This document shows, one piece after another, positions 1-59,076 of a stretch of 59,076 bases of DNA. How positions within the stretch are numbered: the stretch's first letter is position 1; each line of letters starts with the position of its first letter. Below the pieces are notes generated by a model. That model saw only the letters and a program-made list of their open reading frames with translations, was not told where the DNA came from and searched no databases. Where the stretch lies: the IMG/VR virus record IMGVR_UViG_3300025466_000037, positions 1 through 59,076 of that record. One strand, given 5' to 3'. The position numbers were made by a program, and so were the translations under genes. Source of the stretch: a virus.

Positions 1-901
1 TACCGAAGAGCGCTCTAGGATCTGTCCATCCTATTGCATAACGCTCAGTTGCTTTATAGCGCATAGAGTCAGTCTCGAAGTCACCTTCCATAGTCTTCTC
101 TAAACGTCTACGCATCAACAGCTTCATGCCTTCTGGTGCGTCTGTCTGTACCCACCATGCGGTAGATGAAGTCAAACGTGACAGAACAGCGGCACCCTCA
201 TCCAATAAGCCAATAGACTTAACGGGGTTGATGTCGTTGTTGGCAGTACCTGTACGCAATACTGATTTGAGCAACACTTCAGCTTGGAAAATGTTACCAG
301 GAGCCACGACCAATTGGCGTGGAACCAAGCGAATTTTCTTCTGATTGTTGTCAACAGCATTACGAATCTGAATCAACATTTGCTCTAAAGAAGTCTGTGA
401 CAAAACTGCCGCAGTAGACAACTGGTTAGAGAAAGTGCCGTTCACGATTGGGTGTGATGCGCTGATTAAAGATACACCATCACCACCAACATAGTTGGAG
501 TTGAAAGCGTTATTGAGCACGTTTGCGGCTAGTGTCTCTTTTGTCTCAATCAAAGACTGAGCTAAGTGACGAGCGTAAACTTGTCCAATACGGATATGGT
601 CGCCGTCTTCTACCAACACTTTAGTCAATGCAAAGGCAAGCCCATACACTGAGTAGATATAGCGTTGGAGGAAGAGTACACCACCTTGCTGATAGGACAC
701 TGGTGTTCCATCAGGCAGTTGAGGTGCGGCTCCAAATCCATAAAGAACTGGCTCTTCATGGTAGTTACGTGGAATACCTTCTTGTTCACGGAAAACACGT
801 GACCATTCGTCTTCACGGAGATCGTAAACGCCATCAAAACATTCGTTAAGGATAGGTTCGACAATACTTCTAAAGTCCGTACTTCGCATTGGTGCGGCCA
901 T
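1..901 (-). CDS. Major capsid protein, partial (left copy)
   Basis: The gene starts at 901 and runs off the left edge of the window, lacking only its last four residues and stop compared with the complete copy at 56850-57764. It is the same HK97-type major capsid protein with mostly synonymous changes, so the reading frame has been under selection in both copies. It follows the 912-1493 gene by ten bases and has an AAGGAG ribosome site. The truncation is an edge effect, not a pseudogene. Confidence 0.88.
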   Translation of the reverse strand, partial: MAAPMRSTDFRSIVEPILNECFDGVYDLREDEWSRVFREQEGIPRNYHEEPVLYGFGAAPQLPDGTPVSYQQGGVLFLQRYIYSVYGLAFALTKVLVEDGDHIRIGQVYARHLAQSLIETKETLAANVLNNAFNSNYVGGDGVSLISASHPIVNGTFSNQLSTAAVLSQTSLEQMLIQIRNAVDNNQKKIRLVPRQLVVAPGNIFQAEVLLKSVLRTGTANNDINPVKSIGLLDEGAAVLSRLTSSTAWWVQTDAPEGMKLLMRRRLEKTMEGDFETDSMRYKATERYAIGWTDPRALFG

Positions 902-911
902 AATTTACTCC

Positions 912-1493
912 TTAAGCGAACGCAGTGAAGCTACCGAACATCTGAGATGCTGATACAACAACACGAACGATAGTGTATGTATCGCCCCAAGCATTGCCTG
1001 GAACGGGCGAAAGATCAACAACACGCATTTGACCTTGTGAACTATTACCTACTGCTGTAGAAGCGCCTAGTGTCGCTTGTGACAGACCTGTGGTAGTAGA
1101 ACCATTGGTTATATTGCTGAAGTTGTACTCATTACCGATACTGGTTTGAGCCATAGATCCGTCTGCTTGGATTTCATAAACGATGTTGTTATCGTTGTAG
1201 AAATAAGCAATGCAAGATCCAGTGATGTATGTAGTACTGGCAGGCCAGTAGTTACTAACACGGCGGCGACCTGTTGAGTCTGTCCACTCGCAACCTGCAA
1301 ATGCGCCAGAAAACGCTTCTGTAGTTGATACGGGGACGATTACACCTGCTGACGCAGAGTATTTAACTGGCTGACCCTTCAAAATGTTTGAAGAGTATCC
1401 AGAAGTGATTCCTCCTGCTAACGCCTGAGCACGATCCAAACCTGATGGATGGAACGCAGGGCGTAAACCGAAGGGTTGCAATAATGCTGACAT
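912..1493 (-). CDS. Head-associated structural protein (left copy)
   Basis: The 193-residue protein is encoded directly upstream of the major capsid gene. It begins MSALLQPFGLRP and is rich in Ser, Thr, Ala and Gly, with a beta-type composition and no membrane segment. Position and composition fit a head decoration or stabilising protein; I recognise no named domain. The ATG at 1493 is preferred over an upstream TTG because AGGAG lies eight bases before it. The right copy (57775-58356) differs at about ten residues, among them S/A, C/V, M/V and F/V exchanges, so both copies look functional. Confidence 0.75.
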   Translation of the reverse strand: MSALLQPFGLRPAFHPSGLDRAQALAGGITSGYSSNILKGQPVKYSASAGVIVPVSTTEAFSGAFAGCEWTDSTGRRRVSNYWPASTTYITGSCIAYFYNDNNIVYEIQADGSMAQTSIGNEYNFSNITNGSTTTGLSQATLGASTAVGNSSQGQMRVVDLSPVPGNAWGDTYTIVRVVVSASQMFGSFTAFA

Positions 1494-1518
1494 ATGCAAA
1501 ACTCCTTAGTTACTTCAC

Positions 1519-2058
1519 CTACCCAGAAAATACGGGTGCGGGAAGTGGTTCATCAATTTTGCCAATACCTTCACCTTCTAGTCTTCCAAGTGACTTGCCA
1601 TTACTGTCTCGACCCATTGTTTGCTCCGCTTGGATGCGAATTTTGTTCGCTTCCTCAAGAGGCATATCATGGTGGAAGTGTTGCATTACTTCCTGATACA
1701 CATCCATAGGGATCTTGTACAGTAACATTTCGTTGCAAGACACATATCCAACGTGTTCACCTGATTTGACTTTGTGGCTTTCGTATTGTGGTACTTCCTC
1801 AGTTTTCACTGGGACGTATCCAAGACGAATCCGCTTGTCAATGCTGTCATATGAGTTAGTAGTTGATAACCAACACACGTGCCAACCAGGGATTTCAGGG
1901 ACATCTGGCAATGCTCTTTGTGTCCACTCATCACTCCACATCTTTCGGCGTTCCTGTGCTGAGACGAACTTCTCTTCTGGTGCCTTGCGGGATTCATCTT
2001 GCTGAGCACGATTCTGTCTACCGCCTGCATTCAAAGATTTTTTTAAACGTGATTCCAT
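1519..2058 (-). CDS. Conserved head-module protein (left copy)
   Basis: A 179-residue, charged and probably soluble protein lies between the scaffold and the decoration-like gene. It has a basic, Gln-rich N-terminus (residues 1-35), a central Trp-rich part (PGWHVCWLSTTNSYDS) and a polar C-terminus. The gene order scaffold, this gene, small head gene, capsid fits a head-assembly or completion role, but no domain is recognised. The copy at 58382-58921 differs by a few conservative changes (K/Q, I/V, Y/H, Y/F, S/A), which shows purifying selection. Confidence 0.7.
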   Translation of the reverse strand: MESRLKKSLNAGGRQNRAQQDESRKAPEEKFVSAQERRKMWSDEWTQRALPDVPEIPGWHVCWLSTTNSYDSIDKRIRLGYVPVKTEEVPQYESHKVKSGEHVGYVSCNEMLLYKIPMDVYQEVMQHFHHDMPLEEANKIRIQAEQTMGRDSNGKSLGRLEGEGIGKIDEPLPAPVFSG

Positions 2059-2060
2059 AA

Positions 2061-3026
2061 TTAATTACTCCTTTGTGAACGTGCTTCCATTGCATAACGC
2101 TTTATCATCTTTGCTCTCTTCTGGGGGTCATCCCAGAATCCTGCGTCCTTCATTGCTCTCACCTGTTCGGGGTTGAGTGTGAAGGTGTTACGGCCTGCAC
2201 TTGCCGCTGATGATTCACGTCCTGAACTCGTCACAACATTCCTAGGTCGTTGTCTAACTACAGGTTCATCGTCTGTGCTGTCATTGTATCTGTGCGGGAG
2301 ACGTCTTTGCAAGCGATTATCTAACTCATCCCAGTAGGCAGGATTCTTTGGGTCCCAACCCTCTTCGATCAGTCGTTTGTCAATAATCTTTGCAATCTCA
2401 GTATCCTCGTCACCGCTATCTGGGCTATACCAGTCATTACGTTTCATCCACTCTGCGGCGTTGCGCTGTATCTGTGGATCGGGCAGGCTACGGTCATTGT
2501 TTGGCTTAACCGCCTGAGTTTTCACGTTTTTCAGTGATTCGATCTTCTGTCTAGACTCGTACCACATCTCTTGCGCTTTAACCAAAGCCTCGCCATCACC
2601 CGCTTGAGTAGCCTCTTGAAGCTTGAGCTTGGCATATTGGAACTGAAGCTCAGCGTCCTCTATAGCCTTGTCAACCCTCGCTAATTCTGCGCCATGTGTG
2701 CGTCTTTCAACATTAGAGAGTCGTTCCATTAACTCACGGTTAACTCTTTCTAGTTGCTGAAGCTTGATATCCTTCTCGGCATGATCTTGCTTCGCTCTTT
2801 GACGGCGTAGTTTCCTACGGTTGATCTTCTCTTGACGTACCTCATCGGAGTCATCAGGATGATCGTTGTCCTCTGTTGAGGATTCTGCCTTGACACTTCC
2901 ACCTTCTGCTTCACTTTCGCTTGCATCGGGGCTTTTGATGTCATCTGGAAGGTCAACCACTGCTGAACCGTCCATCTCTTCTTTGACTTTTAAGTCTTCT
3001 TCTTTGCTTTCTGCTACTTCACTCAT
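2061..3026 (-). CDS. Probable scaffolding protein
   Basis: The 321-residue protein is very acidic at its N-terminus (residues 1-65). A long charged coiled coil follows (about 65-165, rich in E, K, Q, R and L), then a basic, Arg-rich C-terminal tail. Charged helical proteins encoded between portal and capsid genes are typically procapsid scaffolds that bind capsid protein through a basic C-terminus. No sequence-specific scaffold motif was identified, so the call rests on composition and position. The final 50 codons recur at the right edge of the window. Confidence 0.68.
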   Translation of the reverse strand: MSEVAESKEEDLKVKEEMDGSAVVDLPDDIKSPDASESEAEGGSVKAESSTEDNDHPDDSDEVRQEKINRRKLRRQRAKQDHAEKDIKLQQLERVNRELMERLSNVERRTHGAELARVDKAIEDAELQFQYAKLKLQEATQAGDGEALVKAQEMWYESRQKIESLKNVKTQAVKPNNDRSLPDPQIQRNAAEWMKRNDWYSPDSGDEDTEIAKIIDKRLIEEGWDPKNPAYWDELDNRLQRRLPHRYNDSTDDEPVVRQRPRNVVTSSGRESSAASAGRNTFTLNPEQVRAMKDAGFWDDPQKRAKMIKRYAMEARSQRSN

Positions 3027-3059
3027 GCTTTTCCCTCTTTACGGTAGTCTTGCACGCAT

Positions 3060-3473
3060 TTACACATATTCCGCCATTGCTAACGGATCTCCTTTAACCC
3101 TAGAGATAACCTCGTGGTCGTTAAGAACCATAAACATGGCCTTATCTTCAACGTGATCTTCCCCAGGCACTGCAACTTCCCATCTATCCCCACCCCATTT
3201 AGGGACACGGATGTAATCACCCACCTTTACCCATGAACCTTCAGGCCAAGCCTCCATCGTGTCACGGTTACGGTAGGCCAACGGGCCAATCTCAATGACT
3301 TTTGCGACCATGTTCTGCCATTTTTCGTTCTCACGAGTTTCCTCGGCGAGAATAATGCCAGATGCGGTCATTTTCTTCTTCGTTCTCTTTAGTTGAACAA
3401 GTACTCGTGCTCCCAAAGGCTCTACACCTGCTTCTACAGCAGGAAAAGCCCATGCCAAGTCTGTATCACTCAT
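3060..3473 (-). CDS. groES: GroES-type co-chaperonin
   Basis: The 137-residue protein has the GroES fold signature: GARVLVQL (21-28) as the first strand, then a mobile loop with TASGIIL (36-42) matching the GroEL-binding GGIVL motif of bacterial GroES. VAKVIEIGPL and the VKVGDYIRVP turn follow. GroES caps GroEL and sets the folding chamber. Phage versions such as T4 gp31 adapt the host chaperonin to fold capsid protein, and here the gene sits in the head module, four genes from capsid. It is longer than host GroES (about 97 residues), with insertions after the mobile loop and at both ends. Its start overlaps the stop of the preceding gene by eight bases. Confidence 0.88.
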   Translation of the reverse strand: MSDTDLAWAFPAVEAGVEPLGARVLVQLKRTKKKMTASGIILAEETRENEKWQNMVAKVIEIGPLAYRNRDTMEAWPEGSWVKVGDYIRVPKWGGDRWEVAVPGEDHVEDKAMFMVLNDHEVISRVKGDPLAMAEYV

Positions 3474-3654
3474 CTTTTTCTTCCTCTTCTAGTTGTTGTT
3501 CTATCAAATCCAAGACTTTTTGCAGTCCAATGTTTATCCCGACCATGCGTTGATAGGATTCCCAGTTCATAGCGGAGCCACCTGCTAGAGATAGCCCGAT
3601 ATCGCCCTGCATTTCCTTCACTTTACTGATCAGATCTCCGACAAACCCGCTCAT
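3466..3654 (-). CDS. Small acidic head-module protein
   Basis: This 62-residue protein has a mixed N-terminal half and an acidic C-terminus ending LEEEEKDE. It overlaps the flanking genes by a few bases on both sides, as expected for translationally coupled genes. No domain is recognised. Its location between portal and GroES suggests a small assembly factor. Confidence 0.6.
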   Translation of the reverse strand: MSGFVGDLISKVKEMQGDIGLSLAGGSAMNWESYQRMVGINIGLQKVLDLIEQQLEEEEKDE

Positions 3655-3800
3655 TTTTTCTTACTTGTGTGAGCTAGGCCACTTTGTTTCTTCTGGCTTT
3701 CGCCTTTAGAACCCAAACTTGTCCCATCAAGCTTCTCGCCCTGGGCTAATCTCTTATGCATGGGCACGTTAATACCCTTTTGCTCTGCATCACTCGCCAT
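3651..3800 (-). CDS. Small basic protein after portal
   Basis: A 49-codon ORF begins MASDAEQKGINVPMHKRL and ends in a Lys/Ser-rich tail. It overlaps the portal 3' end by eleven bases and meets the next gene in an ATGA overlap. It has the tight spacing of its neighbours and fills an otherwise empty stretch, which supports it as a real gene. Function unknown. Confidence 0.6.
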   Translation of the reverse strand: MASDAEQKGINVPMHKRLAQGEKLDGTSLGSKGESQKKQSGLAHTSKKK

Positions 3801-6339
3801 GTTGACCTCCTAAGTGTCGTTGTGCTTCGTTTTGAAGCGAAATTGCAGTGTCATACTGCTCTTGCTGAAGCTTAGCGGCGTCTCGGGTGAGTTCCGCTGA
3901 AGCTATACGCTCTTTTGTCAGGTTATCAGTAGAGTTGATAGCTATATCTAACTCCCTTTGTGCCTGCTCTCTTTGTTGTTCGCTAGTAATCTTGGCCTGC
4001 TCAAGCTGTGTATCAGCCTGGATCTGCTGACCCTTGAGTGCCATCTCTTGCTTATCACGCTCGGTTCTGCGCTGTGTCTCAGCCATTGAGGTCTGGATGA
4101 GCGCTTGTGCGTCTGGATCAAGCTGTGGCTTGGGTGCAAACTGCTGTTGCATCTGGATAAGATGCTGAAAGTCTGGTACCAACTGTGCAAATACCTTCTC
4201 ACCTAAATCGTGACCAACGTGCTGTGATGCCATAGCAAATATCTGGTCAATCTGAGCCGTGTATTTTTCATTTTCGTACTGAATAGACTGCTTTCTGTCG
4301 CTTTGAGTAGCGTACTTTTTCATCATCTCAAGGTATAAGAGCGTGATGTGCTGTCTCAAATGCTCAATCATTGGCCCAATCAACTGCGGTCCGATAATCG
4401 GGTTCTGTCCTAGCAATGGGTTCATCACAAAGTCAAAGTGCCCTTGGATGTGAGCCAACTGATCTTGCTCAGGATAAGCAAACGCTCCCTGACCCAAGGA
4501 CATAGCCACGTTCTCTTCTGCAACATTGTGCTTATGTGGCTCAGCCGCATCAACCATTAACTCGTTAATGCCAGGCACCTTCATCTGCTTTAAGAATCTC
4601 TCAAGCACAGCCTTCTGGTTGAACTGGGCAGGATACTTATCCATCAGCGCCATTACGGCCTGAGACTGAGCCATCCTCTGCGTTTCAGAGAAGATGTGTG
4701 GATCAGAGACTGGAACTACATCTGTGTTGCGCTCAAAGTCTTGCTTGGTTATCTGCAAGTCCTTGACAATCTCACCCTTGCGCTGATCATCCAAGTACCA
4801 ACGGTTCAGCCTACCAAGAATCTTAAGCACTCTGGCTTGTGAGTCATGAAGTCTGGCGTGGATAGCTGAGAACACAGCAGATCCCTGCTCAATAAGGGCT
4901 TGTGTGGTACCTACAGGCGCTTGAGCGGTAACGTCAGCTATCTTCTCCTCAGCCGTGGTTACAACGCCCTTGGCGGCCTGATCTAACCACCCCAATAACT
5001 CAAATAGTACAGGGCTAGGAGGGTTAAAAGGCATAGGCATAGCGATTTGCCTAATGTCATTGATTCCTGGTCCTGCCTCAATTTCTGCAACTTGGGTAAC
5101 TTCAACTTGCTGAGATTGACCACTAACCTTAGCGCCTTTAAGCTTAAGCATAGTAGCGCTGTTGTTGATATGTGCAGTATCGAGCAAAGCACGAAGAGCG
5201 CCAGTAAGGGCGGCACTAAGACCGCCAATAAGATGAGGTAAACCAACTGCATATGCGCCCCTCCAAGGAATGAACTTGAACTCCACAACCCAGTCTAGCT
5301 TGGTCATGGTTTCGTCCCCGTCTTCCCAGTTACGATACAACCCGACAACTTCATGGTCTAAAGTGTCAATCATCAGAATATAAGGTGCCATCTCGCCCTT
5401 GGTATATTCGTCATCTTCCATCTCTAGCCAAACATAGGTGTGATAGAAACGTCTAACACCATCCTCGTTGTCTTGCCACTTCTTACCTTCAATCTTGTCG
5501 TTAGCCTTTTGTGCACCCGTTGGCTCTGGCTCCATAGTCGCACGGATCATGCTAATGTCACGGTACATACCCGACTTGATACGCATCTTGACTTCCCACT
5601 CGGTAATCTCGTGAACCTCAGTTGCACGCTGAGCGGTATAGAAGTTGGATGCGGCGAAGGGTACGATCACACGGTCAATCGGCAGAAACTCCACGCAGGG
5701 GCGCTTCTTGTGCTCGTCATACCACAGCTTAAGGTATTGGGAACCCCCAAGAGGAAGTTGGGTCAACAACTGCTCTTGTTCATCACGGAATTCCTCAATC
5801 TGCTCGGTGAGTTGCCAGTTCATGTAATCCCGTTTGCGCTCAGCACGTTCGGTCTTTACATCATCAACATCACCCAATATCTTTGTCCTGACTGGGCCAT
5901 CAGGTGGGAACATCTCTTTAATCGCTCTGGACGCAAAGTCTACGCAAGACTCAGCCATCACTGGGTGAACAACTTTAGAAGCTCCAAAGAAGGTCGCACC
6001 ACCTGGGCTATCGTTACCCATACCAGTACGTTTAATACCGTCCTCATACTGCTTATCCCGCATCTTACGGGCTTCTTTATCCTTCTCAATCAGGTTGATG
6101 TATTCAAGGGCTAATCCCTTAACATCAAACTCTTCAGCCAAGTTAGCGTAGAACTTTTTGTCATCAGTCGGGCCTTTGAAGTCTGGATCGTGAACAATAA
6201 CAGAACCATCAGGAAGCTCTTCAAGCTCCATATCCTCTGGTGGCATCTCAAAATCGACTGAGCCGTCTTCATTCTCAATCATTTCCATTCCGTCAATATG
6301 ACGGTTGTAGTCCTGCTCAATGGGCATTTGTGTTGCCAT
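3790..6339 (-). CDS. Portal protein
   Basis: The 849-residue protein is of the large portal type found in podoviruses. The portal is the dodecameric ring through which DNA enters and leaves the head. An acidic N-terminal 70 residues precedes a body rich in Trp and Tyr (for example SQYLKLWYDEHKKRPCVEF and VGLYRNWEDGDETM). The last 150 residues form a long Gln/Glu/Ala-rich helix of coiled-coil type, resembling the barrel of long portals. Gene order TerS-TerL-portal-scaffold-capsid supports the call. The start has an AGAGGATAAAC ribosome site directly behind the stop of the giant gene. Confidence 0.85.
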   Translation of the reverse strand: MATQMPIEQDYNRHIDGMEMIENEDGSVDFEMPPEDMELEELPDGSVIVHDPDFKGPTDDKKFYANLAEEFDVKGLALEYINLIEKDKEARKMRDKQYEDGIKRTGMGNDSPGGATFFGASKVVHPVMAESCVDFASRAIKEMFPPDGPVRTKILGDVDDVKTERAERKRDYMNWQLTEQIEEFRDEQEQLLTQLPLGGSQYLKLWYDEHKKRPCVEFLPIDRVIVPFAASNFYTAQRATEVHEITEWEVKMRIKSGMYRDISMIRATMEPEPTGAQKANDKIEGKKWQDNEDGVRRFYHTYVWLEMEDDEYTKGEMAPYILMIDTLDHEVVGLYRNWEDGDETMTKLDWVVEFKFIPWRGAYAVGLPHLIGGLSAALTGALRALLDTAHINNSATMLKLKGAKVSGQSQQVEVTQVAEIEAGPGINDIRQIAMPMPFNPPSPVLFELLGWLDQAAKGVVTTAEEKIADVTAQAPVGTTQALIEQGSAVFSAIHARLHDSQARVLKILGRLNRWYLDDQRKGEIVKDLQITKQDFERNTDVVPVSDPHIFSETQRMAQSQAVMALMDKYPAQFNQKAVLERFLKQMKVPGINELMVDAAEPHKHNVAEENVAMSLGQGAFAYPEQDQLAHIQGHFDFVMNPLLGQNPIIGPQLIGPMIEHLRQHITLLYLEMMKKYATQSDRKQSIQYENEKYTAQIDQIFAMASQHVGHDLGEKVFAQLVPDFQHLIQMQQQFAPKPQLDPDAQALIQTSMAETQRRTERDKQEMALKGQQIQADTQLEQAKITSEQQREQAQRELDIAINSTDNLTKERIASAELTRDAAKLQQEQYDTAISLQNEAQRHLGGQHGE

Positions 6340-6341
6340 GT

Positions 6342-9300
6342 TTATCCTCTATCGATTAATTCGTGACGCATAATATTTATGTTGTTAGTTATTTCAACCT
6401 TGGCTTTTTTGTTTGCCTTTTTAGCTTTAACCTTGCCACCCTTTTTCTGACCCGTGTACTTCTTGATCAAAGCATCATATCTGCCAACGTCATTTAAATA
6501 TTGATCATCAACAACTTGATGTGGAAATACTTTTTGAAGAGTTCCAGTAAAGTCTTGGGCACGTTTTGTATCAAGAATATGCTGAGTAGCGTCTGGAAAA
6601 GTTATTTGAACTGGCTTGGGAGGAGTTATTGGTTGTAATGCTAAACCTCGGATGCCTTTTTCATAAGTATTGTGATCAGCAGTATCCGTTAATTCAGCGC
6701 CAGGCACAACCTCACCCGCAGACAAACCCGTCATGTTAATTTGCATATTACGAAGCGAAGGTTCTGTAATAGCCCATTGAATATCTAATCCATTTGGTAA
6801 TCCATGAGCACTGGTAATCTCAGGAGTCTTCATCCTGCTGTTATACCATTTACGTAGTTCAGAATCTTTTTGCATGGCTTTGTAAGCGCCTTCTGGGTCA
6901 GCTATTCCAGGCCAGTGTGGAAAGTTGAAATGCTCGTATTCACCAGTCTTAGCATTTTTCTTTACAAATCCATTGGCAATAATGTTATCAAAGCTGTACA
7001 TCTGCTCTGGAGTCATTTTTGAAAAATCAGTAGCACGAAGATTTGCATCTGCTAAATGCATTGCAAAATTATTAGATGTAGGACCCATCGCTAAATGTTG
7101 AGCAATTACTCGATCAGGATCGTAATAACCTGCAAGTCTATTTATTTTGTCTTGAGCACTTTGAGCGGGATCTTCACCAGAAGCCCAAAAGTTTGGCAAT
7201 TTTAAATGTAACTTGCCCAATCCGTATTTAGCACCACCTTCCTGCTCTGAATCTATCCCTTCTATATCTCCAACACTATGCAATATACTGTCAGATATAG
7301 TTTGATCTCCAGGGAAAGCAATATTTACATCTCCAATCTTTGGTGTATATATATCAGGTTTTCCTGTAGGCTCTTTGGTTGTCAAAGAATAAGGTAGATC
7401 CTTAAGCCTTTGACTTTCCTTCATTGATCGTCCTGCAAGATTAACTTTCTTGGTAGATCCTTCAGGTACTACGTGCTCACCAGTCATTTGTCTAATGACA
7501 GGCTCTGCAATTTTCATCATCTCTTGATCATTTGGAGATTTTGCTCTTTTTAAATTTAAAGGCAAAAAAGATTCTTTAGACGATTTCTTAATAAAATCGC
7601 CCATTTTCTTGAGGACGGCATCAGTCATTACCCCACCCTCAGACATATGGATCTCGTGTCTCATCATCTCCAAATCATCCGCTACGTGGACTTTTCCACC
7701 TCTTTGGTAATTTGGCATGAACTCCAAAGGATTAAGCGTTACCTGCCCATTAGCCAGTCTTAATGATGGGTTTAAGAATGACTCATGCCTTGGCTGAGCC
7801 ACTTGTCCACCATCAGCATACGCAGGCAGACTGTTCTCTCCTACTCCTTGCTTCATCTCTGGGGTGAACTCCATGTAGTGCAGAGGAGTTGTCTTATTGT
7901 TTTGGGCAGTAGCGAAGTCATCCATCATCTTCTCTTTCTGCTCAAAAGGCATATCCAACCATGTTTGCTCAGGCGTATTGGTGTGCTGAAGCATATCAGT
8001 GATGGATAAGTCAGTGTTTTTTGGCGTACGTACTGGCATAGCGTTCAGCTTCATCTCAGCGCCGTATGGCTTACCAATGTCGTTGAAGACATTTGGTAGG
8101 CGCTTGTCATAAGCCTCCTTCATGCCTTCGCCTAAATACAAATCTTCACCTGTCAGTGACCGCAATGTTCCTTGTTGTGGCTGATCTAATAACTTTTTAG
8201 CCGCCTTCTTACCAACATATTGATTTAAATTTTTTGGTGTAACACCAGTTTGTTTTATGACCGTATTTCCATTGTGATCATAGCCAACTAAATCAGTACC
8301 AGACAAATGAAGTTCGTTTATGTATTTGCCAAGGTTATATCTATCCGCTTGCGTTTCACCATTAGTCAATGTTATGCCGTCATACCCATTGTCAACAGCG
8401 TGTTTGACCAAGTCCTTGCTAACCATCTCTTCCCAGTTCTTTTTGAATGGAGCATCAGGCACATGGTCAGAGGGCATGATGGTGGCATCACGAATCTGAT
8501 CCATGATTGCCAATCTTTGTTCGCTGATGGCTTCACGTTCTTCGGGAGTTTTGGCTAACGCTTTGACTTCACCAAGACGCTTATGCTCTGCCTTCAATGC
8601 GTTGATTGTGGCTTCTGCTTGAGCCAGTTTTTCTGGATCGTGATATCCCTTATCCCTACCTGCTTGATGCCAGTCAGACTGCATTTCCTCAACGTGGAGG
8701 ATCTTCTTGCCTTCTGGAGTCATGCGGTCAACAGTACGAGCATGAGCCAATACGTTTGGAATATCTTCCCAATGTGAGCTTTCATACTCCTCTGGATGGT
8801 TGGACAACTGGTACAAATGTTCCTGATAGTTATCACCACCAGGTAATTTATAAGAAGAATACCTTGGAATATTGTTATCAGTCTCTTTAAGATCATTGAC
8901 ATATGATTGAGCATCATGTCTTGTCATGAAAGGCTCTTCATTAACTTTTTGCCAATTCTCATCATACAACCAGTGAGGATCTCTTGGCCTTGCCATATCT
9001 GGATCAACTGGTTCTATGTAATATTTATCGGCGTTATTTTCGCTCAGTATCTTCTTAGTTACTTGGGGCACAGGACGCTTGGCAAGTTCAGCTTTGAACT
9101 CATCCTTCGTCATCTTGGGTAATGCTTTGATCTCATCCAAGTTTCTATCAGCCAATTCAGCCTTCTTAACGCCAGGCTTCTTGCTAAGCTCTGTCATGAA
9201 TTCAGCGCCAGTACCCTTGGCTCTTGGCAACTCAGCCGCAGTCTTATCCACAGCAGAGAATAGCCTAGCCATTCCCTTGCCAATCATCTTATCTACAACA

Positions 9301-11873
9301 CCACCGCCTGCAAATCCTTTGGGGCTATCCTTCATCTGGATCTCATGGCGCATCATATCCAAGTCATTAGCAACATGAACCTTGCGCTTAACTCTTCCGC
9401 CTTTAGCTAGGCCTTGTGTCTCTTGAGGGGTTACAGCAGGAACATCTCCTACTTTGTTACGCAGTTCATCAATTTTTCCAAGAGTATATAGTTGAGTTTT
9501 TAATGGATCACCTTCACCATGTTCTTCTGGATTGTTCAATACTGATTTAAATTCATTATATGTATAAGGAATATCTGGATGTAACGGTTGATTACTAGCA
9601 TTTCGTAATTTAGAGTATTGTTCTTCATCTTTGAAAAACATACCATTATTAAGAGCACTATTAAATACTTCATTCGCTTGGCGATGAGGTTCAAATGCAG
9701 GATGAGTATCTAAAAAATTGTTTGCGTTTTTAACCGTTGACTCAACATGAGGAGCAACTTGTTGGCGTAAAACATTTTCTTCGTCTTTAGTTAAATAATC
9801 TGGCACCTTTAAACCAATACTTTCTCCAAATTTTTTTAACTCAGGTTGAGTATTAACAAATCCAGAGTTTTGTATATCTCCTTTAATTGGAAATCCAGTA
9901 GTACGTTGGAAGTCTTGCACCATAGGCAAGTACTTATCTACAGGTGCTCCATTACCTTTGCCTTTAATTTGATGAATGTTTGGTGTTCTTGAGTTTGCGT
10001 TTAACTCCTCAAGCTTTGAAGCTATATATTTTTTTGCGCCAATATCTCCTCTTTTAAGAGCATCTGTTACTCCACCAGGGAATTGATCAAGCACATCATC
10101 TTCAGTATATATTTTTGGATTTCTAGCTTCAATTGTTACGTGAGGCTCACCACGCTTATCTCTTAATGAGAATATTCTTGTGTTGCCTTGCAATACGTCA
10201 GGACAATAGCCACCAACACAGTGACCCATCTTATCGCCTTCATATGTCAATGCGTCTTCAAGTTGTTTCTGACGCTCTTCTCTTTTGTAAAGATTAACAG
10301 CTTCTTCGGGAGTTGAGCCAACAGATACTGATTGACCAGTTTTCGAATCAATTACTGCATGAAGATCAGGATAACCAGAAGGATGACCCATAACATGGGA
10401 TTCTTCTATTTTGGGATCAGGCATCTTAAGCTCAATCCACTTGTGACCAGATGGATACTCTTTAAGAACAGGAAAGCCTTCTTGCTGTTGTAACGCTACG
10501 TTACGACTTGCAATATCTTTCTCTAAGTTTTGGTTAGCCACACGTTCCATCATCTGTGGAACGCTTATGTTCTTGAGTTGCTCAGGCTTGAGATGATACT
10601 TATCGCCTTCAGGCAAATCCAAATGCTGTTTGATCGTATCTACAACGTGATCAAAGCCAAGATCGTTAGCAAAGTTACGAGGATCAGATACTGAATAAAT
10701 ATTTTTATCTTTAAGACCCAAAAGCTCAGGCTGTTCTTTACTTATAGTTTTGTAATGCTGTTCATATGGATCGTTCAGTCTATTGCTATTAAGTCTATCT
10801 AAAGCATTGTCAGAAACAAACTCCCAAGCATTTGAAGGCTTTGTAGTTGACATACCTTCAAATCTAGAGATGTTATCTCCAAATCTAAAGTTTTCATGTG
10901 GTACATGAGCAGAATGCTTCATGCCCAACTCATAAGCATCTTCAGCTTCAATTGCCAAATTATCTCTGGCGGCCTGCATAGTTCTTACAGCACCTTCATC
11001 ACCAGATTGTTTGGCCTGAGCAATCTTCTCATCTAACTTAGCTATCTTCTTTTGCTCTTTAGCGTTGTTGGCCTCAACCTTGGCTACTCGTTCCTCAATG
11101 CCCAAGCGAATTGGGTCATGAGGTGTGGCCATATCATTACGAACATAATTTTTGAGGTTGGTATCAATCCATTGGTTTAATGCGCCAAGCTTCTTAAACT
11201 TATCTTTGTTATCTTCTAGATGTTTAACGACACGCAATCCACCTTCGCTACCTATATCTTTTAGCTCTTTGATTCGTTCTTCAACAGCTTTATCGTGTTC
11301 TGGGCCGTAATAATAAGTTTTATTCTTTAATAAGGTATCTTGTTTTAATTTATCTAAAGCAGAGTTAACCTGCTTATTTACCCAGTTACCACCCTTCTCA
11401 GGCTTGATAACGTGCATAGCCATCTGTGGCTCACCAACTCCAGGGATAAGTCGTTGACCAGTAGCAACCCTATCAGCAATCTCCTGCCCAAGCATCTTTG
11501 CACCCTTTGTGGCGGCTGTACCCGCTCCTGGGATAACAGCGAAGTCACCTGCTGTGCTTGCCATCTTGTTAAGCATTGAGTTGGGGTCTTTGGCTAGGTC
11601 AGGGATCAATCCCTTGATATCCTCAGAGCCACCAGATATAGATCCTGGCTGATATCCTTCAAACTTGTTACGGCGAATGTCGTGCGCCATATTGTGCAAA
11701 CCAATAGCTGTGTTAGCCAGATCAGCAGGCAATCCCGCTGTGGTGGCAATAGCACTGCGTCCACCAGAGTAGATCATGTCCAGTAACGCTCTAGCAGGTA
11801 TGCCCATGCTCATTGCATCGGCTTTGATTCTGTCTAGATCTAGGGGTTGTTGGTTTGCTTTAGGGTTTGGCAT
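6342..11873 (-). CDS. Giant polyvalent protein with PcfJ-like domain and triple MRHE[IL] tag
   Basis: This 1843-residue protein lies between the acyl carrier protein and portal genes. Around residue 549 it has MGHCVGGYCPDV followed by RIFSLRD and HQIKGKGN, the pattern of PcfJ-like domains. From about 1060 (HVEEMQSDWHQAGR, then DAPFKKNWEEM and NGYDGITLTNGE) it carries a domain familiar from phage polyvalent proteins. The third part (about 1410-1835) is not recognised. Each part ends with a basic GG stretch and a tag: HVANDLDMMRHEI near 840, HVADDLEMMRHEI near 1403, and NNINIMRHELIDRG at the very C-terminus. Polyvalent proteins are thought to be packaged and injected; that role is inferred here from family and position. 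The ATG at 11873 is preferred to a TTG at 11885, whose ribosome site is too close. Confidence 0.8.
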   Translation of the reverse strand: MPNPKANQQPLDLDRIKADAMSMGIPARALLDMIYSGGRSAIATTAGLPADLANTAIGLHNMAHDIRRNKFEGYQPGSISGGSEDIKGLIPDLAKDPNSMLNKMASTAGDFAVIPGAGTAATKGAKMLGQEIADRVATGQRLIPGVGEPQMAMHVIKPEKGGNWVNKQVNSALDKLKQDTLLKNKTYYYGPEHDKAVEERIKELKDIGSEGGLRVVKHLEDNKDKFKKLGALNQWIDTNLKNYVRNDMATPHDPIRLGIEERVAKVEANNAKEQKKIAKLDEKIAQAKQSGDEGAVRTMQAARDNLAIEAEDAYELGMKHSAHVPHENFRFGDNISRFEGMSTTKPSNAWEFVSDNALDRLNSNRLNDPYEQHYKTISKEQPELLGLKDKNIYSVSDPRNFANDLGFDHVVDTIKQHLDLPEGDKYHLKPEQLKNISVPQMMERVANQNLEKDIASRNVALQQQEGFPVLKEYPSGHKWIELKMPDPKIEESHVMGHPSGYPDLHAVIDSKTGQSVSVGSTPEEAVNLYKREERQKQLEDALTYEGDKMGHCVGGYCPDVLQGNTRIFSLRDKRGEPHVTIEARNPKIYTEDDVLDQFPGGVTDALKRGDIGAKKYIASKLEELNANSRTPNIHQIKGKGNGAPVDKYLPMVQDFQRTTGFPIKGDIQNSGFVNTQPELKKFGESIGLKVPDYLTKDEENVLRQQVAPHVESTVKNANNFLDTHPAFEPHRQANEVFNSALNNGMFFKDEEQYSKLRNASNQPLHPDIPYTYNEFKSVLNNPEEHGEGDPLKTQLYTLGKIDELRNKVGDVPAVTPQETQGLAKGGRVKRKVHVANDLDMMRHEIQMKDSPKGFAGGGVVDKMIGKGMARLFSAVDKTAAELPRAKGTGAEFMTELSKKPGVKKAELADRNLDEIKALPKMTKDEFKAELAKRPVPQVTKKILSENNADKYYIEPVDPDMARPRDPHWLYDENWQKVNEEPFMTRHDAQSYVNDLKETDNNIPRYSSYKLPGGDNYQEHLYQLSNHPEEYESSHWEDIPNVLAHARTVDRMTPEGKKILHVEEMQSDWHQAGRDKGYHDPEKLAQAEATINALKAEHKRLGEVKALAKTPEEREAISEQRLAIMDQIRDATIMPSDHVPDAPFKKNWEEMVSKDLVKHAVDNGYDGITLTNGETQADRYNLGKYINELHLSGTDLVGYDHNGNTVIKQTGVTPKNLNQYVGKKAAKKLLDQPQQGTLRSLTGEDLYLGEGMKEAYDKRLPNVFNDIGKPYGAEMKLNAMPVRTPKNTDLSITDMLQHTNTPEQTWLDMPFEQKEKMMDDFATAQNNKTTPLHYMEFTPEMKQGVGENSLPAYADGGQVAQPRHESFLNPSLRLANGQVTLNPLEFMPNYQRGGKVHVADDLEMMRHEIHMSEGGVMTDAVLKKMGDFIKKSSKESFLPLNLKRAKSPNDQEMMKIAEPVIRQMTGEHVVPEGSTKKVNLAGRSMKESQRLKDLPYSLTTKEPTGKPDIYTPKIGDVNIAFPGDQTISDSILHSVGDIEGIDSEQEGGAKYGLGKLHLKLPNFWASGEDPAQSAQDKINRLAGYYDPDRVIAQHLAMGPTSNNFAMHLADANLRATDFSKMTPEQMYSFDNIIANGFVKKNAKTGEYEHFNFPHWPGIADPEGAYKAMQKDSELRKWYNSRMKTPEITSAHGLPNGLDIQWAITEPSLRNMQINMTGLSAGEVVPGAELTDTADHNTYEKGIRGLALQPITPPKPVQITFPDATQHILDTKRAQDFTGTLQKVFPHQVVDDQYLNDVGRYDALIKKYTGQKKGGKVKAKKANKKAKVEITNNINIMRHELIDRG

Positions 11874-11907
11874 AGCACCTCGCAATATTCCTTTGAGTGT
11901 ACCCTTG

Positions 11908-12141
11908 CTAGATACTATTAATCAATGTGCAAAGCTCTTCAACCGTTAACTCAACCTGCTCAGGCTTTATGGCTGATTCAGGGATCTTCTTACCAATCAA
12001 GTCCTCAGCATCAAACAGCACCTCAATGAATACCAGTGAGTCAAGCCCCAAGTCAGATACCCTAGCATCTGGCGTTATATTGTTTGGGTTGATGTTGTAC
12101 TTGTTAACCAGTAAATCTTTAAATTGGTCGAATGTAATCAT
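11908..12141 (-). CDS. acpP: Acyl carrier protein
   Basis: The 77-residue protein has the size and four-helix pattern of acyl carrier proteins. It shows the phosphopantetheine attachment motif LGLDSLVFIEV, with Ser35 as the expected modified residue, followed by an acidic helix II. These proteins carry acyl chains as thioesters for fatty-acid synthesis and acyl transfer. The gene lies between TerL and the giant polyvalent gene, about 20-35 bases from the latter, and has an AAAGGAAC ribosome site. No acyl-synthesis or acyltransferase gene is recognised beside it, so it probably relies on the host holo-ACP synthase and serves an unknown phage purpose. Confidence 0.88.
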   Translation of the reverse strand: MITFDQFKDLLVNKYNINPNNITPDARVSDLGLDSLVFIEVLFDAEDLIGKKIPESAIKPEQVELTVEELCTLINSI

Positions 12142-12165
12142 TTAGTTCCTTTTGGGTGGGGTGGT

Positions 12166-12276
12166 TCACATAAAGCAGTGTTTGTTACCAATTCGACTCT
12201 TAAACCATAAAAAATGATTGTTGAACGATGATGTGGCGCTAACCCACAACTCCACCCCATCGCTATCATACCGCAT
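12166..12276 (-). CDS. Possible 36-residue ORF after terL
   Basis: This short reading frame starts inside the last codons of terL and fills much of the 120-base gap before the acyl carrier gene. No good ribosome site is visible and no motif is recognised, so it may be chance. Otherwise the gap 12142-12265 holds only the ACP ribosome site. Confidence 0.25.
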   Translation of the reverse strand: MRYDSDGVELWVSATSSFNNHFLWFKSRIGNKHCFM

Positions 12277-13711
12277 ATGGATTGACCCTTGGTTGGGGGT
12301 TGGCATCAATGTAATCTTCCTCATCGTAGTCTTCACGTGGAGGTGGATCAATGTTCAGGAATCCTGCGTCTCTAAGCCATCTAAGAGCCTGTGTGAGCGA
12401 ATCAACGTAATCGTCATGTGTTGCGTCAGGGAACGCACAGATCTGGCTTATAGCCCCTTCTGCCCAGTCCCTTACATATCCTTTGTTCATGCTTGACTCT
12501 GGCACCCAAACCCTACCTGCCCGTATGATATTGGCAACAATTGATAACCGCTGAACTTTGTCTGCCTTGCCTGGGTTGTAGCTTTGTACGGGTAACTGTG
12601 CCCTTTGCAAGTCTTGGATCAAGCTGATGCCTGCGGCTTTGTCCTCCACCAGAATCATCTCAACTCGCTTCTTATCCTTGCCCTCACCGTATACAGTCTC
12701 AAACTCATCCATCACCTTGGGCTTGAGATCTGGGTATTGCAGGTGGTCTTGCCAGGCATCGAGGATGAGCACTGACATCGGACCATCCATCGGTTTGAAT
12801 ACACCGAAAGTGATACACGCTGTTGGGTCATTGTGCGCCTTCTCAGTGAATGCACAGTCATAGCTTTGCAAGATGAACTCAAACTTGGGCAGAGGCATTG
12901 GCTCACCCTGAGAGTTGTAGGCAGGGAATAGTTTGAACCATTTGCGCTTGACGATACCTGTTAGCTCAGGGTCTAAGATCTCAGCCAACACCTCCTGGCG
13001 ATACAGTGCAGACTCAGGGTCGTACTGCTCGATCTGCTTGCGGAAGTTTGCTGATAGGTTGTCAATGTTGGCGTAGGTGGATGCTGTGGTCAGGGCTACA
13101 TCACTCCCGTTTCTACCTACCAGATCAACAATCAGATCTTTGGGCTTGGGCGTTGTCGTACATACAACTTGGGTCTTGTCTCCCAAACGGATGGAGAAGC
13201 TGAGCAGATCCCAGGCTTCCTGTAGATAATCCCACGCCGCCAACTCATCTAGCCAACCCCCGTGGAACTGTGGCCCCCTGAAGCGCTCAGGCTCCGATGC
13301 GGGTATGCCTTTGATGATTGAGCCGTTGATCAGGGTAATCTCGTTATCGTCCTTCAGGTGCTTCTTAATCAAGATCTGAGGTATGACGTTGGTCAGTCCT
13401 GAGTCACCCATAAAGCACACATCCTTCAGGTCTGAGTGTGTTGGCGCTCCAACTAGCCACCGAGTCTTGGGATTAGTCCAAGCCTTCCAGAACGTCCACT
13501 CTGCCGCAAGCCTAGTCTTCCCTGCGCCCCGTCCACCGAGCACCATCCAAATAGACCAGTCCCAACTCGGGGGAACCTGGTGATCATGGGCAATACTCAG
13601 CCACTTGATCCTTGCGGCGTAAGCCATCTGCTCTTCAGGTGGGAGTACAGCGAAGTGAGCCTTCACCTCGGGGTCGGTCAATATCTCTATGACCTCATCA
13701 AGATCCTGCAT
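12266..13711 (-). CDS. terL: Terminase large subunit
   Basis: The 481-residue packaging motor ATPase/nuclease has a Walker A motif GGRGAGKT (59-66), an acidic Walker B-like WLDELAAWD and the coupling motif CTTTPKP. The C-terminal nuclease half contains QSYDCAFTEKAHNDPTA, ILVEDKAAG and HDDYVDS, the acidic residues expected in RNase H-like TerL nucleases. It moves DNA into the procapsid through the portal and cuts concatemers. It overlaps the terS stop by fourteen bases. Length and motifs look complete. Confidence 0.93.
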   Translation of the reverse strand: MQDLDEVIEILTDPEVKAHFAVLPPEEQMAYAARIKWLSIAHDHQVPPSWDWSIWMVLGGRGAGKTRLAAEWTFWKAWTNPKTRWLVGAPTHSDLKDVCFMGDSGLTNVIPQILIKKHLKDDNEITLINGSIIKGIPASEPERFRGPQFHGGWLDELAAWDYLQEAWDLLSFSIRLGDKTQVVCTTTPKPKDLIVDLVGRNGSDVALTTASTYANIDNLSANFRKQIEQYDPESALYRQEVLAEILDPELTGIVKRKWFKLFPAYNSQGEPMPLPKFEFILQSYDCAFTEKAHNDPTACITFGVFKPMDGPMSVLILDAWQDHLQYPDLKPKVMDEFETVYGEGKDKKRVEMILVEDKAAGISLIQDLQRAQLPVQSYNPGKADKVQRLSIVANIIRAGRVWVPESSMNKGYVRDWAEGAISQICAFPDATHDDYVDSLTQALRWLRDAGFLNIDPPPREDYDEEDYIDANPQPRVNPYAV

Positions 13712-14243
13712 TCGATGCCTGTTTTTTAAGGGTCAAATGCTCAACCACTGTATCCATTGCGCTCTTGGCTGTAACGACAATCTCGCTTTGCAGTGGGTTT
13801 TCCTTATCCCCTGCAATCGTTGTCCTATCCCCATACTTCTTAGGCTTGAGCTTCATAGCCGTCCATTTACGGGCATCTATGCGGTTTCTTTGCCATTGGA
13901 TGTAGGAGTTGCTCAGTTCCATCCTGATTAGCTCACCAGTCCTGCGGTCAATCACTGGCTCTGTATCTGGGGTTTCGTCAGCTATTTGGAGGATCTCATC
14001 AGCAATGGTGTCGGCTTGATCTTCCCGTGCACGTGCGTATTGCTCAGCAAACTCTGGATGAACAATCAACCACTCATAGATCGTAGCCTGACTTGGGAAC
14101 TTTCCTATCTTCTCATCCGCCTTCAGGATTTGTCTAACACTCATACCATTACTGATGAGGGTACAGATCTCTGCCGCTATTTGGGGCGTATATTTTGTTG
14201 GGCGTCCACCCTTGTTCTTGGGCTTTTCGGTTACGTTATCCAT
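13698..14243 (-). CDS. terS: Terminase small subunit
   Basis: The 181-residue protein has an N-terminal helix-turn-helix region beginning NKGGRPTKYTPQIAAEI. It contains QATIYEWLIVHPEFAEQYARA, followed by a helical oligomerisation region and a basic end (KPKKYGDRTTI). This is the usual pattern of small terminase subunits that recognise phage DNA and load TerL. The ATG at 14243 is chosen over a TTG at 14264. The next gene, terL, overlaps its end. Confidence 0.85.
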   Translation of the reverse strand: MDNVTEKPKNKGGRPTKYTPQIAAEICTLISNGMSVRQILKADEKIGKFPSQATIYEWLIVHPEFAEQYARAREDQADTIADEILQIADETPDTEPVIDRRTGELIRMELSNSYIQWQRNRIDARKWTAMKLKPKKYGDRTTIAGDKENPLQSEIVVTAKSAMDTVVEHLTLKKQASNAGS

Positions 14244-14284
14244 ATTATTCCAATGTCGAACCAAGTTAATGCCTGTATTGTATA

Positions 14285-14494
14285 TCAGGCGTTCTGGATT
14301 CGTCTATCCATGCGCCTTATTGTGGCTTTGTGCTGATCGTTCTCTATCTTCAGCGCTCTTACTTGGGCGTTCAGATACTTCATCCTGGCGCTTACATAGT
14401 CCAGATAGTCATTCATCTGTTGGAAGTCGGATTCAGTCTTTTGGGGATCGTCCATTAACTTCTTTGTGGCTGTTGTTTTCTTTGTTGCCATCAT
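14285..14494 (-). CDS. Small coiled-coil protein before terS
   Basis: This 69-residue protein has a Lys/Thr-rich N-terminus and a heptad-like helix (about 25-65, ending MDRRIQNA). It has a strong AGGAG ribosome site seven bases before the start. It is the first protein gene after the structured non-coding segment and directly precedes terS, so it may be a packaging or late-gene accessory protein. No family is recognised. Confidence 0.6.
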   Translation of the reverse strand: MMATKKTTATKKLMDDPQKTESDFQQMNDYLDYVSARMKYLNAQVRALKIENDQHKATIRRMDRRIQNA

Positions 14495-14740
14495 TAACTC
14501 CTAGTTATAGTTGTTGATGTCCTGCCTTGAACATTAACGCAGGTTACCAGTCTCAGGCTTTCGCCACACCAACAAGAATGAGGACTGTAGGTACGACCTG
14601 CACGTTACTTTAACTTCCCTGCATAGCCCTTTCGGGAGGTGGGAAAGCCTACAATCCTCATACTTGTTAGCTGTTGGCGGTATTAAGGATACTCATTTAA
14701 TGCCACAGACCTTCAGCTTGGACACCAACAAATAAGAAGA
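14495..14740 (-). ncRNA. Structured non-coding RNA candidate
   Basis: No convincing ORF lies here. Read on the minus strand, a long helix pairs 14648-14677 with 14569-14591, including TGAGGA with TCCTCA, TGTAGG with CCTACA, and AACAAG with CTTGTT. Inside it are CCC-GAAA-GGG (14627-14636), GTTA-AAG-TAAC, and CTTTCCC facing GGGAAG. Downstream are GGC-GAAA-GCC (14556-14565) and CCTGC/GCAGG (14521-14543). Two GNRA tetraloops appear only in the minus-strand reading, which is the direction of transcription. No known RNA family was recognised. Its site between early genes and the packaging operon would suit an antiterminator, processing element or packaging RNA. Confidence 0.55.
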
Positions 14741-14929
14741 CTAGATCATTGTCACCTTGTGCACAGGCTCCTCCCCAATCTTCTTACTTGTTGTCAGGCA
14801 CTTGTGCGCCTGATCCTTATCCCAACTCTCTCCACAGTCTGTACACCTGTAGATCACACCCTCTGTTACTTTAGTTACCCCTCTCTCTAAGTAGCGGCCT
14901 AGGAAGGTTCTGATCTTCTCTACGGGCAT
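14741..14929 (-). CDS. Small zinc-ribbon protein
   Basis: The 62-residue protein contains YRCTDCGESWDKDQAHKC, a CxxC...HxC arrangement expected to bind one zinc ion, flanked by basic N-terminal and polar C-terminal tails. Such small zinc ribbons often bind nucleic acid or host polymerase, but no target can be named. It ends the chain of small early genes, just upstream of the structured non-coding segment. Confidence 0.6.
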   Translation of the reverse strand: MPVEKIRTFLGRYLERGVTKVTEGVIYRCTDCGESWDKDQAHKCLTTSKKIGEEPVHKVTMI

Positions 14930-15020
14930 ACAATTCTCTGTAAGTAATTATAGCTACATTCCATAACCCGATGCCAACTAGCATTCCAAACACAAATATC
15001 CAGACTTCAGTCATAGTCAT
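14871..15020 (-). CDS. Single-pass membrane peptide (49 aa)
   Basis: The ORF encodes a 49-residue peptide with one hydrophobic span (about 7-26, VWIFVFGMLVGIGLWNVAII) and a basic tail (YARREDQ...RERGN), predicting an N-out, C-in inner membrane peptide. It overlaps the preceding tiny ORF by fourteen bases and the start of the zinc-ribbon ORF by about sixty. The ribosome site is weak, so the call rests on hydrophobic pattern and coupling. Confidence 0.5.
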   Translation of the reverse strand: MTMTEVWIFVFGMLVGIGLWNVAIITYRELYARREDQNLPRPLLRERGN

Positions 15021-15114
15021 ATCCAGTTACCAAGCAAAGGATAAAGTCAATTATCAGCAATATTGCCATGATGGGTAGTACAGTCATTGCAAGATTAAAT
15101 AAGAGGTCACGCAT
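15007..15114 (-). CDS. Single-pass membrane peptide (35 aa)
   Basis: The 35-residue peptide starts MRDLLFNLAMTV and is almost entirely hydrophobic from residue 4 to 28. Its start overlaps the stop of the 15107-15292 gene by eight bases and its end overlaps the next membrane ORF, as in coupled translation. Function unknown. Confidence 0.5.
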   Translation of the reverse strand: MRDLLFNLAMTVLPIMAILLIIDFILCLVTGYDYD

Positions 15115-15292
15115 CAAGTGTCTCCTTGAGGTTATCTACCAACTGCTGATTGGCTACCCAATAAAGGATAGGCATCTGAGCATTTGGCATATAGAATTTT
15201 ACCACGATTGAGTCATCAATGAGTAAATTTTGAAAGCCTTTTGCACCTTCTTCAGTCTCAAATATTCCGCCAATCATTGCTATATCTTTCAT
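15107..15292 (-). CDS. Small hypothetical protein
   Basis: This 61-residue soluble-looking protein begins MKDIAMIGGIFETEEGAKG. The ATG at 15292 is chosen over upstream starts because it forms an ATGA overlap with the preceding gene and has a GGAG-type site. No family recognised. Confidence 0.55.
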   Translation of the reverse strand: MKDIAMIGGIFETEEGAKGFQNLLIDDSIVVKFYMPNAQMPILYWVANQQLVDNLKETLDA

Positions 15293-15537
15293 GTGTTTTT
15301 CTCCTTGAGTTTGGCTTCGATGGCCTCCAATGTTGATGCGGCAACACGGTGAAACCCAATAGGCGTATATGGATACCAATGCAACACCCAGACGCTATCT
15401 TCCGCTACAGCCTTATGCCATTCTTCTGGTGAAACAAAAAAGTCGGCTTCATAAAATTCTTCAACAGTTTCGTAAACATCACGGTGTTCATTGTGACTCA
15501 GATATAAACCACATTTGTGTTCTGGTAACCAGTTCAT
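15289..15537 (-). CDS. Small hypothetical protein
   Basis: The 82-residue protein is rich in aromatic and acidic residues (VYETVEEFYEADFF). Its C-terminus, EAIEAKLKEKNT, resembles the ends of the modular proteins at 16291-16896 and 17087-17494, so it probably shares their last module. It joins both neighbours by ATGA overlaps. Confidence 0.58.
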   Translation of the reverse strand: MNWLPEHKCGLYLSHNEHRDVYETVEEFYEADFFVSPEEWHKAVAEDSVWVLHWYPYTPIGFHRVAASTLEAIEAKLKEKNT

Positions 15538-15707
15538 GTGTTCTTTTCCTTAAAAAATTCGTTAAAAACTTTTGCACATATTTCATCCCATCTATCTTGC
15601 GAATATTTTTTATTTGCAATGTCTTCATCTTCAGTCACAGGTATCCAATTGTCATTTTCATATTTATACCACCAAGGTTTACCGTCTTTATTCCCCAGAA
15701 ACAACAT
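15534..15707 (-). CDS. Small hypothetical protein (57 aa)
   Basis: The ORF encodes MLFLGNKDGKPWWYKYENDN followed by a charged, Lys/Asp-rich half. It ends in an ATGA overlap with the next gene and starts inside the end of the preceding membrane ORF. It fills a stretch with no other coding candidate. It has no membrane segment and no recognised family. Confidence 0.58.
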   Translation of the reverse strand: MLFLGNKDGKPWWYKYENDNWIPVTEDEDIANKKYSQDRWDEICAKVFNEFFKEKNT

Positions 15708-15840
15708 GGTTCTTATCCTTTAATTTAGCTTTTCTTTCTTTGCTAATAAAATGCGTGGTCAAAATAAAACCAAGCAAAACGCCATCAACAATACTTAACC
15801 CAATGATTAAAAAAATTTGTCCGTATGTAAATGTAATCAT
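15688..15840 (-). CDS. Single-pass membrane peptide (50 aa)
   Basis: The 50-residue peptide has a hydrophobic span at about 3-31 and a Lys-rich tail (SKERKAKLKDK), predicting a small inner-membrane protein with a cytosolic tail. An ATGA overlap with the 15837-16298 gene supports its start. It is one of five tiny membrane ORFs in this cluster. Confidence 0.55.
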   Translation of the reverse strand: MITFTYGQIFLIIGLSIVDGVLLGFILTTHFISKERKAKLKDKNHVVSGE

Positions 15841-16298
15841 GTGTTCTTATTCTTTAATTTATCTTCTGTTTCTTTAGCAAAAGCCATAAACCAACTAAAC
15901 AACCAAGCGTTTTGTTCCCCATTATTTAACGGAACTCCATGCCTTGCGCTCCAATCAATTTCAGGACAAGTTTTTCCTTTTATAACTATTAACTCTTCCT
16001 CAGTCAACCCTACCCATTCTTTAGTTTGTGGTGTGGTGTAAAGAGGAATCTGAAACATTCTCGGGGTAAATGAACCACGCTTATCATGCTCTGCTTTTAA
16101 GTCTTTGTGCATAAACTCTGCGTGTATATCGTTGCTGTCCAACCATCCCACAGGCTCATCCTGCTCTTGATTTAGTGCTTCTTCTAGAGCTTTAATAGCA
16201 TTTTTAGCTCTATCTGCCCAATCACCACTAATTATTTCAACGTGATACCAAGCGGTTTCCAACGCCTTTAACGCTAGTTCCATTGCTTCTTTACTCAT
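15837..16298 (-). CDS. Modular early protein A (MSKEAMELALKALE type)
   Basis: The 153-residue protein opens with MSKEAMELALKALE and an amphipathic helix ending in ALEEALNQEQDEPVGW. A middle part leads to YTTPQTKEWVGLTEEEL. The first block matches 17087-17494, and the last block matches 16291-16896. Such shuffled small proteins are common in Proteobacteria phages, but their function is not known. It overlaps both neighbours. Confidence 0.65.
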   Translation of the reverse strand: MSKEAMELALKALETAWYHVEIISGDWADRAKNAIKALEEALNQEQDEPVGWLDSNDIHAEFMHKDLKAEHDKRGSFTPRMFQIPLYTTPQTKEWVGLTEEELIVIKGKTCPEIDWSARHGVPLNNGEQNAWLFSWFMAFAKETEDKLKNKNT

Positions 16299-16896
16299 GT
16301 GTTTTTTCCTTTAATTTAGCTTCAACTAAATAACATAATTCTTCCCAATGTGGGGTTTTAGAAGCAAATTCGGACATATCTTCCTTAGTTAGTCCTACCC
16401 ATTTTTTAGTTTGTGGTGTGGTGTAGAGCTTTGTGCCAGGCTTCAAGTCTCTGTAAAGCAAACCTGTACTCCAGTCATGATCGGACACTTCGCCAACAGG
16501 CTCACCCTGCTCTGGAGGCTCCCAAAACTCACATTCACATACATATCTATCTTCACTATGACTAGCATTACGGACAAATCCATGTGGTGCATCTGGATGT
16601 GTTTTACATTTAGGTTCACCTTGCTCTTGCTTTAGTGCTTCCGCTTTTAATTGTTGCGCATGTTCCATCTGTTGTTTTTGCCACTCAACATTTTCTTTTG
16701 GGTATTGCAACAAAACTTCATTATTTGAGCTTGCTTGTTCTTTTTTTGATGATGGGCCAAAAATAGGAAACATTCTGACAACATCTATTTTTGAATAAGG
16801 AAACATTTCTTCATAAGGATAATTTTTAGGCAACTCATCTTCAAAAATCCACGCCACAGGCTCATCTTGCTCTTGTTTCATTACTTCTTTAGTCAT
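16291..16896 (-). CDS. Modular early protein B (rearranged paralogue)
   Basis: The 201-residue protein starts MTKEVMKQEQDEPVAW, so the start block runs straight into the EQDEPV block that lies some thirty residues further on in protein A. It carries the QEQxEP motif three times (EQDEPV, QEQGEPK, EQGEPV), a Cys/His cluster (CKTHPDAPHGF and YVCECEFWEPP), and then YTTPQTKKWVGLTKED. It looks built by recombination between repeated coding modules. Function unknown. Confidence 0.62.
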   Translation of the reverse strand: MTKEVMKQEQDEPVAWIFEDELPKNYPYEEMFPYSKIDVVRMFPIFGPSSKKEQASSNNEVLLQYPKENVEWQKQQMEHAQQLKAEALKQEQGEPKCKTHPDAPHGFVRNASHSEDRYVCECEFWEPPEQGEPVGEVSDHDWSTGLLYRDLKPGTKLYTTPQTKKWVGLTKEDMSEFASKTPHWEELCYLVEAKLKEKTHE

Positions 16897-17090
16897 TCTT
16901 GAACCCTTGCTCTAATTTCCATAGCTATATCATGCGCATAATCTAAGTAAAGTTCATCCGCTACCTTGGCACATTCTTCATTTTCAATCTTTGCTAGTTC
17001 TTTAGCAAAACTCTCAATTACATCTGGAGTATAAAATTCATCTATACCAGGCATAAATTTCTCTGCAAGTGTTAATATTTCTTTAGTCAT
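16893..17090 (-). CDS. Small early protein, AKVADEL family
   Basis: This 65-residue protein starts MTKEILTLAEKF and ends with ENEECAKVADELYLDYAHDIAMEIRARVQE-type helices. That end is shared with the 24654-24875 protein (EREECAKVCDAY...AEAIRARGQE) and more loosely with those at 24868-25122 and 28580-28819. It is coupled to both neighbours by short overlaps. Confidence 0.6.
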   Translation of the reverse strand: MTKEILTLAEKFMPGIDEFYTPDVIESFAKELAKIENEECAKVADELYLDYAHDIAMEIRARVQE

Positions 17091-17494
17091 GTATTGCGCT
17101 CCTTAATCTTAGCTTCTATACGCCTTGCATCAAGTAATAGCTGGTCGTGGTTATAGTCAGGATCTCCTCTGTATGTACCAAAGATGCCAAAGATATCCTC
17201 ATCAGTCAACCCTACCCATGTGCGTTGTTGTGGTGTGGTGTCTTCGTACTTGTCCAATACCTCACGTAGCTTTTCAAAACCACCTACCGTATCAGACATA
17301 GCGATTAACTTTGCGTTTTGAACACGGGCAATCCGTTCCCAATCTGTCGTTACAGGCTCAACCTGCTCTTTCTTTAGTGCATCTTCTAAGGCATCAATGG
17401 TTGCATAAAACTTTCTATCAGTTTCAGGATTAAATCCCAAAGGAGATGTATTTTTCAACGCCTCAAGCGCTTGTTTCATTACTTCTTTAGTCAT
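17087..17494 (-). CDS. Modular early protein C (MTKEVMKQALEAL type)
   Basis: The 135-residue protein starts MTKEVMKQALEALKN and has the ALEDALKKEQVEPV block. It then carries a helical segment and TPQQRTWVGLTDEDIFGIFG, ending EAKIKERNT. The ATG at 17494 has a GAGAGGAA ribosome site and is preferred to the upstream frame opening at 17563. It is a paralogue of proteins A and B. Confidence 0.65.
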   Translation of the reverse strand: MTKEVMKQALEALKNTSPLGFNPETDRKFYATIDALEDALKKEQVEPVTTDWERIARVQNAKLIAMSDTVGGFEKLREVLDKYEDTTPQQRTWVGLTDEDIFGIFGTYRGDPDYNHDQLLLDARRIEAKIKERNT

Positions 17495-17502
17495 TTCCTC
17501 TC

Positions 17503-17658
17503 CTATTGAGTTCTGTAAAAAATAGTGAGTATCAATCCAACTTGTCCCAAAGCCCAACCACAAAATGCTACCCCTTGCGCTACATCACCTTTTTTAAAAA
17601 AATCAAACGCACAATAAACATAAATTATAAAAATAACAATCAAGCCATAAATACTCAT
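17503..17658 (-). CDS. Small membrane protein (51 aa)
   Basis: The 51-residue protein has two hydrophobic stretches, MSIYGLIVIFIIYVYCAF and GVAFCGWALGQVGLILTIF, separated by KKGD, so it is probably a two-span hairpin in the inner membrane. Its start forms an ATGA overlap with the preceding gene. Function unknown. Confidence 0.58.
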   Translation of the reverse strand: MSIYGLIVIFIIYVYCAFDFFKKGDVAQGVAFCGWALGQVGLILTIFYRTQ

Positions 17659-17966
17659 GATATTTTCCTTTCTTTAAATCCTGGGCATCTCTGCAACATA
17701 AACACAAACTGCCTAGGCACATGGTCTTTAGGGTTTGTACTTACCTGAGCCTTGATAGCGTTGGAACATTGCCAACCACTGCTTGACTTTCCTATGTGGC
17801 TACATTCAACGCACATAATCATGTCCAGTTCCTCTCGATCCCGTTTAAGCAGGGTATCTATCAACTCATCACAGTTACGCAGTTTGGCGAAAATCTGGTG
17901 CCTTTTGGATGCCCTCTCGATCTCCTCCTCAGTCATCGCATCTATTGCCAATTCATTTGCGACCAT
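17655..17966 (-). CDS. Cys-containing early protein
   Basis: The 103-residue protein begins MVANELAIDAMTEEEIERA. It has a helical middle and a Cys-rich second half (MCVECSHIGKSSSGWQC, then LQRCPGF) that could hold a zinc ion. The ATG at 17966 is chosen for its GAGGAAAAAA ribosome site, over a GTG at 18014. Similar Cys-rich proteins are known in Proteobacteria phages but their function is not. Confidence 0.58.
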   Translation of the reverse strand: MVANELAIDAMTEEEIERASKRHQIFAKLRNCDELIDTLLKRDREELDMIMCVECSHIGKSSSGWQCSNAIKAQVSTNPKDHVPRQFVFMLQRCPGFKERKIS

Positions 17967-18075
17967 TTTTTTCCTCATTCGGTAAATCCCCCAGTATGTA
18001 GATTGTCCACCCACATACTACGAGAAAAATAAGACACGCCAACATAAAGTAAATTACTGATACTAAAGTATCCAT
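17953..18075 (-). CDS. Single-pass membrane peptide (40 aa)
   Basis: This 40-residue peptide has one long hydrophobic span (about 4-28: LVSVIYFMLACLIFLVVCGW) and a charged tail. Its start overlaps the preceding stop (TGATG) and its end overlaps the next start by fourteen bases, the coupling seen throughout the cluster. Confidence 0.52.
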   Translation of the reverse strand: MDTLVSVIYFMLACLIFLVVCGWTIYILGDLPNEEKNGRK

Positions 18076-18257
18076 CATTTGGACTTTCTCATATGTAGGA
18101 TGATGTCCACAATGTTTTCAAAATTATTGCCAGTCATCTCATTGATTGACTCTACAGCGGCCTTGAGTCCTTGCTTATATCCTTCTTTCCAATTCTCTAA
18201 TGGATCAAGTTGACGTTCAATGTCAGCGATTTGTTGTTTGATTTCGTCTTGTGTCAT
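18075..18257 (-). CDS. Small helical protein
   Basis: This 60-residue acidic protein (MTQDEIKQQIADIERQLDPL...) is probably helical or coiled coil at its N-terminus. No family recognised. It lies two bases after its upstream neighbour. Confidence 0.55.
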   Translation of the reverse strand: MTQDEIKQQIADIERQLDPLENWKEGYKQGLKAAVESINEMTGNNFENIVDIILHMRKSK

Positions 18258-18259
18258 GA

Positions 18260-18457
18260 TTAAATTCCTTGTAATTCAGTTAACTCATTTAAAGTTACGA
18301 TTTTTACCGTACCTTTATCCATTGAATGATTCCAACGATTTGCGGTTATAAATTTAATTGCTTGCAAATATGTCAATGGAATTGTCTTAACAGTCCAAGT
18401 ATTGTCATAATCGTTGTGCATAACTACTACGTTTTCTTTTGCCCATGATTTTTTCAT
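18260..18457 (-). CDS. Small hypothetical protein
   Basis: This 65-residue basic protein (MKKSWAKENVVVMHNDYDN...) looks like a small mixed alpha/beta fold. It is preceded by a GAGAAG ribosome site and a short GC-rich inverted repeat, GCCCC-CGAA-GGGGC, around 18473-18486 that could act as a processing or attenuation hairpin. Confidence 0.52.
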   Translation of the reverse strand: MKKSWAKENVVVMHNDYDNTWTVKTIPLTYLQAIKFITANRWNHSMDKGTVKIVTLNELTELQGI

Positions 18458-18493
18458 TTTCTTCTCCCTTGATGCCCCCGAAGGGGCTTTGGT

Positions 18494-18787
18494 TTACCGT
18501 GCTGTAACTCTTACGCCAAATACTGCTGTGACCTTGGTATGCTTGGCGACCAACTCAGCGGGAGCTTGGAGTTCAGCCAATAAAGATTTGTAGTCAACCG
18601 TGTTACGGTTTGTTTCTGTATATGTGGCTTTGAACAATGTGCCTTCAACAACTTTATCTCCGCCTGCTGATGCATTGTCTTTGATCTGGTCTTTGATTGC
18701 GTCAGCCTTGGCTGTGAGTTCTGCGATACGTGCAAGTAATTCGCCGAGTGTGTCTACTGAAGAGAGAGGGATGTTTGCGTTTGTCAT
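18494..18787 (-). CDS. Small phage protein with palindromic leader
   Basis: The 97-residue protein has an N-terminal helix (LGELLARIAELTAKADAIKDQI) and a beta-rich C-terminal half. Similar proteins occur in phages of Proteobacteria beside replication genes; no function is known to me. Its leader carries two palindromes (18810-18826 and 18834-18848), so it probably begins a separately regulated transcript. Confidence 0.6.
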   Translation of the reverse strand: MTNANIPLSSVDTLGELLARIAELTAKADAIKDQIKDNASAGGDKVVEGTLFKATYTETNRNTVDYKSLLAELQAPAELVAKHTKVTAVFGVRVTAR

Positions 18788-18809
18788 TTCGTTTTCCTTT
18801 TAAATTTAA

Positions 18810-18848
18810 ATATCGGTAACCGATATGCGTATCTTAACTTAAAGTTAA
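18810..18848 (-). promoter_or_regulatory. Two palindromic operator candidates
   Basis: 18810-18826 is the perfect palindrome ATATCGGT-A-ACCGATAT. 18834-18848 is the perfect palindrome TTAACTT-A-AAGTTAA, the best copy of the 15-bp site also found at 21960, 25155 and 25181. Both lie in the 100-base gap upstream of the 18787 start. The gap holds no ORF. Confidence 0.6.
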
Positions 18849-18890
18849 TGCTTAAACCATCCCAACACAAAATATTTATTATCGAAAACC

Positions 18891-19163
18891 CTAATTTCTT
18901 AAAAAAACAGACATTAAATTTGCAATCGTGTTGTTCAAAGCCAACAATTCATCCATCTTCATGACCTTCCACATATGTTGTCTGCCGTGGATACCGTTGT
19001 GGCTACCCTGGTGGCAGTCCTTGCACAGAGGGATGCATGTATAGGTTTGACCTTGCTTGATATGGTGAGCATCGCTTGGCCCCGCTTGGTCGCAGACTAC
19101 GCAGGGGAGAGTCTTGATCATCCCCAGGTAATCACGCTCAGCCTTGGTTAGCTTACTGTTCAT
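18891..19163 (-). CDS. HNH/Ref-like zinc-binding nuclease
   Basis: The 90-residue protein has CVVCDQAGPSDAHHIKQG followed by CIPLCKDCHQGSHNGIHG, a double CxxC frame around a DAHH motif. This is the core of the small HNH-type proteins of the Ref/DUF968 group. P1 Ref is a RecA-dependent nuclease, and relatives sit in lambda NinB/NinG-like regions. A recombination or repair role is inferred from the fold and from RusA four genes away. Confidence 0.65.
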   Translation of the reverse strand: MNSKLTKAERDYLGMIKTLPCVVCDQAGPSDAHHIKQGQTYTCIPLCKDCHQGSHNGIHGRQHMWKVMKMDELLALNNTIANLMSVFLRN

Positions 19164-19507
19164 AATGTGGCTTTTTCTATATTGCGATTAGAAGCCTCCT
19201 GCGACCTCCATACAGCGATTCTTTCCTGCGCCGCTATCATCATCCACCTTAACCGCTCTTCGTTCTCTACAGCCTCTTTAAGCGCCTGCAAATGGGCTAC
19301 ATACTGAGTGTGGCTGTACGCCTCCCTCTCTTGCGTCACGGCTGTCTTATGACCAAAACTCTCTGCCTCAATCATCAGTTGAGCCTTTAAGGTCTTGCGG
19401 TACTCTTCCATGTAGATGCGCTCTGATTTGGCTTTGGCGTAGGGCTTGCTCTGATCAATCAGAAAGTCAACGGCTTCTTGTGGGTCAATTTGTTTTGGCT
19501 TTTTCAT
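19160..19507 (-). CDS. Helical phage protein beside HNH gene
   Basis: A 115-residue, strongly charged helical protein overlaps the HNH start by four bases (ATGA). It contains a YMEEYRKTLKAQLMIEA helix and a basic end. The pair with a small HNH gene recurs in phages, so it may be a functional partner, but no activity is known. Confidence 0.55.
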   Translation of the reverse strand: MKKPKQIDPQEAVDFLIDQSKPYAKAKSERIYMEEYRKTLKAQLMIEAESFGHKTAVTQEREAYSHTQYVAHLQALKEAVENEERLRWMMIAAQERIAVWRSQEASNRNIEKATL

Positions 19508-19905
19508 TCATTTCCTTCGGTTGTTAATTCTTCAGTTCTGTGTTGAGTGCAGGCTTTACCGCAGTACTCACTCCAATTCTTTTGTGTTGTAACTTTCGAT
19601 CCACATCTGGTTATGTAGTGAAAGTTGTTATCATAAAAACGATATACCTTACATCCATCAAATTCTTGGATTATTTGTGGTTTATGCCATTCAGCAAGTT
19701 GCTGTTCCGATGGTGCTAATAAATTAACAAGACCAATGGCACCAACAATAAATGCAACAATCACACCCAATCCAATAATCAGATGTTCATTTCTCTCGAA
19801 AAATGTTGGGGGTTTATAGGGTGGGTTTGTGTATTCATGGAATTTAACGTGAGGATAAATATTCCTTACATCAACAAATCCACTTGCATATCTTTCTTTA
19901 TTCAT
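19504..19905 (-). CDS. Membrane protein with Cys-rich outer domain
   Basis: The 133-residue protein has one clear transmembrane span (about 47-66, IIGLGVIVAFIVGAIGLVNL) after a charged N-terminus. The remaining 65 residues contain four Cys (FDGCKVY, TRCGSK, YCGKACTQ). If the N-terminus is inside, these lie in the periplasm and could form disulphides. Possible envelope or exclusion role; no family recognised. Confidence 0.55.
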   Translation of the reverse strand: MNKERYASGFVDVRNIYPHVKFHEYTNPPYKPPTFFERNEHLIIGLGVIVAFIVGAIGLVNLLAPSEQQLAEWHKPQIIQEFDGCKVYRFYDNNFHYITRCGSKVTTQKNWSEYCGKACTQHRTEELTTEGNE

Positions 19906-20306
19906 CTAACTCTCCTGTATCTTGGACCATCAGGAAATAAACTAGGATATTGTTCGTGATCCATAGCGCCTGGTCTTCCAGTAAAAGCCTTTAGCTCTTT
20001 CCCGTCATAAGATCCTACAAACCGATCAATCTTTTCTATCCTGGGCATATGGCGCTTTACAACTCCCAATTCCCTGTACTTCTCCTCACCCTTTGGCGTT
20101 ACCCTCAAAAGGGAAAAGAAGTTATTTGTTTCCCCTCTGACAATATATCCATCCGATAACAATGGAGTGATGATGAATTCCTCAAGCCTGAGTATTGACT
20201 GGGTATAGTTAATCTCTTTTCTAAGCTCTTGGGCTGTCAAGCTTGATCTATTGATTCGCTCAAGTGCTTGGTGAATCTTGCTACCCGCCGTGTATTTACT
20301 GATCAT
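19902..20306 (-). CDS. Winged-helix-like early protein
   Basis: The 134-residue protein has an N-terminal half that reads as helix-turn-helix with wing (TAQELRKEINYTQSILRLEEFI, then LRVTPKGEEKYRELG). A Gly/Pro/Arg-rich tail follows. It could be a small DNA-binding protein; the assignment is from pattern only. It overlaps both neighbours. Confidence 0.5.
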   Translation of the reverse strand: MISKYTAGSKIHQALERINRSSLTAQELRKEINYTQSILRLEEFIITPLLSDGYIVRGETNNFFSLLRVTPKGEEKYRELGVVKRHMPRIEKIDRFVGSYDGKELKAFTGRPGAMDHEQYPSLFPDGPRYRRVR

Positions 20307-20658
20307 CCTGTTGTATCTCCACTATTATCTTTCCTGGTTTGTCCCCGTGCTCCCAATTGATTTCAATCGGTCTGAAGAACTTGTCGTTAACCTGTAAAGC
20401 ATCTGCCATACCATCCAATAATGATTTACTCGCCGCCAAGCAATTATCAATATCACGATGTCTCTTATCTGGCATCACATACATTAACTTGAGCTTAATG
20501 CTACCACGATTCCAAGTCCAATTTCCTTTTGCCTGCTTTGTTAAATAAAATCCCGTCTCACGACATTCGCCCTTCAACTTGTAAAGCTTAGCCCATGCGT
20601 GACCATGCATCCTATTTGGAAATAGTTCTTTTGGTGGGAAGGGTAGTTCAACTCTCAT
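20296..20658 (-). CDS. rusA: RusA-type Holliday junction resolvase
   Basis: This 120-residue protein opens MRVELPFPPKELFPN, the usual RusA start. It has KRHRDIDN with Asp69 and Asp71 and a further Asp at 92, matching the three catalytic aspartates of RusA. RusA cuts four-way junctions during recombination and before packaging. The start at 20658 overlaps the methyltransferase stop by eleven bases; an in-frame extension to 20814 would lie wholly within that gene and is not used. The length is normal for the family. Confidence 0.9.
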   Translation of the reverse strand: MRVELPFPPKELFPNRMHGHAWAKLYKLKGECRETGFYLTKQAKGNWTWNRGSIKLKLMYVMPDKRHRDIDNCLAASKSLLDGMADALQVNDKFFRPIEINWEHGDKPGKIIVEIQQDDQ

Positions 20659-21943
20659 CTTCAACCATCTGTATTCTTTTACCAATCCAAGCCATGACGG
20701 GTACAGCCATTGAATTGCCAAGCGCTTTATATCTTGGACCATCGGGTGTGTCTTTTCCTTTTGGCTTGATGTCGGTGTAGTTATCTGAAAATCCTTGTAA
20801 TCTCTCGCATTCAACTGGGGTCAGCTTACGTACTGCCATGTTATTTAGGACTGCGGCGCTTTGGCTACACGTTAATCCATGATTGACATCAAGTGTATTC
20901 ATCTCATCTGGTCTTGCATTTGAATTAAATGCCTGAACAATACCTAGTCCACCTTGATTCTTACTTGGATCAGGCACTGTAGTATCTAAAGTTTTGGACA
21001 ATTCAACCTGCCTGCATCCGCTATCTGGATTTTTAGACTTCATGCTATTGCTTGCAAGACTATCAAAAGAATATGCAACTCCATGCTGATCTGTGCTATT
21101 AAGAGTAAATGATATGTCTTCATTTATTCCTAAACCATTTGCATTTTGTGATGTTGAACCTGAACCTTGAAGTGAATAAGAAACCATAGGACTATTTCCA
21201 CCGCCAGTTCCCATGAATGCTTGCAAAGTGTTGCTCACTCCATCATACAAACGAACGCCATCTCTACGGCTATTCTCAAATGCAATCATGTTGAAGCCAT
21301 CTGCTCTGCTCCATTCGTGACTGGTTGTTTGGAGGCAGTTAGCAAGGCTTGGTACAAATTCTCTGGTAGTTTCTTGCCTCTTGCTTCTGCTCGGCGGAGT
21401 ATCCCTGCGCAAGCTTTCTGGCTCAAAAAGAACCTTTGCGGCAGATTCCCAGTCTCCAAGACATCCGACAACAAACACACGTCTGCGTCGCTGGGCCACT
21501 CCGAAGTACTGAGCGTCAAGGACTCTGTAGGCCCACCCATACCCGAGTTCTGCCACCGCCCCGAGGAAGGAACCAAAGTCCCGTCCTCCCGCCGAACTGA
21601 GGACACCTGGCACGTTTTCCCAGACAAACCATTTGGGCTTAAATTTATCAAGAAGTCCACAATAGGTGAGCATGAGGTTTCCTCTTGGGTCTTCAAGTCC
21701 TTTTCTAAGTCCTGCGACACTGAATGATTGACATGGGGTTCCTCCGACCAAAAGCTCAATTGTTCCAAGATTCCACTCCTTATATTTAGTCATGTCACCA
21801 AAATTAGTGACGTTTGGATAATGATGTTTTAAAACTTCTGATGGGAATTTCTCAATCTCACTAAATCCTGCCGCTTCCCAACCTAACGAATGCCAAGCAA
21901 CTGTCGCCGCTTCGATACCACTACATACACTTAAATATTTCAA
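20648..21943 (-). CDS. dcm: DNA (cytosine-5) methyltransferase
   Basis: The 431-residue C5-cytosine methyltransferase has the SAM motif SVCSGIEAAT, the catalytic GGTPCQSFS (Cys71), WENVPGV (109-115) and AQRRRRVFVVG (150 onwards). A long variable target-recognition region follows, then the closing KLTPVECERLQGF. It probably protects phage DNA from host restriction. The start is TTG at 21943 with AGGAG six bases before it. A palindromic site at 21960 suggests control of its own promoter. No partner endonuclease is seen. A second frame (21286-21768) is overprinted on its 5' half. Confidence 0.93.
   Translation of the reverse strand: MKYLSVCSGIEAATVAWHSLGWEAAGFSEIEKFPSEVLKHHYPNVTNFGDMTKYKEWNLGTIELLVGGTPCQSFSVAGLRKGLEDPRGNLMLTYCGLLDKFKPKWFVWENVPGVLSSAGGRDFGSFLGAVAELGYGWAYRVLDAQYFGVAQRRRRVFVVGCLGDWESAAKVLFEPESLRRDTPPSRSKRQETTREFVPSLANCLQTTSHEWSRADGFNMIAFENSRRDGVRLYDGVSNTLQAFMGTGGGNSPMVSYSLQGSGSTSQNANGLGINEDISFTLNSTDQHGVAYSFDSLASNSMKSKNPDSGCRQVELSKTLDTTVPDPSKNQGGLGIVQAFNSNARPDEMNTLDVNHGLTCSQSAAVLNNMAVRKLTPVECERLQGFSDNYTDIKPKGKDTPDGPRYKALGNSMAVPVMAWIGKRIQMVEDES
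21286..21768 (-). CDS. Overprinted ORF inside the methyltransferase gene
   Basis: This 160-codon frame lies wholly inside dcm on the same strand. It starts at TTG 21768 with its own AGGAGT ribosome site six bases upstream. The product begins MEQLSFWSEEPHVN, has DGTLVPSSGRWQNSGMGGP, and ends with RFFLSQKACAGILRRAEARGKKLPE, a basic helical segment. I recall closely similar endings in hypothetical proteins overlapping methyltransferases of other phages, which argues for a real overlapping gene. That recollection is unverified, and function is unknown. Confidence 0.55.
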   Translation of the reverse strand: MEQLSFWSEEPHVNHSVSQDLEKDLKTQEETSCSPIVDFLINLSPNGLSGKTCQVSSVRREDGTLVPSSGRWQNSGMGGPTESLTLSTSEWPSDADVCLLSDVLETGNLPQRFFLSQKACAGILRRAEARGKKLPENLYQALLTASKQPVTNGAEQMAST

Positions 21944-21954
21944 TTACAACTCCT

Positions 21955-21985
21955 ATGGATTAACTTTGAGTTAATGATACCACAT
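21955..21985 (-). promoter_or_regulatory. Promoter/operator for dcm
   Basis: 21960-21974 is TTAACTTTGAGTTAA, a copy of the 15-bp palindrome. On the minus strand it directly follows TGTGGTATCAT, an extended -10 box (TGnTATAAT type), so a bound protein would cover the -10 and start site. The same TGTGGTAT plus palindrome order is found at 25155-25180. The -35 match is poor. Confidence 0.55.
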
Positions 21986-22938
21986 CAAAATGCTGTCCTA
22001 AATCTCATGGGGTTCATCCCTTGCTCTTCAACATATTGCTGTGAGTCTTTGTGGTACCAGAGGTTGAATGATGGCTCATCTTCCCCGTTCCTTTGCTTAC
22101 GGCAGAGAATCATTGCATCTGGATCTGATTGTGCGGCGCTCAGTGGTCCTTTATTCTTTAAGTCGTCCTCTTTTCTTTTGTTCCTCCAAACGAGCATGAT
22201 GTTGTCAGGTTGGTCGGTGATCGAGCCTGAACCCTTGTTGTCGTGCTTATCGGGCAACTCGTACTCATCCTTGGGCTTACGCAGGTGGTGGACAACATGG
22301 ATGTGACCTGCATAATCCCTTGCCAGTCCACAGCATCTGTCGATAAAGTATTTCTGCCCGTTGTAGTCATCCTCACCCATCACGCACTTCATCAGCGAGT
22401 CCACAAATATGTGCTGAATCTTTAGCTCCTCAAAGCAATACTTGATCATTCCAAGTACAGTATCGGGCTTTACCGAGCCTTGTTGGTCATAGAACCACAT
22501 ACCCTGATCCAACCATACCCCAAACTCGTTATAAAGCTGTTTGAGGGCTTCTAATCCCTCGGGGTTCATAAACTCCTTGGACGTTGGATTCATGCCAATG
22601 TACTGCCTAGCCATGCGCTTCATGGTCGTCACAGGCTTCATCTCAAAGCTTGCGATACAGACCCTTTGCTGTTGTTGGATCAGCCCAAGTGCCACCTGGG
22701 AGGTCACCATAGACTTCCCGTGCCCGTTCTGCCCTGCCCAAATCGTTACCTCTCCCTCCCTGAAGTGAAAGAATGGTGCTGTCTTCGCCCAAGGTAGGGT
22801 GACTTTCTTACCGTCTTTGTGCTCCTCAAGGTCTAGGATCAAGTCTTGGATGTAGGATTTGGCGGGATGTACCCTCGCCTGCATCTCGGTGGCTTGCAGA
22901 TAAGCCTCAAAATCTACGTCATCAGGCAGTGTGTTCAT
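21985..22938 (-). CDS. DnaB-like replicative helicase
   Basis: The 317-residue protein of the RecA/DnaB ATPase class has Walker A GQNGHGKS (about 69-76). HIFVDSLMKCVMGEDDYN supplies Walker B, and HVVHHLRKPKDE and RNKRKEDDL are typical of DnaB motifs H3/H4. It lacks the N-terminal primase-binding domain of host DnaB, as phage forms often do. It would unwind DNA ahead of host polymerase. ATG 22938 has GGAG seven bases upstream and is preferred to 22956. It follows a DUF1376 initiator-like gene, a usual pairing. Confidence 0.85.
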   Translation of the reverse strand: MNTLPDDVDFEAYLQATEMQARVHPAKSYIQDLILDLEEHKDGKKVTLPWAKTAPFFHFREGEVTIWAGQNGHGKSMVTSQVALGLIQQQQRVCIASFEMKPVTTMKRMARQYIGMNPTSKEFMNPEGLEALKQLYNEFGVWLDQGMWFYDQQGSVKPDTVLGMIKYCFEELKIQHIFVDSLMKCVMGEDDYNGQKYFIDRCCGLARDYAGHIHVVHHLRKPKDEYELPDKHDNKGSGSITDQPDNIMLVWRNKRKEDDLKNKGPLSAAQSDPDAMILCRKQRNGEDEPSFNLWYHKDSQQYVEEQGMNPMRFRTAF

Positions 22939-23287
22939 TTGCTTGCTCCAATTCATCAAATCCAGTTCTTGAGTCGTATATACGGTTGTAGTAGTGCTTT
23001 TCTCTGATTTCGCCCTGCCAAGTTACGCTGATGAAGTCTGCTTTTGCCTTCAGCAAGGCTTCAAACAGGGCTACAGCACGTTCTTTTGTACTGGCATAGG
23101 CAAAGACATACATCCCCATCAAAAAGCGCAGGTCGATGCGATCTAGGGCTTTTTCGTCATAGACCGTGATCTCGGGGGAGTGATCCTCCTCAACCCAGTT
23201 TGGCAGGTAGGGTTGGTCGTAAATAAAGGCCAGAGTTGGGTGGATGTTGCGCTTACGCAGGTCGATTAGTGCTTGGTGTCCTTTCAT
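22922..23287 (-). CDS. Hypothetical replication-module protein
   Basis: A 121-residue mixed alpha/beta protein sits between the initiator-like and helicase genes, overlapping both. It contains ALFEALLKAKADFISVTWQGEIREKHYYNRIYDS in part and no recognised motif. Its position suggests a helicase-loading or replication accessory role. Confidence 0.55.
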   Translation of the reverse strand: MKGHQALIDLRKRNIHPTLAFIYDQPYLPNWVEEDHSPEITVYDEKALDRIDLRFLMGMYVFAYASTKERAVALFEALLKAKADFISVTWQGEIREKHYYNRIYDSRTGFDELEQANEHTA

Positions 23288-23961
23288 ACAGCCCCCGCAA
23301 AAATGTTTTTCTTTTCTGGCACAGATACCTCATCTTCCCAACGTCTATTGTTCAGCCAAGTGGATGGGTGAGGAATAAATTTACCGTTTTCTCTTGTCCA
23401 TTGGTCTGATCTGCACTGTGCTTCTAATCCAACAAGCATGGTATTTAGAAGTTGTTGATCAGGATTTATTTTCTTAAAAGATGCTTGCGCTTTAGCCTTA
23501 TCTATTTTTTTAGGATAAGTCTTCCAGAACATATCAAAAAAGGTATTACTCTGGTTACTGGTTACTGGTTCTTGGTTATTGGTTAGTGGTTTATGGTTAG
23601 GTGGAGCTTCGTGCACGGTTCGTGTACGCTTCGTTCCTTTTTCTCTACGCTTCGCCTCTCTCTCAATAGCGATCCGTTTATTTATTACGGAGTTGTTATG
23701 GTAATTTTCAAGCTCTTCACGTATTCTGTTCTGAACGTACTTATCGCCCTCAAGTAAGAAAAACTTCTTAAGAACAAACTCAACAGCCTCTATTTCCTGT
23801 TGATTAGAAGCCCACGTCCATTCAATAGCTTGATCTAGCGTGGGGAACTGTTCACGGTCATAACACGCATCGAGAAGAAGCGTGTACGCTCCGTGTTGTA
23901 GCATGGTCAAACGACCTGCTTTCTTGGCATAATCGCCAATATTTTTTTTGTAGTAATGCAT
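23284..23961 (-). CDS. DUF1376-type replication initiator-like protein
   Basis: The 225-residue protein opens MHYYKKNIGDYAKKAGRLT, the signature of the DUF1376 winged-helix domain. A basic Lys/Arg/Thr linker follows (about 100-130), then a C-terminal domain with FDMFWKTYPKKIDKAKAQ and PHPSTWLNNRRWEDE, as in phage replication proteins of the lambda O/DnaT type. It probably binds the origin and recruits the helicase two genes downstream. The linker sequence is low-complexity and repetitive (GGTTACTGGTTACTGGTT on the plus strand near 23555-23600). Confidence 0.78.
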   Translation of the reverse strand: MHYYKKNIGDYAKKAGRLTMLQHGAYTLLLDACYDREQFPTLDQAIEWTWASNQQEIEAVEFVLKKFFLLEGDKYVQNRIREELENYHNNSVINKRIAIEREAKRREKGTKRTRTVHEAPPNHKPLTNNQEPVTSNQSNTFFDMFWKTYPKKIDKAKAQASFKKINPDQQLLNTMLVGLEAQCRSDQWTRENGKFIPHPSTWLNNRRWEDEVSVPEKKNIFAGAV

Positions 23962-24059
23962 ATATTTTCAGACCCGTAATGTAGACCCTGTGAAAGGAAA
24001 CCTCGGCAGGAGGGGTCTGTTCTCTTTTCGGTATGCTCATGACTTCATACCTAGCCGTG

Positions 24060-24085
24060 TTTCGCTAAACTATACCATAAAAATA
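24060..24085 (-). promoter_or_regulatory. Extended -10 promoter before replication genes
   Basis: On the minus strand the sequence reads TTTTTATGGTATAGTTTAGC, with TGGTATAGT as an extended -10 box, overlapping the stop of the 24070 gene and about 100 bases ahead of the 23961 start. The gap 23962-24069 holds no ORF. The box resembles those at 21975 and 25175, but no palindrome is attached. Confidence 0.4.
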
Positions 24086-24273
24086 TCAGGTCTAAGAACC
24101 TCTCTTTTCACCAGTCCTTGGGTAGCCTCTTCTATCTTGATGGATAGGGCAGGAGAGGGCTTACGATGCCCGTGGATGAGCAAAGATAACCAGGTGGCAG
24201 TTACCCCCAGGTATTCAGCCATCTCCACTATAGCGCCTTTTGGCTCGTCTTTAAAGTATTCATTCAATGTCAT
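24070..24273 (-). CDS. Cro/YdaS-like DNA-binding regulator
   Basis: The 67-residue protein has a helix-turn-helix (GAIVEMAEYLGVTATWLSLLIHG) followed by RKPSPALSIKIEEATQGLVKRE. This is the pattern of YdaS/Cro-type repressors that read palindromic operators. It overlaps its neighbour (ATGA) in the early operon close to the divergent control region. It is the best candidate reader of the 15-bp palindromes, although a link between them is inference. Confidence 0.7.
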   Translation of the reverse strand: MTLNEYFKDEPKGAIVEMAEYLGVTATWLSLLIHGHRKPSPALSIKIEEATQGLVKREVLRPDIFMV

Positions 24274-24500
24274 TATTGTCCCCTATTAGCAATAATTATT
24301 TTCATAGTTTGCTCTTGTGCTTCATACAAAGGAGCCGCACAATCTTTGCATAGTTGAGCATTTATCCCCAACCAATTAAACGAAAATTGTCTATGTGGTC
24401 TTGGAAATTCCATTCCAGGATAGTCACTGCATTCATAAACTTCTGTATCAAGCGTTTTCTTGCATCCATCACAAATATGCTCATAGGTTAGCTTAATCAT
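24273..24500 (-). CDS. Small zinc-ribbon protein
   Basis: The 75-residue protein has a CDGCKKTLDTEVYEC knuckle at the N-terminus and CKDCAAPLYEAQEQ near the C-terminus, giving a four-Cys zinc site. The middle is rich in aromatic residues. It may bind nucleic acid; no specific role is known. Confidence 0.55.
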   Translation of the reverse strand: MIKLTYEHICDGCKKTLDTEVYECSDYPGMEFPRPHRQFSFNWLGINAQLCKDCAAPLYEAQEQTMKIIIANRGQ

Positions 24501-24657
24501 TCTTGCCCTCCATGGGTCTATTAAACATTGCCAGTCCTAATTGCCCAAGCATAACTGCCTTTAACTCTTCTCTTTCTTCTTCTGGATAATCAAGAGCAAC
24601 CTCTTCTATGATTTTTAAAATGTCATTAGCCATTTGCAATATTGGTATTGCACTCAT
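24493..24657 (-). CDS. Small acidic helical protein (54 aa)
   Basis: The ORF gives MSAIPILQMANDILKIIEEV followed by an acidic helix (DYPEEEREELKAVML). It starts in an ATGA overlap with the 24654 gene and overlaps the next start by eight bases, filling an otherwise empty stretch. No family recognised. Confidence 0.58.
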   Translation of the reverse strand: MSAIPILQMANDILKIIEEVALDYPEEEREELKAVMLGQLGLAMFNRPMEGKND

Positions 24658-24875
24658 TCTTGTCCCCTTGCTCTAATTGCTTCAGCGCACAAATCTGCGG
24701 CATTTGAATATCTACCGTTGTCATACGCATCACACACCTTTGCACACTCCTCACGTTCTTTTTTTGCTATTAGTTTGGCAAAATAAAAAAACTGAGGTAA
24801 ATTAATTGGGTCTTCCTTTTTAGATATTGGAAAACCAGAATCAATAGCCATCTCAATTATTTCTTCTTCAGTCAT
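24654..24875 (-). CDS. Small early protein, AKVCDAY family
   Basis: This 73-residue protein ends KKEREECAKVCDAYDNGRYS and then AEAIRARGQE. It is a paralogue of the 16893-17090 protein (ENEECAKVADEL...MEIRARVQE). Its N-terminus, MTEEEIIEMAIDSGF, recalls the MTKE starts of that cluster. Function unknown. Confidence 0.58.
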   Translation of the reverse strand: MTEEEIIEMAIDSGFPISKKEDPINLPQFFYFAKLIAKKEREECAKVCDAYDNGRYSNAADLCAEAIRARGQE

Positions 24876-25122
24876 TCTTCTTCATCCTATTCTTAATTGC
24901 TTGAGACAACTCCTCTTGGCTCCACTCCATCGCCAAGTCAGCGCAAGCCTCCCTCTCAATAGATATAGCCTTCCTAGTCGTTTCAATAGCTATAGCCATG
25001 ATCTCAGCCTTGGCTACGGTCAAAGCATCATCAAACTCCGTCTGGGTGAATAACTTCATAGCCCCAGAGCTACCGAGCAGTTGACGGGCGAGTGGGCTGA
25101 GTTCTGGTTCTTTGCGTTGCAT
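24868..25122 (-). CDS. First gene of the minus-strand early operon
   Basis: The 84-residue helical protein ends SIEREACADLAMEWSQEELSQAIKNRMKK, a further relative of the EREECAKVCDAY proteins. Its start at 25122 lies just past the divergent control region, with AAAGGAACAC as ribosome site, so it should be the first early product on this strand. Confidence 0.6.
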   Translation of the reverse strand: MQRKEPELSPLARQLLGSSGAMKLFTQTEFDDALTVAKAEIMAIAIETTRKAISIEREACADLAMEWSQEELSQAIKNRMKKND

Positions 25123-25134
25123 AGTGTTCCTTTG

Positions 25135-25245
25135 TGTTCTGCTGTGATTATACGTTAACTTTGTGTTAAATATACCACAGTTAACTTATAGTTAAAAAAC
25201 TATGCTACATTATCTGTACCGCATAGCGGGTTTTTAAAGGAATCA
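25135..25245. promoter_or_regulatory. Divergent early control region with two operators
   Basis: The gap separates the minus-strand and plus-strand early operons. It holds TTAACTTTGTGTTAA (25155-25169) and TTAACTTATAGTTAA (25181-25195). On the minus strand the first lies directly after TGTGGTATATT, an extended -10 box. On the plus strand, TTAACT (25181) and TACATT (25205) with TGC before it are 18 bases apart and could form the rightward promoter, a weaker match. A protein bound at both palindromes could switch both directions, as at lambda OR. Confidence 0.6.
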
Positions 25246-25246
25246 A

Positions 25247-25474
25247 ATGAAAGTTTATACAACAACCAAATCGGGCATTCAGATAGGATGCTATTACGAA
25301 CCTCCTCTACGTAACAATATGTCAGAGGATGATGAACTGATCCAACGAGCACTGCTTGGCATCAGAGAACCCCAAGACTTTTGGACAATGCTTGACTGGT
25401 TTACCTACTCGGTACTGGTATCTGTACTTTTGTCTGTTGTTATTTCTTACTTTGCTGTAACAGGTGACGCATGA
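25247..25474 (+). CDS. Small membrane protein, first plus-strand gene
   Basis: The 75-residue protein has a polar N-terminal half and one hydrophobic segment near the C-terminus (about 48-70, YSVLVSVLLSVVISYFAV). It begins the plus-strand operon with an AAAGGAATC ribosome site and overlaps the next gene. Function unknown. Confidence 0.6.
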   Translation: MKVYTTTKSGIQIGCYYEPPLRNNMSEDDELIQRALLGIREPQDFWTMLDWFTYSVLVSVLLSVVISYFAVTGDA

Positions 25475-25782
25475 ATATATTCAAACAAATTATGACTCAA
25501 TTTAATACCTCGGGTGGGGTTCGTTTAACAGATCCAGAAACTTCTGTAGATGCGGCGCTATCCGTAGATGCCACCAAGATGGAACAAATCGTTTTAGATA
25601 CGATTAAAAGCTTCCCAAATGGTTGCATCAGTGAAGAAGTAGAAAATGCTCTGCCTCACATTAGAGCCTCTTCTATAACCCCACGCTATCGTCCTCTTAT
25701 GAAGAAGGGATTAATAGTAGATACAGGAGAGAAACGACCAGGTTTCTCAGGACGTAATCAAAGAGTAATGAGGGCAGTATGA
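25471..25782 (+). CDS. Winged-helix-like early protein
   Basis: The 103-residue protein has a helix-turn-helix/wing pattern (MEQIVLDTIKSFPNGCISEEV, then RYRPLMKKGLIVDTGEKRPG, then SGRNQRVM). This pattern is seen in small phage DNA-binding proteins of unknown role. It overlaps both neighbours by four bases. A regulatory function is possible. Confidence 0.6.
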   Translation: MNIFKQIMTQFNTSGGVRLTDPETSVDAALSVDATKMEQIVLDTIKSFPNGCISEEVENALPHIRASSITPRYRPLMKKGLIVDTGEKRPGFSGRNQRVMRAV

Positions 25783-26069
25783 AACCACATAAACACGCAG
25801 AACTAATCAAGGCATGGGCAGATGGTGCTCAGATTCAATGTTTTGATTGCAATCATGGTTGGAAAGATTTAGGAGAGTATTTTGTTTGGGCTAATGATTA
25901 CCAGTACAGAATAAAACCAGAGCCTAAGCCTGATTATGTGCAGTATGTATTTTTTCATTTCAATTGGGGTGTAAATATATTAAAAGAATATCCATTCAGT
26001 GAGGCAAATCTCAAGCTTACATTTGATGGAGAATCATGCAAACTTAAATCAGCAGAGGTGCTTAAATGA
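25779..26069 (+). CDS. Conserved small phage protein
   Basis: This 96-residue protein begins MKPHKHAELIKAWADGAQIQ and contains DYQYRIKPEPKPDYVQYVF. Proteins with this HAELIKAWADGA start are common in phages, with no known function. It is coupled to both neighbours. Confidence 0.62.
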   Translation: MKPHKHAELIKAWADGAQIQCFDCNHGWKDLGEYFVWANDYQYRIKPEPKPDYVQYVFFHFNWGVNILKEYPFSEANLKLTFDGESCKLKSAEVLK

Positions 26070-26254
26070 AAGCATTTCCAAAACTAAATGAAAAACAACC
26101 CTCTTACCAAACTGGAATGGACTTGAGGGATTGGTTTGCAGGTTTGGCTATGGAAGGAATTATTTATGAGGGAGTTACTCCAGAACAAACAGCTAAGGCC
26201 GCATACCGAATGGCAGATGCAATGATGAAAGAAAGGGAGAATAAAGATGAATGA
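26066..26254 (+). CDS. Conserved small phage protein
   Basis: This 62-residue protein contains GMDLRDWFAGLAMEGII and EQTAKAAYRMADAMMKERE, a pattern often seen in short phage proteins beside the HAELIKAWADG type. Function unknown. It overlaps the next ORF by eight bases. Confidence 0.6.
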   Translation: MKAFPKLNEKQPSYQTGMDLRDWFAGLAMEGIIYEGVTPEQTAKAAYRMADAMMKERENKDE

Positions 26255-26417
26255 CAGAATGATGGAAGAGTGGGAAGATTTTAAAAGAAGCAAACAAGAA
26301 CTGGAGGAATATGACCTATACGTAATGATCGAAGAGTACAAAAAATTGACACCTAAACAGAAAATTATTTACAACAAATTAATGGAAGAAACAAATGAGC
26401 CTATACGCAAGCAGTAA
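26247..26417 (+). CDS. Small charged protein (56 aa)
   Basis: The ORF gives MNDRMMEEWEDFKRSKQELE and then a charged helical tail ending NEPIRKQ. It overlaps the previous gene by eight bases and the start of the ssDNA-binding protein gene by 23, and fills the only gap between them. Probably a small helical protein; no function assigned. Confidence 0.6.
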   Translation: MNDRMMEEWEDFKRSKQELEEYDLYVMIEEYKKLTPKQKIIYNKLMEETNEPIRKQ

Positions 26418-27018
26418 CAATCAAGCATCAACATTCAAGAACGTACCATCAGGACTACACCTAGCCCGTTGCTACCGAATTATTGACCTCGGTACCCAAA
26501 AGTCCGAGTTCGAGGGTAAAGCCAACTTCTCACGCAAGGTAATGATCTGTTGGGAAATCCATGGGGATGAGAGCGTCACAACCGACAAAGGTGAGCCAAT
26601 GGCTATCTTTAAGACGTATACCCTATCCCTGAACGATAAAGCCGCTCTACGGGCTGATTTACAGTCTTGGAGGGGTAGAGCCTTCACCCAAGATGAACTC
26701 AACCGCTTTGACCTCAAAAACGTCCTTGGCGCATGGTGCATGATTAACGTCATCCAAAAGCCAGTTGGCGATAAAGTCTACTCAAACGTAGCATCTTTAG
26801 CCCCCGTCCCACAGGTAGTCAAGGGATCTGGCTTACCAGAAGGGCATAACGATCTGGTCATCTTCAATATTGCTGAGCCAGATATGAAGATATTTGATAC
26901 TTTTGGTAAGAACGTAAAGTTCAAGATTGAGAGTAGCCCAGAGTGGAAGGCCAGAACAAACACGGGCTTTGAGGACATGAATAACGATTTGGAGGACGAT
27001 GATGGCCCACCATTCTGA
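26395..27018 (+). CDS. Probable single-stranded DNA-binding protein
   Basis: The 207-residue protein has a beta-rich body, and its C-terminus is an acidic tail ending DLEDDDGPPF. That closely resembles the DDDIPF tail through which SSB proteins dock partner enzymes. It is encoded just before a RecB/Cas4-type exonuclease, the usual setting of phage ssDNA-binding or annealing proteins. No classical OB-fold motif can be named by eye, so an annealing protein is an alternative. Confidence 0.65.
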   Translation: MSLYASSNNQASTFKNVPSGLHLARCYRIIDLGTQKSEFEGKANFSRKVMICWEIHGDESVTTDKGEPMAIFKTYTLSLNDKAALRADLQSWRGRAFTQDELNRFDLKNVLGAWCMINVIQKPVGDKVYSNVASLAPVPQVVKGSGLPEGHNDLVIFNIAEPDMKIFDTFGKNVKFKIESSPEWKARTNTGFEDMNNDLEDDDGPPF

Positions 27019-27214
27019 TAAAGACGAATTCCAAGAATGGTTTGATGACGAGAACTTACCCCCTGAACTGGAAGACTTTTGTTGGAATATCTGGCAAATA
27101 GCCTTCAGGGCAGGTGGTAAGCAACCTTGGTACTCACTTAGCCGTCAGCAATGGGAAGTAATTAATAAAAAATTTAAGGAAAACAATGACAACAGTAATC
27201 GCAAGAGCAAGTGA
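27002..27214 (+). CDS. Small protein between SSB and exonuclease
   Basis: The 70-residue protein is acidic and Trp-rich in its first half (FQEWFDDENLPPELEDFCWNIW) and ends in a basic tail. The second ATG (27002) has GGAGG six bases upstream. It overlaps the SSB-like gene before it and the exonuclease gene after it, so it is probably co-translated and may be a partner of that module. Confidence 0.55.
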   Translation: MAHHSDKDEFQEWFDDENLPPELEDFCWNIWQIAFRAGGKQPWYSLSRQQWEVINKKFKENNDNSNRKSK

Positions 27215-27953
27215 GTCCCAACACTGGTACACCCAGGAAGGAATGCCACAATACACAGTCACCGCTAAGAACGGTACACAGCGCAATACCACGTTGCGTG
27301 ATGCAAGGACTATGAAGCTAGTCCCCTCGGTCAGTACGATCATTGGTTGCGCCGCCAAGCCTGGACTGGAGGCGTGGAAACTCAACCAGATGATGCTTGC
27401 CTGTATGACCCTACCCAGGGCTTCAGATGAGTCGGAGGAATCCTACATCGAGCGGGTTAAGCATGACTCCAAGGAGCACGCCAGAAAAGCGGCAGAGCGG
27501 GGTACAGCCATTCACGGAGCCTTAGAAAGTTTCTATGAGGGCATTATGCTTGCGGAGTTCCTAGACTACCAAATGGGTGTATCTAAGGCCGTAGAAGCTC
27601 ATTTTGGGGCTTGTGAGTGGTTAACTGAGCGATCCTTTGCCTTTGAGGGATACGGTGGCAAGTGCGATATGTACACCAAGCAGGGAGATGGAATCGTTAT
27701 TGACTTTAAAACCAAGGAGTTTGGTCCAAATGACAAGGTAGAAGGCTATGACGAACATCGAATGCAACTCTCAGCCTACCGCAATGGATTAGAAGTGCCT
27801 TATGCTAGGTGCGCTAACGTATTTGTGTCTGTTTCTAACCCTGGCCTAGTCAGAGTTGTGGAGTGGACGCAAGAGGAACTTGAGCAGGGTTGGCAGATGT
27901 TTGACGCTCTCAAGACATATTGGCAAATTAAAAATAACCATAAGGTGATGTAA
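27186..27953 (+). CDS. PD-(D/E)XK exonuclease, Cas4/RecB type
   Basis: The 255-residue nuclease has GTAIHGALE (His110), GGKCD (Asp161), VIDFKTK (Asp173, Lys175) and QLSAYRNG (Gln194/Tyr198). These are the ordered motifs of the RecB/Cas4 PD-(D/E)XK family. It is likely the phage recombination exonuclease, giving single strands for the SSB-like protein encoded upstream; RusA would resolve the junctions. It lacks the four-Cys iron-sulphur cluster of true Cas4. No CRISPR array is in the window. Confidence 0.82.
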   Translation: MTTVIARASESQHWYTQEGMPQYTVTAKNGTQRNTTLRDARTMKLVPSVSTIIGCAAKPGLEAWKLNQMMLACMTLPRASDESEESYIERVKHDSKEHARKAAERGTAIHGALESFYEGIMLAEFLDYQMGVSKAVEAHFGACEWLTERSFAFEGYGGKCDMYTKQGDGIVIDFKTKEFGPNDKVEGYDEHRMQLSAYRNGLEVPYARCANVFVSVSNPGLVRVVEWTQEELEQGWQMFDALKTYWQIKNNHKVM

Positions 27954-28232
27954 ATGAAAAAACTAATCTGGATACCAGTATTAATTGCAGGCTGTTCTAG
28001 CCAACCCCAACTACCCGCAAACATACCCTCTAATACAGCCAACTTCCCCGCTGTATCAGTTATGTATGATTCAAAAATCCAACAAATGTCACGCAACGAA
28101 GTGATCATGGCAACCCACGAATGTGAGTCACAAGGTCTTCGTCCCGTACCAATCATCACCAAACGCTTAATCAGCGGAATGATGAGCGAGATGATTGTTG
28201 ATGTGGTTTGTATGCCTAAAATTAAATATTAA
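27954..28232 (+). CDS. Early lipoprotein
   Basis: The 92-residue protein starts MKKLIWIPVLIAGCSSQPQ, a short signal peptide with lipobox LIAGC, so Cys14 should be lipidated. Ser-Ser at +2/+3 favours the outer membrane. The mature part is a Pro/Asn-rich linker and a small domain with two more Cys. Lipoproteins made early by phages often block superinfection, for example T5 Llp; that role is inferred here. It begins directly after the exonuclease stop. Confidence 0.7.
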   Translation: MKKLIWIPVLIAGCSSQPQLPANIPSNTANFPAVSVMYDSKIQQMSRNEVIMATHECESQGLRPVPIITKRLISGMMSEMIVDVVCMPKIKY

Positions 28233-28241
28233 GGAGAACGT

Positions 28242-28583
28242 ATGAAATTTAAAATAATGCTTGAAGCACAAGATATTAGAAAAATCATTGAATATTTAGA
28301 ATCTTTTCCCGTAAAAGATGTTAAAGATTTACTTGACACTATTGGTGACCAAGCCAATTCTCAACTTCACATGGCTACTCAGTTCAAAGAAGATGTTGAA
28401 AAATTCAAAGAGGAGTGGGAGTATCGTCCTGCTGAAAGACACTTCGGACCATCACTAATGGAAATCATAAGAAAGCAAGCAGAAGCTCGTCAAGAACAAG
28501 CCCCCAAGCGTAAATATGTACGCAAAACCGCTGTTAAACGTGGCAGAACATCCAAATTATCACAACTGAAAGGTAAAAAATGA
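28242..28583 (+). CDS. Hypothetical protein with basic tail
   Basis: The 113-residue protein is helical in its first two thirds. It ends in a strongly basic tail (KRKYVRKTAVKRGRTSKLSQ) that could bind nucleic acid. An AAGGAGAACGT ribosome site precedes the start. No family recognised. Confidence 0.6.
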   Translation: MKFKIMLEAQDIRKIIEYLESFPVKDVKDLLDTIGDQANSQLHMATQFKEDVEKFKEEWEYRPAERHFGPSLMEIIRKQAEARQEQAPKRKYVRKTAVKRGRTSKLSQLKGKK

Positions 28584-28819
28584 GCAATCCATATTTAACT
28601 AAAGAAGAGATCAAGAGCGCATATTTGTCATGCGAATTTGATAGCAAAGATGGTCTTTACGCAGGTGAGGACGTTGAGATCTACGAGTTGGCTGATGCCA
28701 TCATTAAGAGCGCCGCATTTGCCATTGCTCGTACTGAGCGTGAGTTCTGCATCGAGTTCGTAGAGTCTCTCAACCCAGAAGTAGCCAAAGCTTTACGTGA
28801 GAAAAGGGGCAACCTTTGA
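28580..28819 (+). CDS. Small early protein
   Basis: The 79-residue helical protein contains AFAIARTEREFCIEFVESL. That echoes the AKKEREECAKVCDAY segment of the minus-strand small proteins and may be a distant paralogue. It overlaps both neighbours. Confidence 0.57.
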   Translation: MSNPYLTKEEIKSAYLSCEFDSKDGLYAGEDVEIYELADAIIKSAAFAIARTEREFCIEFVESLNPEVAKALREKRGNL

Positions 28820-29061
28820 TCGTCTCAAATGATCGCTATACGTGCGAGGACTTTGTTGAGGAACTCTTTGGAGATGGTTGGGATGAGAAGGACTTACCTT
28901 CTATGCTCACCATCCTCAAGGAATGGGAGATTAACTCTAAGCGCTACTGCGTCATCCGAGACTACGCCATAGAGCTAAAGCTTGGATTTGAGGTCAGACA
29001 CCGTGAAGACTTCAAGTTCATTGACGATATGGTGGACGCTAAGATGCATTCTGAGGAATAA
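28816..29061 (+). CDS. Last gene of the plus-strand operon
   Basis: The 81-residue acidic protein probably starts at TTG 28816, which overlaps the preceding TGA (TTGA). A GGGGC stretch lies upstream. It contains FVEELFGDGWDEKDLPSML and no recognised domain. It is followed within thirty bases by terminators. Confidence 0.55.
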   Translation: MIVSNDRYTCEDFVEELFGDGWDEKDLPSMLTILKEWEINSKRYCVIRDYAIELKLGFEVRHREDFKFIDDMVDAKMHSEE

Positions 29062-29092
29062 AAAACCCCCCTAGACTTTTGATCCAGGGGGG
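29060..29092 (-). terminator. Terminator of the minus-strand late operon
   Basis: CCCCCCT (29066-29072) pairs with AGGGGGG (29086-29092). On the minus strand the hairpin is followed by TTTTTT, so it ends transcription coming from the ejection-protein genes. Confidence 0.8.
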
Positions 29093-29122
29093 AAAACTAC
29101 TTGAGTCTTGGCAACTGCAAGT

Positions 29123-29151
29123 ACATAGGAGGAGACGTCCTATGTTTTTTT
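29123..29151 (+). terminator. First plus-strand terminator
   Basis: ACATAGGA (29123-29130) pairs with TCCTATGT (29138-29145) and is followed by a run of seven T, a typical intrinsic terminator for the plus-strand early operon. Confidence 0.8.
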
Positions 29152-29177
29152 AAGGGGGACATAACCCCCTTTTTTTT
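29152..29177 (+). terminator. Second plus-strand terminator
   Basis: AAGGGGG (29152-29158) pairs with CCCCCTT (29165-29171) followed by a T run. It stands directly behind the first terminator and touches the stop of the facing late gene, giving a double barrier between converging operons. Confidence 0.75.
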
Positions 29178-30891
29178 ATGGTTGGCTACCTTGATTGGCT
29201 CCAATCCTAGATAGCGCACCAGTAACTACGGGTTCAAGCTTCCTGACCACATTTGGACGTTCTGTAGCAATCTTTGTCATAGCCTTCATTGCAGGCTCGT
29301 TGTACATCAATGCAGATCCAATAAGTGGTGCAAACCCTGTTTTAAAGTGTCCTGCGCCCTCTGCCAGTCCTTTGAGGGATAGCATCGCCGCAAGCCTATC
29401 CGCTGTACCGCTATTTGGCACAGAGGTTCCTAAAACATCCGAAGCCGCCTGGCTCTCAGGCATCATCATGCCCTGACCCTTGGCTACGTTTTTCTTGCCT
29501 GCAACCTGTTGGACAGCAGATTTGAACTGATCGGGCGTAAATACACCTTCATCAGCGCCCCTACGGGAAGCCGCAACCTCCAGTGGTTGGAACTCTCTAA
29601 ACGCCTTGTGAGCTTGTTCTAGCTGTTTGGCTACCAAAGGGTTCTGGTCTTTTAATTCCTGCCGTAAACCCGATAAAACAGTTCTGTAGGCGTTTCCTAA
29701 GCCGTCCATACCCTGACTGTAGAAGTCATTGGATTTATTGCTCAAATACTTCTCAACCTCTCTATATTGATCCCCGCTCATAACCTTTTCATTCTGAATG
29801 TGGCCTGTGACATTCGTGGCTATATCGTTAGCCATCATCTTTTGTTGACCAGGTACGAGCTTAGCCATAGCTGAATCAGCAAGATTGCTCAAATGCTCGG
29901 AGGTTCTTTGACCTAATACGGGATGAATTGCATCCGAGAATGAGGCGTTTTGCAAGAATCCATCATAAGCATCACTGATCTTTTTACCAATAGTCTCAAT
30001 CATCTTGTTGCCAACTGGAGCATCTTTGGTAAGCTTTAAGCCCAAATTAGATAGAACTTTATTGCCCACAGCCTTGTTAAAGTCCTCAAAAGAATTCTGA
30101 ATTCCTTTACCAATCACAGATCCTGCAATCGGTAGACTGGTGAGCTTTTTCTCAAAGTTTTGTATTCCCTCTCCAATCATTGGGAAATTACTAGCCAATT
30201 GACCAGGCGTGAACTTGGTCATACCCATGTCTTTGAGTTGCTGAAGTCGAGCAGATACTTGAGGATTGGTCAGCATTTGACCTACCTTACCACCTGCAAC
30301 GCCTAGGGCTGTAGACTCACCCAAATCAGCGATCTTCTCGCCAAGGATATCCATGTAGCTCTTGTTGGCTGTATCTGTAACTTGACCACCTAAGCCTTGA
30401 ATAGCTGAAGGAATAGCGTATTTGAGTGCAGGTGACTTAGCAATTGCATTGGCAACCTGTGGAATCTTTGTGCCTAAAGTCTCGGGAATAGCCAAAGATG
30501 GTGCTATCTCACCCACCGTTTCCGCCGCAGATGCAGGATTAACGCCGAGAGTTGTTGGCACACTGCTCTTGGCATAGTTTGCGTTCTTCTCAAGCGCTTC
30601 CATTGGGCTTCGTATGTTTGCCCACTCAAGTGCCCCCGCAAGCGGTTTTAAGACGCCTTGCAGGCCTGATAAGCCCGATAGGATACCTGTGCTAACCCCA
30701 GAGGTCGGATAGAACTTATGGCCTGATTCTTCCTTGAACCGTGGGAAGTCATCCATCTTGACCTTTGGAGTTTCAGGCTCTTCGGTCTTGGTTTGCATAG
30801 ATTTTAAATAAGCATCAGGATCAAACCCATCCTTTGGTGCGCTTTTGGGTTGGATACTGGCAAGATATGCATCAGGATTAAATTCAGCCAT
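29176..30891 (-). CDS. Probable ejected virion protein (571 aa)
   Basis: The 571-residue protein opens with two similar units, FNPDAYLASIQPK and FDPDAYLKSMQTK. A long Gly/Ala-rich region of weakly hydrophobic helices follows (about 75-260), then charged helices. This is the last gene of the structural operon, where P22- and T7-type phages encode proteins ejected ahead of DNA to build a channel. Size, amphipathic Ala/Gly content and place support the call; no named domain is seen. Confidence 0.62.
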   Translation of the reverse strand: MAEFNPDAYLASIQPKSAPKDGFDPDAYLKSMQTKTEEPETPKVKMDDFPRFKEESGHKFYPTSGVSTGILSGLSGLQGVLKPLAGALEWANIRSPMEALEKNANYAKSSVPTTLGVNPASAAETVGEIAPSLAIPETLGTKIPQVANAIAKSPALKYAIPSAIQGLGGQVTDTANKSYMDILGEKIADLGESTALGVAGGKVGQMLTNPQVSARLQQLKDMGMTKFTPGQLASNFPMIGEGIQNFEKKLTSLPIAGSVIGKGIQNSFEDFNKAVGNKVLSNLGLKLTKDAPVGNKMIETIGKKISDAYDGFLQNASFSDAIHPVLGQRTSEHLSNLADSAMAKLVPGQQKMMANDIATNVTGHIQNEKVMSGDQYREVEKYLSNKSNDFYSQGMDGLGNAYRTVLSGLRQELKDQNPLVAKQLEQAHKAFREFQPLEVAASRRGADEGVFTPDQFKSAVQQVAGKKNVAKGQGMMMPESQAASDVLGTSVPNSGTADRLAAMLSLKGLAEGAGHFKTGFAPLIGSALMYNEPAMKAMTKIATERPNVVRKLEPVVTGALSRIGANQGSQP

Positions 30892-32348
30892 TATTTCACT
30901 CCATTAGCTTGAAGGATAGCTTTTGATCTTGGATCGTTTGGATTGGCTTTTGCCCAATCAACAGCTTGAGAATGTATATCAGCCTGACTTGCTTGTGGCC
31001 TTGGTGCTTGAATAGGAGCGTACTGCTTATTAGCCCTGTCTCTAGCCTGGTTCATTGATTTAACAATCGTATCTAAAGTTCTATCAAAAGCTTCTTTAGA
31101 CATTGATGGATCAAGAGATCCATAAAGATTCATAATCTTTTTGCCCTCGGCATCAGACAACGAACCCATACCCCTCATGTTTTGGATGGCAGATGAGAAC
31201 ACGCTAGACTTTAGCCCTTCCATATCTTTTATAAAGTCATGCTGAGCAGAAGGAAAGATTTGTCTTGGATCATATGATGCCATTCCATTCATTCGACCAG
31301 GATGGTTTCTTATTGTGTTAACAGCATCAAGTGTATTTTGGGCAGTATCGTTTGCAAGAGATCTCTTGGCCTCAAGTTCTTTATTTTTAGCATCAATTGC
31401 TTGTTGCTCTTTGTTTTCAGCATCAGTCCTTCGCCACTGATTTTGATCTTTAGATTCTTGAATACGAGACTGGGTAAGAGCATTGGTTAATGCATGAGTT
31501 GCATTAGCTTGTGCAAGAGCCGCCGTCCTATCCAAATGAGAAGAGCTTGTGGTTAATAACTGTTCTGCCAATTTATTTGCATCTTCATCTTTAATAAGCC
31601 CTGCTTTATAACGATCAGCAAATAAAATAGCTTGTTCTTTAAATGGACCATCCAAAGTGAGAGCCAACGCATCAAAAGGCGTACCCTCAGCACCCGTAGT
31701 AGGCAATAACCCCATTCTACGAAGATCTGAAGCGCCTTTGGCTGTTTCCATAAGCTCTTTAGGATCAAGACTATATAGCTGAGCAGATGCCTGCTTATTA
31801 AAGCCTGTTGTTCCGTCAGGATTCTTAAATAAATTGTCTCTGGCTGTTTGTATTTGATTCTTGCGTGTCTCTTCAGGAATCATTGACAAATACTTTTGAT
31901 CCCCAGTTACAGCGCCTAAACGCTGTGCAATTTGAGGATTAAATACGCTCTTCTCTAATCCGTTTTCATCTTTAATTGTTGTATAAAGCTGTGGCAATAA
32001 GGCCTTAACATCAGCATCTTTTTGAGCGGATATTCTGCTTTGCAATAAACCAAGTCTGGCTTGAGCCATTGGTATTTTATTTTTATCTTGCTCAGCTTGG
32101 TACTCGCCCATAGCGCCTGCGGCGTTACCCAAGGACTCACCAAAAGATCCAGATTTAGTTGGGGCTAAAAACCCCGCCGCAATCTTAAACCAAGGAGTTC
32201 CGCTACCCTTTTGAGCCAACAGTTCATCAAGATCAGACATTTGCTTGTTAAGCATAACCTGTTCTTTGGACTGACCACCAACACTTGATAGTGGAGCAGT
32301 AATATCAGAATTGTCTGATGCGCTAGATAAAGGTGTTTCTAATGCCAT
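30891..32348 (-). CDS. Probable internal virion protein (485 aa)
   Basis: The 485-residue protein is almost wholly helical, rich in Gln, Ala, Lys and Asp. It has an extended coiled-coil-like stretch (about 265-340, with QNQWRRTDAENKEQQAIDAK). It lies between other probable ejection proteins and shares its start base with the next stop. An internal-core or DNA-transfer role is inferred from composition and order. Confidence 0.6.
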   Translation of the reverse strand: MALETPLSSASDNSDITAPLSSVGGQSKEQVMLNKQMSDLDELLAQKGSGTPWFKIAAGFLAPTKSGSFGESLGNAAGAMGEYQAEQDKNKIPMAQARLGLLQSRISAQKDADVKALLPQLYTTIKDENGLEKSVFNPQIAQRLGAVTGDQKYLSMIPEETRKNQIQTARDNLFKNPDGTTGFNKQASAQLYSLDPKELMETAKGASDLRRMGLLPTTGAEGTPFDALALTLDGPFKEQAILFADRYKAGLIKDEDANKLAEQLLTTSSSHLDRTAALAQANATHALTNALTQSRIQESKDQNQWRRTDAENKEQQAIDAKNKELEAKRSLANDTAQNTLDAVNTIRNHPGRMNGMASYDPRQIFPSAQHDFIKDMEGLKSSVFSSAIQNMRGMGSLSDAEGKKIMNLYGSLDPSMSKEAFDRTLDTIVKSMNQARDRANKQYAPIQAPRPQASQADIHSQAVDWAKANPNDPRSKAILQANGVK

Positions 32349-32365
32349 TATTTATTCCTTAATTA

Positions 32366-33478
32366 TTAGCAAGATGGAATTGGATTACCATTTGCATCAG
32401 TCAACACTCCAGGATCTTGACTAACAGTTGTATTCAATCCACTTGATGTGTAAACTGGATTTCCATTTGCATCAGTTAAAACTTGAGCGGTTCCTGCACC
32501 AGTAGAAGGAGTTGAAGAAAAGAAGTTTGAAAGAGAAGCGATACCGCATTTGCCCAAAACACCTTGTGCAAGAGATCCAAGACCTGCAACCTGTGAAAGA
32601 GGTGAAGATGCATATGCACCAGGAATTGGTGCAGTCTTGATACAGCTTGTTGCTGTAGGCATTGTGAACCCTCTGAGAACGCAAGATTCCGCTTTTGCAA
32701 CAGATAATGGATACAAAGCTTTATTTTGAGCAATTGTGTATTGACACTGACCAAGTTTTGCAAGATTAGATGTGCAAGCAATACCAAGGTTAGATTGAAC
32801 ATTCGCCAAGCAACCAAGCAATTTACCTGCATTGAGTTGGTTAGCTGTCTGAGCCTTGGCTGTACAAATAGCTTGTGTATAGCCTGTTTTAAGCGCACAC
32901 GCTTGTTGTCCTGTAATACCTAGGTCAGCGTTAGCCAGTACCTGTCCAAGCGCTCCTGCACCCCTTTGTGAGCCAAATTGACCGCTTCCTACAATACCTG
33001 CTGTTGCTTGAGGTGCTAGGTTCTGAGCAATATTAGCTTGACCCAAGTTACCAATAGCATTAACTACGCACTTGGTATAAGGGTTCATGTAGTTCTGAGC
33101 CATCTGGGATATGCAAGAACCTGCAACTCCCGCCGCTGTCCCTGTTGCGGCGTTCAGCGTGGGCTGATAATTACCTGCATTTTGAGATGCTTGGCAAAAT
33201 GCCTGTGTCTGCAACCCTTGCGCTTGTATCGGGCCTGCCGTAGTTGCACTAGCTCCCCCTGACTGTGATTGTTTGGCAAGGTTGTTGAGGTAGCACATAT
33301 AAAACGCAGGAGCGGTTGTTGCCGTCTTTTGCGTAGTAGTGATAGGCGCTAAAGCACCACCCTGTAAAACAGAACCAGATGTCGCTCCACTAGCCTGTCC
33401 TAAGCACGCAGGTGCAGGATTTAAATTGGACGCTGTGGTCGCCGTAGGTGTTGCAGTATTTACTGATGAGAGTGCCAT
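32366..33478 (-). CDS. Cys-rich probable internal virion protein
   Basis: The 370-residue Ala/Gly/Gln/Thr-rich protein has a strikingly regular set of Cys (about fourteen), for instance AFYMCYLNN, GSCISQM, TKCVVN, QQACALK, QAICTAK, LLGCLAN and GQCQYT, and ends NPIPSC. Near the C-terminus VLTDANGNP occurs twice. Composition and position place it with the ejection proteins. The Cys pattern is unusual for that class and may serve disulphide or metal links in the virion. No domain recognised. Confidence 0.58.
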   Translation of the reverse strand: MALSSVNTATPTATTASNLNPAPACLGQASGATSGSVLQGGALAPITTTQKTATTAPAFYMCYLNNLAKQSQSGGASATTAGPIQAQGLQTQAFCQASQNAGNYQPTLNAATGTAAGVAGSCISQMAQNYMNPYTKCVVNAIGNLGQANIAQNLAPQATAGIVGSGQFGSQRGAGALGQVLANADLGITGQQACALKTGYTQAICTAKAQTANQLNAGKLLGCLANVQSNLGIACTSNLAKLGQCQYTIAQNKALYPLSVAKAESCVLRGFTMPTATSCIKTAPIPGAYASSPLSQVAGLGSLAQGVLGKCGIASLSNFFSSTPSTGAGTAQVLTDANGNPVYTSSGLNTTVSQDPGVLTDANGNPIPSC

Positions 33479-34791
33479 TATTTACCTTCCATGTATGACA
33501 AAGGACTCTTAGCCTTTGGTGGGATTTTATTTATAGATGCTGATCTTTTGTGTTCACGAATAGCCTCACGCATCTCGTCAAGCTTCTTAGCCCCTTCTTT
33601 ATTTGATCCACCACCTAAAGCGGTAACCAAAGATGCAGGGAATACGAACTCGCCATCAGCAATCATCGCATTAATGTGTCCACCCTCGGAGTGATTCTCA
33701 TAGTGCTTATGTGGGAATTGGTTCATAAAGTGGTGCAAAGACTCAGCCCCTGCCTTGTTAGAACCGTCTCCAAGAGCGGCGACAATGTCGGCATCCATAA
33801 CGTAGTCCCCATCCTTTAAAACCGCAGGGATGTCGTCTGATTGGCCTGTACCACGCCCTTGGGCATAGTGTCCAGTAATGCCAGTCACAAATTCAGGTTT
33901 ATGTGTGTGCGCCAATCCACCCTCCTTAAATCCAGTTGTTCTTTGCATATAAGGGAATACACCCCCGCTAGGCATAGCAGATCCAGTAATTAGATTAGGA
34001 GTTGTTGTCGCTCCTAAAATTTCTGAACTTGGGTTATAAAGCTGATTTTGCTGTGCAGGCGTAAGACCTGTCGTTGCAAGTGGCGATAAAAATGTTCCCG
34101 AACCACTTGATGTACCCGTAAATAAACCCGTTGGAGTCAAGGGAGAGCTTGGAGCGCTACTGTAATTATTGGTAACCGATTGAGTTGGAGTAGTAGGATT
34201 TGCAGAATAAGACTTTGAATTCAAGGGTGTTGATGTTGGAGCCAACATCTGTTTTACCCCTTGATTAATCCCTTGTTGAACTAACTTTTGTTGTAATCCA
34301 CTTGGTAATCCAGAAGATGCAGATCCAGGCACAGTTGCATCAGCACCTGTTGATGTTGTGTACTGACACAAAGCACCATTAAGCGTGTTTGCAGGAGTTG
34401 TTGGAGTTAAAGCATTACCAGAAGTTAAATTAGTTGTAGTTGCTTGAGGAGCGGTATAAGGGCTTCCATCAGCATTAACTGGTTGCTGAGTAATGGAGTC
34501 TTGAAAACCAGTGGGCGAGTTAGCGCTTGCCTCAAGAGCATTTCCTTCAGAAGTTACGGTTGATGTTGCGCCAGTAGGAACTGAGTCTGTGGCTGAGCTA
34601 ACAACTTGTGTTGCGCCATCAACAGCCGCCGCACTTCCTACGGCTTCACCAGTACCGAAAGTACCAACTGTCGCCGCATCTGTGCCAAGTCCTGCTCCTG
34701 CATCAATTAGCGTGGGACCAACTACATCTGTAGCCGCCACCGCCGCAGGCGCACTATCAGCCACTGCCCCCAATAACGCATCAAAGCCCAT
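33478..34791 (-). CDS. Virion protein with duplicated DGEFV motif
   Basis: The 437-residue protein has a long Ala/Gly/Thr/Ser-rich N-terminal half, then FKEGGLAHTHKPEFVTGI. Two homologous units follow: KDGDYVMDADIVAALGDGSN and IADGEFVFPASLVTALGGGSN, each continuing with K-x-GA and a helix. The latter motif is familiar from phage virion proteins of unknown function. It begins the ejection-protein block after the small acetyltransferase-like genes. Confidence 0.6.
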   Translation of the reverse strand: MGFDALLGAVADSAPAAVAATDVVGPTLIDAGAGLGTDAATVGTFGTGEAVGSAAAVDGATQVVSSATDSVPTGATSTVTSEGNALEASANSPTGFQDSITQQPVNADGSPYTAPQATTTNLTSGNALTPTTPANTLNGALCQYTTSTGADATVPGSASSGLPSGLQQKLVQQGINQGVKQMLAPTSTPLNSKSYSANPTTPTQSVTNNYSSAPSSPLTPTGLFTGTSSGSGTFLSPLATTGLTPAQQNQLYNPSSEILGATTTPNLITGSAMPSGGVFPYMQRTTGFKEGGLAHTHKPEFVTGITGHYAQGRGTGQSDDIPAVLKDGDYVMDADIVAALGDGSNKAGAESLHHFMNQFPHKHYENHSEGGHINAMIADGEFVFPASLVTALGGGSNKEGAKKLDEMREAIREHKRSASINKIPPKAKSPLSYMEGK

Positions 34792-34794
34792 AAC

Positions 34795-35247
34795 TTACTC
34801 CATAATTATCGAATACGTCTTCTCAAAATACTTTGCACCCATTCTTTCTAAGATAGGTCCGTAGTCCAAAAATGGTTTAACGTGAAATAAGATCCTCATT
34901 GGATTCCTCTTCTTTATCTCTTCCGTTGTCCACCTCAAAAACTGAATCCCTGTAAACCCCTTCCTGTAATCAGGATGAATGTACAAAACATCCGAACTGG
35001 CTGTAATACTATCTTTATAGTGCAGGTGTGAGAAAACAAACCACACCGAATATCCAACCAGTTTCCCATCATCTCTTACACCGTGCACCTCAATCATGTC
35101 TTGCTCGTGCATACTTGCGTACTTTTCAGTGTTCGGATTAAATTTAATTACATCTTGTCGTTCTGCGATTTCTTTGTAATGTAATTTGAATAAATCCTGC
35201 GCCTCATAAAAAAAAGAACGTCCCTCCTCTTTTTTAAACTCAATCAT
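34795..35247 (-). CDS. GNAT-fold acetyltransferase-like protein
   Basis: The 150-residue protein has a GNAT-like layout. DDGKLVGYSVWFVF forms the central strands, SSDVLYIHPDYRKGFTGIQFLRW resembles the acetyl-CoA-binding motif A (yVhPdyRgkGiG), and ILFHVKPFLDYGPILERMGAKYFEKTYS is the closing part. The loop reads YRKGFTG rather than R-x-x-G-x-G/A, so catalysis is uncertain. GNAT-like proteins occur at this place in several podoviruses, next to internal virion proteins. Confidence 0.65.
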   Translation of the reverse strand: MIEFKKEEGRSFFYEAQDLFKLHYKEIAERQDVIKFNPNTEKYASMHEQDMIEVHGVRDDGKLVGYSVWFVFSHLHYKDSITASSDVLYIHPDYRKGFTGIQFLRWTTEEIKKRNPMRILFHVKPFLDYGPILERMGAKYFEKTYSIIME

Positions 35248-35255
35248 TGTGTCTC

Positions 35256-35633
35256 CTATACCCTAGCCTCCAACTGATATTGTGGATTTGTTGATTTTTT
35301 CATATCCACACCGTTTGCATGAAGGGCTGTCATTATGTCGTGTTGTGGCCCCAGATTCATGTAAATTAGATCAATCTTATTTGTCTTAAGCATTGTCACA
35401 AAATAGTGAATTGCCTCCATCAAAGCAAGTGGAGCATCAGCGCTCACGAAAAACACCTTAGCAACATCTCTGTTAAGCATTTGTATATACATCAGCGTAT
35501 TTGTGTGTTGCATGATCTTTGTACCAGGCAACATAATAGCTTTATGCATTAACTTAATGGCAATATTTGGATTAATCCCATGCTTTTGGGCTGATGACGC
35601 AATAATTTCGGATGCTTTCATATTAATAAACAC
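35256..35633 (-). CDS. Small alpha/beta protein, possible GNAT relic
   Basis: The 125-residue protein has KVFFVSADAPLALMEAIHYFV and DLIYMNLGPQHDIMTALHANGV. Its strand-helix order recalls the second half of the neighbouring GNAT-like protein, but it lacks a clear acetyl-CoA loop. It overlaps its upstream neighbour by eleven bases. Function unknown. Confidence 0.5.
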   Translation of the reverse strand: MFINMKASEIIASSAQKHGINPNIAIKLMHKAIMLPGTKIMQHTNTLMYIQMLNRDVAKVFFVSADAPLALMEAIHYFVTMLKTNKIDLIYMNLGPQHDIMTALHANGVDMKKSTNPQYQLEARV

Positions 35634-35877
35634 TCTGTTGATTTTGCGATATGGACATTATCCCTACCAATTGTTGCGCCCAGTCTTGCCAAGTTTCAAA
35701 TCCTCTTGGATCAGGTATTGCACTTTGAACAAAATACCCAATACCCTGCATCCCAGAAGCCCAATCTCTCCACTTCTCCTCTGGTACAGTACCCAGTTGA
35801 TTAGACGCAAATTGTTGAGCCATCGAAGCACACCAGTAATCCCAAGTCATACCACGGGGGTCGTATGTGGTCGTCAT
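35623..35877 (-). CDS. Small Trp/Gln-rich virion-module protein
   Basis: The 84-residue protein has several Trp (DYWCASMAQQF, KWRDWASGM, ETWQDWAQQL) in repeated W-x-x-W settings. It lies directly after the nozzle gene, sharing one base. Probably a small tail or assembly protein; unknown. Confidence 0.55.
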   Translation of the reverse strand: MTTTYDPRGMTWDYWCASMAQQFASNQLGTVPEEKWRDWASGMQGIGYFVQSAIPDPRGFETWQDWAQQLVGIMSISQNQQSVY

Positions 35878-37901
35878 TATGGATTACCCGTTGAACGCTC
35901 ATCACCCATATCCACGCTCATAACGCAATTACCCAACTGATAATTGCCGTTAAAGTCATTACTGATGATGCGAAGTCTCATTTCTCGTCTTTGTTCTTTC
36001 ATGTCAATCTTGAGTGTAGACGAGGTAAACGTATAGGGAACAGAATCTACGTCCGTTCCATCAGCATAGCCTTTACCCGTCACAATCAAAGACATTGTTC
36101 CCGATTGTACAAAGTCAGGCTCAAATCTCTCTAATCTGATCCACTTATTATCGTTAATCAGTTGTTGTTGACCCAGTCCACCACCAACCCATCCGAGGGA
36201 GTTTGTCTCAAAGTATGAGTTGATAGCATCTACGTTGGTCAAATAAACCTGATCCGTCCCAGTTTCGTGTTGCCAAAGGGTGTAAAACTGGTTCATAGTG
36301 ACCGTAATTGTCAGACCAGTACCGCTAGAAGGAGATCTGGCAACAGTACTTAGTGTTCCAGATAAAGCGTTTTGATATGAGCCACCATTTGCAATAGTGA
36401 GTCCAGTGACTGGCCCTGTGCCCCCTCCACCAGAGATACTTGATACCGTAAATACAGCAGGGCTACCCGCTCCACCTTTTAAAGTAACTACGTCACCAAC
36501 AGCGTAAGTTGTACCACCACTGACAATACTTTCTGCGGTTACTTGGTAGGCTGTAGGGGTGTTTTGTGCCCAAATAGGGTATCTAAATACCTCTGAGAAC
36601 ACTCCTGCTGATCTTTGTGCGCCTAGTGCTTGACCTGCGTCATACCAGGTTTGTTCACGGACGTTATAGATGATCGCATCCGTGCACTCAGTTGCGGAAC
36701 CCTTTGGATAGAACCACCAAATCTCTCCCCAACGAGTAATCTTAGTTGCCCAAACCTTTTGCCTCTGATCTGTATTAATGTTGTCAAAGAAGTAGTTGAT
36801 GTTGACATTGTTGGGTATCTCCTGAACCACACCGTTGTAAGATAAGAACCTATCCACACCAACCCAGTAATAAATGCCATCGTACTCAACCACGGAGTTA
36901 GATGACATGATTGTGGTGGCTGTAGAGATAATGTCATATCTCCAGTACAGCGTAGAAGTGCCTACAGTCTGCGGAGAATAAGTTACCCTGGTCAACTGAT
37001 CCAAAGACCAGAAAAGCCCCGCAGGAGACGTTGTACCGCCTCTAAGTGGCATTCCCTTGACAACTTTAGTTCCAGATACGTTATTGGCGTTGGCATCAGA
37101 TCCAACCCAGTTATTAAAGTTGCCTGCTGAACAGTTCTGGATAAGACCATTGTTACCGTAAACAAATAGGTAGGGATAGAGCATACACGCCCCACCGCTC
37201 ACAGATATGTTGTTGTTAAAGGTAAAAGTGGTGGATGATGATCCAGTAATGGCATTGTTAACAGTTACAGTGGTATTTCCACCAGAAACCACTACAGCAG
37301 TCACCACAGTATTCGCAGATACTCCAGTTCCAGTCACCGTTTGATTAACGCCAATCAGATAGTTAGAACCAGTGATAACAATCGTTTCGGCATTAGGCGT
37401 ACCAGGCGTTCCAGTAGCTGTAAACACGCCAACTTGACTCATTGCACCGTAAGGGAAAGTACCTAGTAAAACAGGTGTATTAACTGTATTGTCAATGTCA
37501 GCCAAGTTTTGACCTGGGTGAGCAATCAGGTTCAGATTACCCGTACCGTTGGGGTCATAACCAATATCAAACTGCCATAAATTGTTGGCACTGGCAGTAA
37601 AGTTATTTAGCGTGATGGAGGTTGGACCATACCCAACACCATCATCATTATCTGTCTGCCAACCCTCTAAAAAGCTTTGGCTACCAGAGTAAACATAGTT
37701 GATGCCGTTTTGGGACTGCATAACCATCCCACGGCTAATCTCAGGAGCGTTAAGGAATATTGCCTTATAACCACCCATTTTCCTAGGTAATTTACGCTGA
37801 AAACGAACCCATTGACCGTCCACAAACGAGGGAGCGGCGAACTGAGTCCCGTCCCGCTGAATACCAGGATTGATGGCTAGGAGTGCAACCTTTAAGGTCA
37901 A
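35877..37901 (-). CDS. Tail nozzle / stabilisation protein
   Basis: The 674-residue protein begins LLAINPGIQRDGTQFAAPSFV and GQWVRFQRKLPRKMGGY, the opening seen in P22 gp10/T7 gp12-type tail proteins. Propeller-like repeats follow (YYWVGVDRFLSYNG, IIYNVREQTWYD). Two Thr/Gly/Val-rich insertions (about 150-235 and 450-540) look like added beta domains. It would extend the short tail below the adaptor ring. Its position after the adaptor gene agrees. Confidence 0.68.
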   Translation of the reverse strand: MTLKVALLAINPGIQRDGTQFAAPSFVDGQWVRFQRKLPRKMGGYKAIFLNAPEISRGMVMQSQNGINYVYSGSQSFLEGWQTDNDDGVGYGPTSITLNNFTASANNLWQFDIGYDPNGTGNLNLIAHPGQNLADIDNTVNTPVLLGTFPYGAMSQVGVFTATGTPGTPNAETIVITGSNYLIGVNQTVTGTGVSANTVVTAVVVSGGNTTVTVNNAITGSSSTTFTFNNNISVSGGACMLYPYLFVYGNNGLIQNCSAGNFNNWVGSDANANNVSGTKVVKGMPLRGGTTSPAGLFWSLDQLTRVTYSPQTVGTSTLYWRYDIISTATTIMSSNSVVEYDGIYYWVGVDRFLSYNGVVQEIPNNVNINYFFDNINTDQRQKVWATKITRWGEIWWFYPKGSATECTDAIIYNVREQTWYDAGQALGAQRSAGVFSEVFRYPIWAQNTPTAYQVTAESIVSGGTTYAVGDVVTLKGGAGSPAVFTVSSISGGGGTGPVTGLTIANGGSYQNALSGTLSTVARSPSSGTGLTITVTMNQFYTLWQHETGTDQVYLTNVDAINSYFETNSLGWVGGGLGQQQLINDNKWIRLERFEPDFVQSGTMSLIVTGKGYADGTDVDSVPYTFTSSTLKIDMKEQRREMRLRIISNDFNGNYQLGNCVMSVDMGDERSTGNP

Positions 37902-39160
37902 AATGCACCTCCAACAATACCGATAGGCGCTTGGATGCCAGTTGAGGCAAATAAGACAGATTCAGTACCTGCCAAAGTAATTGCGACTTGACCAGTACCA
38001 GGTAAATAAATACCCGTATTTGTATTGCCAGAGAATGTAATAGATGGTGTACCTGCGGAACCAACTGGGAAGGCTGTAATCGTTACAGTTCCACTGGTCA
38101 CGCTGTTGGCGTTATAGACGTTCGTACCGTCACAAACAGCCATAACTGTATTACCTTGACCTACCGTAATCGTAGCCCCACCAGAGGCAGAAGTCTTAAC
38201 AGTTAATGTATAAGATCCAGTCGTGTTATTGGTAATTGAATAAAGCTGAACCGTAGAAGGCACAATCACAGTCGTGTTAGCAGTCAATACACCAGAGTAC
38301 TCTTGGATCGTATTAGATGCTTGAGACGAAGTTAATGTATAGGTGTATGGGCTTGATAGTCCAGTTAATGAAACAGCAAACTGGGTATAGGCAAAGCTGT
38401 TAGATCTTCCGTATCCGAATGTATCGTAGCCACTAGATCCGTTAGAAACAATAACAATAGACTCAGCCAATTGAAGCTGTTGGTTGGGGTTGCCGTCTAT
38501 CGTATCTGAACCACTTGGCGATAGAGTAACAATTCCAGATCCGTTATTTTTAACAATAACAAACCAATTGTTTCCTACGCTAGATGCGGTTGGCAGGGTA
38601 ATCGTTCCTGCACCAGAACTCCACACATAAAAGGAAGCTCTATTTTGAGGTGCAAGCGTTAGATTGGAATACTGAAGGGTAACGGGGTAGGCGCTGTTTA
38701 GAGTTGGCCCAATAGCCGTTAAACCGTATCCTGCTAGGGTTGAGGCACTGGCTGAGGATGTACCCACACCCATTGCGATATTAGCCCAAGTACCTGCCAC
38801 AGTCGTGTTATCAGTTACATAAATGTAATAGGTATTAACTGTCGCTGTCGTTGGTGCAACAGGTATGTTAATGATCGTACCGCCTTGGCTATCAGTAACT
38901 GTAAAAGCATACTGACCAGAGGTTCCTACGTTACGAACAATAATAGCCTGGCCTACAGATACTTGAGTTGCAGGGGGCATTGCAACTGTCAGACCTGAAG
39001 CCGTGGCTGTAATTTCGGTAATATTTGCCGCTATATTGCTTGTCTCTGTACCGTTAATAGGCCACTCTAAAGCAACGCTTTGGCTAATAGTTAAAGACTC
39101 ATATGCAACCTGAGAAGGAGATATAGTCTGTCCAGTAAATGGATTTACATATGTAGTCAT
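37898..39160 (-). CDS. Beta-rich tail or fibre protein (420 aa)
   Basis: The 420-residue protein is rich in Thr, Ser, Val, Gly and Asn, with many short beta repeats (for example GTITLPTASSVGNNWFVIVKN and VTLSPSGSDTIDG), as in trimeric phage fibre parts. It sits between adaptor and nozzle genes with four-base overlaps on both sides. A tail-attached fibre or appendage is the best reading; it has no recognised enzymatic domain. Confidence 0.6.
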   Translation of the reverse strand: MTTYVNPFTGQTISPSQVAYESLTISQSVALEWPINGTETSNIAANITEITATASGLTVAMPPATQVSVGQAIIVRNVGTSGQYAFTVTDSQGGTIINIPVAPTTATVNTYYIYVTDNTTVAGTWANIAMGVGTSSASASTLAGYGLTAIGPTLNSAYPVTLQYSNLTLAPQNRASFYVWSSGAGTITLPTASSVGNNWFVIVKNNGSGIVTLSPSGSDTIDGNPNQQLQLAESIVIVSNGSSGYDTFGYGRSNSFAYTQFAVSLTGLSSPYTYTLTSSQASNTIQEYSGVLTANTTVIVPSTVQLYSITNNTTGSYTLTVKTSASGGATITVGQGNTVMAVCDGTNVYNANSVTSGTVTITAFPVGSAGTPSITFSGNTNTGIYLPGTGQVAITLAGTESVLFASTGIQAPIGIVGGAF

Positions 39161-39819
39161 TAAGAATCCTTAGCGATAGTCTGACGATCACCCATACGCA
39201 GATCATCTTCAGTTTTAAGTGTAGAAAGTGATTTATCAAACATAGCCTGCCAAGTGGGTATCCTTGCATCATTCTTTAAGAATGGGGTCATCTGTAGTAA
39301 AGTACCAAAAAGCATGGCATTTGGAGCGTTTTGAGTTAACCAGTTAGTCTGATTAGTGCTTGATAAAGGCTGAATACGCTCATAAAACAATACCTCGAAC
39401 TGATAGGATTGATCAGGCGTAGGAGCTATATACCAATGCTCATAATCATAATCAGCGTAATAAACAGGGGGGCTTGTCTCTGTATTGTTAGGCCAATAAC
39501 TGGTCAAATACTCGTATTTTCTTAAGTAGATCGGTTGTTTTGCGCCAGATGCATCAATGTATTTAAGTGATACTGTTTTGCGCCACCGTGCAGGCTTAGG
39601 AATAACGGGGTTTCCTGAAACCATTGTGCTTTGTGCAACATTTAACTGGCCTAATGTCTTGATTTCCTGAGCAATTTCAAATTCGCAAAGGGAAATAGCA
39701 ACAGGCACTTGATTAACAACTGCTTGATCATTCCTCTCTAAGTACTCATAAATGGTACTTACAAGGCTGTCATAAGTCATCACCCAACTTGGAGTTGAGC
39801 TTATGGATGAGATTGTCAT
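39160..39819 (-). CDS. Head-tail adaptor-like protein
   Basis: The 219-residue helical protein begins near SLVSTIYEYLERND. It contains VPVAISLCEFEIAQEIKTLG, RWRKTVSLKYIDASGAKQPI and LMFGTLLQMTPFLKND-like text, a pattern found in T7 gp11/P22 gp4-type adaptors that dock to portal. It is the first gene after a strong promoter and is followed by fibre and nozzle genes, as in podoviruses. Confidence 0.65.
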   Translation of the reverse strand: MTISSISSTPSWVMTYDSLVSTIYEYLERNDQAVVNQVPVAISLCEFEIAQEIKTLGQLNVAQSTMVSGNPVIPKPARWRKTVSLKYIDASGAKQPIYLRKYEYLTSYWPNNTETSPPVYYADYDYEHWYIAPTPDQSYQFEVLFYERIQPLSSTNQTNWLTQNAPNAMLFGTLLQMTPFLKNDARIPTWQAMFDKSLSTLKTEDDLRMGDRQTIAKDS

Positions 39820-39840
39820 TGCGCCCCCTAATATACGCCT

Positions 39841-39869
39841 ATTTTAGATAGTATCGGGGGAAATGTCAC
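39841..39869 (-). promoter_or_regulatory. Sigma70-type promoter for tail/ejection genes
   Basis: On the minus strand GTGACA (39864-39869) and TAAAAT (39841-39846) are exactly 17 bases apart, each five of six to consensus. The -35 box overlaps the endolysin stop. The start site would be near 39834, ahead of AGGGGGCG and the 39819 start. This allows the tail and ejection operon to be transcribed by host RNA polymerase independently of the lysis genes. Confidence 0.65.
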
Positions 39870-40462
39870 CCCAGTACTTGTTCTGTCTGGTGCATGACAA
39901 CAATTCTTTGCTCAGCACCAAACAAACCACCATTAATTACTTTGGTCAGACCGTTGTAGTCCTTGGCCTGCGCCAGTCTGTTACACCCGTGAGTTGACCA
40001 GAACCATCCCCCAATCGGAGCCGCCCACTTAGGTGTTCTAGCCCAATCTGGATTTGCCACCAAATCAATCCCCAAAGCCTTACCCGCATGATAAAAGTTG
40101 TCATGCCCAGTCAATTGGCAGATCGCTGAGCCTCTGAACCTCCACCCGTCACCAGAAGCTTCATCCCGATTTCCCATACGAAGTTGGTAAATGTGGTTTG
40201 CTATTTTTTCAGGCTTGTGGGCGTACTTCATAGCCTCGTCCATCGTTGGGAATCGCTTAGGCCACAGTTGCATGAGAGTCTCAGGACGGTAGTTCAGGTT
40301 CTCTTCTAAGCTTCTGAAGTGGTTGGATTCGTAGCTGAACTGCCCAATGAAGCAGGCTTGCTCCTCAGTTGTGTCAATATTGAAGTTTTTGAACGTCATG
40401 TTCAGCGGATCTACCCACTCAGCATTAATACCCAATTTATGAAGTTGATCAGCGGTAATCAT
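39866..40462 (-). CDS. Endolysin, glycoside hydrolase family 19
   Basis: The 198-residue protein matches phage GH19 endolysins. ACFIGQFSYESNHFRSLEENLNYR carries the catalytic Glu (Glu45 and Glu54 are candidates), followed by MQLWPKRFPTMDEAMKYAH and DGWRFRGSAICQLTGHDNF. It cuts peptidoglycan at the end of infection. There is no signal peptide or SAR segment, so it needs a holin. It follows the Rz/Rz1 pair with a four-base overlap. Confidence 0.88.
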   Translation of the reverse strand: MITADQLHKLGINAEWVDPLNMTFKNFNIDTTEEQACFIGQFSYESNHFRSLEENLNYRPETLMQLWPKRFPTMDEAMKYAHKPEKIANHIYQLRMGNRDEASGDGWRFRGSAICQLTGHDNFYHAGKALGIDLVANPDWARTPKWAAPIGGWFWSTHGCNRLAQAKDYNGLTKVINGGLFGAEQRIVVMHQTEQVLG

Positions 40463-40923
40463 TTGACCCCCTTGTTAACCAATTCTCTTACTTCGTTGTA
40501 TTGCTTGATACAGGCGTTGAGGGAGAGGATGGCTGTGTCACCGTCTGAGGCGATGCCGATAAGCTCTTTGACAGTCTGTCGCTCAGATTCGGACTCATTG
40601 GCTGTATTTGCTGATTGAGTGGTGGAACCTGAACTGGCTGATACACCACAGGAAGTCTGAGGTAACCGCAACTTGCCAGAGTCAGCGTCAGCATTAAGAC
40701 TAAATTTTTTGGATTGAACATCATCTTTGGCCTTCTTTAAAGCATTGTTAGCAACTACTAACTTTTTAGCATACTCAGCTTCTTTTGCACGAGCTTCAGT
40801 GTTTAAACGGGTAATTTCAGCTTGATCTTCGTCTACTCGTTGTTGATAGCCTGCATGGTGCTCATAGCCACCAAACCCGATTACAGCCAAAGCAACCCCT
40901 ATCCATACATAGATGTTAAACAC
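40459..40923 (-). CDS. Rz: Inner-membrane spanin (Rz-like)
   Basis: The 154-residue protein has an N-terminal membrane span (about 4-19) and then a periplasmic coiled coil (VDEDQAEITRLNTEARAKEAEYAKK). A polar C-terminal part follows. This is the i-spanin layout. A lipoprotein frame lies inside it (40488-40724), the classical Rz/Rz1 nesting. The two together fuse inner and outer membranes at lysis. Confidence 0.78.
   Translation of the reverse strand: MFNIYVWIGVALAVIGFGGYEHHAGYQQRVDEDQAEITRLNTEARAKEAEYAKKLVVANNALKKAKDDVQSKKFSLNADADSGKLRLPQTSCGVSASSGSTTQSANTANESESERQTVKELIGIASDGDTAILSLNACIKQYNEVRELVNKGVK
40488..40724 (-). CDS. Rz1: Outer-membrane spanin (Rz1-like), nested in Rz
   Basis: The 78-residue frame lies wholly inside Rz. 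It begins MMFNPKNLVLMLTLTLASCGYLRLP, a signal peptide with lipobox TLASC, followed by a Pro/Gln/Ser-rich mature part with no helix, typical of Rz1 o-spanins. Cys19 should be lipidated and held in the outer membrane. Nesting in an alternative frame of Rz is a known arrangement. Confidence 0.78.
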   Translation of the reverse strand: MMFNPKNLVLMLTLTLASCGYLRLPVVYQPVQVPPLNQQIQPMSPNLSDRLSKSLSASPQTVTQPSSPSTPVSSNTTK

Positions 40924-41401
40924 GAGTGCTCTCCCTTGCCTGAGCCGTTCTCATGCGTTCTTCATCACCTTCTAAGACGGGTGGTCCTGCGGGTGGGGGA
41001 GGAGGAGTCCAATTTGGGCTAGATCCACCGCCTGACATCATAACTATTGGAGCAGGTGGGGGAGGTGGAGGCGCTACATAAGCATCTTTACCTGCCTTGA
41101 CGTTGTTCATCATAGCTGTAGCCTCGTTGGTTAATCCCTTGGTCAAAATGCCTCCAATACCGCCCACAATGAGTAGGACGATGTCGTTGAGCATCTTGGT
41201 GTAGGCTTGGTCAATAGGAGCCATTTGTTTGATAGGCTGAGTGACAAAGGTCACCGAATACAGCAAAGCAAAGGTGATGAACGCAAATATCAGCGTTACC
41301 ACAATAACAACAAATGCCCGTACACGGACATCTATTTCATCGGCACTGAGCCTGGGTTGTTTGTTGCTGTTGGACAACCACTTGAGCAGTATTTCCTTCA
41401 A
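40916..41401 (-). CDS. Membrane protein with Pro-rich tail, holin candidate
   Basis: The protein has two membrane spans (AFVVIVVTLIFAFITFALLY, then IVLLIVGGIGGILTKG). A C-terminal tail follows, with two proline runs and Gly/Ser stretches. Its place directly before Rz makes it the best holin candidate. No ATG is in reach. TTG at 41401, with GGAG seven bases upstream, gives 161 residues; TTG at 41425 or 41377 is also possible. It overlaps the 41337 lipoprotein gene. Confidence 0.6.
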   Translation of the reverse strand: MKEILLKWLSNSNKQPRLSADEIDVRVRAFVVIVVTLIFAFITFALLYSVTFVTQPIKQMAPIDQAYTKMLNDIVLLIVGGIGGILTKGLTNEATAMMNNVKAGKDAYVAPPPPPPAPIVMMSGGGSSPNWTPPPPPAGPPVLEGDEERMRTAQARESTRV

Positions 41402-41570
41402 TTTTCTTCTCCAGTAAAGGGGCAATTAGATATTCTGGGCAAGTTTGATCAAACTCACAGCGAGGCTTTTGGCATTGGGAGGCACCAAAGTTATCAGGGT
41501 TTTGGCAAAAATAACGATAAGAGTCACCGCATCCTGCCAACAATAAAATCAATACAGCGCATATTCTCAT
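41337..41570 (-). CDS. Small Cys-rich lipoprotein
   Basis: The 77-residue protein starts MRICAVLILLLAGCGDSYR, with lipobox LLAGC. The mature part has four further Cys in its first forty residues (YFCQNP, SQCQKPRCEF, QTCPEY) and a Gln-rich end. It could be a second outer-membrane lysis component or an exclusion factor. It lies inside the lysis cluster. Confidence 0.6.
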   Translation of the reverse strand: MRICAVLILLLAGCGDSYRYFCQNPDNFGASQCQKPRCEFDQTCPEYLIAPLLEKKIEGNTAQVVVQQQQTTQAQCR

Positions 41571-41767
41571 TCTTCCCTCTTTTCCTTTTCACGCTCAAGT
41601 TCTTTTTTAAGCTTTTCAATCCTCTTGAGATCATTGGCAATTAATATCCGCTCCTGATGGATGTCCATGTAGATAAACCCAATCACAGGCAATACCAGAA
41701 CGAATAACAGCGCTAAGATAATGATGGTGATTACATACCCCCATGACTCACTCGATTTATTGCCCAC
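41567..41767 (-). CDS. Small single-pass membrane protein
   Basis: The 66-residue protein has one membrane span (about 8-30, VITIIILALLFVLVLPVIGF) and a highly charged Glu/Lys/Arg tail (KRIEKLKKELEREKEKREE) likely to be helical. Possible lysis accessory protein or antiholin. Overlaps both neighbours. Confidence 0.6.
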   Translation of the reverse strand: MGNKSSESWGYVITIIILALLFVLVLPVIGFIYMDIHQERILIANDLKRIEKLKKELEREKEKREE

Positions 41768-42462
41768 ATTAAACCCATGAAGTATATTGCCACGAATATT
41801 ACTGCTATCGTAGATGCTGTTTTGAACCAGATCCTCTCAGCTATCTCTCGTTGCTCAGCTTCAATCTGCCTTCTTTTCTTAAACTGCGCCTGCCTAGCAA
41901 TAGCCTGCTCATTCGCTATTGTGCCTAGCATCTTGTTAACTCGTGTATACAAATCTTTTAATTCTGGGGGCACTTGGTATACCATATACTCCCTTAGTTC
42001 TACACTCATCTCCTCCATTCTGGTCATTGCCAGAACTCGGTTAATCGCTTTTTCTGCCTGGTCACCCGTTGGATCGTAGACAGTCTTGGACAACATCTCT
42101 TCTTCTTCAATGTGATTCTTTAGTGCGTTGTACGCTTTAAAGAACGCTGTCAAATTCTTACCAATCTCAGAGTAAATTGCTGTTGGATCAAATTCCTCGG
42201 CCTTTTTTGCAGTTTTTCTGCGTTTTTCCTCATTAAATTCACTGTTTGGATGAATATCGGCTAAGGTTTTGGGCTTTGCAGGAGCAAACAAATTCTTGAG
42301 AAAACCAAGTATGCCTGTGACTTCTTTGCCAATCGCCTTGACCTCGTTAGCTGTCTTGACAACATCTTTAACCAGGGCTTGTCCTTCTCTGAACATTTCA
42401 CATCCCTGCTTAATGGCTTTGAAGGCGACATTTGCGGCGGCGATGAGGGTGAAAGGGTCAAT
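41731..42462 (-). CDS. Membrane-anchored helical protein, probable ATT start
   Basis: The protein is a long charged helix with a C-terminal membrane span (TIAVIFVAIYFMGLMWAI). The first in-frame ATG is at 42396. However, the 22 codons before it (IDPFTLIAAANVAFKAIKQG...) read as coding, with no ATG, GTG or TTG before the upstream stop. A GGAG lies six bases ahead of ATT at 42462, so a non-AUG start is likely (243 residues; 221 from the ATG). I recall DPFTLI-type N-termini in related phage proteins. Role unknown, possibly lysis-linked. Confidence 0.6.
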   Translation of the reverse strand: MDPFTLIAAANVAFKAIKQGCEMFREGQALVKDVVKTANEVKAIGKEVTGILGFLKNLFAPAKPKTLADIHPNSEFNEEKRRKTAKKAEEFDPTAIYSEIGKNLTAFFKAYNALKNHIEEEEMLSKTVYDPTGDQAEKAINRVLAMTRMEEMSVELREYMVYQVPPELKDLYTRVNKMLGTIANEQAIARQAQFKKRRQIEAEQREIAERIWFKTASTIAVIFVAIYFMGLMWAINRVSHGGM

Positions 42463-42463
42463 C

Positions 42464-42664
42464 TCAAACTCCGAATATCTTCTTTATAAATTCAGCCGCA
42501 ACCCCTGGCCCGAGAAGGATACAGAGCATGACACCGTAGAGCAAATACTCTATCTTGGTCATGCGCTTTTCACCAGTGGATAGCGATTGATGGATATTTT
42601 GATACCTCTCGGCACAAATAGCCTCATGAACCGCTAACCTTTTGTCAATATCGGCATCCATCAC
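42464..42664 (-). CDS. Small membrane protein, haemolysin XhlA-like
   Basis: The 66-residue protein has an N-terminal helix (IDKRLAVHEAICAERYQNIHQSL). A linker and one C-terminal membrane span (LLYGVMLCILLGPGVAAEFI) follow, ending KKIFGV. This layout resembles XhlA/holin-associated proteins. It precedes the membrane-anchored 42462 gene with which it may cooperate. Confidence 0.58.
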   Translation of the reverse strand: MMDADIDKRLAVHEAICAERYQNIHQSLSTGEKRMTKIEYLLYGVMLCILLGPGVAAEFIKKIFGV

Positions 42665-43035
42665 TTACTCGCAGGTTGGCAAGTAAACGCCTCTGGAGCT
42701 ACTGTAGCTATGACAGATGATTCCGTGGTCGTTACAGTCTCTACAACGGGGGTAGATTCAGCATCTGCAATAGGGGAGGTAGCCAAATCGGGTACAGGAT
42801 CACTATCAACAGTATCAGTGACGATATCAGGTGTTTCATTTGTAGGCTCTGAATCAGGAACAATAGGAGCGAAAGTTGTAGGCTCACCAATTGGTTCTGG
42901 CTTTGGACCTGGTACCGCATCTGTTGGAGGAGCATAACGCTTCTCAAGGAAATCCATAAACTTTAGGATTTCATCCATAACTTCAGTATCAAAGTCTTTC
43001 AGGTGATGTTCACGAATATCCTTGAGAAATTGCAT
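42661..43035 (-). CDS. Acidic Pro/Val/Thr-rich protein
   Basis: The 124-residue protein has a charged N-terminal helix (IREHHLKDFDTEVMDEILKFMDFLEKRY). A long low-complexity acidic Pro/Val/Thr/Ser tail follows, ending FTCQPASK. Such disordered tails are fast-changing. Function unknown. Confidence 0.5.
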   Translation of the reverse strand: MQFLKDIREHHLKDFDTEVMDEILKFMDFLEKRYAPPTDAVPGPKPEPIGEPTTFAPIVPDSEPTNETPDIVTDTVDSDPVPDLATSPIADAESTPVVETVTTTESSVIATVAPEAFTCQPASK

Positions 43036-43044
43036 ATAGCCCTC

Positions 43045-43236
43045 TTAAACGGTTGGTGTTGCTACGGTTTCTACAACAGATGCCTCTTGTACAACAGGCA
43101 ACTGAGCATTGAGTTGAGCTTCGATCTTTTTCATCAAAGGCCAAGCATTTGATTGAGTTGGTAATTGACCTAAAACATTCATGATGTCTTTAATTTCAGC
43201 GTCAAATAGTTCAAGATTAATTGCGTTCATAGTCAT
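43045..43236 (-). CDS. Small helical protein
   Basis: The 63-residue acidic protein (MTMNAINLELFDAEIKDIMN...) is helical at first and ends with a Val/Thr/Glu stretch (VVQEASVVETVATPTV). That end resembles the VVETVTTTE repeat of the adjacent 42661 protein, so the two may share a duplicated tail. Function unknown. Confidence 0.5.
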   Translation of the reverse strand: MTMNAINLELFDAEIKDIMNVLGQLPTQSNAWPLMKKIEAQLNAQLPVVQEASVVETVATPTV

Positions 43237-43244
43237 CCTATTTT

Positions 43245-43490
43245 TTATTCCGTTGGGTTCGGGGCAACGGCTTCCCCAATCGTAATTGTAGATGTGCTTC
43301 GGTCAATTGTCATCTCTCCTTCGCAGGCAATATTCCAGTCCTCCCCCGCCCTTTCTGAGTAGGATGGGACGTTGATTTTGACGTGCTTGCAAAGATACTC
43401 TTGAGTAGCATCAAACACCCTCCAAACGTGCTCTACAGTACCCCTTCCAGGCATTCCTCTGGACTTGTTAAACCTGATGGAGTACTTCAT
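43245..43490 (-). CDS. Hypothetical protein after the oxygenase gene
   Basis: The 81-residue protein, MKYSIRFNKSRGMPGRGTVE..., has strands typical of a small beta protein. It joins the oxygenase gene by an ATGA overlap, suggesting a linked role. No family recognised. Confidence 0.55.
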   Translation of the reverse strand: MKYSIRFNKSRGMPGRGTVEHVWRVFDATQEYLCKHVKINVPSYSERAGEDWNIACEGEMTIDRSTSTITIGEAVAPNPTE

Positions 43491-44098
43491 ACCACCACCA
43501 CTGGTTGTTGTTGTACGCCAACATTAAAATGGATGAATTTCAGTGGTTCATCACCGCCGTGTCTGGTAAAGCTGTGAGGTACCCAAGCATTGGTGAAAAA
43601 CAGTGTCCCCTTCCTTACTGGAAAGAGTAGTTTATTAGATGCGTAAGTGACTTTGTTTACGTCAGCTTCTGGCAGTTGGGTTAGGTGCTTAACCTCCCTA
43701 GAATCAGTGATAACAATACTGGAAGCCTTCTCTGGCTCATTCAGAAAGTAAAAACCAACAATTTGATTTCCTTCTCCGTGGGCGTGATCTTCCATCCCTG
43801 AGAACTTGTAGTGCTGTTGTCCCCACATAGATTGGAAATAAGTGATCTTGTCATCCATCTTATAGCCTTGGGAATTAAGAATATTCCAAGCTGTGGTGGC
43901 AATGTATCCCGCTAAATCTTTAACCCTTGGATCTAGATATAAGTTGTCAGTCATCTTGACTGGGTACAACTCATTAACGGGTTCTGTATTCCTTGCTATT
44001 GCCTCATCAAACGCCAATAAAGCGCCATCAACAAACTCAGGCTTTGAAATACTATATACCGCAGTAGCGAAATATATGGCTGTATCTAAATTATCCAT
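43487..44098 (-). CDS. 2OG-Fe(II) oxygenase-like protein
   Basis: The 203-residue protein has a double-stranded beta-helix pattern with HAHGEGNQIVGFYFLNEP as the first metal motif, KGTLFFTNAWVPHSFTRHGG as the second His, then KFIHFNVG. This is the order seen in phage 2-oxoglutarate/Fe(II) oxygenases of the P4H type, where HxH or HxD plus a distal His bind iron. Substrate is unknown; modification of protein, DNA base or host glycan is possible. A palindromic site lies upstream and a cupin gene precedes it. Confidence 0.68.
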   Translation of the reverse strand: MDNLDTAIYFATAVYSISKPEFVDGALLAFDEAIARNTEPVNELYPVKMTDNLYLDPRVKDLAGYIATTAWNILNSQGYKMDDKITYFQSMWGQQHYKFSGMEDHAHGEGNQIVGFYFLNEPEKASSIVITDSREVKHLTQLPEADVNKVTYASNKLLFPVRKGTLFFTNAWVPHSFTRHGGDEPLKFIHFNVGVQQQPVVVV

Positions 44099-44133
44099 AC
44101 CGTTCTCCTATTTATTGTACGGATAAGTATACT

Positions 44134-44148
44134 TTAACTTTCAGTTAG
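44134..44148 (-). promoter_or_regulatory. Degenerate operator before oxygenase gene
   Basis: TTAACTTTCAGTTAG matches the 15-bp palindrome of the early regions at nearly all positions. It overlaps the cupin stop and is followed on the minus strand by GTATACTT (a possible TATACT -10). It may place the oxygenase gene under the same regulator. Confidence 0.4.
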
Positions 44149-44432
44149 TACTTGCCTTCAGCAAAGACATTTACGAATACAGTATTGTCTTCCAGTGCCT
44201 CAATCTCGTGCCATTCATTGGCTACTAAATTAATAGGCTGAGTATCTTTATTCATGACCAAAGATCTATTTTCTTTACGAACAATGCAAGATCCTGCGTG
44301 ACACATTGTTGCATGAGCAAACCTATGTTCATGCTTTGGCAATCCTTCGCCTTTATTAGCATGAAATATATTAAGTGTCGCACCATCATAAGTTAATGAA
44401 TGATAAGGAGCTATTCTTATGGTTTCACTCAT
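44145..44432 (-). CDS. Small cupin-like protein
   Basis: The 95-residue protein has GEGLPKHEHRFAHATMCHAG, close to cupin motif 1 (G-x5-H-x-H-x3/4-E-x6-G, with the Glu replaced by His). PINLVANEWHEIEAL supplies a motif-2 His. A single cupin barrel with His ligands is likely, perhaps binding a metal and a small ligand. It joins the fibre-associated gene before it and is near the oxygenase gene. Confidence 0.6.
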   Translation of the reverse strand: MSETIRIAPYHSLTYDGATLNIFHANKGEGLPKHEHRFAHATMCHAGSCIVRKENRSLVMNKDTQPINLVANEWHEIEALEDNTVFVNVFAEGKY

Positions 44433-44902
44433 ATAGTTTGTGTCCCAGTTGTTGTTGTTTTTGTCTTAGGTAGCTTAGGCCAAGCATCCCAAGTTAAATA
44501 TGAAGTTAATCCGCACCAAGTAAGATATTGTTGCTGAATAGTATTTTGCAGACTCAACGCAGAAGTAAGTCCAGTTGCTGACAACCAGTCACCGTTAGGT
44601 ACGTTCAATTCTTGATAAACAATATCTGTATTGGGCTGTTCAGTTTGAAGTGTGCAGTTATGCCACTGAATACCACCTTCGACAACTAATTCTTTTTGAA
44701 CACAAAAATATCCAGAGTTCATTTGCTGTGTAAGCCAAGCATTAGCATTTGTTGTTAATAATGTTTGTGCATTATCAGATGTACCAATACTAAATACGCC
44801 GGTATATCCTGCGGCTTGACCTGCATCAATAGTTGCTTGGCTATCACAAACATAATCAACAGTCTGATTTACTAAATCATTTACTACATAAATGGTTGTC
44901 AT
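44429..44902 (-). CDS. Fibre-associated protein
   Basis: The 157-residue protein begins MTTIYVVNDLVNQTVDYVCD and has a Trp/Gln-rich C-terminal part (LTWCGLTSYLTWDAWPKLPKT). The ATG at 44902 forms an ATGA overlap with the Gly-rich gene. Its place after a putative adhesin suggests a fibre assembly or tip protein; that role is inference. Confidence 0.55.
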   Translation of the reverse strand: MTTIYVVNDLVNQTVDYVCDSQATIDAGQAAGYTGVFSIGTSDNAQTLLTTNANAWLTQQMNSGYFCVQKELVVEGGIQWHNCTLQTEQPNTDIVYQELNVPNGDWLSATGLTSALSLQNTIQQQYLTWCGLTSYLTWDAWPKLPKTKTTTTGTQTI

Positions 44903-45822
44903 GATACGCTTCCCCAAACATTTCCTGTTGTTATATAAGTGAGTGTATGTCCGTTCTTACTAATTGCGGCTCCACCTGAAGCTCCTATAGTCGAACCTCC
45001 ATTAGGTGCTCTTCCTCCTGATGCGCCCCATCCTCCACCACCTCCACTACCATCCGTACCGCCTCCATTATTGCCCCCTCCATTTGAAGATCCACCATTT
45101 CCTCCAGTGTAGTTATAAAAGGTAACATGATAAAGAGCACCGCCACCACCACCTGCGCCACCACCAAAGCCACCTGCGGAAGTGCCAGAACCTCCAGAAC
45201 CCCCAGAACCAGGTAATTGTCTACCACCTCCACCTCCAGCCCCGTAATAAACACAAGTACAACTCCCACAACAAAAATACTTATAATAGCTTCCATTACC
45301 ACCCGCTGAACCAATGCTTCCACCACCCCCTGGACTAGAACAATTAAGACCAGCGCCGCCACTACCACCACCTGCGCCACCACCACCTCCCGAACCTTGA
45401 CCGCCTGCACCTCCACCGCCTCCCGCAATATAACTATTGTTGGTTATAGAAGTATCAAACCCTAATGATAATGCAGGCCCTCCTGCGGTGGCATTTATTG
45501 ACGTACCGCCATTAACACCGATAGAACCAATACCACCACAACCAATAATATATCCGTTATTAACAAGAGTTAACGTATCTCCAGTTGTTCCACCAGTGAG
45601 TGTTAGTCCATAATTACCTGTACTAGATGCCCATAAATAAACGCCACTGTTGACAGTTACAGTAACTATAGTTTTACCTGCTACATATCCAGTAATAGTG
45701 GATATATTTAAAGAAGCATTGGATGTGGATGTAGTGAATGTGTATGAGGCAAGAGCAGGTCCACCCGCAGTAAGACCAAACCCTTTTCCAGACATTCCGC
45801 CTCTTGTAATAATTGTTGGCAT
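44899..45822 (-). CDS. Gly-rich adhesin-like protein
   Basis: The 307-residue protein has an N-terminal beta part and then long glycine tracts (GGGGGAGG, GGGGGGR-like and GGSSNGGGNNGGG) separated by short variable loops. This resembles the gp38-type adhesins of T-even phages, in which polyglycine helices pack and loops decide receptor choice. It lies among fibre genes. Receptor binding is inferred from the architecture. Confidence 0.65.
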   Translation of the reverse strand: MPTIITRGGMSGKGFGLTAGGPALASYTFTTSTSNASLNISTITGYVAGKTIVTVTVNSGVYLWASSTGNYGLTLTGGTTGDTLTLVNNGYIIGCGGIGSIGVNGGTSINATAGGPALSLGFDTSITNNSYIAGGGGGAGGQGSGGGGGAGGGSGGAGLNCSSPGGGGSIGSAGGNGSYYKYFCCGSCTCVYYGAGGGGGRQLPGSGGSGGSGTSAGGFGGGAGGGGGALYHVTFYNYTGGNGGSSNGGGNNGGGTDGSGGGGGWGASGGRAPNGGSTIGASGGAAISKNGHTLTYITTGNVWGSVS

Positions 45823-46239
45823 TTAAATCTCCTGAGCACCAATAACTATTGGTTGTTTCATAACTATTGGTCTTCCGTTTGGATACCATTTATCAGATAT
45901 TCTTATCTTTGAATCTTGAACGCCTTGTTCACTTGCGGCTTGCATTAACTTGCCATAATTATCTGGATCATCTTCTCTATCTTTGATAATATTTGTGAGC
46001 AGTTCACCGCAAAATAATTCAAATTCACGATTATTCAAATCTAAATTATGTGGATTCTCATAAACATCATAATCAAAGTCAAAACGGCTCATAATATATC
46101 CGTCTTCAACATATTTCATGATGCCAGATGCACCAAATTCCAAGATTACATCTTTGTATTTTCCAGTAAGTATCTGTGCTCTATTTTGAAATAAATTCAG
46201 ATCTGAATATTCGTAGATGTAATCTATGTTATTTTTCAT
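45823..46239 (-). CDS. Hypothetical protein in the fibre cluster
   Basis: The 138-residue, Asp/Tyr/Asn-rich acidic protein (MKNNIDYIYEYSDLNLFQNR...) has no low-complexity beta repeats, unlike its neighbours. It is AT-rich compared with flanking genes, which hints at separate acquisition. Function unknown; a fibre chaperone is possible. Confidence 0.5.
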   Translation of the reverse strand: MKNNIDYIYEYSDLNLFQNRAQILTGKYKDVILEFGASGIMKYVEDGYIMSRFDFDYDVYENPHNLDLNNREFELFCGELLTNIIKDREDDPDNYGKLMQAASEQGVQDSKIRISDKWYPNGRPIVMKQPIVIGAQEI

Positions 46240-46242
46240 ATG

Positions 46243-47166
46243 TTATTTGAATTGTGTTACCGATGCCAATACAGTATAGGTTGCACTTGCTGTCTTGATA
46301 ATCGTGTACGTATAGACATCAATACCTGACGCATTACCAGAGGTTGGTGCAGATCCTCCCTGCCACTTAGTCGTTACTCCAGATGAAGATCCATCAATTG
46401 TGAGCGTACCGTTCATGTAGTAAGCCGTAGATCCTTGGGTCGCTAGTATAGCAATAGTTGCAGACTGCCCAGTAGCCAAAGCCGTATTCATGGTTGTACC
46501 AGAGCTAAATGCCAAGTTTTGAGTCCAGTTGGCACTTGCGTTGGATGAATAGTACTGTACAGCGCCAGTGTTGTAATAGGCTGTAGGCGTAGAGTTAATA
46601 GCACCCGCAGTTGTATTTACAGTCTCAGCGGCGTTGGCTAAAACAGAAGCAAAAGTAGATGTTGATCCACTGAAAGTTTGAGTAGCTGTCCATGAATTAG
46701 CAGTACTCAATGAAACTGTGGATAAAGTACCAGAAGTTGGGAACGTAACAGATGTATTGGCTGTTAAAGTTCCTGTAAATGTATATGCGCCTGAGAATGT
46801 GACGTTTCCGCCAATAGTTACGGTACTAGATCCGTTATTAACACCAGTACCACCATAAGTACCAGACAATGTAGCACTTGAAGCAAATAATCCAGATGAG
46901 TTATTAGTTACAACGCCTGCTGTATTGAAGGCTGAATTGGTAATTGATGTAGAAGCAGTAAGTGTAGAAAAAGATCCGCTTGTCGCCGCTTTAGTAGCCA
47001 ATACCTGAACAGTACCGCCATTATCCTTATAGAACAACTTACCATCCGTATAGTTCAGCGCCAACTCAGCACCAGTAGATCCGCTTGTTAAATTGGATGC
47101 TGATGGTACGTTAGTGGTCGTTCCACTAGCGTAAATTAGTATTGGGGTATATCCACTTTGTGCCAT
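46243..47166 (-). CDS. Tail fibre protein (307 aa)
   Basis: The 307-residue protein starts YTPILIYASGTTTNVPSASN and ELALNYTDGKLFYKDN, the usual N-terminal motif of phage fibre proteins. Ser/Thr/Gly beta repeats follow (YGGTGVNNGSSTVTIGG, FTGTLTANTSVTF). It is probably trimeric on the tail. Confidence 0.65.
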   Translation of the reverse strand: MAQSGYTPILIYASGTTTNVPSASNLTSGSTGAELALNYTDGKLFYKDNGGTVQVLATKAATSGSFSTLTASTSITNSAFNTAGVVTNNSSGLFASSATLSGTYGGTGVNNGSSTVTIGGNVTFSGAYTFTGTLTANTSVTFPTSGTLSTVSLSTANSWTATQTFSGSTSTFASVLANAAETVNTTAGAINSTPTAYYNTGAVQYYSSNASANWTQNLAFSSGTTMNTALATGQSATIAILATQGSTAYYMNGTLTIDGSSSGVTTKWQGGSAPTSGNASGIDVYTYTIIKTASATYTVLASVTQFK

Positions 47167-47192
47167 GTTAAATTCCTTTTCTCAATTTTATC

Positions 47193-49373
47193 TTAGAACC
47201 CACCGCCTGCAACAGCACCCCATGTAGGAGACGCACTAGATCCTTGACTAATCATTACCTGACCTGCTGTACCGTATCCAGTTGTTCCAGTAGTTGCTGA
47301 GGATGTACCTAAATTAGTAGATAATCCAATTGCTCCACTTGCATTAATGACGTGAGCATTATTAGGTGTTGCTCCCCAAGGAAAATATAATTTATAACCA
47401 TTTCCAGAGCCAACACTTATATCTCCATCATGACCAGAAAAATAAATTCCATTGTTAATACTGTAAAAATCAGCAAAAGTACCGCTTGCAGTAAATCCAG
47501 ATGAATTCATTCCAAACTCACCATAATAAGATGAATCTGTTCCTAAATCATTACTTAAAACATAGTTTGTGGATGCACCAGAAGTATTTGATTTGTTTTG
47601 AATAACTGTCTGTAGATAGTTATTTGCAATCGTAGCACCAGAGGTAAATCCTGAATTACTCGCATTAAACGTCAAATTTGGCGTTGTGCTTGTAGTAGAG
47701 TTAACAATTAGTACGGGTACTGTTAAAACTGTTCCACTAAACGTAAATCCAGAATAAGAGGACAACGCTCCAGTTCCATTTCCGTAAGGAATATAGCCTG
47801 CTGTTAATGTAGTAAGACCAGTACCCCCGTTTGAAACTGCTAATGTGCCTGCAACAGTTACAGAACCAGAAGTTGCTGTTGATGGGGTAAGGCCAGTAGT
47901 TCCAAAAGAGATATTTGTAACACCACCAGAAACTGTTGCCCAAGAGGTATTTGTTCCATCTGTAGTCAGGTATTTACCTGAATTGCTTGTCTGACTTGGT
48001 GCAAGAGCGTTGAATGCGGCGTTGGCTGTCGTTTGTCCAGTTCCACCGTTTGCAATACCTAGAGTTTGAGTCCACTGAGGAGCAGATCCAGATGAACTTA
48101 AAAAATATCCAGATGTGCCAATACCAAGCTTAGATAAAGATGTACCACTTGCGTAGTATGTTATATCACCCGCTGTATAAGAAGATAATCCTGTACCACC
48201 ATTTGCTATAGGTAAGGCAGTACCAGATAAGGTAATTGCAAAAGTACCGCTAGAAGTAATTGTTGATGGCGTAACCGATAAGAATGAAGGAACCGTCATG
48301 CCGACAGAAGTTACTGTTCCAGATGTTCCATTAGATGCAGAAGTAATTTGACCTTGAGCATTAACTGTCAAATTTGCATTTGTATAGCTACCCGCAGTTA
48401 CCGCAGTATTTGAAAGAGCAATAGTTCCAGAAGAGGTGATAGTGCCTCCACTAAGACCAGTTCCCGCTGTAATTGATGTAACCGTACCGCCACCAGAAGC
48501 GCTAACTTGCTGAAGCACAAAAGCTGTTGTTGCAAGCTGAGTAGTATTTGTATTTAATGCGGCGGTAGGAGCAAGAGGAACTCCTGTAAAAGTAGGACTT
48601 GCACTTAAAACAACACTGCCAGTTCCAGTAGATGTTGTTGTAGCTGTTCCTCCATTGGCAACTGGCAAAATTCCAGTGACTCCAGAAGTAAGAGGCAATC
48701 CAGTTGCATTGGTAAGTACACCAGATGTAGGCGTACCGAGTGCAGGAGTAACAAAGGTAGGGCTTGTAAGTGTTGCTCCAGAAGCCAGAACAACCGCTCC
48801 GCTACCAGTGGTAGAGGACAACCCAATTGTTGGGTTACCGCCAGATCCACTGCCATTAGATATGGAAATACCAGTACCTGCTGTCAAGGTCACTGGAGTG
48901 GCTGTAGATCCTCCTGCAATTGCAAGTAAACCAGTGCCAGAACTTGACGCAATATTGGACATGAAACTGTTAAGAGAAATCGTTGGATTTCCCGAAGTTC
49001 CATCTGGATTTGTAATTGTTATCCCAGACCCCGCCGTCAATGAGACAGCAGTCATGGTATTTGTGCCAGTCTTTACTTGTATACCATTACTCGTACCAGT
49101 AAGGGCTAAAGGAGCGCCTGTAAGCGATAGAACATAATTTGAACCCGCTCCATTGTCAGTGCCAATTAAACCGCTTCCTGCCCCTATATAACGTGAATTA
49201 GCTAGGGTTGATGTCTGATTGGTAATCGTCAGGAAAGTCTGTGTCAAAGTAGGGGAACTGGCAATCTGCCCCACAGTCGTTTGTGAGGTTACGCCGTTTT
49301 GTACGATGGGCACAATCTCTGAGCCAGTCAGAGTTGATGCGGTAGGTAGTTGTGATATTTGTACTTGTGCCAT
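47193..49373 (-). CDS. Long tail fibre protein (726 aa)
   Basis: The 726-residue protein is built of Ser/Thr/Gly repeats. The unit [IV]-x-NGGTG-x-[TS] occurs several times ([46 protein letters not shown]), a hallmark of phage tail fibres. The start [23 protein letters not shown] is typical of the virion-binding end. The C-terminal 170 residues are less repetitive and may hold the receptor-facing tip. Confidence 0.75.
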
Positions 49374-49717
49374 TATGAGCCTATAACAATTTCGTCTTCA
49401 TCACCATTGACCAGTCCTGGGGAAGATGTATTCGTACCAGTTGATAGTATAGAGTTGCTGTACTGTCCAGTGATCAACTGATTGTTCGGTACATTGAGCG
49501 CCAAATCAGGTCTTGGGAACCTTAAATTAATACGCTCAGTCTTCCTTGCAGGCAATCTGTATGGATCTTTCTCGTCCATACAACCCTCTTCACAAACCCT
49601 AAGACCTGGAAAGTTAACGTCTGCGTGCAAAGTAGAGAAGACACGCTTCATCTTACAGCGATCACATACCGCAATCGCTATACTTGCATACCCCTCAGTA
49701 TCAAGGAACATTGGCAT
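49373..49717 (-). CDS. Virion-module protein with four-Cys site
   Basis: The 114-residue protein has CDRCKMKR (about 17-24) and CEEGC (about 42-46), a probable zinc-binding site. A Pro/Arg-rich linker and polar tail follow. Small proteins of this type occur between adaptor and fibre genes of short-tailed phages. Role unknown. Confidence 0.58.
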
Positions 49718-49719
49718 AG

Positions 49720-50793
49720 TTACCTCGTATAGACGCTGATATTAGGAGCCAAATAGATTGGCGATTTGTCTCTTTCCTCAAGCTCAGCCATTTGGAAGTA
49801 CTTCTCAGCCTGTCCTTCAAGATACTGAATCCTAGGAATCTCAACTCCAGGTAACTCAATACTCATTTGGTGAGCCAACATAGACTGAATAGCCAACATC
49901 CACCGATCTGGTATTTCCAATTGGCTTGTTAAAGCCCCAACATCCATCACTTGGCGTGAATACCACACAGTTGCTTGAACAAAATATGTGCTTGGCACAG
50001 GCCACAAATAAAATGTAGGCTGTGGAATTGTTCGATCAAACCAGTACTGATAAGGCTGATTGGCTGTAAAGTTCTGATTAGGTAGGTTTGTGTAGTCATC
50101 TCTGTTCAAACGTGACATTTGAAGCAGTCTGGCATTGTTACCAAAGTAAAGTTCACGTAAAGATAGGGTTGTGCCACCAGTGGCAACCATTCTGTAGTAC
50201 GGAACATTAAGTCCTGGGTCAATATCTTGCCAAACCCACTGAGAATCTGTCACTGCAACGCTTGTGCCAGTGTAAAGAGTAGTCCAATTAGTGCCATCAG
50301 CAGAGCCTTGGAAGGTGTAATTCCAAGATTGGCTACCTCCACCAGAGATATAGGGCATAAAGCCTATAGAACCAATGTAATTTGGGTTGCCAGTGCCGTA
50401 AAACACTGAAATATTGCCGTTTGCTGAGGTCTGTTGGCAATAAGTGTTGATATTATTGTCGTAAACATTAGCAACCATTCCCCCTGCGCTTGTTGTATAG
50501 CTACCAGAAGGCTGATTCATGGTGCGATACAGCGCATTTAAGATGTCATTGGCACCATTGGGCAGGGAATAAATGTATTGATCAGCGTTAAGCCCTAAAA
50601 CTAGCTTATCTACCGCCCAGTACTGAATACCTTGGTTGATTAGGTTAGACAGAATGTAAAACAGGGACTCTTTAGCAGACTGTACCTGCTCATCCGTTAA
50701 CTCTTCAGCAAGCTTACCCGCACGCCGAGCACCGTGATCTATCAATGTTTGGACATTGATGACTGTATTGCCAACGGTTCCTGAATATGACAT
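49720..50793 (-). CDS. Adaptor-like tail protein with inserted discoidin-type domain
   Basis: The 357-residue protein has N-terminal helices (VQSAKESLFYILSNLINQG) and a C-terminal part with YLWPVP, IPDRWMLAIQSMLAHQMSIEL and LEGQAEKYFQMAELEERDK, as in P22 gp4-like adaptor proteins. Between them (about 105-220) is a beta domain with VYDNNINTYCQQ, FQGSADGTNWTTLYTG and YYRMVATGGTTLSLRELYF, which reads as an F5/8 type C (discoidin) carbohydrate-binding module. An insertion of a surface-binding domain into an adaptor is unusual. Confidence 0.62.
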   Translation of the reverse strand: MSYSGTVGNTVINVQTLIDHGARRAGKLAEELTDEQVQSAKESLFYILSNLINQGIQYWAVDKLVLGLNADQYIYSLPNGANDILNALYRTMNQPSGSYTTSAGGMVANVYDNNINTYCQQTSANGNISVFYGTGNPNYIGSIGFMPYISGGGSQSWNYTFQGSADGTNWTTLYTGTSVAVTDSQWVWQDIDPGLNVPYYRMVATGGTTLSLRELYFGNNARLLQMSRLNRDDYTNLPNQNFTANQPYQYWFDRTIPQPTFYLWPVPSTYFVQATVWYSRQVMDVGALTSQLEIPDRWMLAIQSMLAHQMSIELPGVEIPRIQYLEGQAEKYFQMAELEERDKSPIYLAPNISVYTR

Positions 50794-50796
50794 TGA

Positions 50797-51321
50797 TTAC
50801 CACCCTGGGCATTTCCAACGCTTAAGAGATGCTTTTGCCCGTTCTGCATCACCTTTTGAATGACTTACTACACCAGACATACGGGCACAGAATGAATCTT
50901 TTCTGCTTCCACCTTGGGGCTGTGGAGCCTTTAGATGGGAACCCGTCTCTCTGTTGTACTTTTCCCTACCTTTGGCGGTTAATCCTGCGCCCTTAGATAC
51001 TGGCAACTTCTCGCCCCTACCTACCGCAAGACTTGGACCGCCTTCCTTTTTCTTTACTGTTTTGGCTGACTCTCTGAACGCTTCAGCAGTTGGCGCACCT
51101 TTGCTACCAGGCTTACGCATATGTTCTTTAGAGCCGTGAGCAATACGCTCTTGTTTAGCGTGAATATTGGCATATAGTCCACCTTCTTTGAATTTTTTAC
51201 CTTTATCAGCACTGGCAAAATCTTTGCCGACCTTTTGGGAAATTCCAACCTTCTTGGCGAAAGCGGGGCTGTGAGCCACCGCCTCCATCAAGTTGTGTTG
51301 AGCTTTAGACTTGCTAGGCAT
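50797..51321 (-). CDS. Basic Lys/Gly-rich protein
   Basis: The 174-residue, strongly basic protein has FKEGGLYANIHAKQERIAHG, ending SGVVSHSKGDAERAKASLKRWKCPGW. Its middle is Lys/Gly/Pro-rich and probably disordered. Similar proteins occur in phage structural operons; it may bind DNA inside the head. It shares one base with the preceding stop. Confidence 0.58.
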   Translation of the reverse strand: MPSKSKAQHNLMEAVAHSPAFAKKVGISQKVGKDFASADKGKKFKEGGLYANIHAKQERIAHGSKEHMRKPGSKGAPTAEAFRESAKTVKKKEGGPSLAVGRGEKLPVSKGAGLTAKGREKYNRETGSHLKAPQPQGGSRKDSFCARMSGVVSHSKGDAERAKASLKRWKCPGW

Positions 51322-53987
51322 TATGCTTGTGACTCTTGCCAGTTGAGACGAGCCACAACAGTGTTTGAAGCACCTGCTGATAGCGTAGTGGCAACAATGT
51401 ACAGAATGTCTGGTCCATCTGGATATTGACCTGATTGAGATGTTGGAACACTGTTAGATGTGCCACCACCGTTGGCAGAATTACCAATCGCAGAGATAGA
51501 TGCTAAAGGATAACTGGTTTGACCAGAACTATTTGTATAGAAAGCCGCAATTGACTCACCACCTGAAATAGTCAATGTGTTGGTTGTATTAACCGCAATC
51601 TGAACCAAAGAACTGGTATTGGTACCGCCCTGAACAGGAGATACAAAAGAACCAGAGAATGCTCCAGAAGGTATACCGTTAAGAACCAATTGAATAAGAT
51701 ATGTTGTATTGGTAACAACAGCAATCTCGTTCAGTTGTAACTGTAAACGATTAATAACTTCTTTAATACCAAGCAATCCAACAGTACCATTATCAACAGA
51801 TGGAGCCAAACGAATAGCCATAATTGGCACGTTAGCTGTGCTGTTAGGGCTAGTCAAAGCGGTCAACATACCGTAGTTGTAAATAGCAGATACGTCTTGA
51901 TTAAATCCACCATCCATCACCACTGAAGAACCCCAGTGAGACAACATCGCCGCAGAATCAGGAGTCGCATATTCAACAGCCACAGGAGCAGTTGCAGAAT
52001 ATGTGAATGCCGTAGCCGCAGATCCACCAGTTGTACCACGAGTCAAACCAGTCAACTGTGGATAACCTGTTGATGAATTAGCCGCACTTGTTATTCCAGT
52101 GTATGTGAAATACTCAATAACACCAGATGTACCGCTACCAATAAATCTAGCAGTACCACCTGCGGGGTTAAATCCTGCTGTACTCAATACATTGATTGTT
52201 GTATCTGTAGATGCAACACTAGATGTAATTGATGTAATTGGTAATACACCATTTTGCTCATAATGAGATGGTAAATTACCAGATCTCATGTAAGCAGTGT
52301 AGTTTACGTTATTGTTTTGGAAGTTGTAGATGTAAGTAATCGAGCCACCAGTGGTTCTAATGCCAAATCTAGCTACACCTGCACCATACCAAGAGTAGTC
52401 AATGTAGAACATTTGTACTTTGGTGAGGTCAAGGTTGTATCCAGATGGGTTAGATGCTGATGAAGATCCATCTAATACGTCATACCAAGATGATTGAGGT
52501 ACTTTTTGGTCAATAGTACGGGACACAATTGCATTTGCAATCGTAGTTCCACGATACTCAGGACTAATGTACATACTTGTATCACTTGCAATACTTAAAA
52601 CACGATAAGATTGACCACGAATAACAATATAGTCACCCACAACCAATTGTGTAGTAAATTGAGTGCTTGAACCAGTAACTGCACCACTTCCATTGGTAAC
52701 AGAAACTGTTCCAACTATTTGATTGATTGAGTTGCGATAAACCGCATACAGTGTTTGCCCATCATATTGGAAGAAAAGACCGTTTTGTTGATCAAAAAAT
52801 CCAATCTTATTGCTTGCGCCGTACCAAGAATATGGACTTACGTGAATAAATCCACCCGTGGAAGTTGCAGGCGTTGCTGAGGGAACAATGTTATTCAGCG
52901 TTGTATAAGTAAAAGTTAATGCAGTAGGTACTGTTTTGACAACAAAAGTACCGTTATAAGCACTTTGATCAGCGCCAGTGACAACAATAACCGTGTTAAC
53001 AGTCAAATTGTGCGGGAACTTGGTTGTAACAGTAACTGTTGCACTAGAAGATGTCAGTACTGGTTGCTGAAGCTGTGGCTTAAGAATTGTTCCAGTAGAG
53101 AATTGAATACCTTTACCTGATTGGTAACGGAAATATCTACGAGTTTGACGTTGCAACAATTGATTTGGTATTGAAGCGCCAACCGTAAAGTTTACAGATC
53201 CATCATAAGCGTGTGTATCAACATATCCCGCAGGACGAGCGTACAAATTGCTCTGACCCGCTGTATTAGCGATTGTGGTCGAAGGTGTACCGTTGATATT
53301 GGTGAACGTAAATGTCGTTGCTGTGGGCGTTGTAGCCACAATCTGAGGGCCATTTATCGTTGTCGCTGTGCTTGGTCCAGTCGTTCCAGTGATATAAATC
53401 AAAGAACCTGCTGATAAACCATGTGGATAAGTAGTTGTACAACTAATTGTTGAACCACTAAAAGTAAATGCTGTTGTACCAGTTAAGTTGTAAGCATAGT
53501 TGCTATACGTATAACCTAGGTAAACATAAGTAGAAGTAGCCGACCAACAAGTAGCTGTTGTGATTGGCTGAGCCATGTTTACAGTAATAGAAGTGGCTGT
53601 AGAACCGCCTCCAGAAGCCACCCAACCCCAACCATTAGCGTTAGGGTCAATTGCATCTTCAATGAAGATTGGAGAGCCGTTTGGCACGTTTGAGGAGGTC
53701 ATTGTTATGACCAACTGATTTGTTGTGGACTGATTACCCGCAATAGCTGATACTGGTAATGTGGCATTACCTAAGTAATACAACGATGCGCGGTTGTTTT
53801 GCATCGAGGTTTGTTCCCACTTCGTACCTTGCTGACCATATTCAAAGTCAGTATCAATCAAGGACTGCGGTGTTGAAACACGCATCTTGTCTACTGGATC
53901 ATACGCAGTAGAACGCTGTGCCTGCTGAATTCTTAATTGATTATCGGAATTGGATGACGGACCTGTATAGACTGAGATTTCAGACAT
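51321..53987 (-). CDS. Large virion protein (888 aa)
   Basis: The 888-residue protein opens MSEISVYTGPSSNSDNQLRI, followed by VSTPQSLIDTDFEYGQQGTKWE, a start found in large environmental-phage virion proteins. Thr/Ser/Asn-rich beta repeats with possible Ig-like units follow (about 160-240 and 310-370), then a compact C-terminal domain. It is probably an external head or tail component; no enzyme motif seen. Confidence 0.6.
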   Translation of the reverse strand: MSEISVYTGPSSNSDNQLRIQQAQRSTAYDPVDKMRVSTPQSLIDTDFEYGQQGTKWEQTSMQNNRASLYYLGNATLPVSAIAGNQSTTNQLVITMTSSNVPNGSPIFIEDAIDPNANGWGWVASGGGSTATSITVNMAQPITTATCWSATSTYVYLGYTYSNYAYNLTGTTAFTFSGSTISCTTTYPHGLSAGSLIYITGTTGPSTATTINGPQIVATTPTATTFTFTNINGTPSTTIANTAGQSNLYARPAGYVDTHAYDGSVNFTVGASIPNQLLQRQTRRYFRYQSGKGIQFSTGTILKPQLQQPVLTSSSATVTVTTKFPHNLTVNTVIVVTGADQSAYNGTFVVKTVPTALTFTYTTLNNIVPSATPATSTGGFIHVSPYSWYGASNKIGFFDQQNGLFFQYDGQTLYAVYRNSINQIVGTVSVTNGSGAVTGSSTQFTTQLVVGDYIVIRGQSYRVLSIASDTSMYISPEYRGTTIANAIVSRTIDQKVPQSSWYDVLDGSSSASNPSGYNLDLTKVQMFYIDYSWYGAGVARFGIRTTGGSITYIYNFQNNNVNYTAYMRSGNLPSHYEQNGVLPITSITSSVASTDTTINVLSTAGFNPAGGTARFIGSGTSGVIEYFTYTGITSAANSSTGYPQLTGLTRGTTGGSAATAFTYSATAPVAVEYATPDSAAMLSHWGSSVVMDGGFNQDVSAIYNYGMLTALTSPNSTANVPIMAIRLAPSVDNGTVGLLGIKEVINRLQLQLNEIAVVTNTTYLIQLVLNGIPSGAFSGSFVSPVQGGTNTSSLVQIAVNTTNTLTISGGESIAAFYTNSSGQTSYPLASISAIGNSANGGGTSNSVPTSQSGQYPDGPDILYIVATTLSAGASNTVVARLNWQESQA

Positions 53988-54004
53988 ATTTCACCTATTA
54001 GAGT

Positions 54005-54026
54005 GGTGGGAGCCGAAGCCCCCACC
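54005..54026 (-). promoter_or_regulatory. UUCG tetraloop hairpin between virion genes
   Basis: On the minus strand GGTGGGGGC pairs with GCTCCCACC around a TTCG loop: a nine-pair stem with the very stable C(UUCG)G loop. No T run follows in this direction, so it is more likely an mRNA stabilising or processing hairpin than a strong terminator. It lies between the 55438 and 53987 genes. Confidence 0.6.
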
Positions 54027-54031
54027 GATTT

Positions 54032-55438
54032 TTACTTCTTGGCTCTACCGCCGTGCTTTCTAACCATTTCAGGATTTACAAAACCTCTTCCTGCGCCTGC
54101 ACTTCTTGGAGTAATCCTTGAAGCTTCAGCGTAAGAAGCGGAATCTCTAGCCCTTTGCTTAGCATCAGCAACGTCTTGTGGAGATACATCTCTCATATTT
54201 TGACCAGGAGCAAATTCCATCATCCTTCGATCATAATCAGATATAGCTCCCCCATCCGCATGATGCTTTACTTGTCCACCCTTTTTGAAGGTGCCAGACA
54301 AGCGAGTTATCGCAACTGGTGGAGATGCAGGCTTTTTACCTTGAGGCATAGCCACAGCAGAACCCTGTTTATTAACAGCGCCCCCCGTGGCGAAGTGCTT
54401 TTTTGAAGCCTTGCCTCCGTGCTTAAAGCCACCTGCATTACCTTCCTTGACAGCACCAGTAGTCTGCATACGCACACCAGGCTTAGTTGTGTCAGCAGGA
54501 CGGTTTTCCCAGTCACCACCTTCAACAGTGTCTTTCAGGTTAAGGTCAGGAGCAACATTGCCACCCTTAGCGTAGTGGTGTTTGCCACCATGCTTGTGAT
54601 GAGCTTTTCCGCCGTGTTTAAATCCACCTGCGTTTGACTCTTTTACCTCGCCAGTACCGTGTACTGAATCATGGTGTTCGCCATCAACCATCATTGTGTT
54701 TTCAAACTTCTTAGCAACATTGTCGGAAACAGTGCCACCAATAGCGTACTTACCGCCTTTGCACATAGCCTTGTGGTGCTCATGAGAACCCTCTGGATGA
54801 CCAGAAATCTTATGAACTTTACCACCATGCTTGAAACCACCTGCATTTCCTTCCTTAACCATGCCAGTGCCATGCACTGAATCATGGTGCTCACCGTCAT
54901 GCATTTCGGTTTCTAAGAACTTTTTAGGTGCTTTTTCGTCAGTAGTCTTAGTCTCAAACTTGTCGATCCCTTTGCCCATTGCTGAGCCACCTTTAGCAAA
55001 ATGCTTCTTAGCGTGACCGCCTTTTTTCAGACCATGATGAGCCTTTCCTGCCTTTTCATGCTCGTGATGCTTAAGTTCTTTTTCAACTTTTTTGATCTCA
55101 TGCATTTCAGCTTTGTGCTCTTTACCGCCTTCAGCTTTTCCGCCCTTCTTCATCAAAGGAGTTGGCATACCCTTCATCGCCGCCCTACGAGCCGCAAGAG
55201 CACCCATCTTAGGAGCCATAGCAGGAGCCATTCCACCACGAGCAGGCAGAGTGGTTGCACCGTCCATCATTCCGCCCATAGCTTTGTGCATAGTCTTATG
55301 ACCATGCTCTTCGTGCTTTCCACCCTTTTTATGAGTAGCAGATCCACCTTTTTTGAGCTTCAGAATAACTGAAGGCTCATCGGTGATCATCTTTGGCATT
55401 TGGCTGAAACCGCCTGCCCCTTTTGTTGCTTTAGCCAT
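54032..55438 (-). CDS. His/Lys/Gly-rich repetitive virion protein
   Basis: The 468-residue protein has extreme composition. It contains repeats of VKEGNAGGFKHGGK (three full or near copies), EHHDSVHGTG (twice) and many KHGGK, KGG and YAKGG units, ending HGGRAKK. It lies in the structural operon close to the capsid gene. A disordered basic, His-rich protein could bind packaged DNA or metal ions; this is inference. No folded domain is seen. Confidence 0.6.
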   Translation of the reverse strand: MAKATKGAGGFSQMPKMITDEPSVILKLKKGGSATHKKGGKHEEHGHKTMHKAMGGMMDGATTLPARGGMAPAMAPKMGALAARRAAMKGMPTPLMKKGGKAEGGKEHKAEMHEIKKVEKELKHHEHEKAGKAHHGLKKGGHAKKHFAKGGSAMGKGIDKFETKTTDEKAPKKFLETEMHDGEHHDSVHGTGMVKEGNAGGFKHGGKVHKISGHPEGSHEHHKAMCKGGKYAIGGTVSDNVAKKFENTMMVDGEHHDSVHGTGEVKESNAGGFKHGGKAHHKHGGKHHYAKGGNVAPDLNLKDTVEGGDWENRPADTTKPGVRMQTTGAVKEGNAGGFKHGGKASKKHFATGGAVNKQGSAVAMPQGKKPASPPVAITRLSGTFKKGGQVKHHADGGAISDYDRRMMEFAPGQNMRDVSPQDVADAKQRARDSASYAEASRITPRSAGAGRGFVNPEMVRKHGGRAKK

Positions 55439-55450
55439 AATTTAGTCTCC

Positions 55451-56776
55451 TTAAGCTTGGGTGATACCGAGCAGACCTGTTGCCGTAGCATTAGGGCCAA
55501 CTTGGATTGCTGTCAAACCGAGTGTAAGCACCAGTCTTGCCAATCCGTTTAATGTACCACCAGGTGTATATGTACCACGTACATCAGGAGTTACAGAAGT
55601 CGAAGTGAACTGAGGAACCATACTGGAAGCGCTTGCTGTGTATGAACCAGAAGTATTTACAAACACACCTGCCAAATAGTTGGCTTGGCTTGTTGAAATC
55701 TTACCAGTCGTACCAGAAACGTATGTCCACCAGTAGTTAGTACCTGTGCTAACGCCAGTTGGAGGTGTACCTGTGAACTGAACGATTGATCCGCTTGCAG
55801 GTGAATAACCAACTGTTAATACGCCAGGAGAAGCGATTGTCCAACCAGTTACAGCTTGTGTAGCATAAGTTGTTGTGTTGGAGTAGTAACCCAAAGCCAA
55901 AGTTCCAGAGTCATTTGATAATGAACCACTGAATCTATTGCTTATGATGTATGACGCATCAGAGATACGAGCAGGTAAGCCTAACACATTAGATGTGTCT
56001 GCTGACATTGCAATACCAGATGCGGCTCCAAAAGTAACAGAGTAAACCTGGAAGAAGGCTTTACGTCCAACTACTTGAGTAGCAGATGATGTGCTATTTA
56101 GGATGATCTCAGTCATTGGCTGACCGTAGTAATCGTATCCAGACACAGTTGCTGATACAGCAGTAATGGAGTTAGTGAAAGTCAAACCAGTGTTTGATCC
56201 TGCCGCAGTAGTAGTTACAACGCCACCAGTAGTTGTGGTCAGTGTAAATGTTGTAGTACCGTTCGTTGCAGAGATCAGGTATGTACCTGCCGCAAGTCCA
56301 GAAGTACCAGAGTTAGTTCCAGTTACAGTCACTGTTTGACCAACTGCCAATCCAACGAGAGGAGTTGTTGAAACAACGAAAGAACCAGTTGTACCACCTG
56401 CGCCAGATGCGGCAGTGGCAATGTTAGCCGTTACAAAAGTAGCGGCAGTAAAAGAACCAGTAGTAATTGCTACTGCTCTTGGATAGTCGAACTGAACAAC
56501 AGTCGTACCGTCACCACGAACAACACGAGTTGTACCCGCAGATGCTGATGCCGCCGCAAGTGAAGTTCCACTATAAGTCGTTGCTGTAGTAGGTGTAACA
56601 GCCGCTAAAACAGCCGCAGTTGTTCCAACTGAAGCAGTTGTGTCATAAAGAAAAACACGACCCATTGGGCCAAAACCCAAGGACATTGGTGATGGATCAC
56701 CCAAATTGCTGTTTACGTTTGTACCCGCATTTGATTGGGCACTACCTAAGAATAGGTCATCTGAAAATTGAGGCAT
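55451..56776 (-). CDS. Beta-rich structural protein beside capsid gene
   Basis: The 441-residue protein is Thr/Ser/Ala/Gly-rich. A start of MPQFSDDLFLGSA leads into FGPMGRVFLYDT. An inserted Ig-like unit (about 125-205, with GLAVGQTVTVTGTNSGTSG and TTFTLTTT) precedes the second half, which has GRKAFFQVYSVTFGA. It is encoded directly after the capsid gene behind a terminator. A capsid-decorating or head-fibre protein is likely. Confidence 0.6.
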   Translation of the reverse strand: MPQFSDDLFLGSAQSNAGTNVNSNLGDPSPMSLGFGPMGRVFLYDTTASVGTTAAVLAAVTPTTATTYSGTSLAAASASAGTTRVVRGDGTTVVQFDYPRAVAITTGSFTAATFVTANIATAASGAGGTTGSFVVSTTPLVGLAVGQTVTVTGTNSGTSGLAAGTYLISATNGTTTFTLTTTTGGVVTTTAAGSNTGLTFTNSITAVSATVSGYDYYGQPMTEIILNSTSSATQVVGRKAFFQVYSVTFGAASGIAMSADTSNVLGLPARISDASYIISNRFSGSLSNDSGTLALGYYSNTTTYATQAVTGWTIASPGVLTVGYSPASGSIVQFTGTPPTGVSTGTNYWWTYVSGTTGKISTSQANYLAGVFVNTSGSYTASASSMVPQFTSTSVTPDVRGTYTPGGTLNGLARLVLTLGLTAIQVGPNATATGLLGITQA

Positions 56777-56813
56777 TTTTTGTTCCTTTAGCCATGAAGC
56801 TCATAAGAATTTG

Positions 56814-56842
56814 AAAAAGGGGAGAGATTTGACTCCCTCCCC
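56814..56842 (-). terminator. Terminator after capsid gene
   Basis: On the minus strand GGGGAGGG pairs with CTCTCCCC (one G-U pair) and is followed by TTTTT, eight bases beyond the capsid stop. It would raise capsid mRNA relative to downstream virion genes. Confidence 0.7.
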
Positions 56843-56849
56843 AGATGGA

Positions 56850-57764
56850 TTACACGCCAGGTGTACCGAAGAGCGCTCTAGGATCTGTCCATCCTATTGC
56901 ATAACGCTCAGTTGCTTTATAGCGCATAGAGTCAGTCTCGAAGTCACCTTCCATAGTCTTCTCTAAACGTCTACGCATCAACAGCTTCATACCTTCTGGT
57001 GCGTCTGTCTGTACCCACCATGCGGTAGATGAAGTCAAACGGCTCAGAACAGCGGCACCCTCATCCAATAAGCCAATAGACTTAACGGGGTTGATGTCGT
57101 TGTTTGCTGTACCAGTACGTAAAACTGACTTGAGCAACACTTCAGCTTGGAAAATATTGCCTGGAGCCACAACCAACTGGCGTGGTACCAAACGAATTTT
57201 CTTCTGGTTGTTGTCAACAGCGTTACGAATCTGAATCAACATTTGCTCTAAAGAAGTCTGTGACAACACTGCGGCTGTAGACAACTGGTTAGAGAAAGTG
57301 CCGTTCACGATTGGGTGTGATGCGCTGATTAAAGATACGCCGTCGCCACCAACATAGTTGGAGTTGAAAGCGTTATTGAGCACGTTTGCCGCTAAAGTCT
57401 CTTTTGTCTCAATCAAAGACTGAGCTAAGTGACGAGCGTAAACTTGACCAATACGGATATGGTCGCCGTCTTCTACCAACACCTTTGTCAATGCAAAGGC
57501 AAGCCCATACACTGAGTAGATATAGCGTTGGAGGAAGAGCACACCACCTTGCTGATAAGACACTGGAGTGCCATCAGGAAGTTGGGGAGCGGCGCCAAAT
57601 CCATAAAGGACTGGCTCTTCGTGGTAGTTACGTGGAATACCTTCTTGTTCACGGAAAACACGTGACCATTCGTCTTCACGGAGATCGTAAACGCCATCAA
57701 AACATTCGTTAAGAATCGGTTCGACAATACTTCTAAAGTCCGTACTTCGCATTGGTGCGGCCAT
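56850..57764 (-). CDS. Major capsid protein (complete copy)
   Basis: The 304-residue protein has an HK97-type capsid layout. An N-terminal helical arm (STDFRSIVEPILNECFDG) leads to a long helix near LIETKETLAANVLNNAF, then SHPIVNGTFSN, LVVAPGNIFQAEVLLKS and MLLMRRRLEKTMEGDFETDSMRYKATERYAIGW-type strands in the P domain. The order scaffold, two head genes, then this gene, and the terminator behind it fit the most abundant virion protein. The partial left copy differs by few residues. Confidence 0.85.
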   Translation of the reverse strand: MAAPMRSTDFRSIVEPILNECFDGVYDLREDEWSRVFREQEGIPRNYHEEPVLYGFGAAPQLPDGTPVSYQQGGVLFLQRYIYSVYGLAFALTKVLVEDGDHIRIGQVYARHLAQSLIETKETLAANVLNNAFNSNYVGGDGVSLISASHPIVNGTFSNQLSTAAVLSQTSLEQMLIQIRNAVDNNQKKIRLVPRQLVVAPGNIFQAEVLLKSVLRTGTANNDINPVKSIGLLDEGAAVLSRLTSSTAWWVQTDAPEGMKLLMRRRLEKTMEGDFETDSMRYKATERYAIGWTDPRALFGTPGV

Positions 57765-57774
57765 AATTTACTCC

Positions 57775-58356
57775 TTATGCAAATGCTGTTACGCTACCAA
57801 ACATCTGAGATGCGGCTACGACAACACGAACAATAGTGTATGAATCGCCCCAAGCATTGCCTGGAACGGGCGAAAGGTCAACAACACGCATCTGACCTTG
57901 GGTGTTATTACCAACTGCTGTAGAAGCGCCTAGTGTCGCTTGTGACAGACCTGTAGTAGTAGAACCGTTAGTTATGTTGGTGAAGTTGTACTCATTACCG
58001 ATAGCGGTTTGAGCGACTGAACCGTCTGCTTGGATTTCATAAACGATGTTGTTGTCGTTATAGAAATAAGCAATACAAGATCCAGTAATGTAAGTTGTAC
58101 TGGCAGGCCAGTAGTTAGATACACGACGACGACCTGTAGAGTCAGTCCACTCAACACCCGCAAACGCACCAGAGAAAGCTTCTGTGGTAGCTACGGGAAC
58201 GATTACACCTGCTGACGCAGAGTATTTAACTGGTTGACCCTTCAAAATGTTTGAAGAGTAGCCAGAAGTGATTCCTCCTGCTAACGCCTGAGCACGATCC
58301 AAGCCTGATGGATGGAACGCAGGGCGTAAACCGAAGGGTTGCAATAATGCTGACAT
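57775..58356 (-). CDS. Head-associated structural protein (right copy)
   Basis: This is the second copy of the 193-residue protein at 912-1493, with AGGAG before ATG 58356. It has V in place of C in the SGAFAG(V/C)EW segment and several S/A, M/V and S/T exchanges. It is complete and probably equivalent in role, next to the complete capsid gene. Confidence 0.75.
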   Translation of the reverse strand: MSALLQPFGLRPAFHPSGLDRAQALAGGITSGYSSNILKGQPVKYSASAGVIVPVATTEAFSGAFAGVEWTDSTGRRRVSNYWPASTTYITGSCIAYFYNDNNIVYEIQADGSVAQTAIGNEYNFTNITNGSTTTGLSQATLGASTAVGNNTQGQMRVVDLSPVPGNAWGDSYTIVRVVVAASQMFGSVTAFA

Positions 58357-58381
58357 ATGCAAAACTCCTTTGTTACTTCAC

Positions 58382-58921
58382 CTACCCAGAAAATACGGGT
58401 GCGGGAAGCGGTTCATCAATCTTGCCAATACCTTCACCTTCTAGTCTTCCTAGTGCCTTGCCGTTACTATCACGACCCATTGTTTGCTCTGCTTGGATGC
58501 GAATTTTGTTCGCTTCCTCAAGAGGCATATCATGGTGGAAATGTTGCATAACCTCCTGATACACATCCATAGGGATCTTGTACAGTAACATTTCATTGCA
58601 AGACACAAATCCAACGTGCTCACCTGATTTGACTTTGTGGCTTTCGAAATGGGGTACTTCCTCAGTCTTCACTGGGACGTATCCAAGACGAACCCGCTTG
58701 TCAATGCTGTCATATGAGTTGGTAGTGGATAACCAACAAACGTGCCAACCAGGGATTTCAGGGACATCTGGCAATGCTCTTTGTGTCCACTCATCACTCC
58801 ACATCTTGCGACGTTCCTGTGCTGAGACGAACTTCTCTTCTGGGGCTTGGCGGGATTCATCTTGCTGAGCACGATTCTGTCTACCGCCTGCATTCAAAGA
58901 TTTTTTTAAACGTGATTCCAT
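58382..58921 (-). CDS. Conserved head-module protein (right copy)
   Basis: This is the second copy of the 179-residue protein at 1519-2058, with five or so conservative replacements and many silent changes. Intact frame and start. No domain recognised. Confidence 0.7.
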   Translation of the reverse strand: MESRLKKSLNAGGRQNRAQQDESRQAPEEKFVSAQERRKMWSDEWTQRALPDVPEIPGWHVCWLSTTNSYDSIDKRVRLGYVPVKTEEVPHFESHKVKSGEHVGFVSCNEMLLYKIPMDVYQEVMQHFHHDMPLEEANKIRIQAEQTMGRDSNGKALGRLEGEGIGKIDEPLPAPVFSG

Positions 58922-58923
58922 AA

Positions 58924-59076
58924 TTAGTTACTCCTTTGTGAACGTGCTTCCATTGCATAACGCTTGATCATCTTTGCTCTCTTCTGGGGGTCATCCCAGA
59001 ATCCTGCGTCCTTCATCGCTCTCACCTGTTCTGGATTAAGCGTAAAGGTATTGCGGCTTGCGCCTGCCGCAGATGA
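58924..59076 (-). CDS. Scaffolding protein, partial (right copy)
   Basis: This is the C-terminal 50 codons of the scaffold-like protein, cut by the window edge. It encodes the same basic end (MKDAGFWDDPQKRAKMIKRY...) as the complete gene at 2061-3026. Confidence 0.7.
   Translation of the reverse strand, partial: SSAAGASRNTFTLNPEQVRAMKDAGFWDDPQKRAKMIKRYAMEARSQRSN

Follow-up and report, generated by a model that had tools for sequence, protein, structure and literature searches.

A recurring peptide tag at the ends of unrelated protein modules encoded between the terminase and portal genes of a phage lineage

Introduction

The closest described counterparts of the locus analyzed here are the polyvalent proteins of phages (Iyer, Burroughs and Aravind 2017, PMC5512222). 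These are large and multi-domain, are encoded near late genes, carry ART-PolyVal, GNAT or other effector domains, and are predicted to be packed into the virion and injected. Short peptides that direct proteins into the capsid are represented by the capsid targeting sequence of the T4 internal proteins and the signal of P1 DarB, both of which are N-terminal; the DarB packaging signal spans under about 30 residues, and its authors report that the Dar proteins of P1 show no consensus by BLAST (PMC9024508). Cargo is also stored in the virion of crAss001, where part of one cargo protein is bound to the portal and a helical segment is bound in the tail barrel (PMC10172136). Little is known about how phages select the effector proteins that travel in their particles.

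Here we describe a three-module giant protein encoded in a 59,076-nucleotide stretch of viral DNA (IMG/VR record IMGVR_UViG_3300025466_000037, positions 1 to 59,076; hereafter the window). Its gene lies on the minus strand, which a preliminary description of the locus had left unstated. The protein resembles polyvalent proteins in being multi-domain, in its position among late genes and in the presence of ART-PolyVal in tagged neighbours. It differs from them in that a conserved, lineage-specific peptide ends its modules, no inter-module tag being mentioned in the consulted portions of PMC5512222, and it differs from many of them in lacking a metallopeptidase motif, a common although not obligatory component. 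Unlike the N-terminal signals of T4 IPIII and P1 DarB, the tag is located at C-termini and module boundaries and lies near the N-terminus only in some neighbouring genes, and unlike the P1 Dar proteins, the carriers of this putative signal share a clear consensus while being otherwise unrelated. The crAss001 cargo, from a different phage order, has no short common tag in the consulted portions of PMC10172136. We found no published description of the tag in the open-access literature.

Results and discussion

A giant ORF with three copies of one tag

The giant gene is located among late and virion genes, between those for the terminase large subunit (TerL) and the portal (Table 1). Its reading frame can be opened at a TTG or at an ATG at 11873, the latter giving an ORF of 6342-11873 and 1843 aa; because a good ribosome-binding site (GCGAGGTGCTATG) accompanies the ATG, this codon is preferred and is likely the true start. 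The MRHE tetrapeptide begins at residues 845, 1408 and 1839 of 1847 in TTG numbering, equivalent to 841, 1404 and 1835 from the ATG. The ORF translation thus confirms the earlier report of three [KR]GG[KR]V…MRHE[IL] copies in a single ORF, the last of them at the true C-terminus. By our estimate, about 0.003 occurrences of MRHE are expected by chance in a single protein of this size, and the tetrapeptide is absent from every other window ORF of at least 80 codons.

Table 1. Coordinates of the giant gene, its tags and modules, and the neighbouring genes in the window.
Feature	Position	Strand	Description
Three-module giant protein	6342..11885	minus	1847 aa from TTG; between TerL and portal genes
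Tag 1	9339..9404	minus	KGGRVKRKVHVANDLDMMRHEI, aa 828-849 (TTG numbering)
Tag 2	7650..7703	minus	RGGKVHVADDLEMMRHEI, aa 1395-1412 (TTG numbering)
Tag 3, true C-terminus	6345..6443	minus	KGGKVKAKKANKKAKVEITNNINIMRHELIDRG, aa 1815-1847 (TTG numbering)
Module A, with PcfJ-like domain	9405..11885	minus	aa 1-827
Module B, unnamed domain	7731..9275	minus	aa ~871-1385; matches polyvalent-type phage proteins
Module C, unnamed domain	6444..7568	minus	aa ~1440-1814; own gene in other lineages
Terminase large subunit	12266..13711	minus	upstream border of cargo slot; PHROG terminase matches
Portal protein	3790..6339	minus	downstream border of cargo slot; PHROG 1216 portal, E=2.6e-19
GroES-like co-chaperonin	3060..3473	minus	Pfam PF00166; synteny
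Acidic protein	2061..3026	minus	scaffold-like position between GroES and MCP; synteny; no named family

Several distinct domains are joined in this one polypeptide. Module A contains a PcfJ-like domain at aa 545-589 (window 10119-10253; Pfam PF14284, E=2e-6), and its relative in phage DSL-LC04 carries a PcfJ-like annotation, while modules B and C are separate families that elsewhere also form separate proteins. The structural model of module B (mean pLDDT 73) matched phage proteins annotated as GP88, ART-PolyVal(-like) or large polyvalent protein associated. Compared with the PDB, the same model gave nothing at E<0.001 and weak GNAT-like matches only, the resemblance to GNAT acetyltransferases having E above 0.1; the module B sequence profile had no match in the PDB. 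The module C model (pLDDT 51) was too poor for structure search, and poxvirus matches of its profile in the PDB were at chance level and were dismissed. A Pfam search with alignments of modules B and C returned chance-level matches only and no named family.

The tag has a wider consensus

In IMG/VR homologues of the giant protein, the same tag marks the ends of further modules as well as C-termini. A wider consensus, in which a GG-x-V turn is followed by a variable spacer and [DNS]-x-D-x-M-[R/M]-x-[E/A]-L, recurs at C-termini and between modules in dozens of contigs from related lake phages. Variants of the tag include MRHE, MRLEL/MRLAL and MMLEL. The repeats of the preliminary description are therefore real, but its choice of MRHE[IL] as the core was too narrow: the conserved core is wider, and MRHE[IL] is the form that DxM[R/M]x[E/A]L takes in the window's own sublineage. 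The concern raised there, that the tag might be missing from the C-termini of related proteins, did not materialize, as it is present both in IMG/VR homologues and in related loci.

Tags were scored with a 13-position matrix trained on 24 C-terminal tag cores, at a cut-off of at least 10 bits. In related loci, 225 matches reached this cut-off in 108 distinct contexts, compared with 0 in the reversed proteins, the best of which scored 8.4. A chance-like match in the window gene at 27162-27950 was discounted as a tag, as was a conserved MLDxMRSAMTK stretch that also scores in the matrix. Helix prediction for the tag was of low confidence, and an amphipathic helix for the core was unsupported by the hydrophobic moment at 100 degrees. 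Copies near the N-terminus are found in some upstream slot genes (L032:5300-5953 and L037:474-2045; MSKPKPSMDQMRLALTKG, MNKPNIDQMRLALLNKGG), and the motif is thus not strictly C-terminal.

Tagged genes lie almost exclusively in the terminase-portal slot

Nine related phage records place the tags between TerL and the portal; a single outlier, a 1212-aa protein of G003, scores comparably. A tag-like peptide, LLDTMREELRKHKRSAP, occurs close to the C-terminus of the non-slot proteins G003:C1:35331-38966 and G002:C1:11383-12816. Two scans by the tag DNA pattern alone, in which module sequence was not used, fetched further contigs, and a tagged gene occupied the slot wherever lineage markers were present; contig L131, fetched in the same way, contained neither marker nor tag. 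In a sample assembled by portal homology, which overlaps the matrix training set in some contigs and so is not fully independent, the tag was present in 29 of 89 slot genes but in only 2 of the 985 remaining genes (Fisher p=1.5e-31); of these two, one actually lies directly between TerL and the portal. The enrichment in this sample extends to slot genes that lack modules B and C (14/45, p=1.2e-18), and among shuffled slot proteins, used as a control, about 1 of 68 was tagged.

The order terminase, cargo, portal, GroES, acidic scaffold-like protein and major capsid protein (MCP) is kept across the related phage records, and the terminase-cargo-portal-GroES-MCP order of the window is shared by two deposited phages, ctpbd312 (MW202545) and DSL-LC04 (OR003939). 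For the tag, the cleanest out-of-sample example is the slot protein of ctpbd312, a phage retrieved by portal homology: a GP88-like module replaces A, B and C, and the tag is both internal and at the C-terminus. The PcfJ-like cargo protein of DSL-LC04 is untagged despite the same synteny, and the tag is absent from pelagiphage slot proteins. No cargo gene occupies the slot of Caulobacter phage RW or of Planktothrix Pag-Yong1, and both are uninformative about the tag. Tagged cargo is missing from the closest cultured phages by portal, among them RW and other Caulobacter phages and Roseobacter CRP-901. More than half of the slot genes have no recognized tag, many of them ending in GG-type tails. 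Two slot genes (L276:6453-7298 and L299:8002-8826) share a different tail, GG...DxSKLVIQKHxSG before the stop, perhaps another tag class, and the tails in L235 and L239 read GGxVSGLSxL. The GroES-like gene at 3060-3473 is a constant neighbour in the lineage, between the portal and scaffold-like genes.

One tag follows many unrelated modules

The modules that precede the tag are unrelated and include PcfJ, ART-PolyVal (PF18760, present in tagged neighbours), GP88, ASCH, DUF6973 and two unnamed domains. The stretches separating the tags group into 25 clusters, with the same tag found after different segments in different phages. Conversely, one module can be followed across genomes: module B is tagged in 51 of 53 proteins of the phage lineage versus 5 of 45 in other genomes, the latter being weak matches (p=1.8e-19), which indicates that the tag follows the virion lineage and not the enzyme.

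This pattern bears on two readings of the tag. In one, it would dock to a target other than the capsid, either gathering the modules into one complex after injection or attaching them to a host target. The use of one motif across many unrelated effector modules, with several copies per protein, would suit such a role, yet the tag tracks the virion gene lineage instead of the effector and is nearly confined to portal-adjacent genes, and we regard this reading as unlikely. In the other, the tag would be a structural linker cap that is required for giant proteins to fold and has no partner. Its position in linkers and at ends is what a cap would predict; restriction to one slot of one phage lineage is not, and the same module is found without the tag in other genomes, leaving a cap quite improbable.

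The modules are also found joined and separated. In L044, module B (538 aa, ending in DRMKYELANRKG directly before the stop) and a GP88-like module are encoded by adjacent in-frame genes that both end in a tag, while in L074, L028, L046 and L067 the same two modules are fused into a single protein, the tag marking their junction. Two genes share modules B and C in L139-L156, where the B protein has a C-terminal tag; stand-alone module B proteins retain the tag in L044, L140, L146 and L194. The proposal that once-separate tagged modules were fused in frame is accordingly supported, as B, C and the GP88-like module are separate in L044 and L139-L156.

The stand-alone proteins are equally pertinent to the earlier suggestion that the tag is a protease site, with a phage protease cutting near MRHE/L to free separate effectors in the particle or the host. 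The tags do lie exactly between modules, in linkers of low model confidence, and there is precedent in the processing of P1 DarA and DdrB and in the metallopeptidase that polyvalent proteins often contain for such processing (PMC5512222, PMC9024508). Single-module proteins encoded by their own genes nevertheless keep the tag ~5-13 residues from the C-terminus, where a cut would free nothing; some genes have it close to the N-terminus; and the residue preceding the would-be cut is either E or A. The window protein has no HExxH metallopeptidase motif, and no peptidase was recognized among the scanned window proteins, many of which are unannotated. Retention of the tag by stand-alone proteins and the lack of a recognized protease among the scanned window proteins disfavour cleavage, and we consider it improbable.

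The first slot gene of L139-L156 (for example, L140:5120-8569, minus strand) has a conserved ending of its own, GGxxxGDDLILEERPL followed by the stop, after unrelated modules. We did not count GDDLILEERPL as a second tag, since, as judged from the gene overlap, the following gene probably has its ribosome-binding site in the codons for the last of these residues; the GDDL part of the ending is likewise conserved.

Selection acts on the peptide

The arginine of MRHE is encoded by CGT, CGC, CGA, AGA and AGG. Comparison of A-B-C protein orthologues gives pN/pS values of 0.14-0.19 in the tags, 0.30-0.34 in the linkers and 0.48-0.49 elsewhere, so that constraint on the residues is strongest within the tags while their codons diverge freely. 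Arginine codons spanning CGN and AGR, together with the lowest pN/pS in the tags, indicate that selection acts on the peptide.

These data address the possibility that the motif is a by-product of DNA features, namely a recombination site for module exchange or an overlap with the next ribosome-binding site. Some observations point in that direction. The linker-tag cassette that follows module B in the window reappears in L079, at 72% DNA identity, where it makes up the C-terminal end of another protein. The portal ribosome-binding site is supplied by the last codons of the giant gene (AGA GGA TAA AC ATG), and the C-terminal residues past the core (RG, KKAK or LKRK before the stop) overlap the portal ribosome-binding site, stop and start; as these trailing residues encode the ribosome-binding site, they were excluded from the signal. 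The internal tag copies, in contrast, are not followed by a gene start. An internal translation start after tag 2 was considered and rejected, as the SD-like stretch and ATG of the window copy are missing in relatives. For the tag core, the by-product explanation is largely refuted by the codon data, and overall we consider it very improbable.

A putative docking tag for cargo loading

A docking tag best accounts for the combined observations: the carriers are unrelated effector-type proteins, their slot lies by the portal, the tag is linked to the virion lineage, and selection preserves it on every module. We propose, with a probability of about 0.5, that the tag sits on polyvalent cargo delivered by the virion and binds a lineage-specific assembly partner, which would constitute cargo loading. 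The giant protein would then be a polyvalent-type cargo protein built of independently evolving modules, each with its own copy of the tag, and the genes between terminase and portal would be the lineage's cargo slot. The partner onto which the tag docks might be the procapsid, the scaffold or the portal, with loading of whatever module is attached; entry into the procapsid is the most likely role of the tag. The effectors would ride in the particle, enter the host with the DNA and act there. Modules travel between phages with their tag and are joined or split at it, and fused proteins thus keep internal copies. The acidic protein in the scaffold-like position is, speculatively, a candidate receptor.

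A role as a packaging signal is consistent with the near-exclusive location in the slot and with the attachment to domains of polyvalent effectors, as read from sequence. Extending the loading proposal, the tag may be a portable consensus encapsidation signal for any slot cargo, one copy per module permitting free fusion, splitting and exchange; we hold this form of the proposal tentatively, as possible but somewhat short of even odds. Several observations stand against loading: more than half of the slot genes have no recognized tag, several tags per polypeptide exceed what loading needs, the predicted helix is of low confidence with a core that is not amphipathic, and a few tag-like matches fall outside the slot. 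Since the cargo in the DSL-LC04 and pelagiphage slots is untagged, loading there would need other signals. If a docking tag for loading is correct, a consensus shared by many unrelated modules would make the question of effector selection directly testable, the sequences of uncultured phages would suffice to predict which effectors the virion delivers, and phage particles used for protein delivery could be loaded by way of the tag.

Probable hosts and genome ends

Several contigs with tagged slots (L157-L159, L161 and L194) are binned as betaproteobacteria (Burkholderiales, Rubrivivax and Thiobacillus), which suggests betaproteobacteria as hosts of the tagged phage lineage. The ends of the window, 1-2213 and 56864-59076, form a gap-free repeat of 2213 bases whose copies are only 93.5% identical, the 143 differences being scattered along it. 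It looks as though the contig had joined its own ends across two strains present together; counted once, the repeat leaves a genome of about 56.9 kb.

Follow-up and report, generated by a model that had tools for sequence, protein, structure and literature searches.

An acyl carrier protein gene as an apparent accessory cassette between terL and a giant gene in a phage genome of about 56.9 kb

The analysis of a viral DNA stretch of 59,076 nucleotides (IMG/VR record IMGVR_UViG_3300025466_000037; hereafter the window) reveals an acyl carrier protein (ACP) gene that appears to be an accessory, or moron, cassette, located at a fixed site between the terminase large subunit gene terL and the next gene and present or absent in close relatives. 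With a probability of roughly 0.55, we read its product as a late-operon accessory (moron) ACP that is modified by the host AcpS and serves host lipid metabolism as an auxiliary acyl carrier. The features concerned, all on the minus strand, are as follows.

3790-6339, minus strand: portal-like protein (phrog_1216, E 2.6e-19)
6342-11873, minus strand: giant protein gene, a 1847-aa ORF that opens at TTG 11885, with ATG 11873 the likelier start by reading of the sequence
7644-9275, minus strand: conserved block of the giant (residues 871-1414, counted from TTG), with a GNAT-like predicted fold (AlphaFold2 and structure searches)
11896-11910, minus strand: conserved TAGCAAGGGTACACT, which supplies the ACP stop codon (TAG), in single copy in ACP-bearing and ACP-less near relatives
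11908-12141, minus strand: ACP gene, 77 aa, with Ser35 in LGLDSL (Pfam match, alignment, predicted fold)
12147-12267, minus strand: structured RNA element 5' of the ACP gene (65.4 bits, E 5e-19 with covariance model R1, which was built from 60 sequences, the window copy among them)
12266-13711, minus strand: terL (PF03237 E 3.7e-24, PF17289 E 3e-8)
13698-14264, minus strand: terminase small subunit, terS (PF20901 E 3e-35)

The gene order is thus terS, terL, ACP, giant and portal-like gene. The initial annotation had placed the ACP in the packaging cluster between the terminase and the giant gene, and this placement holds, with terL and the 1847-aa ORF (6342-11885) as flanks. Bases 1-2213 of the window are 93.5% identical, without gaps, to its last 2213 (56864-59076); since its ends match each other, the contig goes once around a genome of ~56.9 kb that is circular or circularly permuted, and these ends apparently represent two strain variants. 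By gene order, MW202545 (57,457 bp, circular; TerL 62.5%) belongs to the same phage group, of which Caulobacter phage RW (TerL 40.8%) is a more distant member that carries a tRNA-Val just past terL and has no giant-sized gene at that place.

The ACP reading frame begins with ATG and carries LGLDSL at residues 31-36. Pfam family PF00550 (PP-binding) matches the 77-aa protein with E 1.9e-7 and 31.7 bits, above the cut-off of 20.8, and this is the sole PF00550 match in the whole record. A sequence search of the PDB returned 4dxe, an ACP from an AcpS-ACP complex, as the top match (E 3.1e-7). The AlphaFold2 model (7-row alignment, mean pLDDT 88.4) predicts a four-helix ACP bundle, with helices at 4-15, 28-31, 35-49, 60-64 and 67-76, and Foldseek with this model again places 4dxe chains on top (TMq 0.78-0.80). 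Across the seven aligned sequences, 33 columns are invariant, the DSL serine Ser35 included, and D34-S35-L36 is constant; the alleles further retain acidic side chains at 40, 46 and 47 and a pI of 4.1-4.2. Family match, invariant serine and predicted fold bear out the earlier description of a complete ACP with a DSL attachment motif. Selection was assessed between the L011 and L015 groups, the one comparison in which dS is neither saturated nor tiny (against the window allele it is saturated), and gave a dN of 0.33 and a dS of about 1.06, a rough ratio of 0.3. The ACP gene appears to be intact and is under purifying selection. A spurious ORF at 11908-12141 was considered and ruled out by the family match, the predicted fold and selection.

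Thirteen NCBIfam ACP models match the window ACP, all below their cut-offs (TIGR00517 with 32.0 bits against 70.45). Because it falls under every one of these cut-offs, the protein is, by sequence, best described as a divergent ACP and no plain copy of the housekeeping AcpP. With the bacterial type II AcpP (PF00550, TIGR00517) it shares fold, length, the DSL attachment serine and acidity; it differs in being one residue shorter before the DSL, in its basic K51-K52, in having no adjacent fab genes and in its low TIGR00517 score. Within helix II and the next loop, V37 stands where E. coli AcpP has D38, and K51-K52 occupies positions that are acidic in the classic protein.

A search of viral contigs for the ACP identified 17 loci, and an alignment query returned the same 17 contigs. 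For comparison, the best 80 of 414 stretches with TerL relatives were used. A profile built from the ACPs, run on all 80 loci, found the gene in 17, and a PF00550 search of whole records for 50 of the 80 (those omitted being mostly short contigs) gave the same 17 with and 33 without. In all 17 ACP-bearing loci TerL is 95-100% identical to that of the window, and among the best 80 the ACP occurs only there. TerL reaches at least 86% in 31 loci, three of which (L024, L025 and L036) were uncounted since their contigs stop within terL or at its end. Eleven loci (L026-L035 and L063, TerL about 86-90% by best segment) have the interval fully read and carry no ACP, so the near relatives comprise 17 with and 11 without the gene at this site, a set also delimited by TerL of 89% or more, with conserved flanks. 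It follows from this presence/absence pattern that related phages live without the ACP.

Beyond these relatives, no PF00550 match was obtained in 50 other phage records (0/50; 48 carriers of the RNA element together with MW202545 and Caulobacter phage RW, neither of which has one). The same holds for 50 further records bearing the conserved block of the giant (0/50; drawn from the best 80 of 563, excluding known ACP carriers and the contig of L032, and many of them fragments). The initial annotation had called phage ACPs uncommon, and both sets agree with it. A scan for cellular relatives of the ACP gave only one weak locus, at 25% identity. Plasmid matches are Caballeronia and Xanthomonas ACPs beside beta-ketoacyl synthase genes, and their 40-44% identity over 45-50 residues is too short a match for inferring origin. 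Four further matches in a phage collection are weak (33-36% identity) and unannotated.

The edges of the cassette can be located by comparing these loci. The 15-base TAGCAAGGGTACACT is found in one copy in each of 17/17 ACP-bearing and 11/11 ACP-less near relatives, and because the latter also keep it, it marks the downstream edge. The upstream edge is the RNA element in 8 of the 11 ACP-bearing sources examined; in L015-L017 the element is missing and the ACP overlaps terL. Promoter- and terminator-like sites at the cassette were no more numerous than expected from shuffles. The identities of ACP and terL disagree between pairs of phages: the window and L003 share 99.6% of ACP nucleotides (1 base in 234) against 92.1% for terL, and L011 and L012 share 97.8% against 88.5%, whereas L012 and L017 share 95.2% of terL and only 68.0% of the ACP. 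At the protein level, identity to the window ACP is 61-63% in the L011 group and 51-53% in the L015 group. The disagreement shows that ACP alleles have been exchanged between phages by recombination, independently of terL and of the giant. In L003 and L004, the terL-giant gap holds a 239-aa gene (phrog_7084; 2394-3113 in L003, 2594-3313 in L004) and a 69-aa gene (L003, 2072-2281), while other relatives have other small genes in the same gap; since these genes differ, the gap is an accessory-gene site. With close relatives with and without the ACP, three alleles and sharp cassette edges, the locus is a clean natural experiment in which the effects of presence, absence and allele could be tied to a single gene once the host is known.

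The preferred reading, an auxiliary carrier in host lipid metabolism, fits the gene content of the phage. In a Pfam scan of 87 proteins from across the genome (5 + 10 + 10 + 62, hand-picked from 268 ORFs of at least 50 aa), ketosynthases, acyltransferases, thioesterases, adenylating enzymes and phosphopantetheinyl transferases were all absent, as were fab family genes. The earlier statement that no neighbour of the ACP is a fatty-acid enzyme therefore holds for these 87 chosen proteins genome-wide, and an ACP travelling with its own biosynthetic genes was ruled out on the same ground. On the preferred reading, the ACP would be co-expressed with the late packaging genes, and the host AcpS would add 4'-phosphopantetheine to Ser35, a step suggested by the best structural match being an ACP solved with AcpS. 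With no acyl enzyme among the 87 phage proteins, the holo-ACP would serve host lipid enzymes (the fatty-acid synthase, PlsX and the lipid A acyltransferases), for which it would be an additional carrier of acyl groups or a sink for them. Acyl supply might thereby be shifted late in infection, in a manner analogous to AcpB of Enterococcus faecalis beside its housekeeping ACP. Against this reading, the position of the protein under all NCBIfam ACP cut-offs means that it may not serve the fatty-acid synthase well. The residues V37 and K51-K52, and the existence of related phages lacking the gene, weigh in the same direction.

The available parts of the source on AcpB (PMC6509188) describe an ACP that is non-essential and 30% identical to AcpA; its acylated form is a substrate of PlsX and of enoyl-ACP reductase, and it can alter lipid regulation. 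As in the window, a divergent second ACP would stand beside the housekeeping one; unlike the phage-borne ACP, AcpB is chromosomal and tied to FabT regulation. Phage ACPs are already in print, and the window ACP is ordinary in kind, a phage accessory ACP. An ACP gene is reported in Erythrobacter phage vB_EliS-R6L, where the accessible text calls its function unclear (PMC5463345), and excerpts of two other reports list an ACP in Alteromonas phage R22Y (PMC11705849) and Vibrio phage R16F (PMC10152775). Three roseobacter (Rhodobacteraceae) prophages are described, in the portion available, as carrying fabG-acpP-fabF together (PMC8224337), whereas the window phage has the ACP alone. In the available text of these four reports, phage ACPs are mostly listed as auxiliary metabolic genes, with no function test reported and no mention of the terL-giant gene site (PMC5463345, PMC8224337, PMC11705849, PMC10152775). 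The literal wording "phage-encoded acyl carrier protein" had no match in a literature search. In a viral structure library, the ACP model matched proteins of Achromobacter phage Motura, Olleya phage Harreka_1, Pseudomonas phage pf16, Salmonella phage ViI and Caulobacter phage Seuss at TMq 0.51-0.77, none of them at E <= 0.001, and the phage ACP family phrog_5934 matched only weakly (E 0.042).

The main rival, which we consider unlikely, is that the ACP is a decoy or regulator acting through binding, whether acylated or not, which would occupy AcpS, fatty-acid enzymes or SpoT and so slow host lipid synthesis or tilt ppGpp. The divergence from AcpP is consistent with such a role, as are the acidic side chains 40, 46 and 47 and the pI of 4.1-4.2 kept across alleles, and helix II is given as the ACP contact for both SpoT and fatty-acid enzymes in the part of PMC3340395 that is accessible. 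A pure binding decoy would have no need of the DSL serine, which is invariant in all seven sequences. More doubtful is a passenger status, in which the ACP would be neutral or of benefit to the host, kept by recombination and contributing nothing to the lytic cycle. Being distributed as an accessory gene and often exchanged is what such a passenger would display; the retention of the ACP core by alleles whose proteins are 51-63% identical to that of the window, and the dN/dS near 0.3 between the L011 and L015 groups, speak against it. A role in acylating or lipidating some virion protein, for which the position in the packaging and structural cluster might be cited, is highly improbable, given that the 87 proteins include no known acyltransferase family and that near relatives with the same terL do without the ACP.

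That the ACP is dedicated to the giant, as its acyl donor or docking partner, is very improbable as well, and the evidence here concerns the giant itself. The initial annotation had suggested that ACP and giant form a two-gene system. The giant follows the ACP directly in 16 of the 17 ACP loci (16/16 where the contig continues; that of L009 ends first). In 48 of the best 80 terL loci an ORF further downstream matches the giant by BLAST, 16 with ACP and 32 without, and the conserved block of the giant, residues 871-1414, occurs very widely (confirmed in 563 of 600 candidate stretches), with no PF00550 match in the 50 further block records noted above. In L033, which has no ACP, the giant aligns to that of the window over residues 1-1847 at 56%, whereas in L003, whose ACP is one base from the window's, the giant shares mainly residues 871-1414 with it, so that a single ACP allele is found next to different giants. 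The proposed pairing is therefore missing in 32 of the 48 loci, L033 included, and in the 50 further records, an outcome that the initial annotation itself had named as counting against it, and ACP alleles move independently of the giant; a dedicated pair was rejected on these co-occurrence and allele tests, and adjacency is no evidence of a two-gene system.

What keeps a link between the ACP and an acyltransferase alive, at low probability, is the GNAT-like topology predicted for the block. The AlphaFold2 model (14 sequences) has a mean pLDDT of 71.8 and a pTM of 0.61, and its strand-helix order, by reading of the model, fits GNAT with large insertions. Foldseek gave many weak GNAT-fold matches, none significant (best E 0.066), and with VIA-align 49 of the 50 entries listed were GNAT-fold by title and reading (best Z 10.1, rmsd 3.3, 144 residues). 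The likeness is at the level of fold, without a sequence family: no PDB sequence matched the block at E <= 10, and among its members Hisat_C (E 0.16, 1/14), the only acetyltransferase-named family of the 22 Pfam families listed, and Acyltransf_C (E 0.011, 5/14) are both under meaningful scores. Acyl-ACP is a substrate of certain GNAT-fold enzymes, LuxI-type synthases for example. It is a long shot, built on the predicted fold, that the block is a GNAT-like N-acyltransferase taking its acyl group from ACP and not CoA, that most block-bearing phages use the host ACP, and that this lineage added a dedicated ACP behind the RNA element for when host acyl-ACP runs short.

Several further observations concern the giant. 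The block is a widespread phage module with the motifs PGGxNYxE, EIQSDW, PDAPFK, NGYD and GGEGMKxxYD, and the one family that it clearly matches is phrog_7348, which bears the name endolysin. A PcfJ-like stretch lies at residues 545-589 (counted from TTG). A short KVHVADDxDMMRHE-like motif occurs several times in the giant (6342-11885) and at other positions in relatives, for example at the giant N-terminus of L026 and L028; it is perhaps a sorting or processing signal. Repeats in the giant are limited to short two-copy pairs.

The RNA element beside the ACP may be worth more than the ACP. It combines a covarying outer stem of ~11 pairs, a hairpin with an invariant GUUAGCG loop, and an invariant CACUGCUUUAUGUG, and lies directly 5' of the ACP in the window and 5' of the giant in ACP-less relatives. 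The pattern GTTAGCG, followed after 22 to 52 bases by CTGCTTTATGTG, was found in at least 120 viral contig stretches, against one for the reversed pattern, and the stems are present, by reading, in all but L185 of 120 copies, hence in at least 119 viral contigs. The element was recorded in the window, L003, L004, L011, L012, L014, L018, L023, L026-L035, L063 and L105-L224 except L185. An alignment was made from the window copy and 59 of the 120 copies left after removal of near-duplicates, with L185 omitted for its missing stems. On these 60 sequences RNAalifold gave 13 pairs, 10 of them changed on both sides. The best outer helix has a mean of 10.9 pairs, compared with 6.6 after the 3' sides have been reassigned to other sequences, and 58 distinct stems were counted. 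Exactly one copy was present in 25 of 28 records searched whole, those 25 being carriers known beforehand, with 0/28 for the reversed control.

Rfam 15 gave no match to the element in the window or in 13 further loci (only tRNAs there), a blastn comparison of one copy with 50,697 phage records yielded matches of 22 bases only (E 3), and the element was not found in the literature searched, including the available part of PMC2864571, which is not proof of its being unpublished. Genes around the element lie dominantly on its strand in 75 of 119 loci, on the opposite strand in 13 and mixed in 31, and the neighbour genes differ between phages. More distant relatives, L069 and L086, have a different hairpin-like sequence (GCCGTTTxCTCATGC ... 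AGCGGCTTTT) just downstream of terL, in the same gap. Between the two invariant elements of the RNA, AGC/GCU kissing pairs are possible.

Follow-up and report, generated by a model that had tools for sequence, protein, structure and literature searches.

Several described systems share features with the RNA arrays reported here. GOLLD and ROOL RNAs occur in phages near tRNAs. They are likewise large ornate noncoding RNAs, and the name GOLLD records a lake origin in the accounts available; unlike the arrays they are large single families, and no Rfam match to them was found in the scanned loci. Integron cassettes and shufflons are exchangeable units between repeated sites. The arrays differ from both in that they show no inversion, consist of noncoding RNA units and keep a fixed strand. 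TIGR arrays are, in the accessible part of their description, also repeated RNA arrays in phages, whereas the variable parts here are folded domains of tens of nucleotides that are common to phages. The putRNA of HK022 resembles the arrays in placing hairpins at the head of a phage operon, but in the accessible text of one report it is one element of ~70 nt with two stem-loops (PMC9378689). STnc100 and PasD have the same stem-closed domain with inner hairpins, lie beside or inside arrays of like grammar (Klebsiella phage P01 and P1) and are expressed. They differ in being described, in the accessible parts of the sources, as single sRNAs without an alternating array or domain exchange. In EHEC, RNA-seq detected STnc100 copies, one of which also appeared on a Northern blot (PMC5331693, accessible part), and PasD and STnc100 are reported to be of common ancestry (PMC13192938, accessible part). 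The array organization has no counterpart in Rfam 15 or in the open-access papers searched. Within this scope we rate it as new in kind, with its enteric side partly known as STnc100 and PasD.

The DNA analyzed here, referred to as the window, is a viral stretch of 59,076 nt (IMG/VR record IMGVR_UViG_3300025466_000037). Two minus-strand ORFs at 14285-14494 and 14741-14929 bound a gap of 246 nt (14495-14740), for which an earlier note had proposed a structured RNA on the transcribed strand. Folding of the minus strand bears this out, with -85.4 kcal/mol against -65.1 +/- 4.6 for dinucleotide shuffles (z -4.43; 0 of 200 equal). The plus strand is also well folded (z -3.77) because inverted repeats fold on both strands; therefore, energy alone cannot pick the strand. 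The helix of about 20 pairs claimed for the gap was located in the sequence, where AACAAG, ATGAGGATT and GTAGG pair with CCTAC, AGTCCTCAT and CTTGTT. The GNRA hairpin placed within it is there as sequence (CCC-GAAA-GGG), but is present in the centroid only and absent from the minimum-energy fold. A second GAAA hairpin (GGC-GAAA-GCC) and a five-pair stem (CCTGC/GCAGG), both foreseen, were found and make up the domain adjoining the helix.

The gap is real, but the feature is larger than the 14521-14680 first noted. Four domains, A1, B1, A2 and B2 in this order, occupy 14513-14792 on the minus strand and follow an X'/X and A/B grammar (Table 1). The arms of the A1 domain covary when compared with three relatives (L005, L012 and L014). 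The A2 domain corresponds to the 20-pair helix; its module contains GTAGG/CCTAC and CCC-GAAA-GGG, and recurs in L010, there with ACGGG/CCCAT. The B2 module is also found in L012, L087 and L107, and the B1 module in L008 and L116, with a diverged copy in L238. The predicted B1 domain is backed by its relatives only, as its folding energy gives no support. Rfam 15 returned no match at gathering score over the whole window, and no known self-cleaving ribozyme or riboswitch family matched in the window or locally. Matches to queA, FourU and mir-3552 near the gap, collected up to E 10, fall far under the gathering scores and are at chance level. With the gap as query, blastn gave no hit among phages or plasmids.

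Table 1. Features of the array locus and of the second element in the window
Feature	Position	Strand	Description
62-aa ORF	14741-14929	-	shares its 3' end, stop codon included, with the first A domain; no PHROG match
A1 domain	14727-14792	-	arms AACAAGTAAGAAGATT / AGTCTTCTTATTTGTT, 34-nt module between; fold z -2.45
B1 domain	14673-14729	-	predicted closing stem GTTGGTG/CGCCAAC; fold alone z +0.78
A2 domain	14571-14668	-	arms AACAAGTATGAGGATT / AGTCCTCATTCTTGTT, 66-nt module; z -2.96
B2 domain	14513-14573	-	closing stem GTTGGTGT/ACATCAAC; GGC-GAAA-GCC and CCTGC/GCAGG hairpins; z -2.26
69-aa gene	14285-14494	-	start immediately follows the array; AACTAGGAGTTAATG contains its ribosome site; no PHROG match
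Terminase small subunit (terS)	13698-14264	-	PHROG 1482, E 1.1e-40; second gene after the array
Second element, B-type domain	12148-12264	-	TTAGC/TGCTTTAT family; model R1, 53.2 bits, E 8.6e-13

The grammar consists of two alternating blocks, X' (CACCAACAGCTAACAAGTATGAGGATT and variants) and X (AGTCCTCATTCTTGTTGGTG), which are near inverse complements. An A domain is closed by X' and the next X, and a B domain by X and the next X'. A search with terS yielded 80 viral loci, and alignment of the stretch upstream of the same genes showed conserved flanks around a gap that differs block by block. The number of domains varies, from one A and one B each in L005 and L013 to three of each in L014. Patterns derived from the blocks identified many further arrays on viral contigs. 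The parsed set holds 316 sequences (the window and 315 loci, copies included), 103 of which contain 157 A units; counts over this set are not frequencies, because the majority of loci were retrieved with patterns taken from the array. Eight of the 157 units were removed because they were the same inverted repeats read in reverse. The terS-fetched loci are the least biased set, and an A unit is present in 22 of the 80, many being near-copies of the window. Distinct arrays number 67 and carry 90 A units, 81 of which are followed by a B closing arm. There are 55 distinct arm pairs and 74 distinct A modules, and the modules fall into 33 families (65% identity), of which 18 have multiple members. 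A modules recur in varied combinations and ahead of differing genes. The 34-nt module of the window A1 domain, for example, lies ahead of terS, ahead of a ParB-like/methyltransferase gene in L110, and elsewhere.

A scan of bacterial genomes with the A-unit pattern gave no match. The B-domain pattern found nine stretches there, and R1, a covariance model built from B family A1, scores seven of these at 45.7 bits or more; the other two, near 16-17 bits, are likely chance. R1 also identifies the second element of the window, which lies between terL and a 77-aa ACP-like ORF and has TATGAT on its upstream side and a ribosome site downstream. The fold of this element alone is weak (z -1.60). The 77-aa ORF (11908-12141, minus), which adjoins terL, has the look of an acyl carrier protein by eye (GLDSL) and no PHROG match.

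The paired arms had been read as those of a selected RNA, and a covariation check on the gaps upstream of terS in related phages had been suggested. The check was run, and the A1 and A2 stems of the window show compensatory changes, which back this reading. Across the 55 distinct A-arm pairs, 91.8% of cells pair, compared with 84.5% in shuffles, and 61 cells are double-changed (shuffle mean 20.6, maximum 32). Of these arm pairs, 49 conserve a T.G pair. The alignment of B family A1 comprises 53 sequences from 104 extracted, and its three helices contain 198 double-changed cells against 61.8 (0 of 500 shuffles), with slid partners giving at most 92. B family A2, with 17 sequences from lake and enteric phages, has 99.4% of cells paired and 39 double-changed against 10.9 (0 of 500 shuffles); its structure was drawn from the same sequences, which gives it an advantage over slid controls. 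The loop-loop pairing of this family hardly varies and is without covariation support. A layout of two hairpins was scored in 70 B units, and both hairpins are present in 24, compared with 6.7 in shuffles (maximum 14). A folded RNA on the transcribed strand is well supported by these sequence comparisons.

Closely related phages differ by whole domains. The flanks of L182 (200 nt on each side) are 0.98-0.99 identical to those of L187, L191, L194 and L199, and the arrays only 0.68-0.81, as entire domains have been swapped out or are absent. The array of L001 matches that of the window exactly, and L001 has flanks 1.00 and 0.96 identical to those of L008, with an array identity of 0.70. More distant relatives have upstream flanks of 0.85-0.94, downstream flanks of 0.86-0.90 and arrays of 0.44-0.63; the downstream value of 0.41 for L107 stands apart, as that contig ends early. 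None of the 74 A modules is inverted, as judged by the lack of any 16-mer in common with the reverse complement of an A module or B stretch, and none occupies a B slot. Four apparent A modules in B stretches proved to be located past the B end, within the next A unit. The exchange of domains therefore preserves both orientation and slot. Entire domains are swapped or dropped at the stems, and the A and B slots hold interchangeable domains that are common to many phages.

The alternation of inverse blocks, with exchange of the stretch between them, could also indicate a DNA-level element, in which the inverted repeats serve a recombinase in a shufflon- or attC-like manner and the modules are cargo. 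We regard this as quite unlikely. It is disfavored because module orientation is fixed, and, in addition, the kept T.G pairs favor one strand as RNA and the interiors of the domains covary.

In 44 of the 67 arrays, the longest ORF close downstream (at least 80 aa, with a start within 450 nt) lies on the same strand; in 11 it lies on the other strand, and 12 arrays have none. Placement at an early/late boundary, as the earlier note had it, is true of the window, where terS lies downstream, and likewise of HK629, where the array is flanked by the annotated pR' and the holin gene. By PHROG match, the large gene closest to the array is terS in the window and in L105, L166, L190, L244, L290 and L241, which would suit a terS-specific leader or a DNA-packaging RNA. 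Other arrays, however, precede primase (L180), helicase, O-like replication (L188, L227), ParB-like/methyltransferase and Dps-like genes, and the second element of the window precedes the ACP-like gene. Because arrays also precede unrelated genes, a terS leader or packaging RNA is not their common function. This proposal is contradicted as a general function, and we consider it very improbable.

Antitermination is the main rival to the reading we favor below. As in put-mediated processive antitermination, in which the RNA suppresses pausing and termination in cis and needs no protein factors, nascent array RNA would modify RNA polymerase and allow read-through of terminators. The arrays stand at operon heads before both early genes (the primase and O-like genes) and late genes (terS in the window, and the pR'-holin interval of HK629). 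Among 114 B family A1 domains, 32 have a TATAAT box (at most one mismatch) 24-40 nt ahead of the TTAGC motif, compared with a mean of 9.2 and a maximum of 19 in 200 mononucleotide shuffles. In the accessible text on HK022, putL is located just downstream of PL (PMC9378689). Against antitermination, the arrays vary in length and contain many differing domains rather than one conserved element, the array of the window overlaps the preceding ORF, and that of P1 comes after tRNA genes. R1 had no match in the HK022 stretch L319, in whose record put sites are not annotated. Comparison of eight array regions with L319 gave one weak 26-nt match and a near-identical stretch between the array and the holin gene of L316. 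The put-like antiterminator of the earlier note is favored by the promoter-like box just ahead of many elements, but R1 had no match, and the arrays no decisive one, in the HK022 stretch tested; we hold it to be a serious but doubtful alternative.

The arrays are not confined to lake phages. B family A2 joins lake arrays with P1 and Bas77 of E. coli, STGO-35-1 of Salmonella, phiPLPE of Iodobacter, phiEt88 of Erwinia, Klebsiella phage P01 and HK629. The P1 array sits directly after the genes for tRNA-Asn and tRNA-Thr, on a stretch for which the P1 record has no RNA annotation, and the array of SfV lies downstream of cI. Matches to the P1 stretch occur in 345 of 50,697 phage records and in 3127 of 5426 E. 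coli genomes, many of the latter through a 28-nt piece; at 80% coverage only 5 phage records and 258 E. coli genomes remain. The STnc100 model (RF02076) aligns with the 3' portion of the array in Klebsiella phage P01 at 53.6 bits, which reaches the gathering score, and gives 33.9 bits (E 8e-4), under threshold, with the last B domain of P1. These two matches and the reported common ancestry of PasD and STnc100 (PMC13192938, accessible part) would agree with the arrays being precursors of base-pairing sRNAs, of which STnc100 and the Pas sRNAs are a domesticated enteric form. This interpretation appears unlikely to us. The array of the window is without an Rfam match; STnc100 in particular had none in the window at gathering score and none up to E 10 over 14200-15100. 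Furthermore, conservation in both B families falls on short loops and on paired helices and reveals no seed region.

Some domains resemble tRNA. The helices of B family A2 have 7, 4 and 5 bp, the 5-bp helix abuts the closing stem, and two loops can pair. These are the stem lengths of tRNA. Five T-arm-like hairpins occur in the eight named-phage arrays against 0.09 in shuffles; the 67 freshwater and marine arrays have one, which is not significant (shuffle mean 0.10, maximum 2). tRNAs adjoin the arrays of P1, STGO-35-1 and phiEt88, and lie within 700 nt of only six of the 67 arrays. Because T-arm-like hairpins are rare in the freshwater and marine set and so few arrays are near a tRNA, tRNA mimicry may be limited to some domains.

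Our best explanation combines the cassette array of RNA domains with a trans-acting role, in which the domains would be baits for host RNA-handling factors; we advance it tentatively, at somewhat less than even confidence. Transcription at the head of phage operons would yield the array, that of the window included, as a leader or intercistronic RNA, with constant stems insulating the domains such that each folds by itself. Once transcribed, the domains would engage structured-RNA-handling factors of the host as baits or mimics; these factors would probably be tRNA-handling ones, tRNA-targeting defenses among them. A swap of domains at the common stems would refit the set to a new host. We thus favor, with modest confidence, trans-acting, tRNA-like baits exchanged in an arms race. 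The position at operon heads fits a cis-acting role equally, and the fast replacement of domains could reflect drift in a tolerant site. A broader proposal, which we offer as speculative, is that tailed phages, ranging from those of lakes and the sea to P1 and the lambdoid phages, share a combinatorial library of tRNA-like and other RNA domains. Swapped like gene cassettes on a common chassis, these domains would serve to intercept host translation factors and tRNA-directed defenses, thereby forming an RNA counterpart of an anti-defense island.

If the trans-acting explanation is correct, phages carry a widespread class of RNA that has escaped notice, even in P1, and STnc100 and PasD, now separate sRNAs, would gain a common phage origin. 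Because the grammar is simple, a computational catalogue of the arrays is feasible. Near-identical phages that have exchanged single domains amount to a natural experiment, in which each domain would be a candidate inhibitor or regulator.

Several minor features were observed near the arrays. The six arrays with a tRNA within 700 nt (L118, L140, L154, L221, L241 and L073) have one CAU-type tRNA each, that of L140 being an odd four-base call. Modules containing GGGCTCATAACCC (SfV, L318 array) and GGGTTCATATCCC (P1, L311 array) resemble the anticodon arm of initiator tRNA. A tmRNA-like reading frame (GCAAACGAT...) is present upstream of the arrays at L311:875, L312:1292, L313:1325 and L314:1154, and no such frame was found near the other 67 arrays. 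It reads ANDDLMMVAA* in P1, ANDDVVLMAA* in STGO-35-1 and Bas77 and, by eye, ANDNTFLAVA* in Klebsiella phage P01. P1 and P01 match Rfam tmRNA_permuted under threshold only, and the L312 stretch with this frame matches 770 of 50,697 phage records. Two further RNAs follow arrays: Betaproteobacteria-1 RNA (RF02932) at L143:1238-1355, about 160 nt after the array, and int-alpA RNA (RF02996, 39.3 bits) at L188:6348-6416. In the window itself, small paralogous ORFs lie in series at 15289-17563 (minus), where their starts recur and so does a WVGLT-like stretch, and positions 54411-54938 contain repeats of 50-127 nt with 70-78% identity, which are probably coding repeats.
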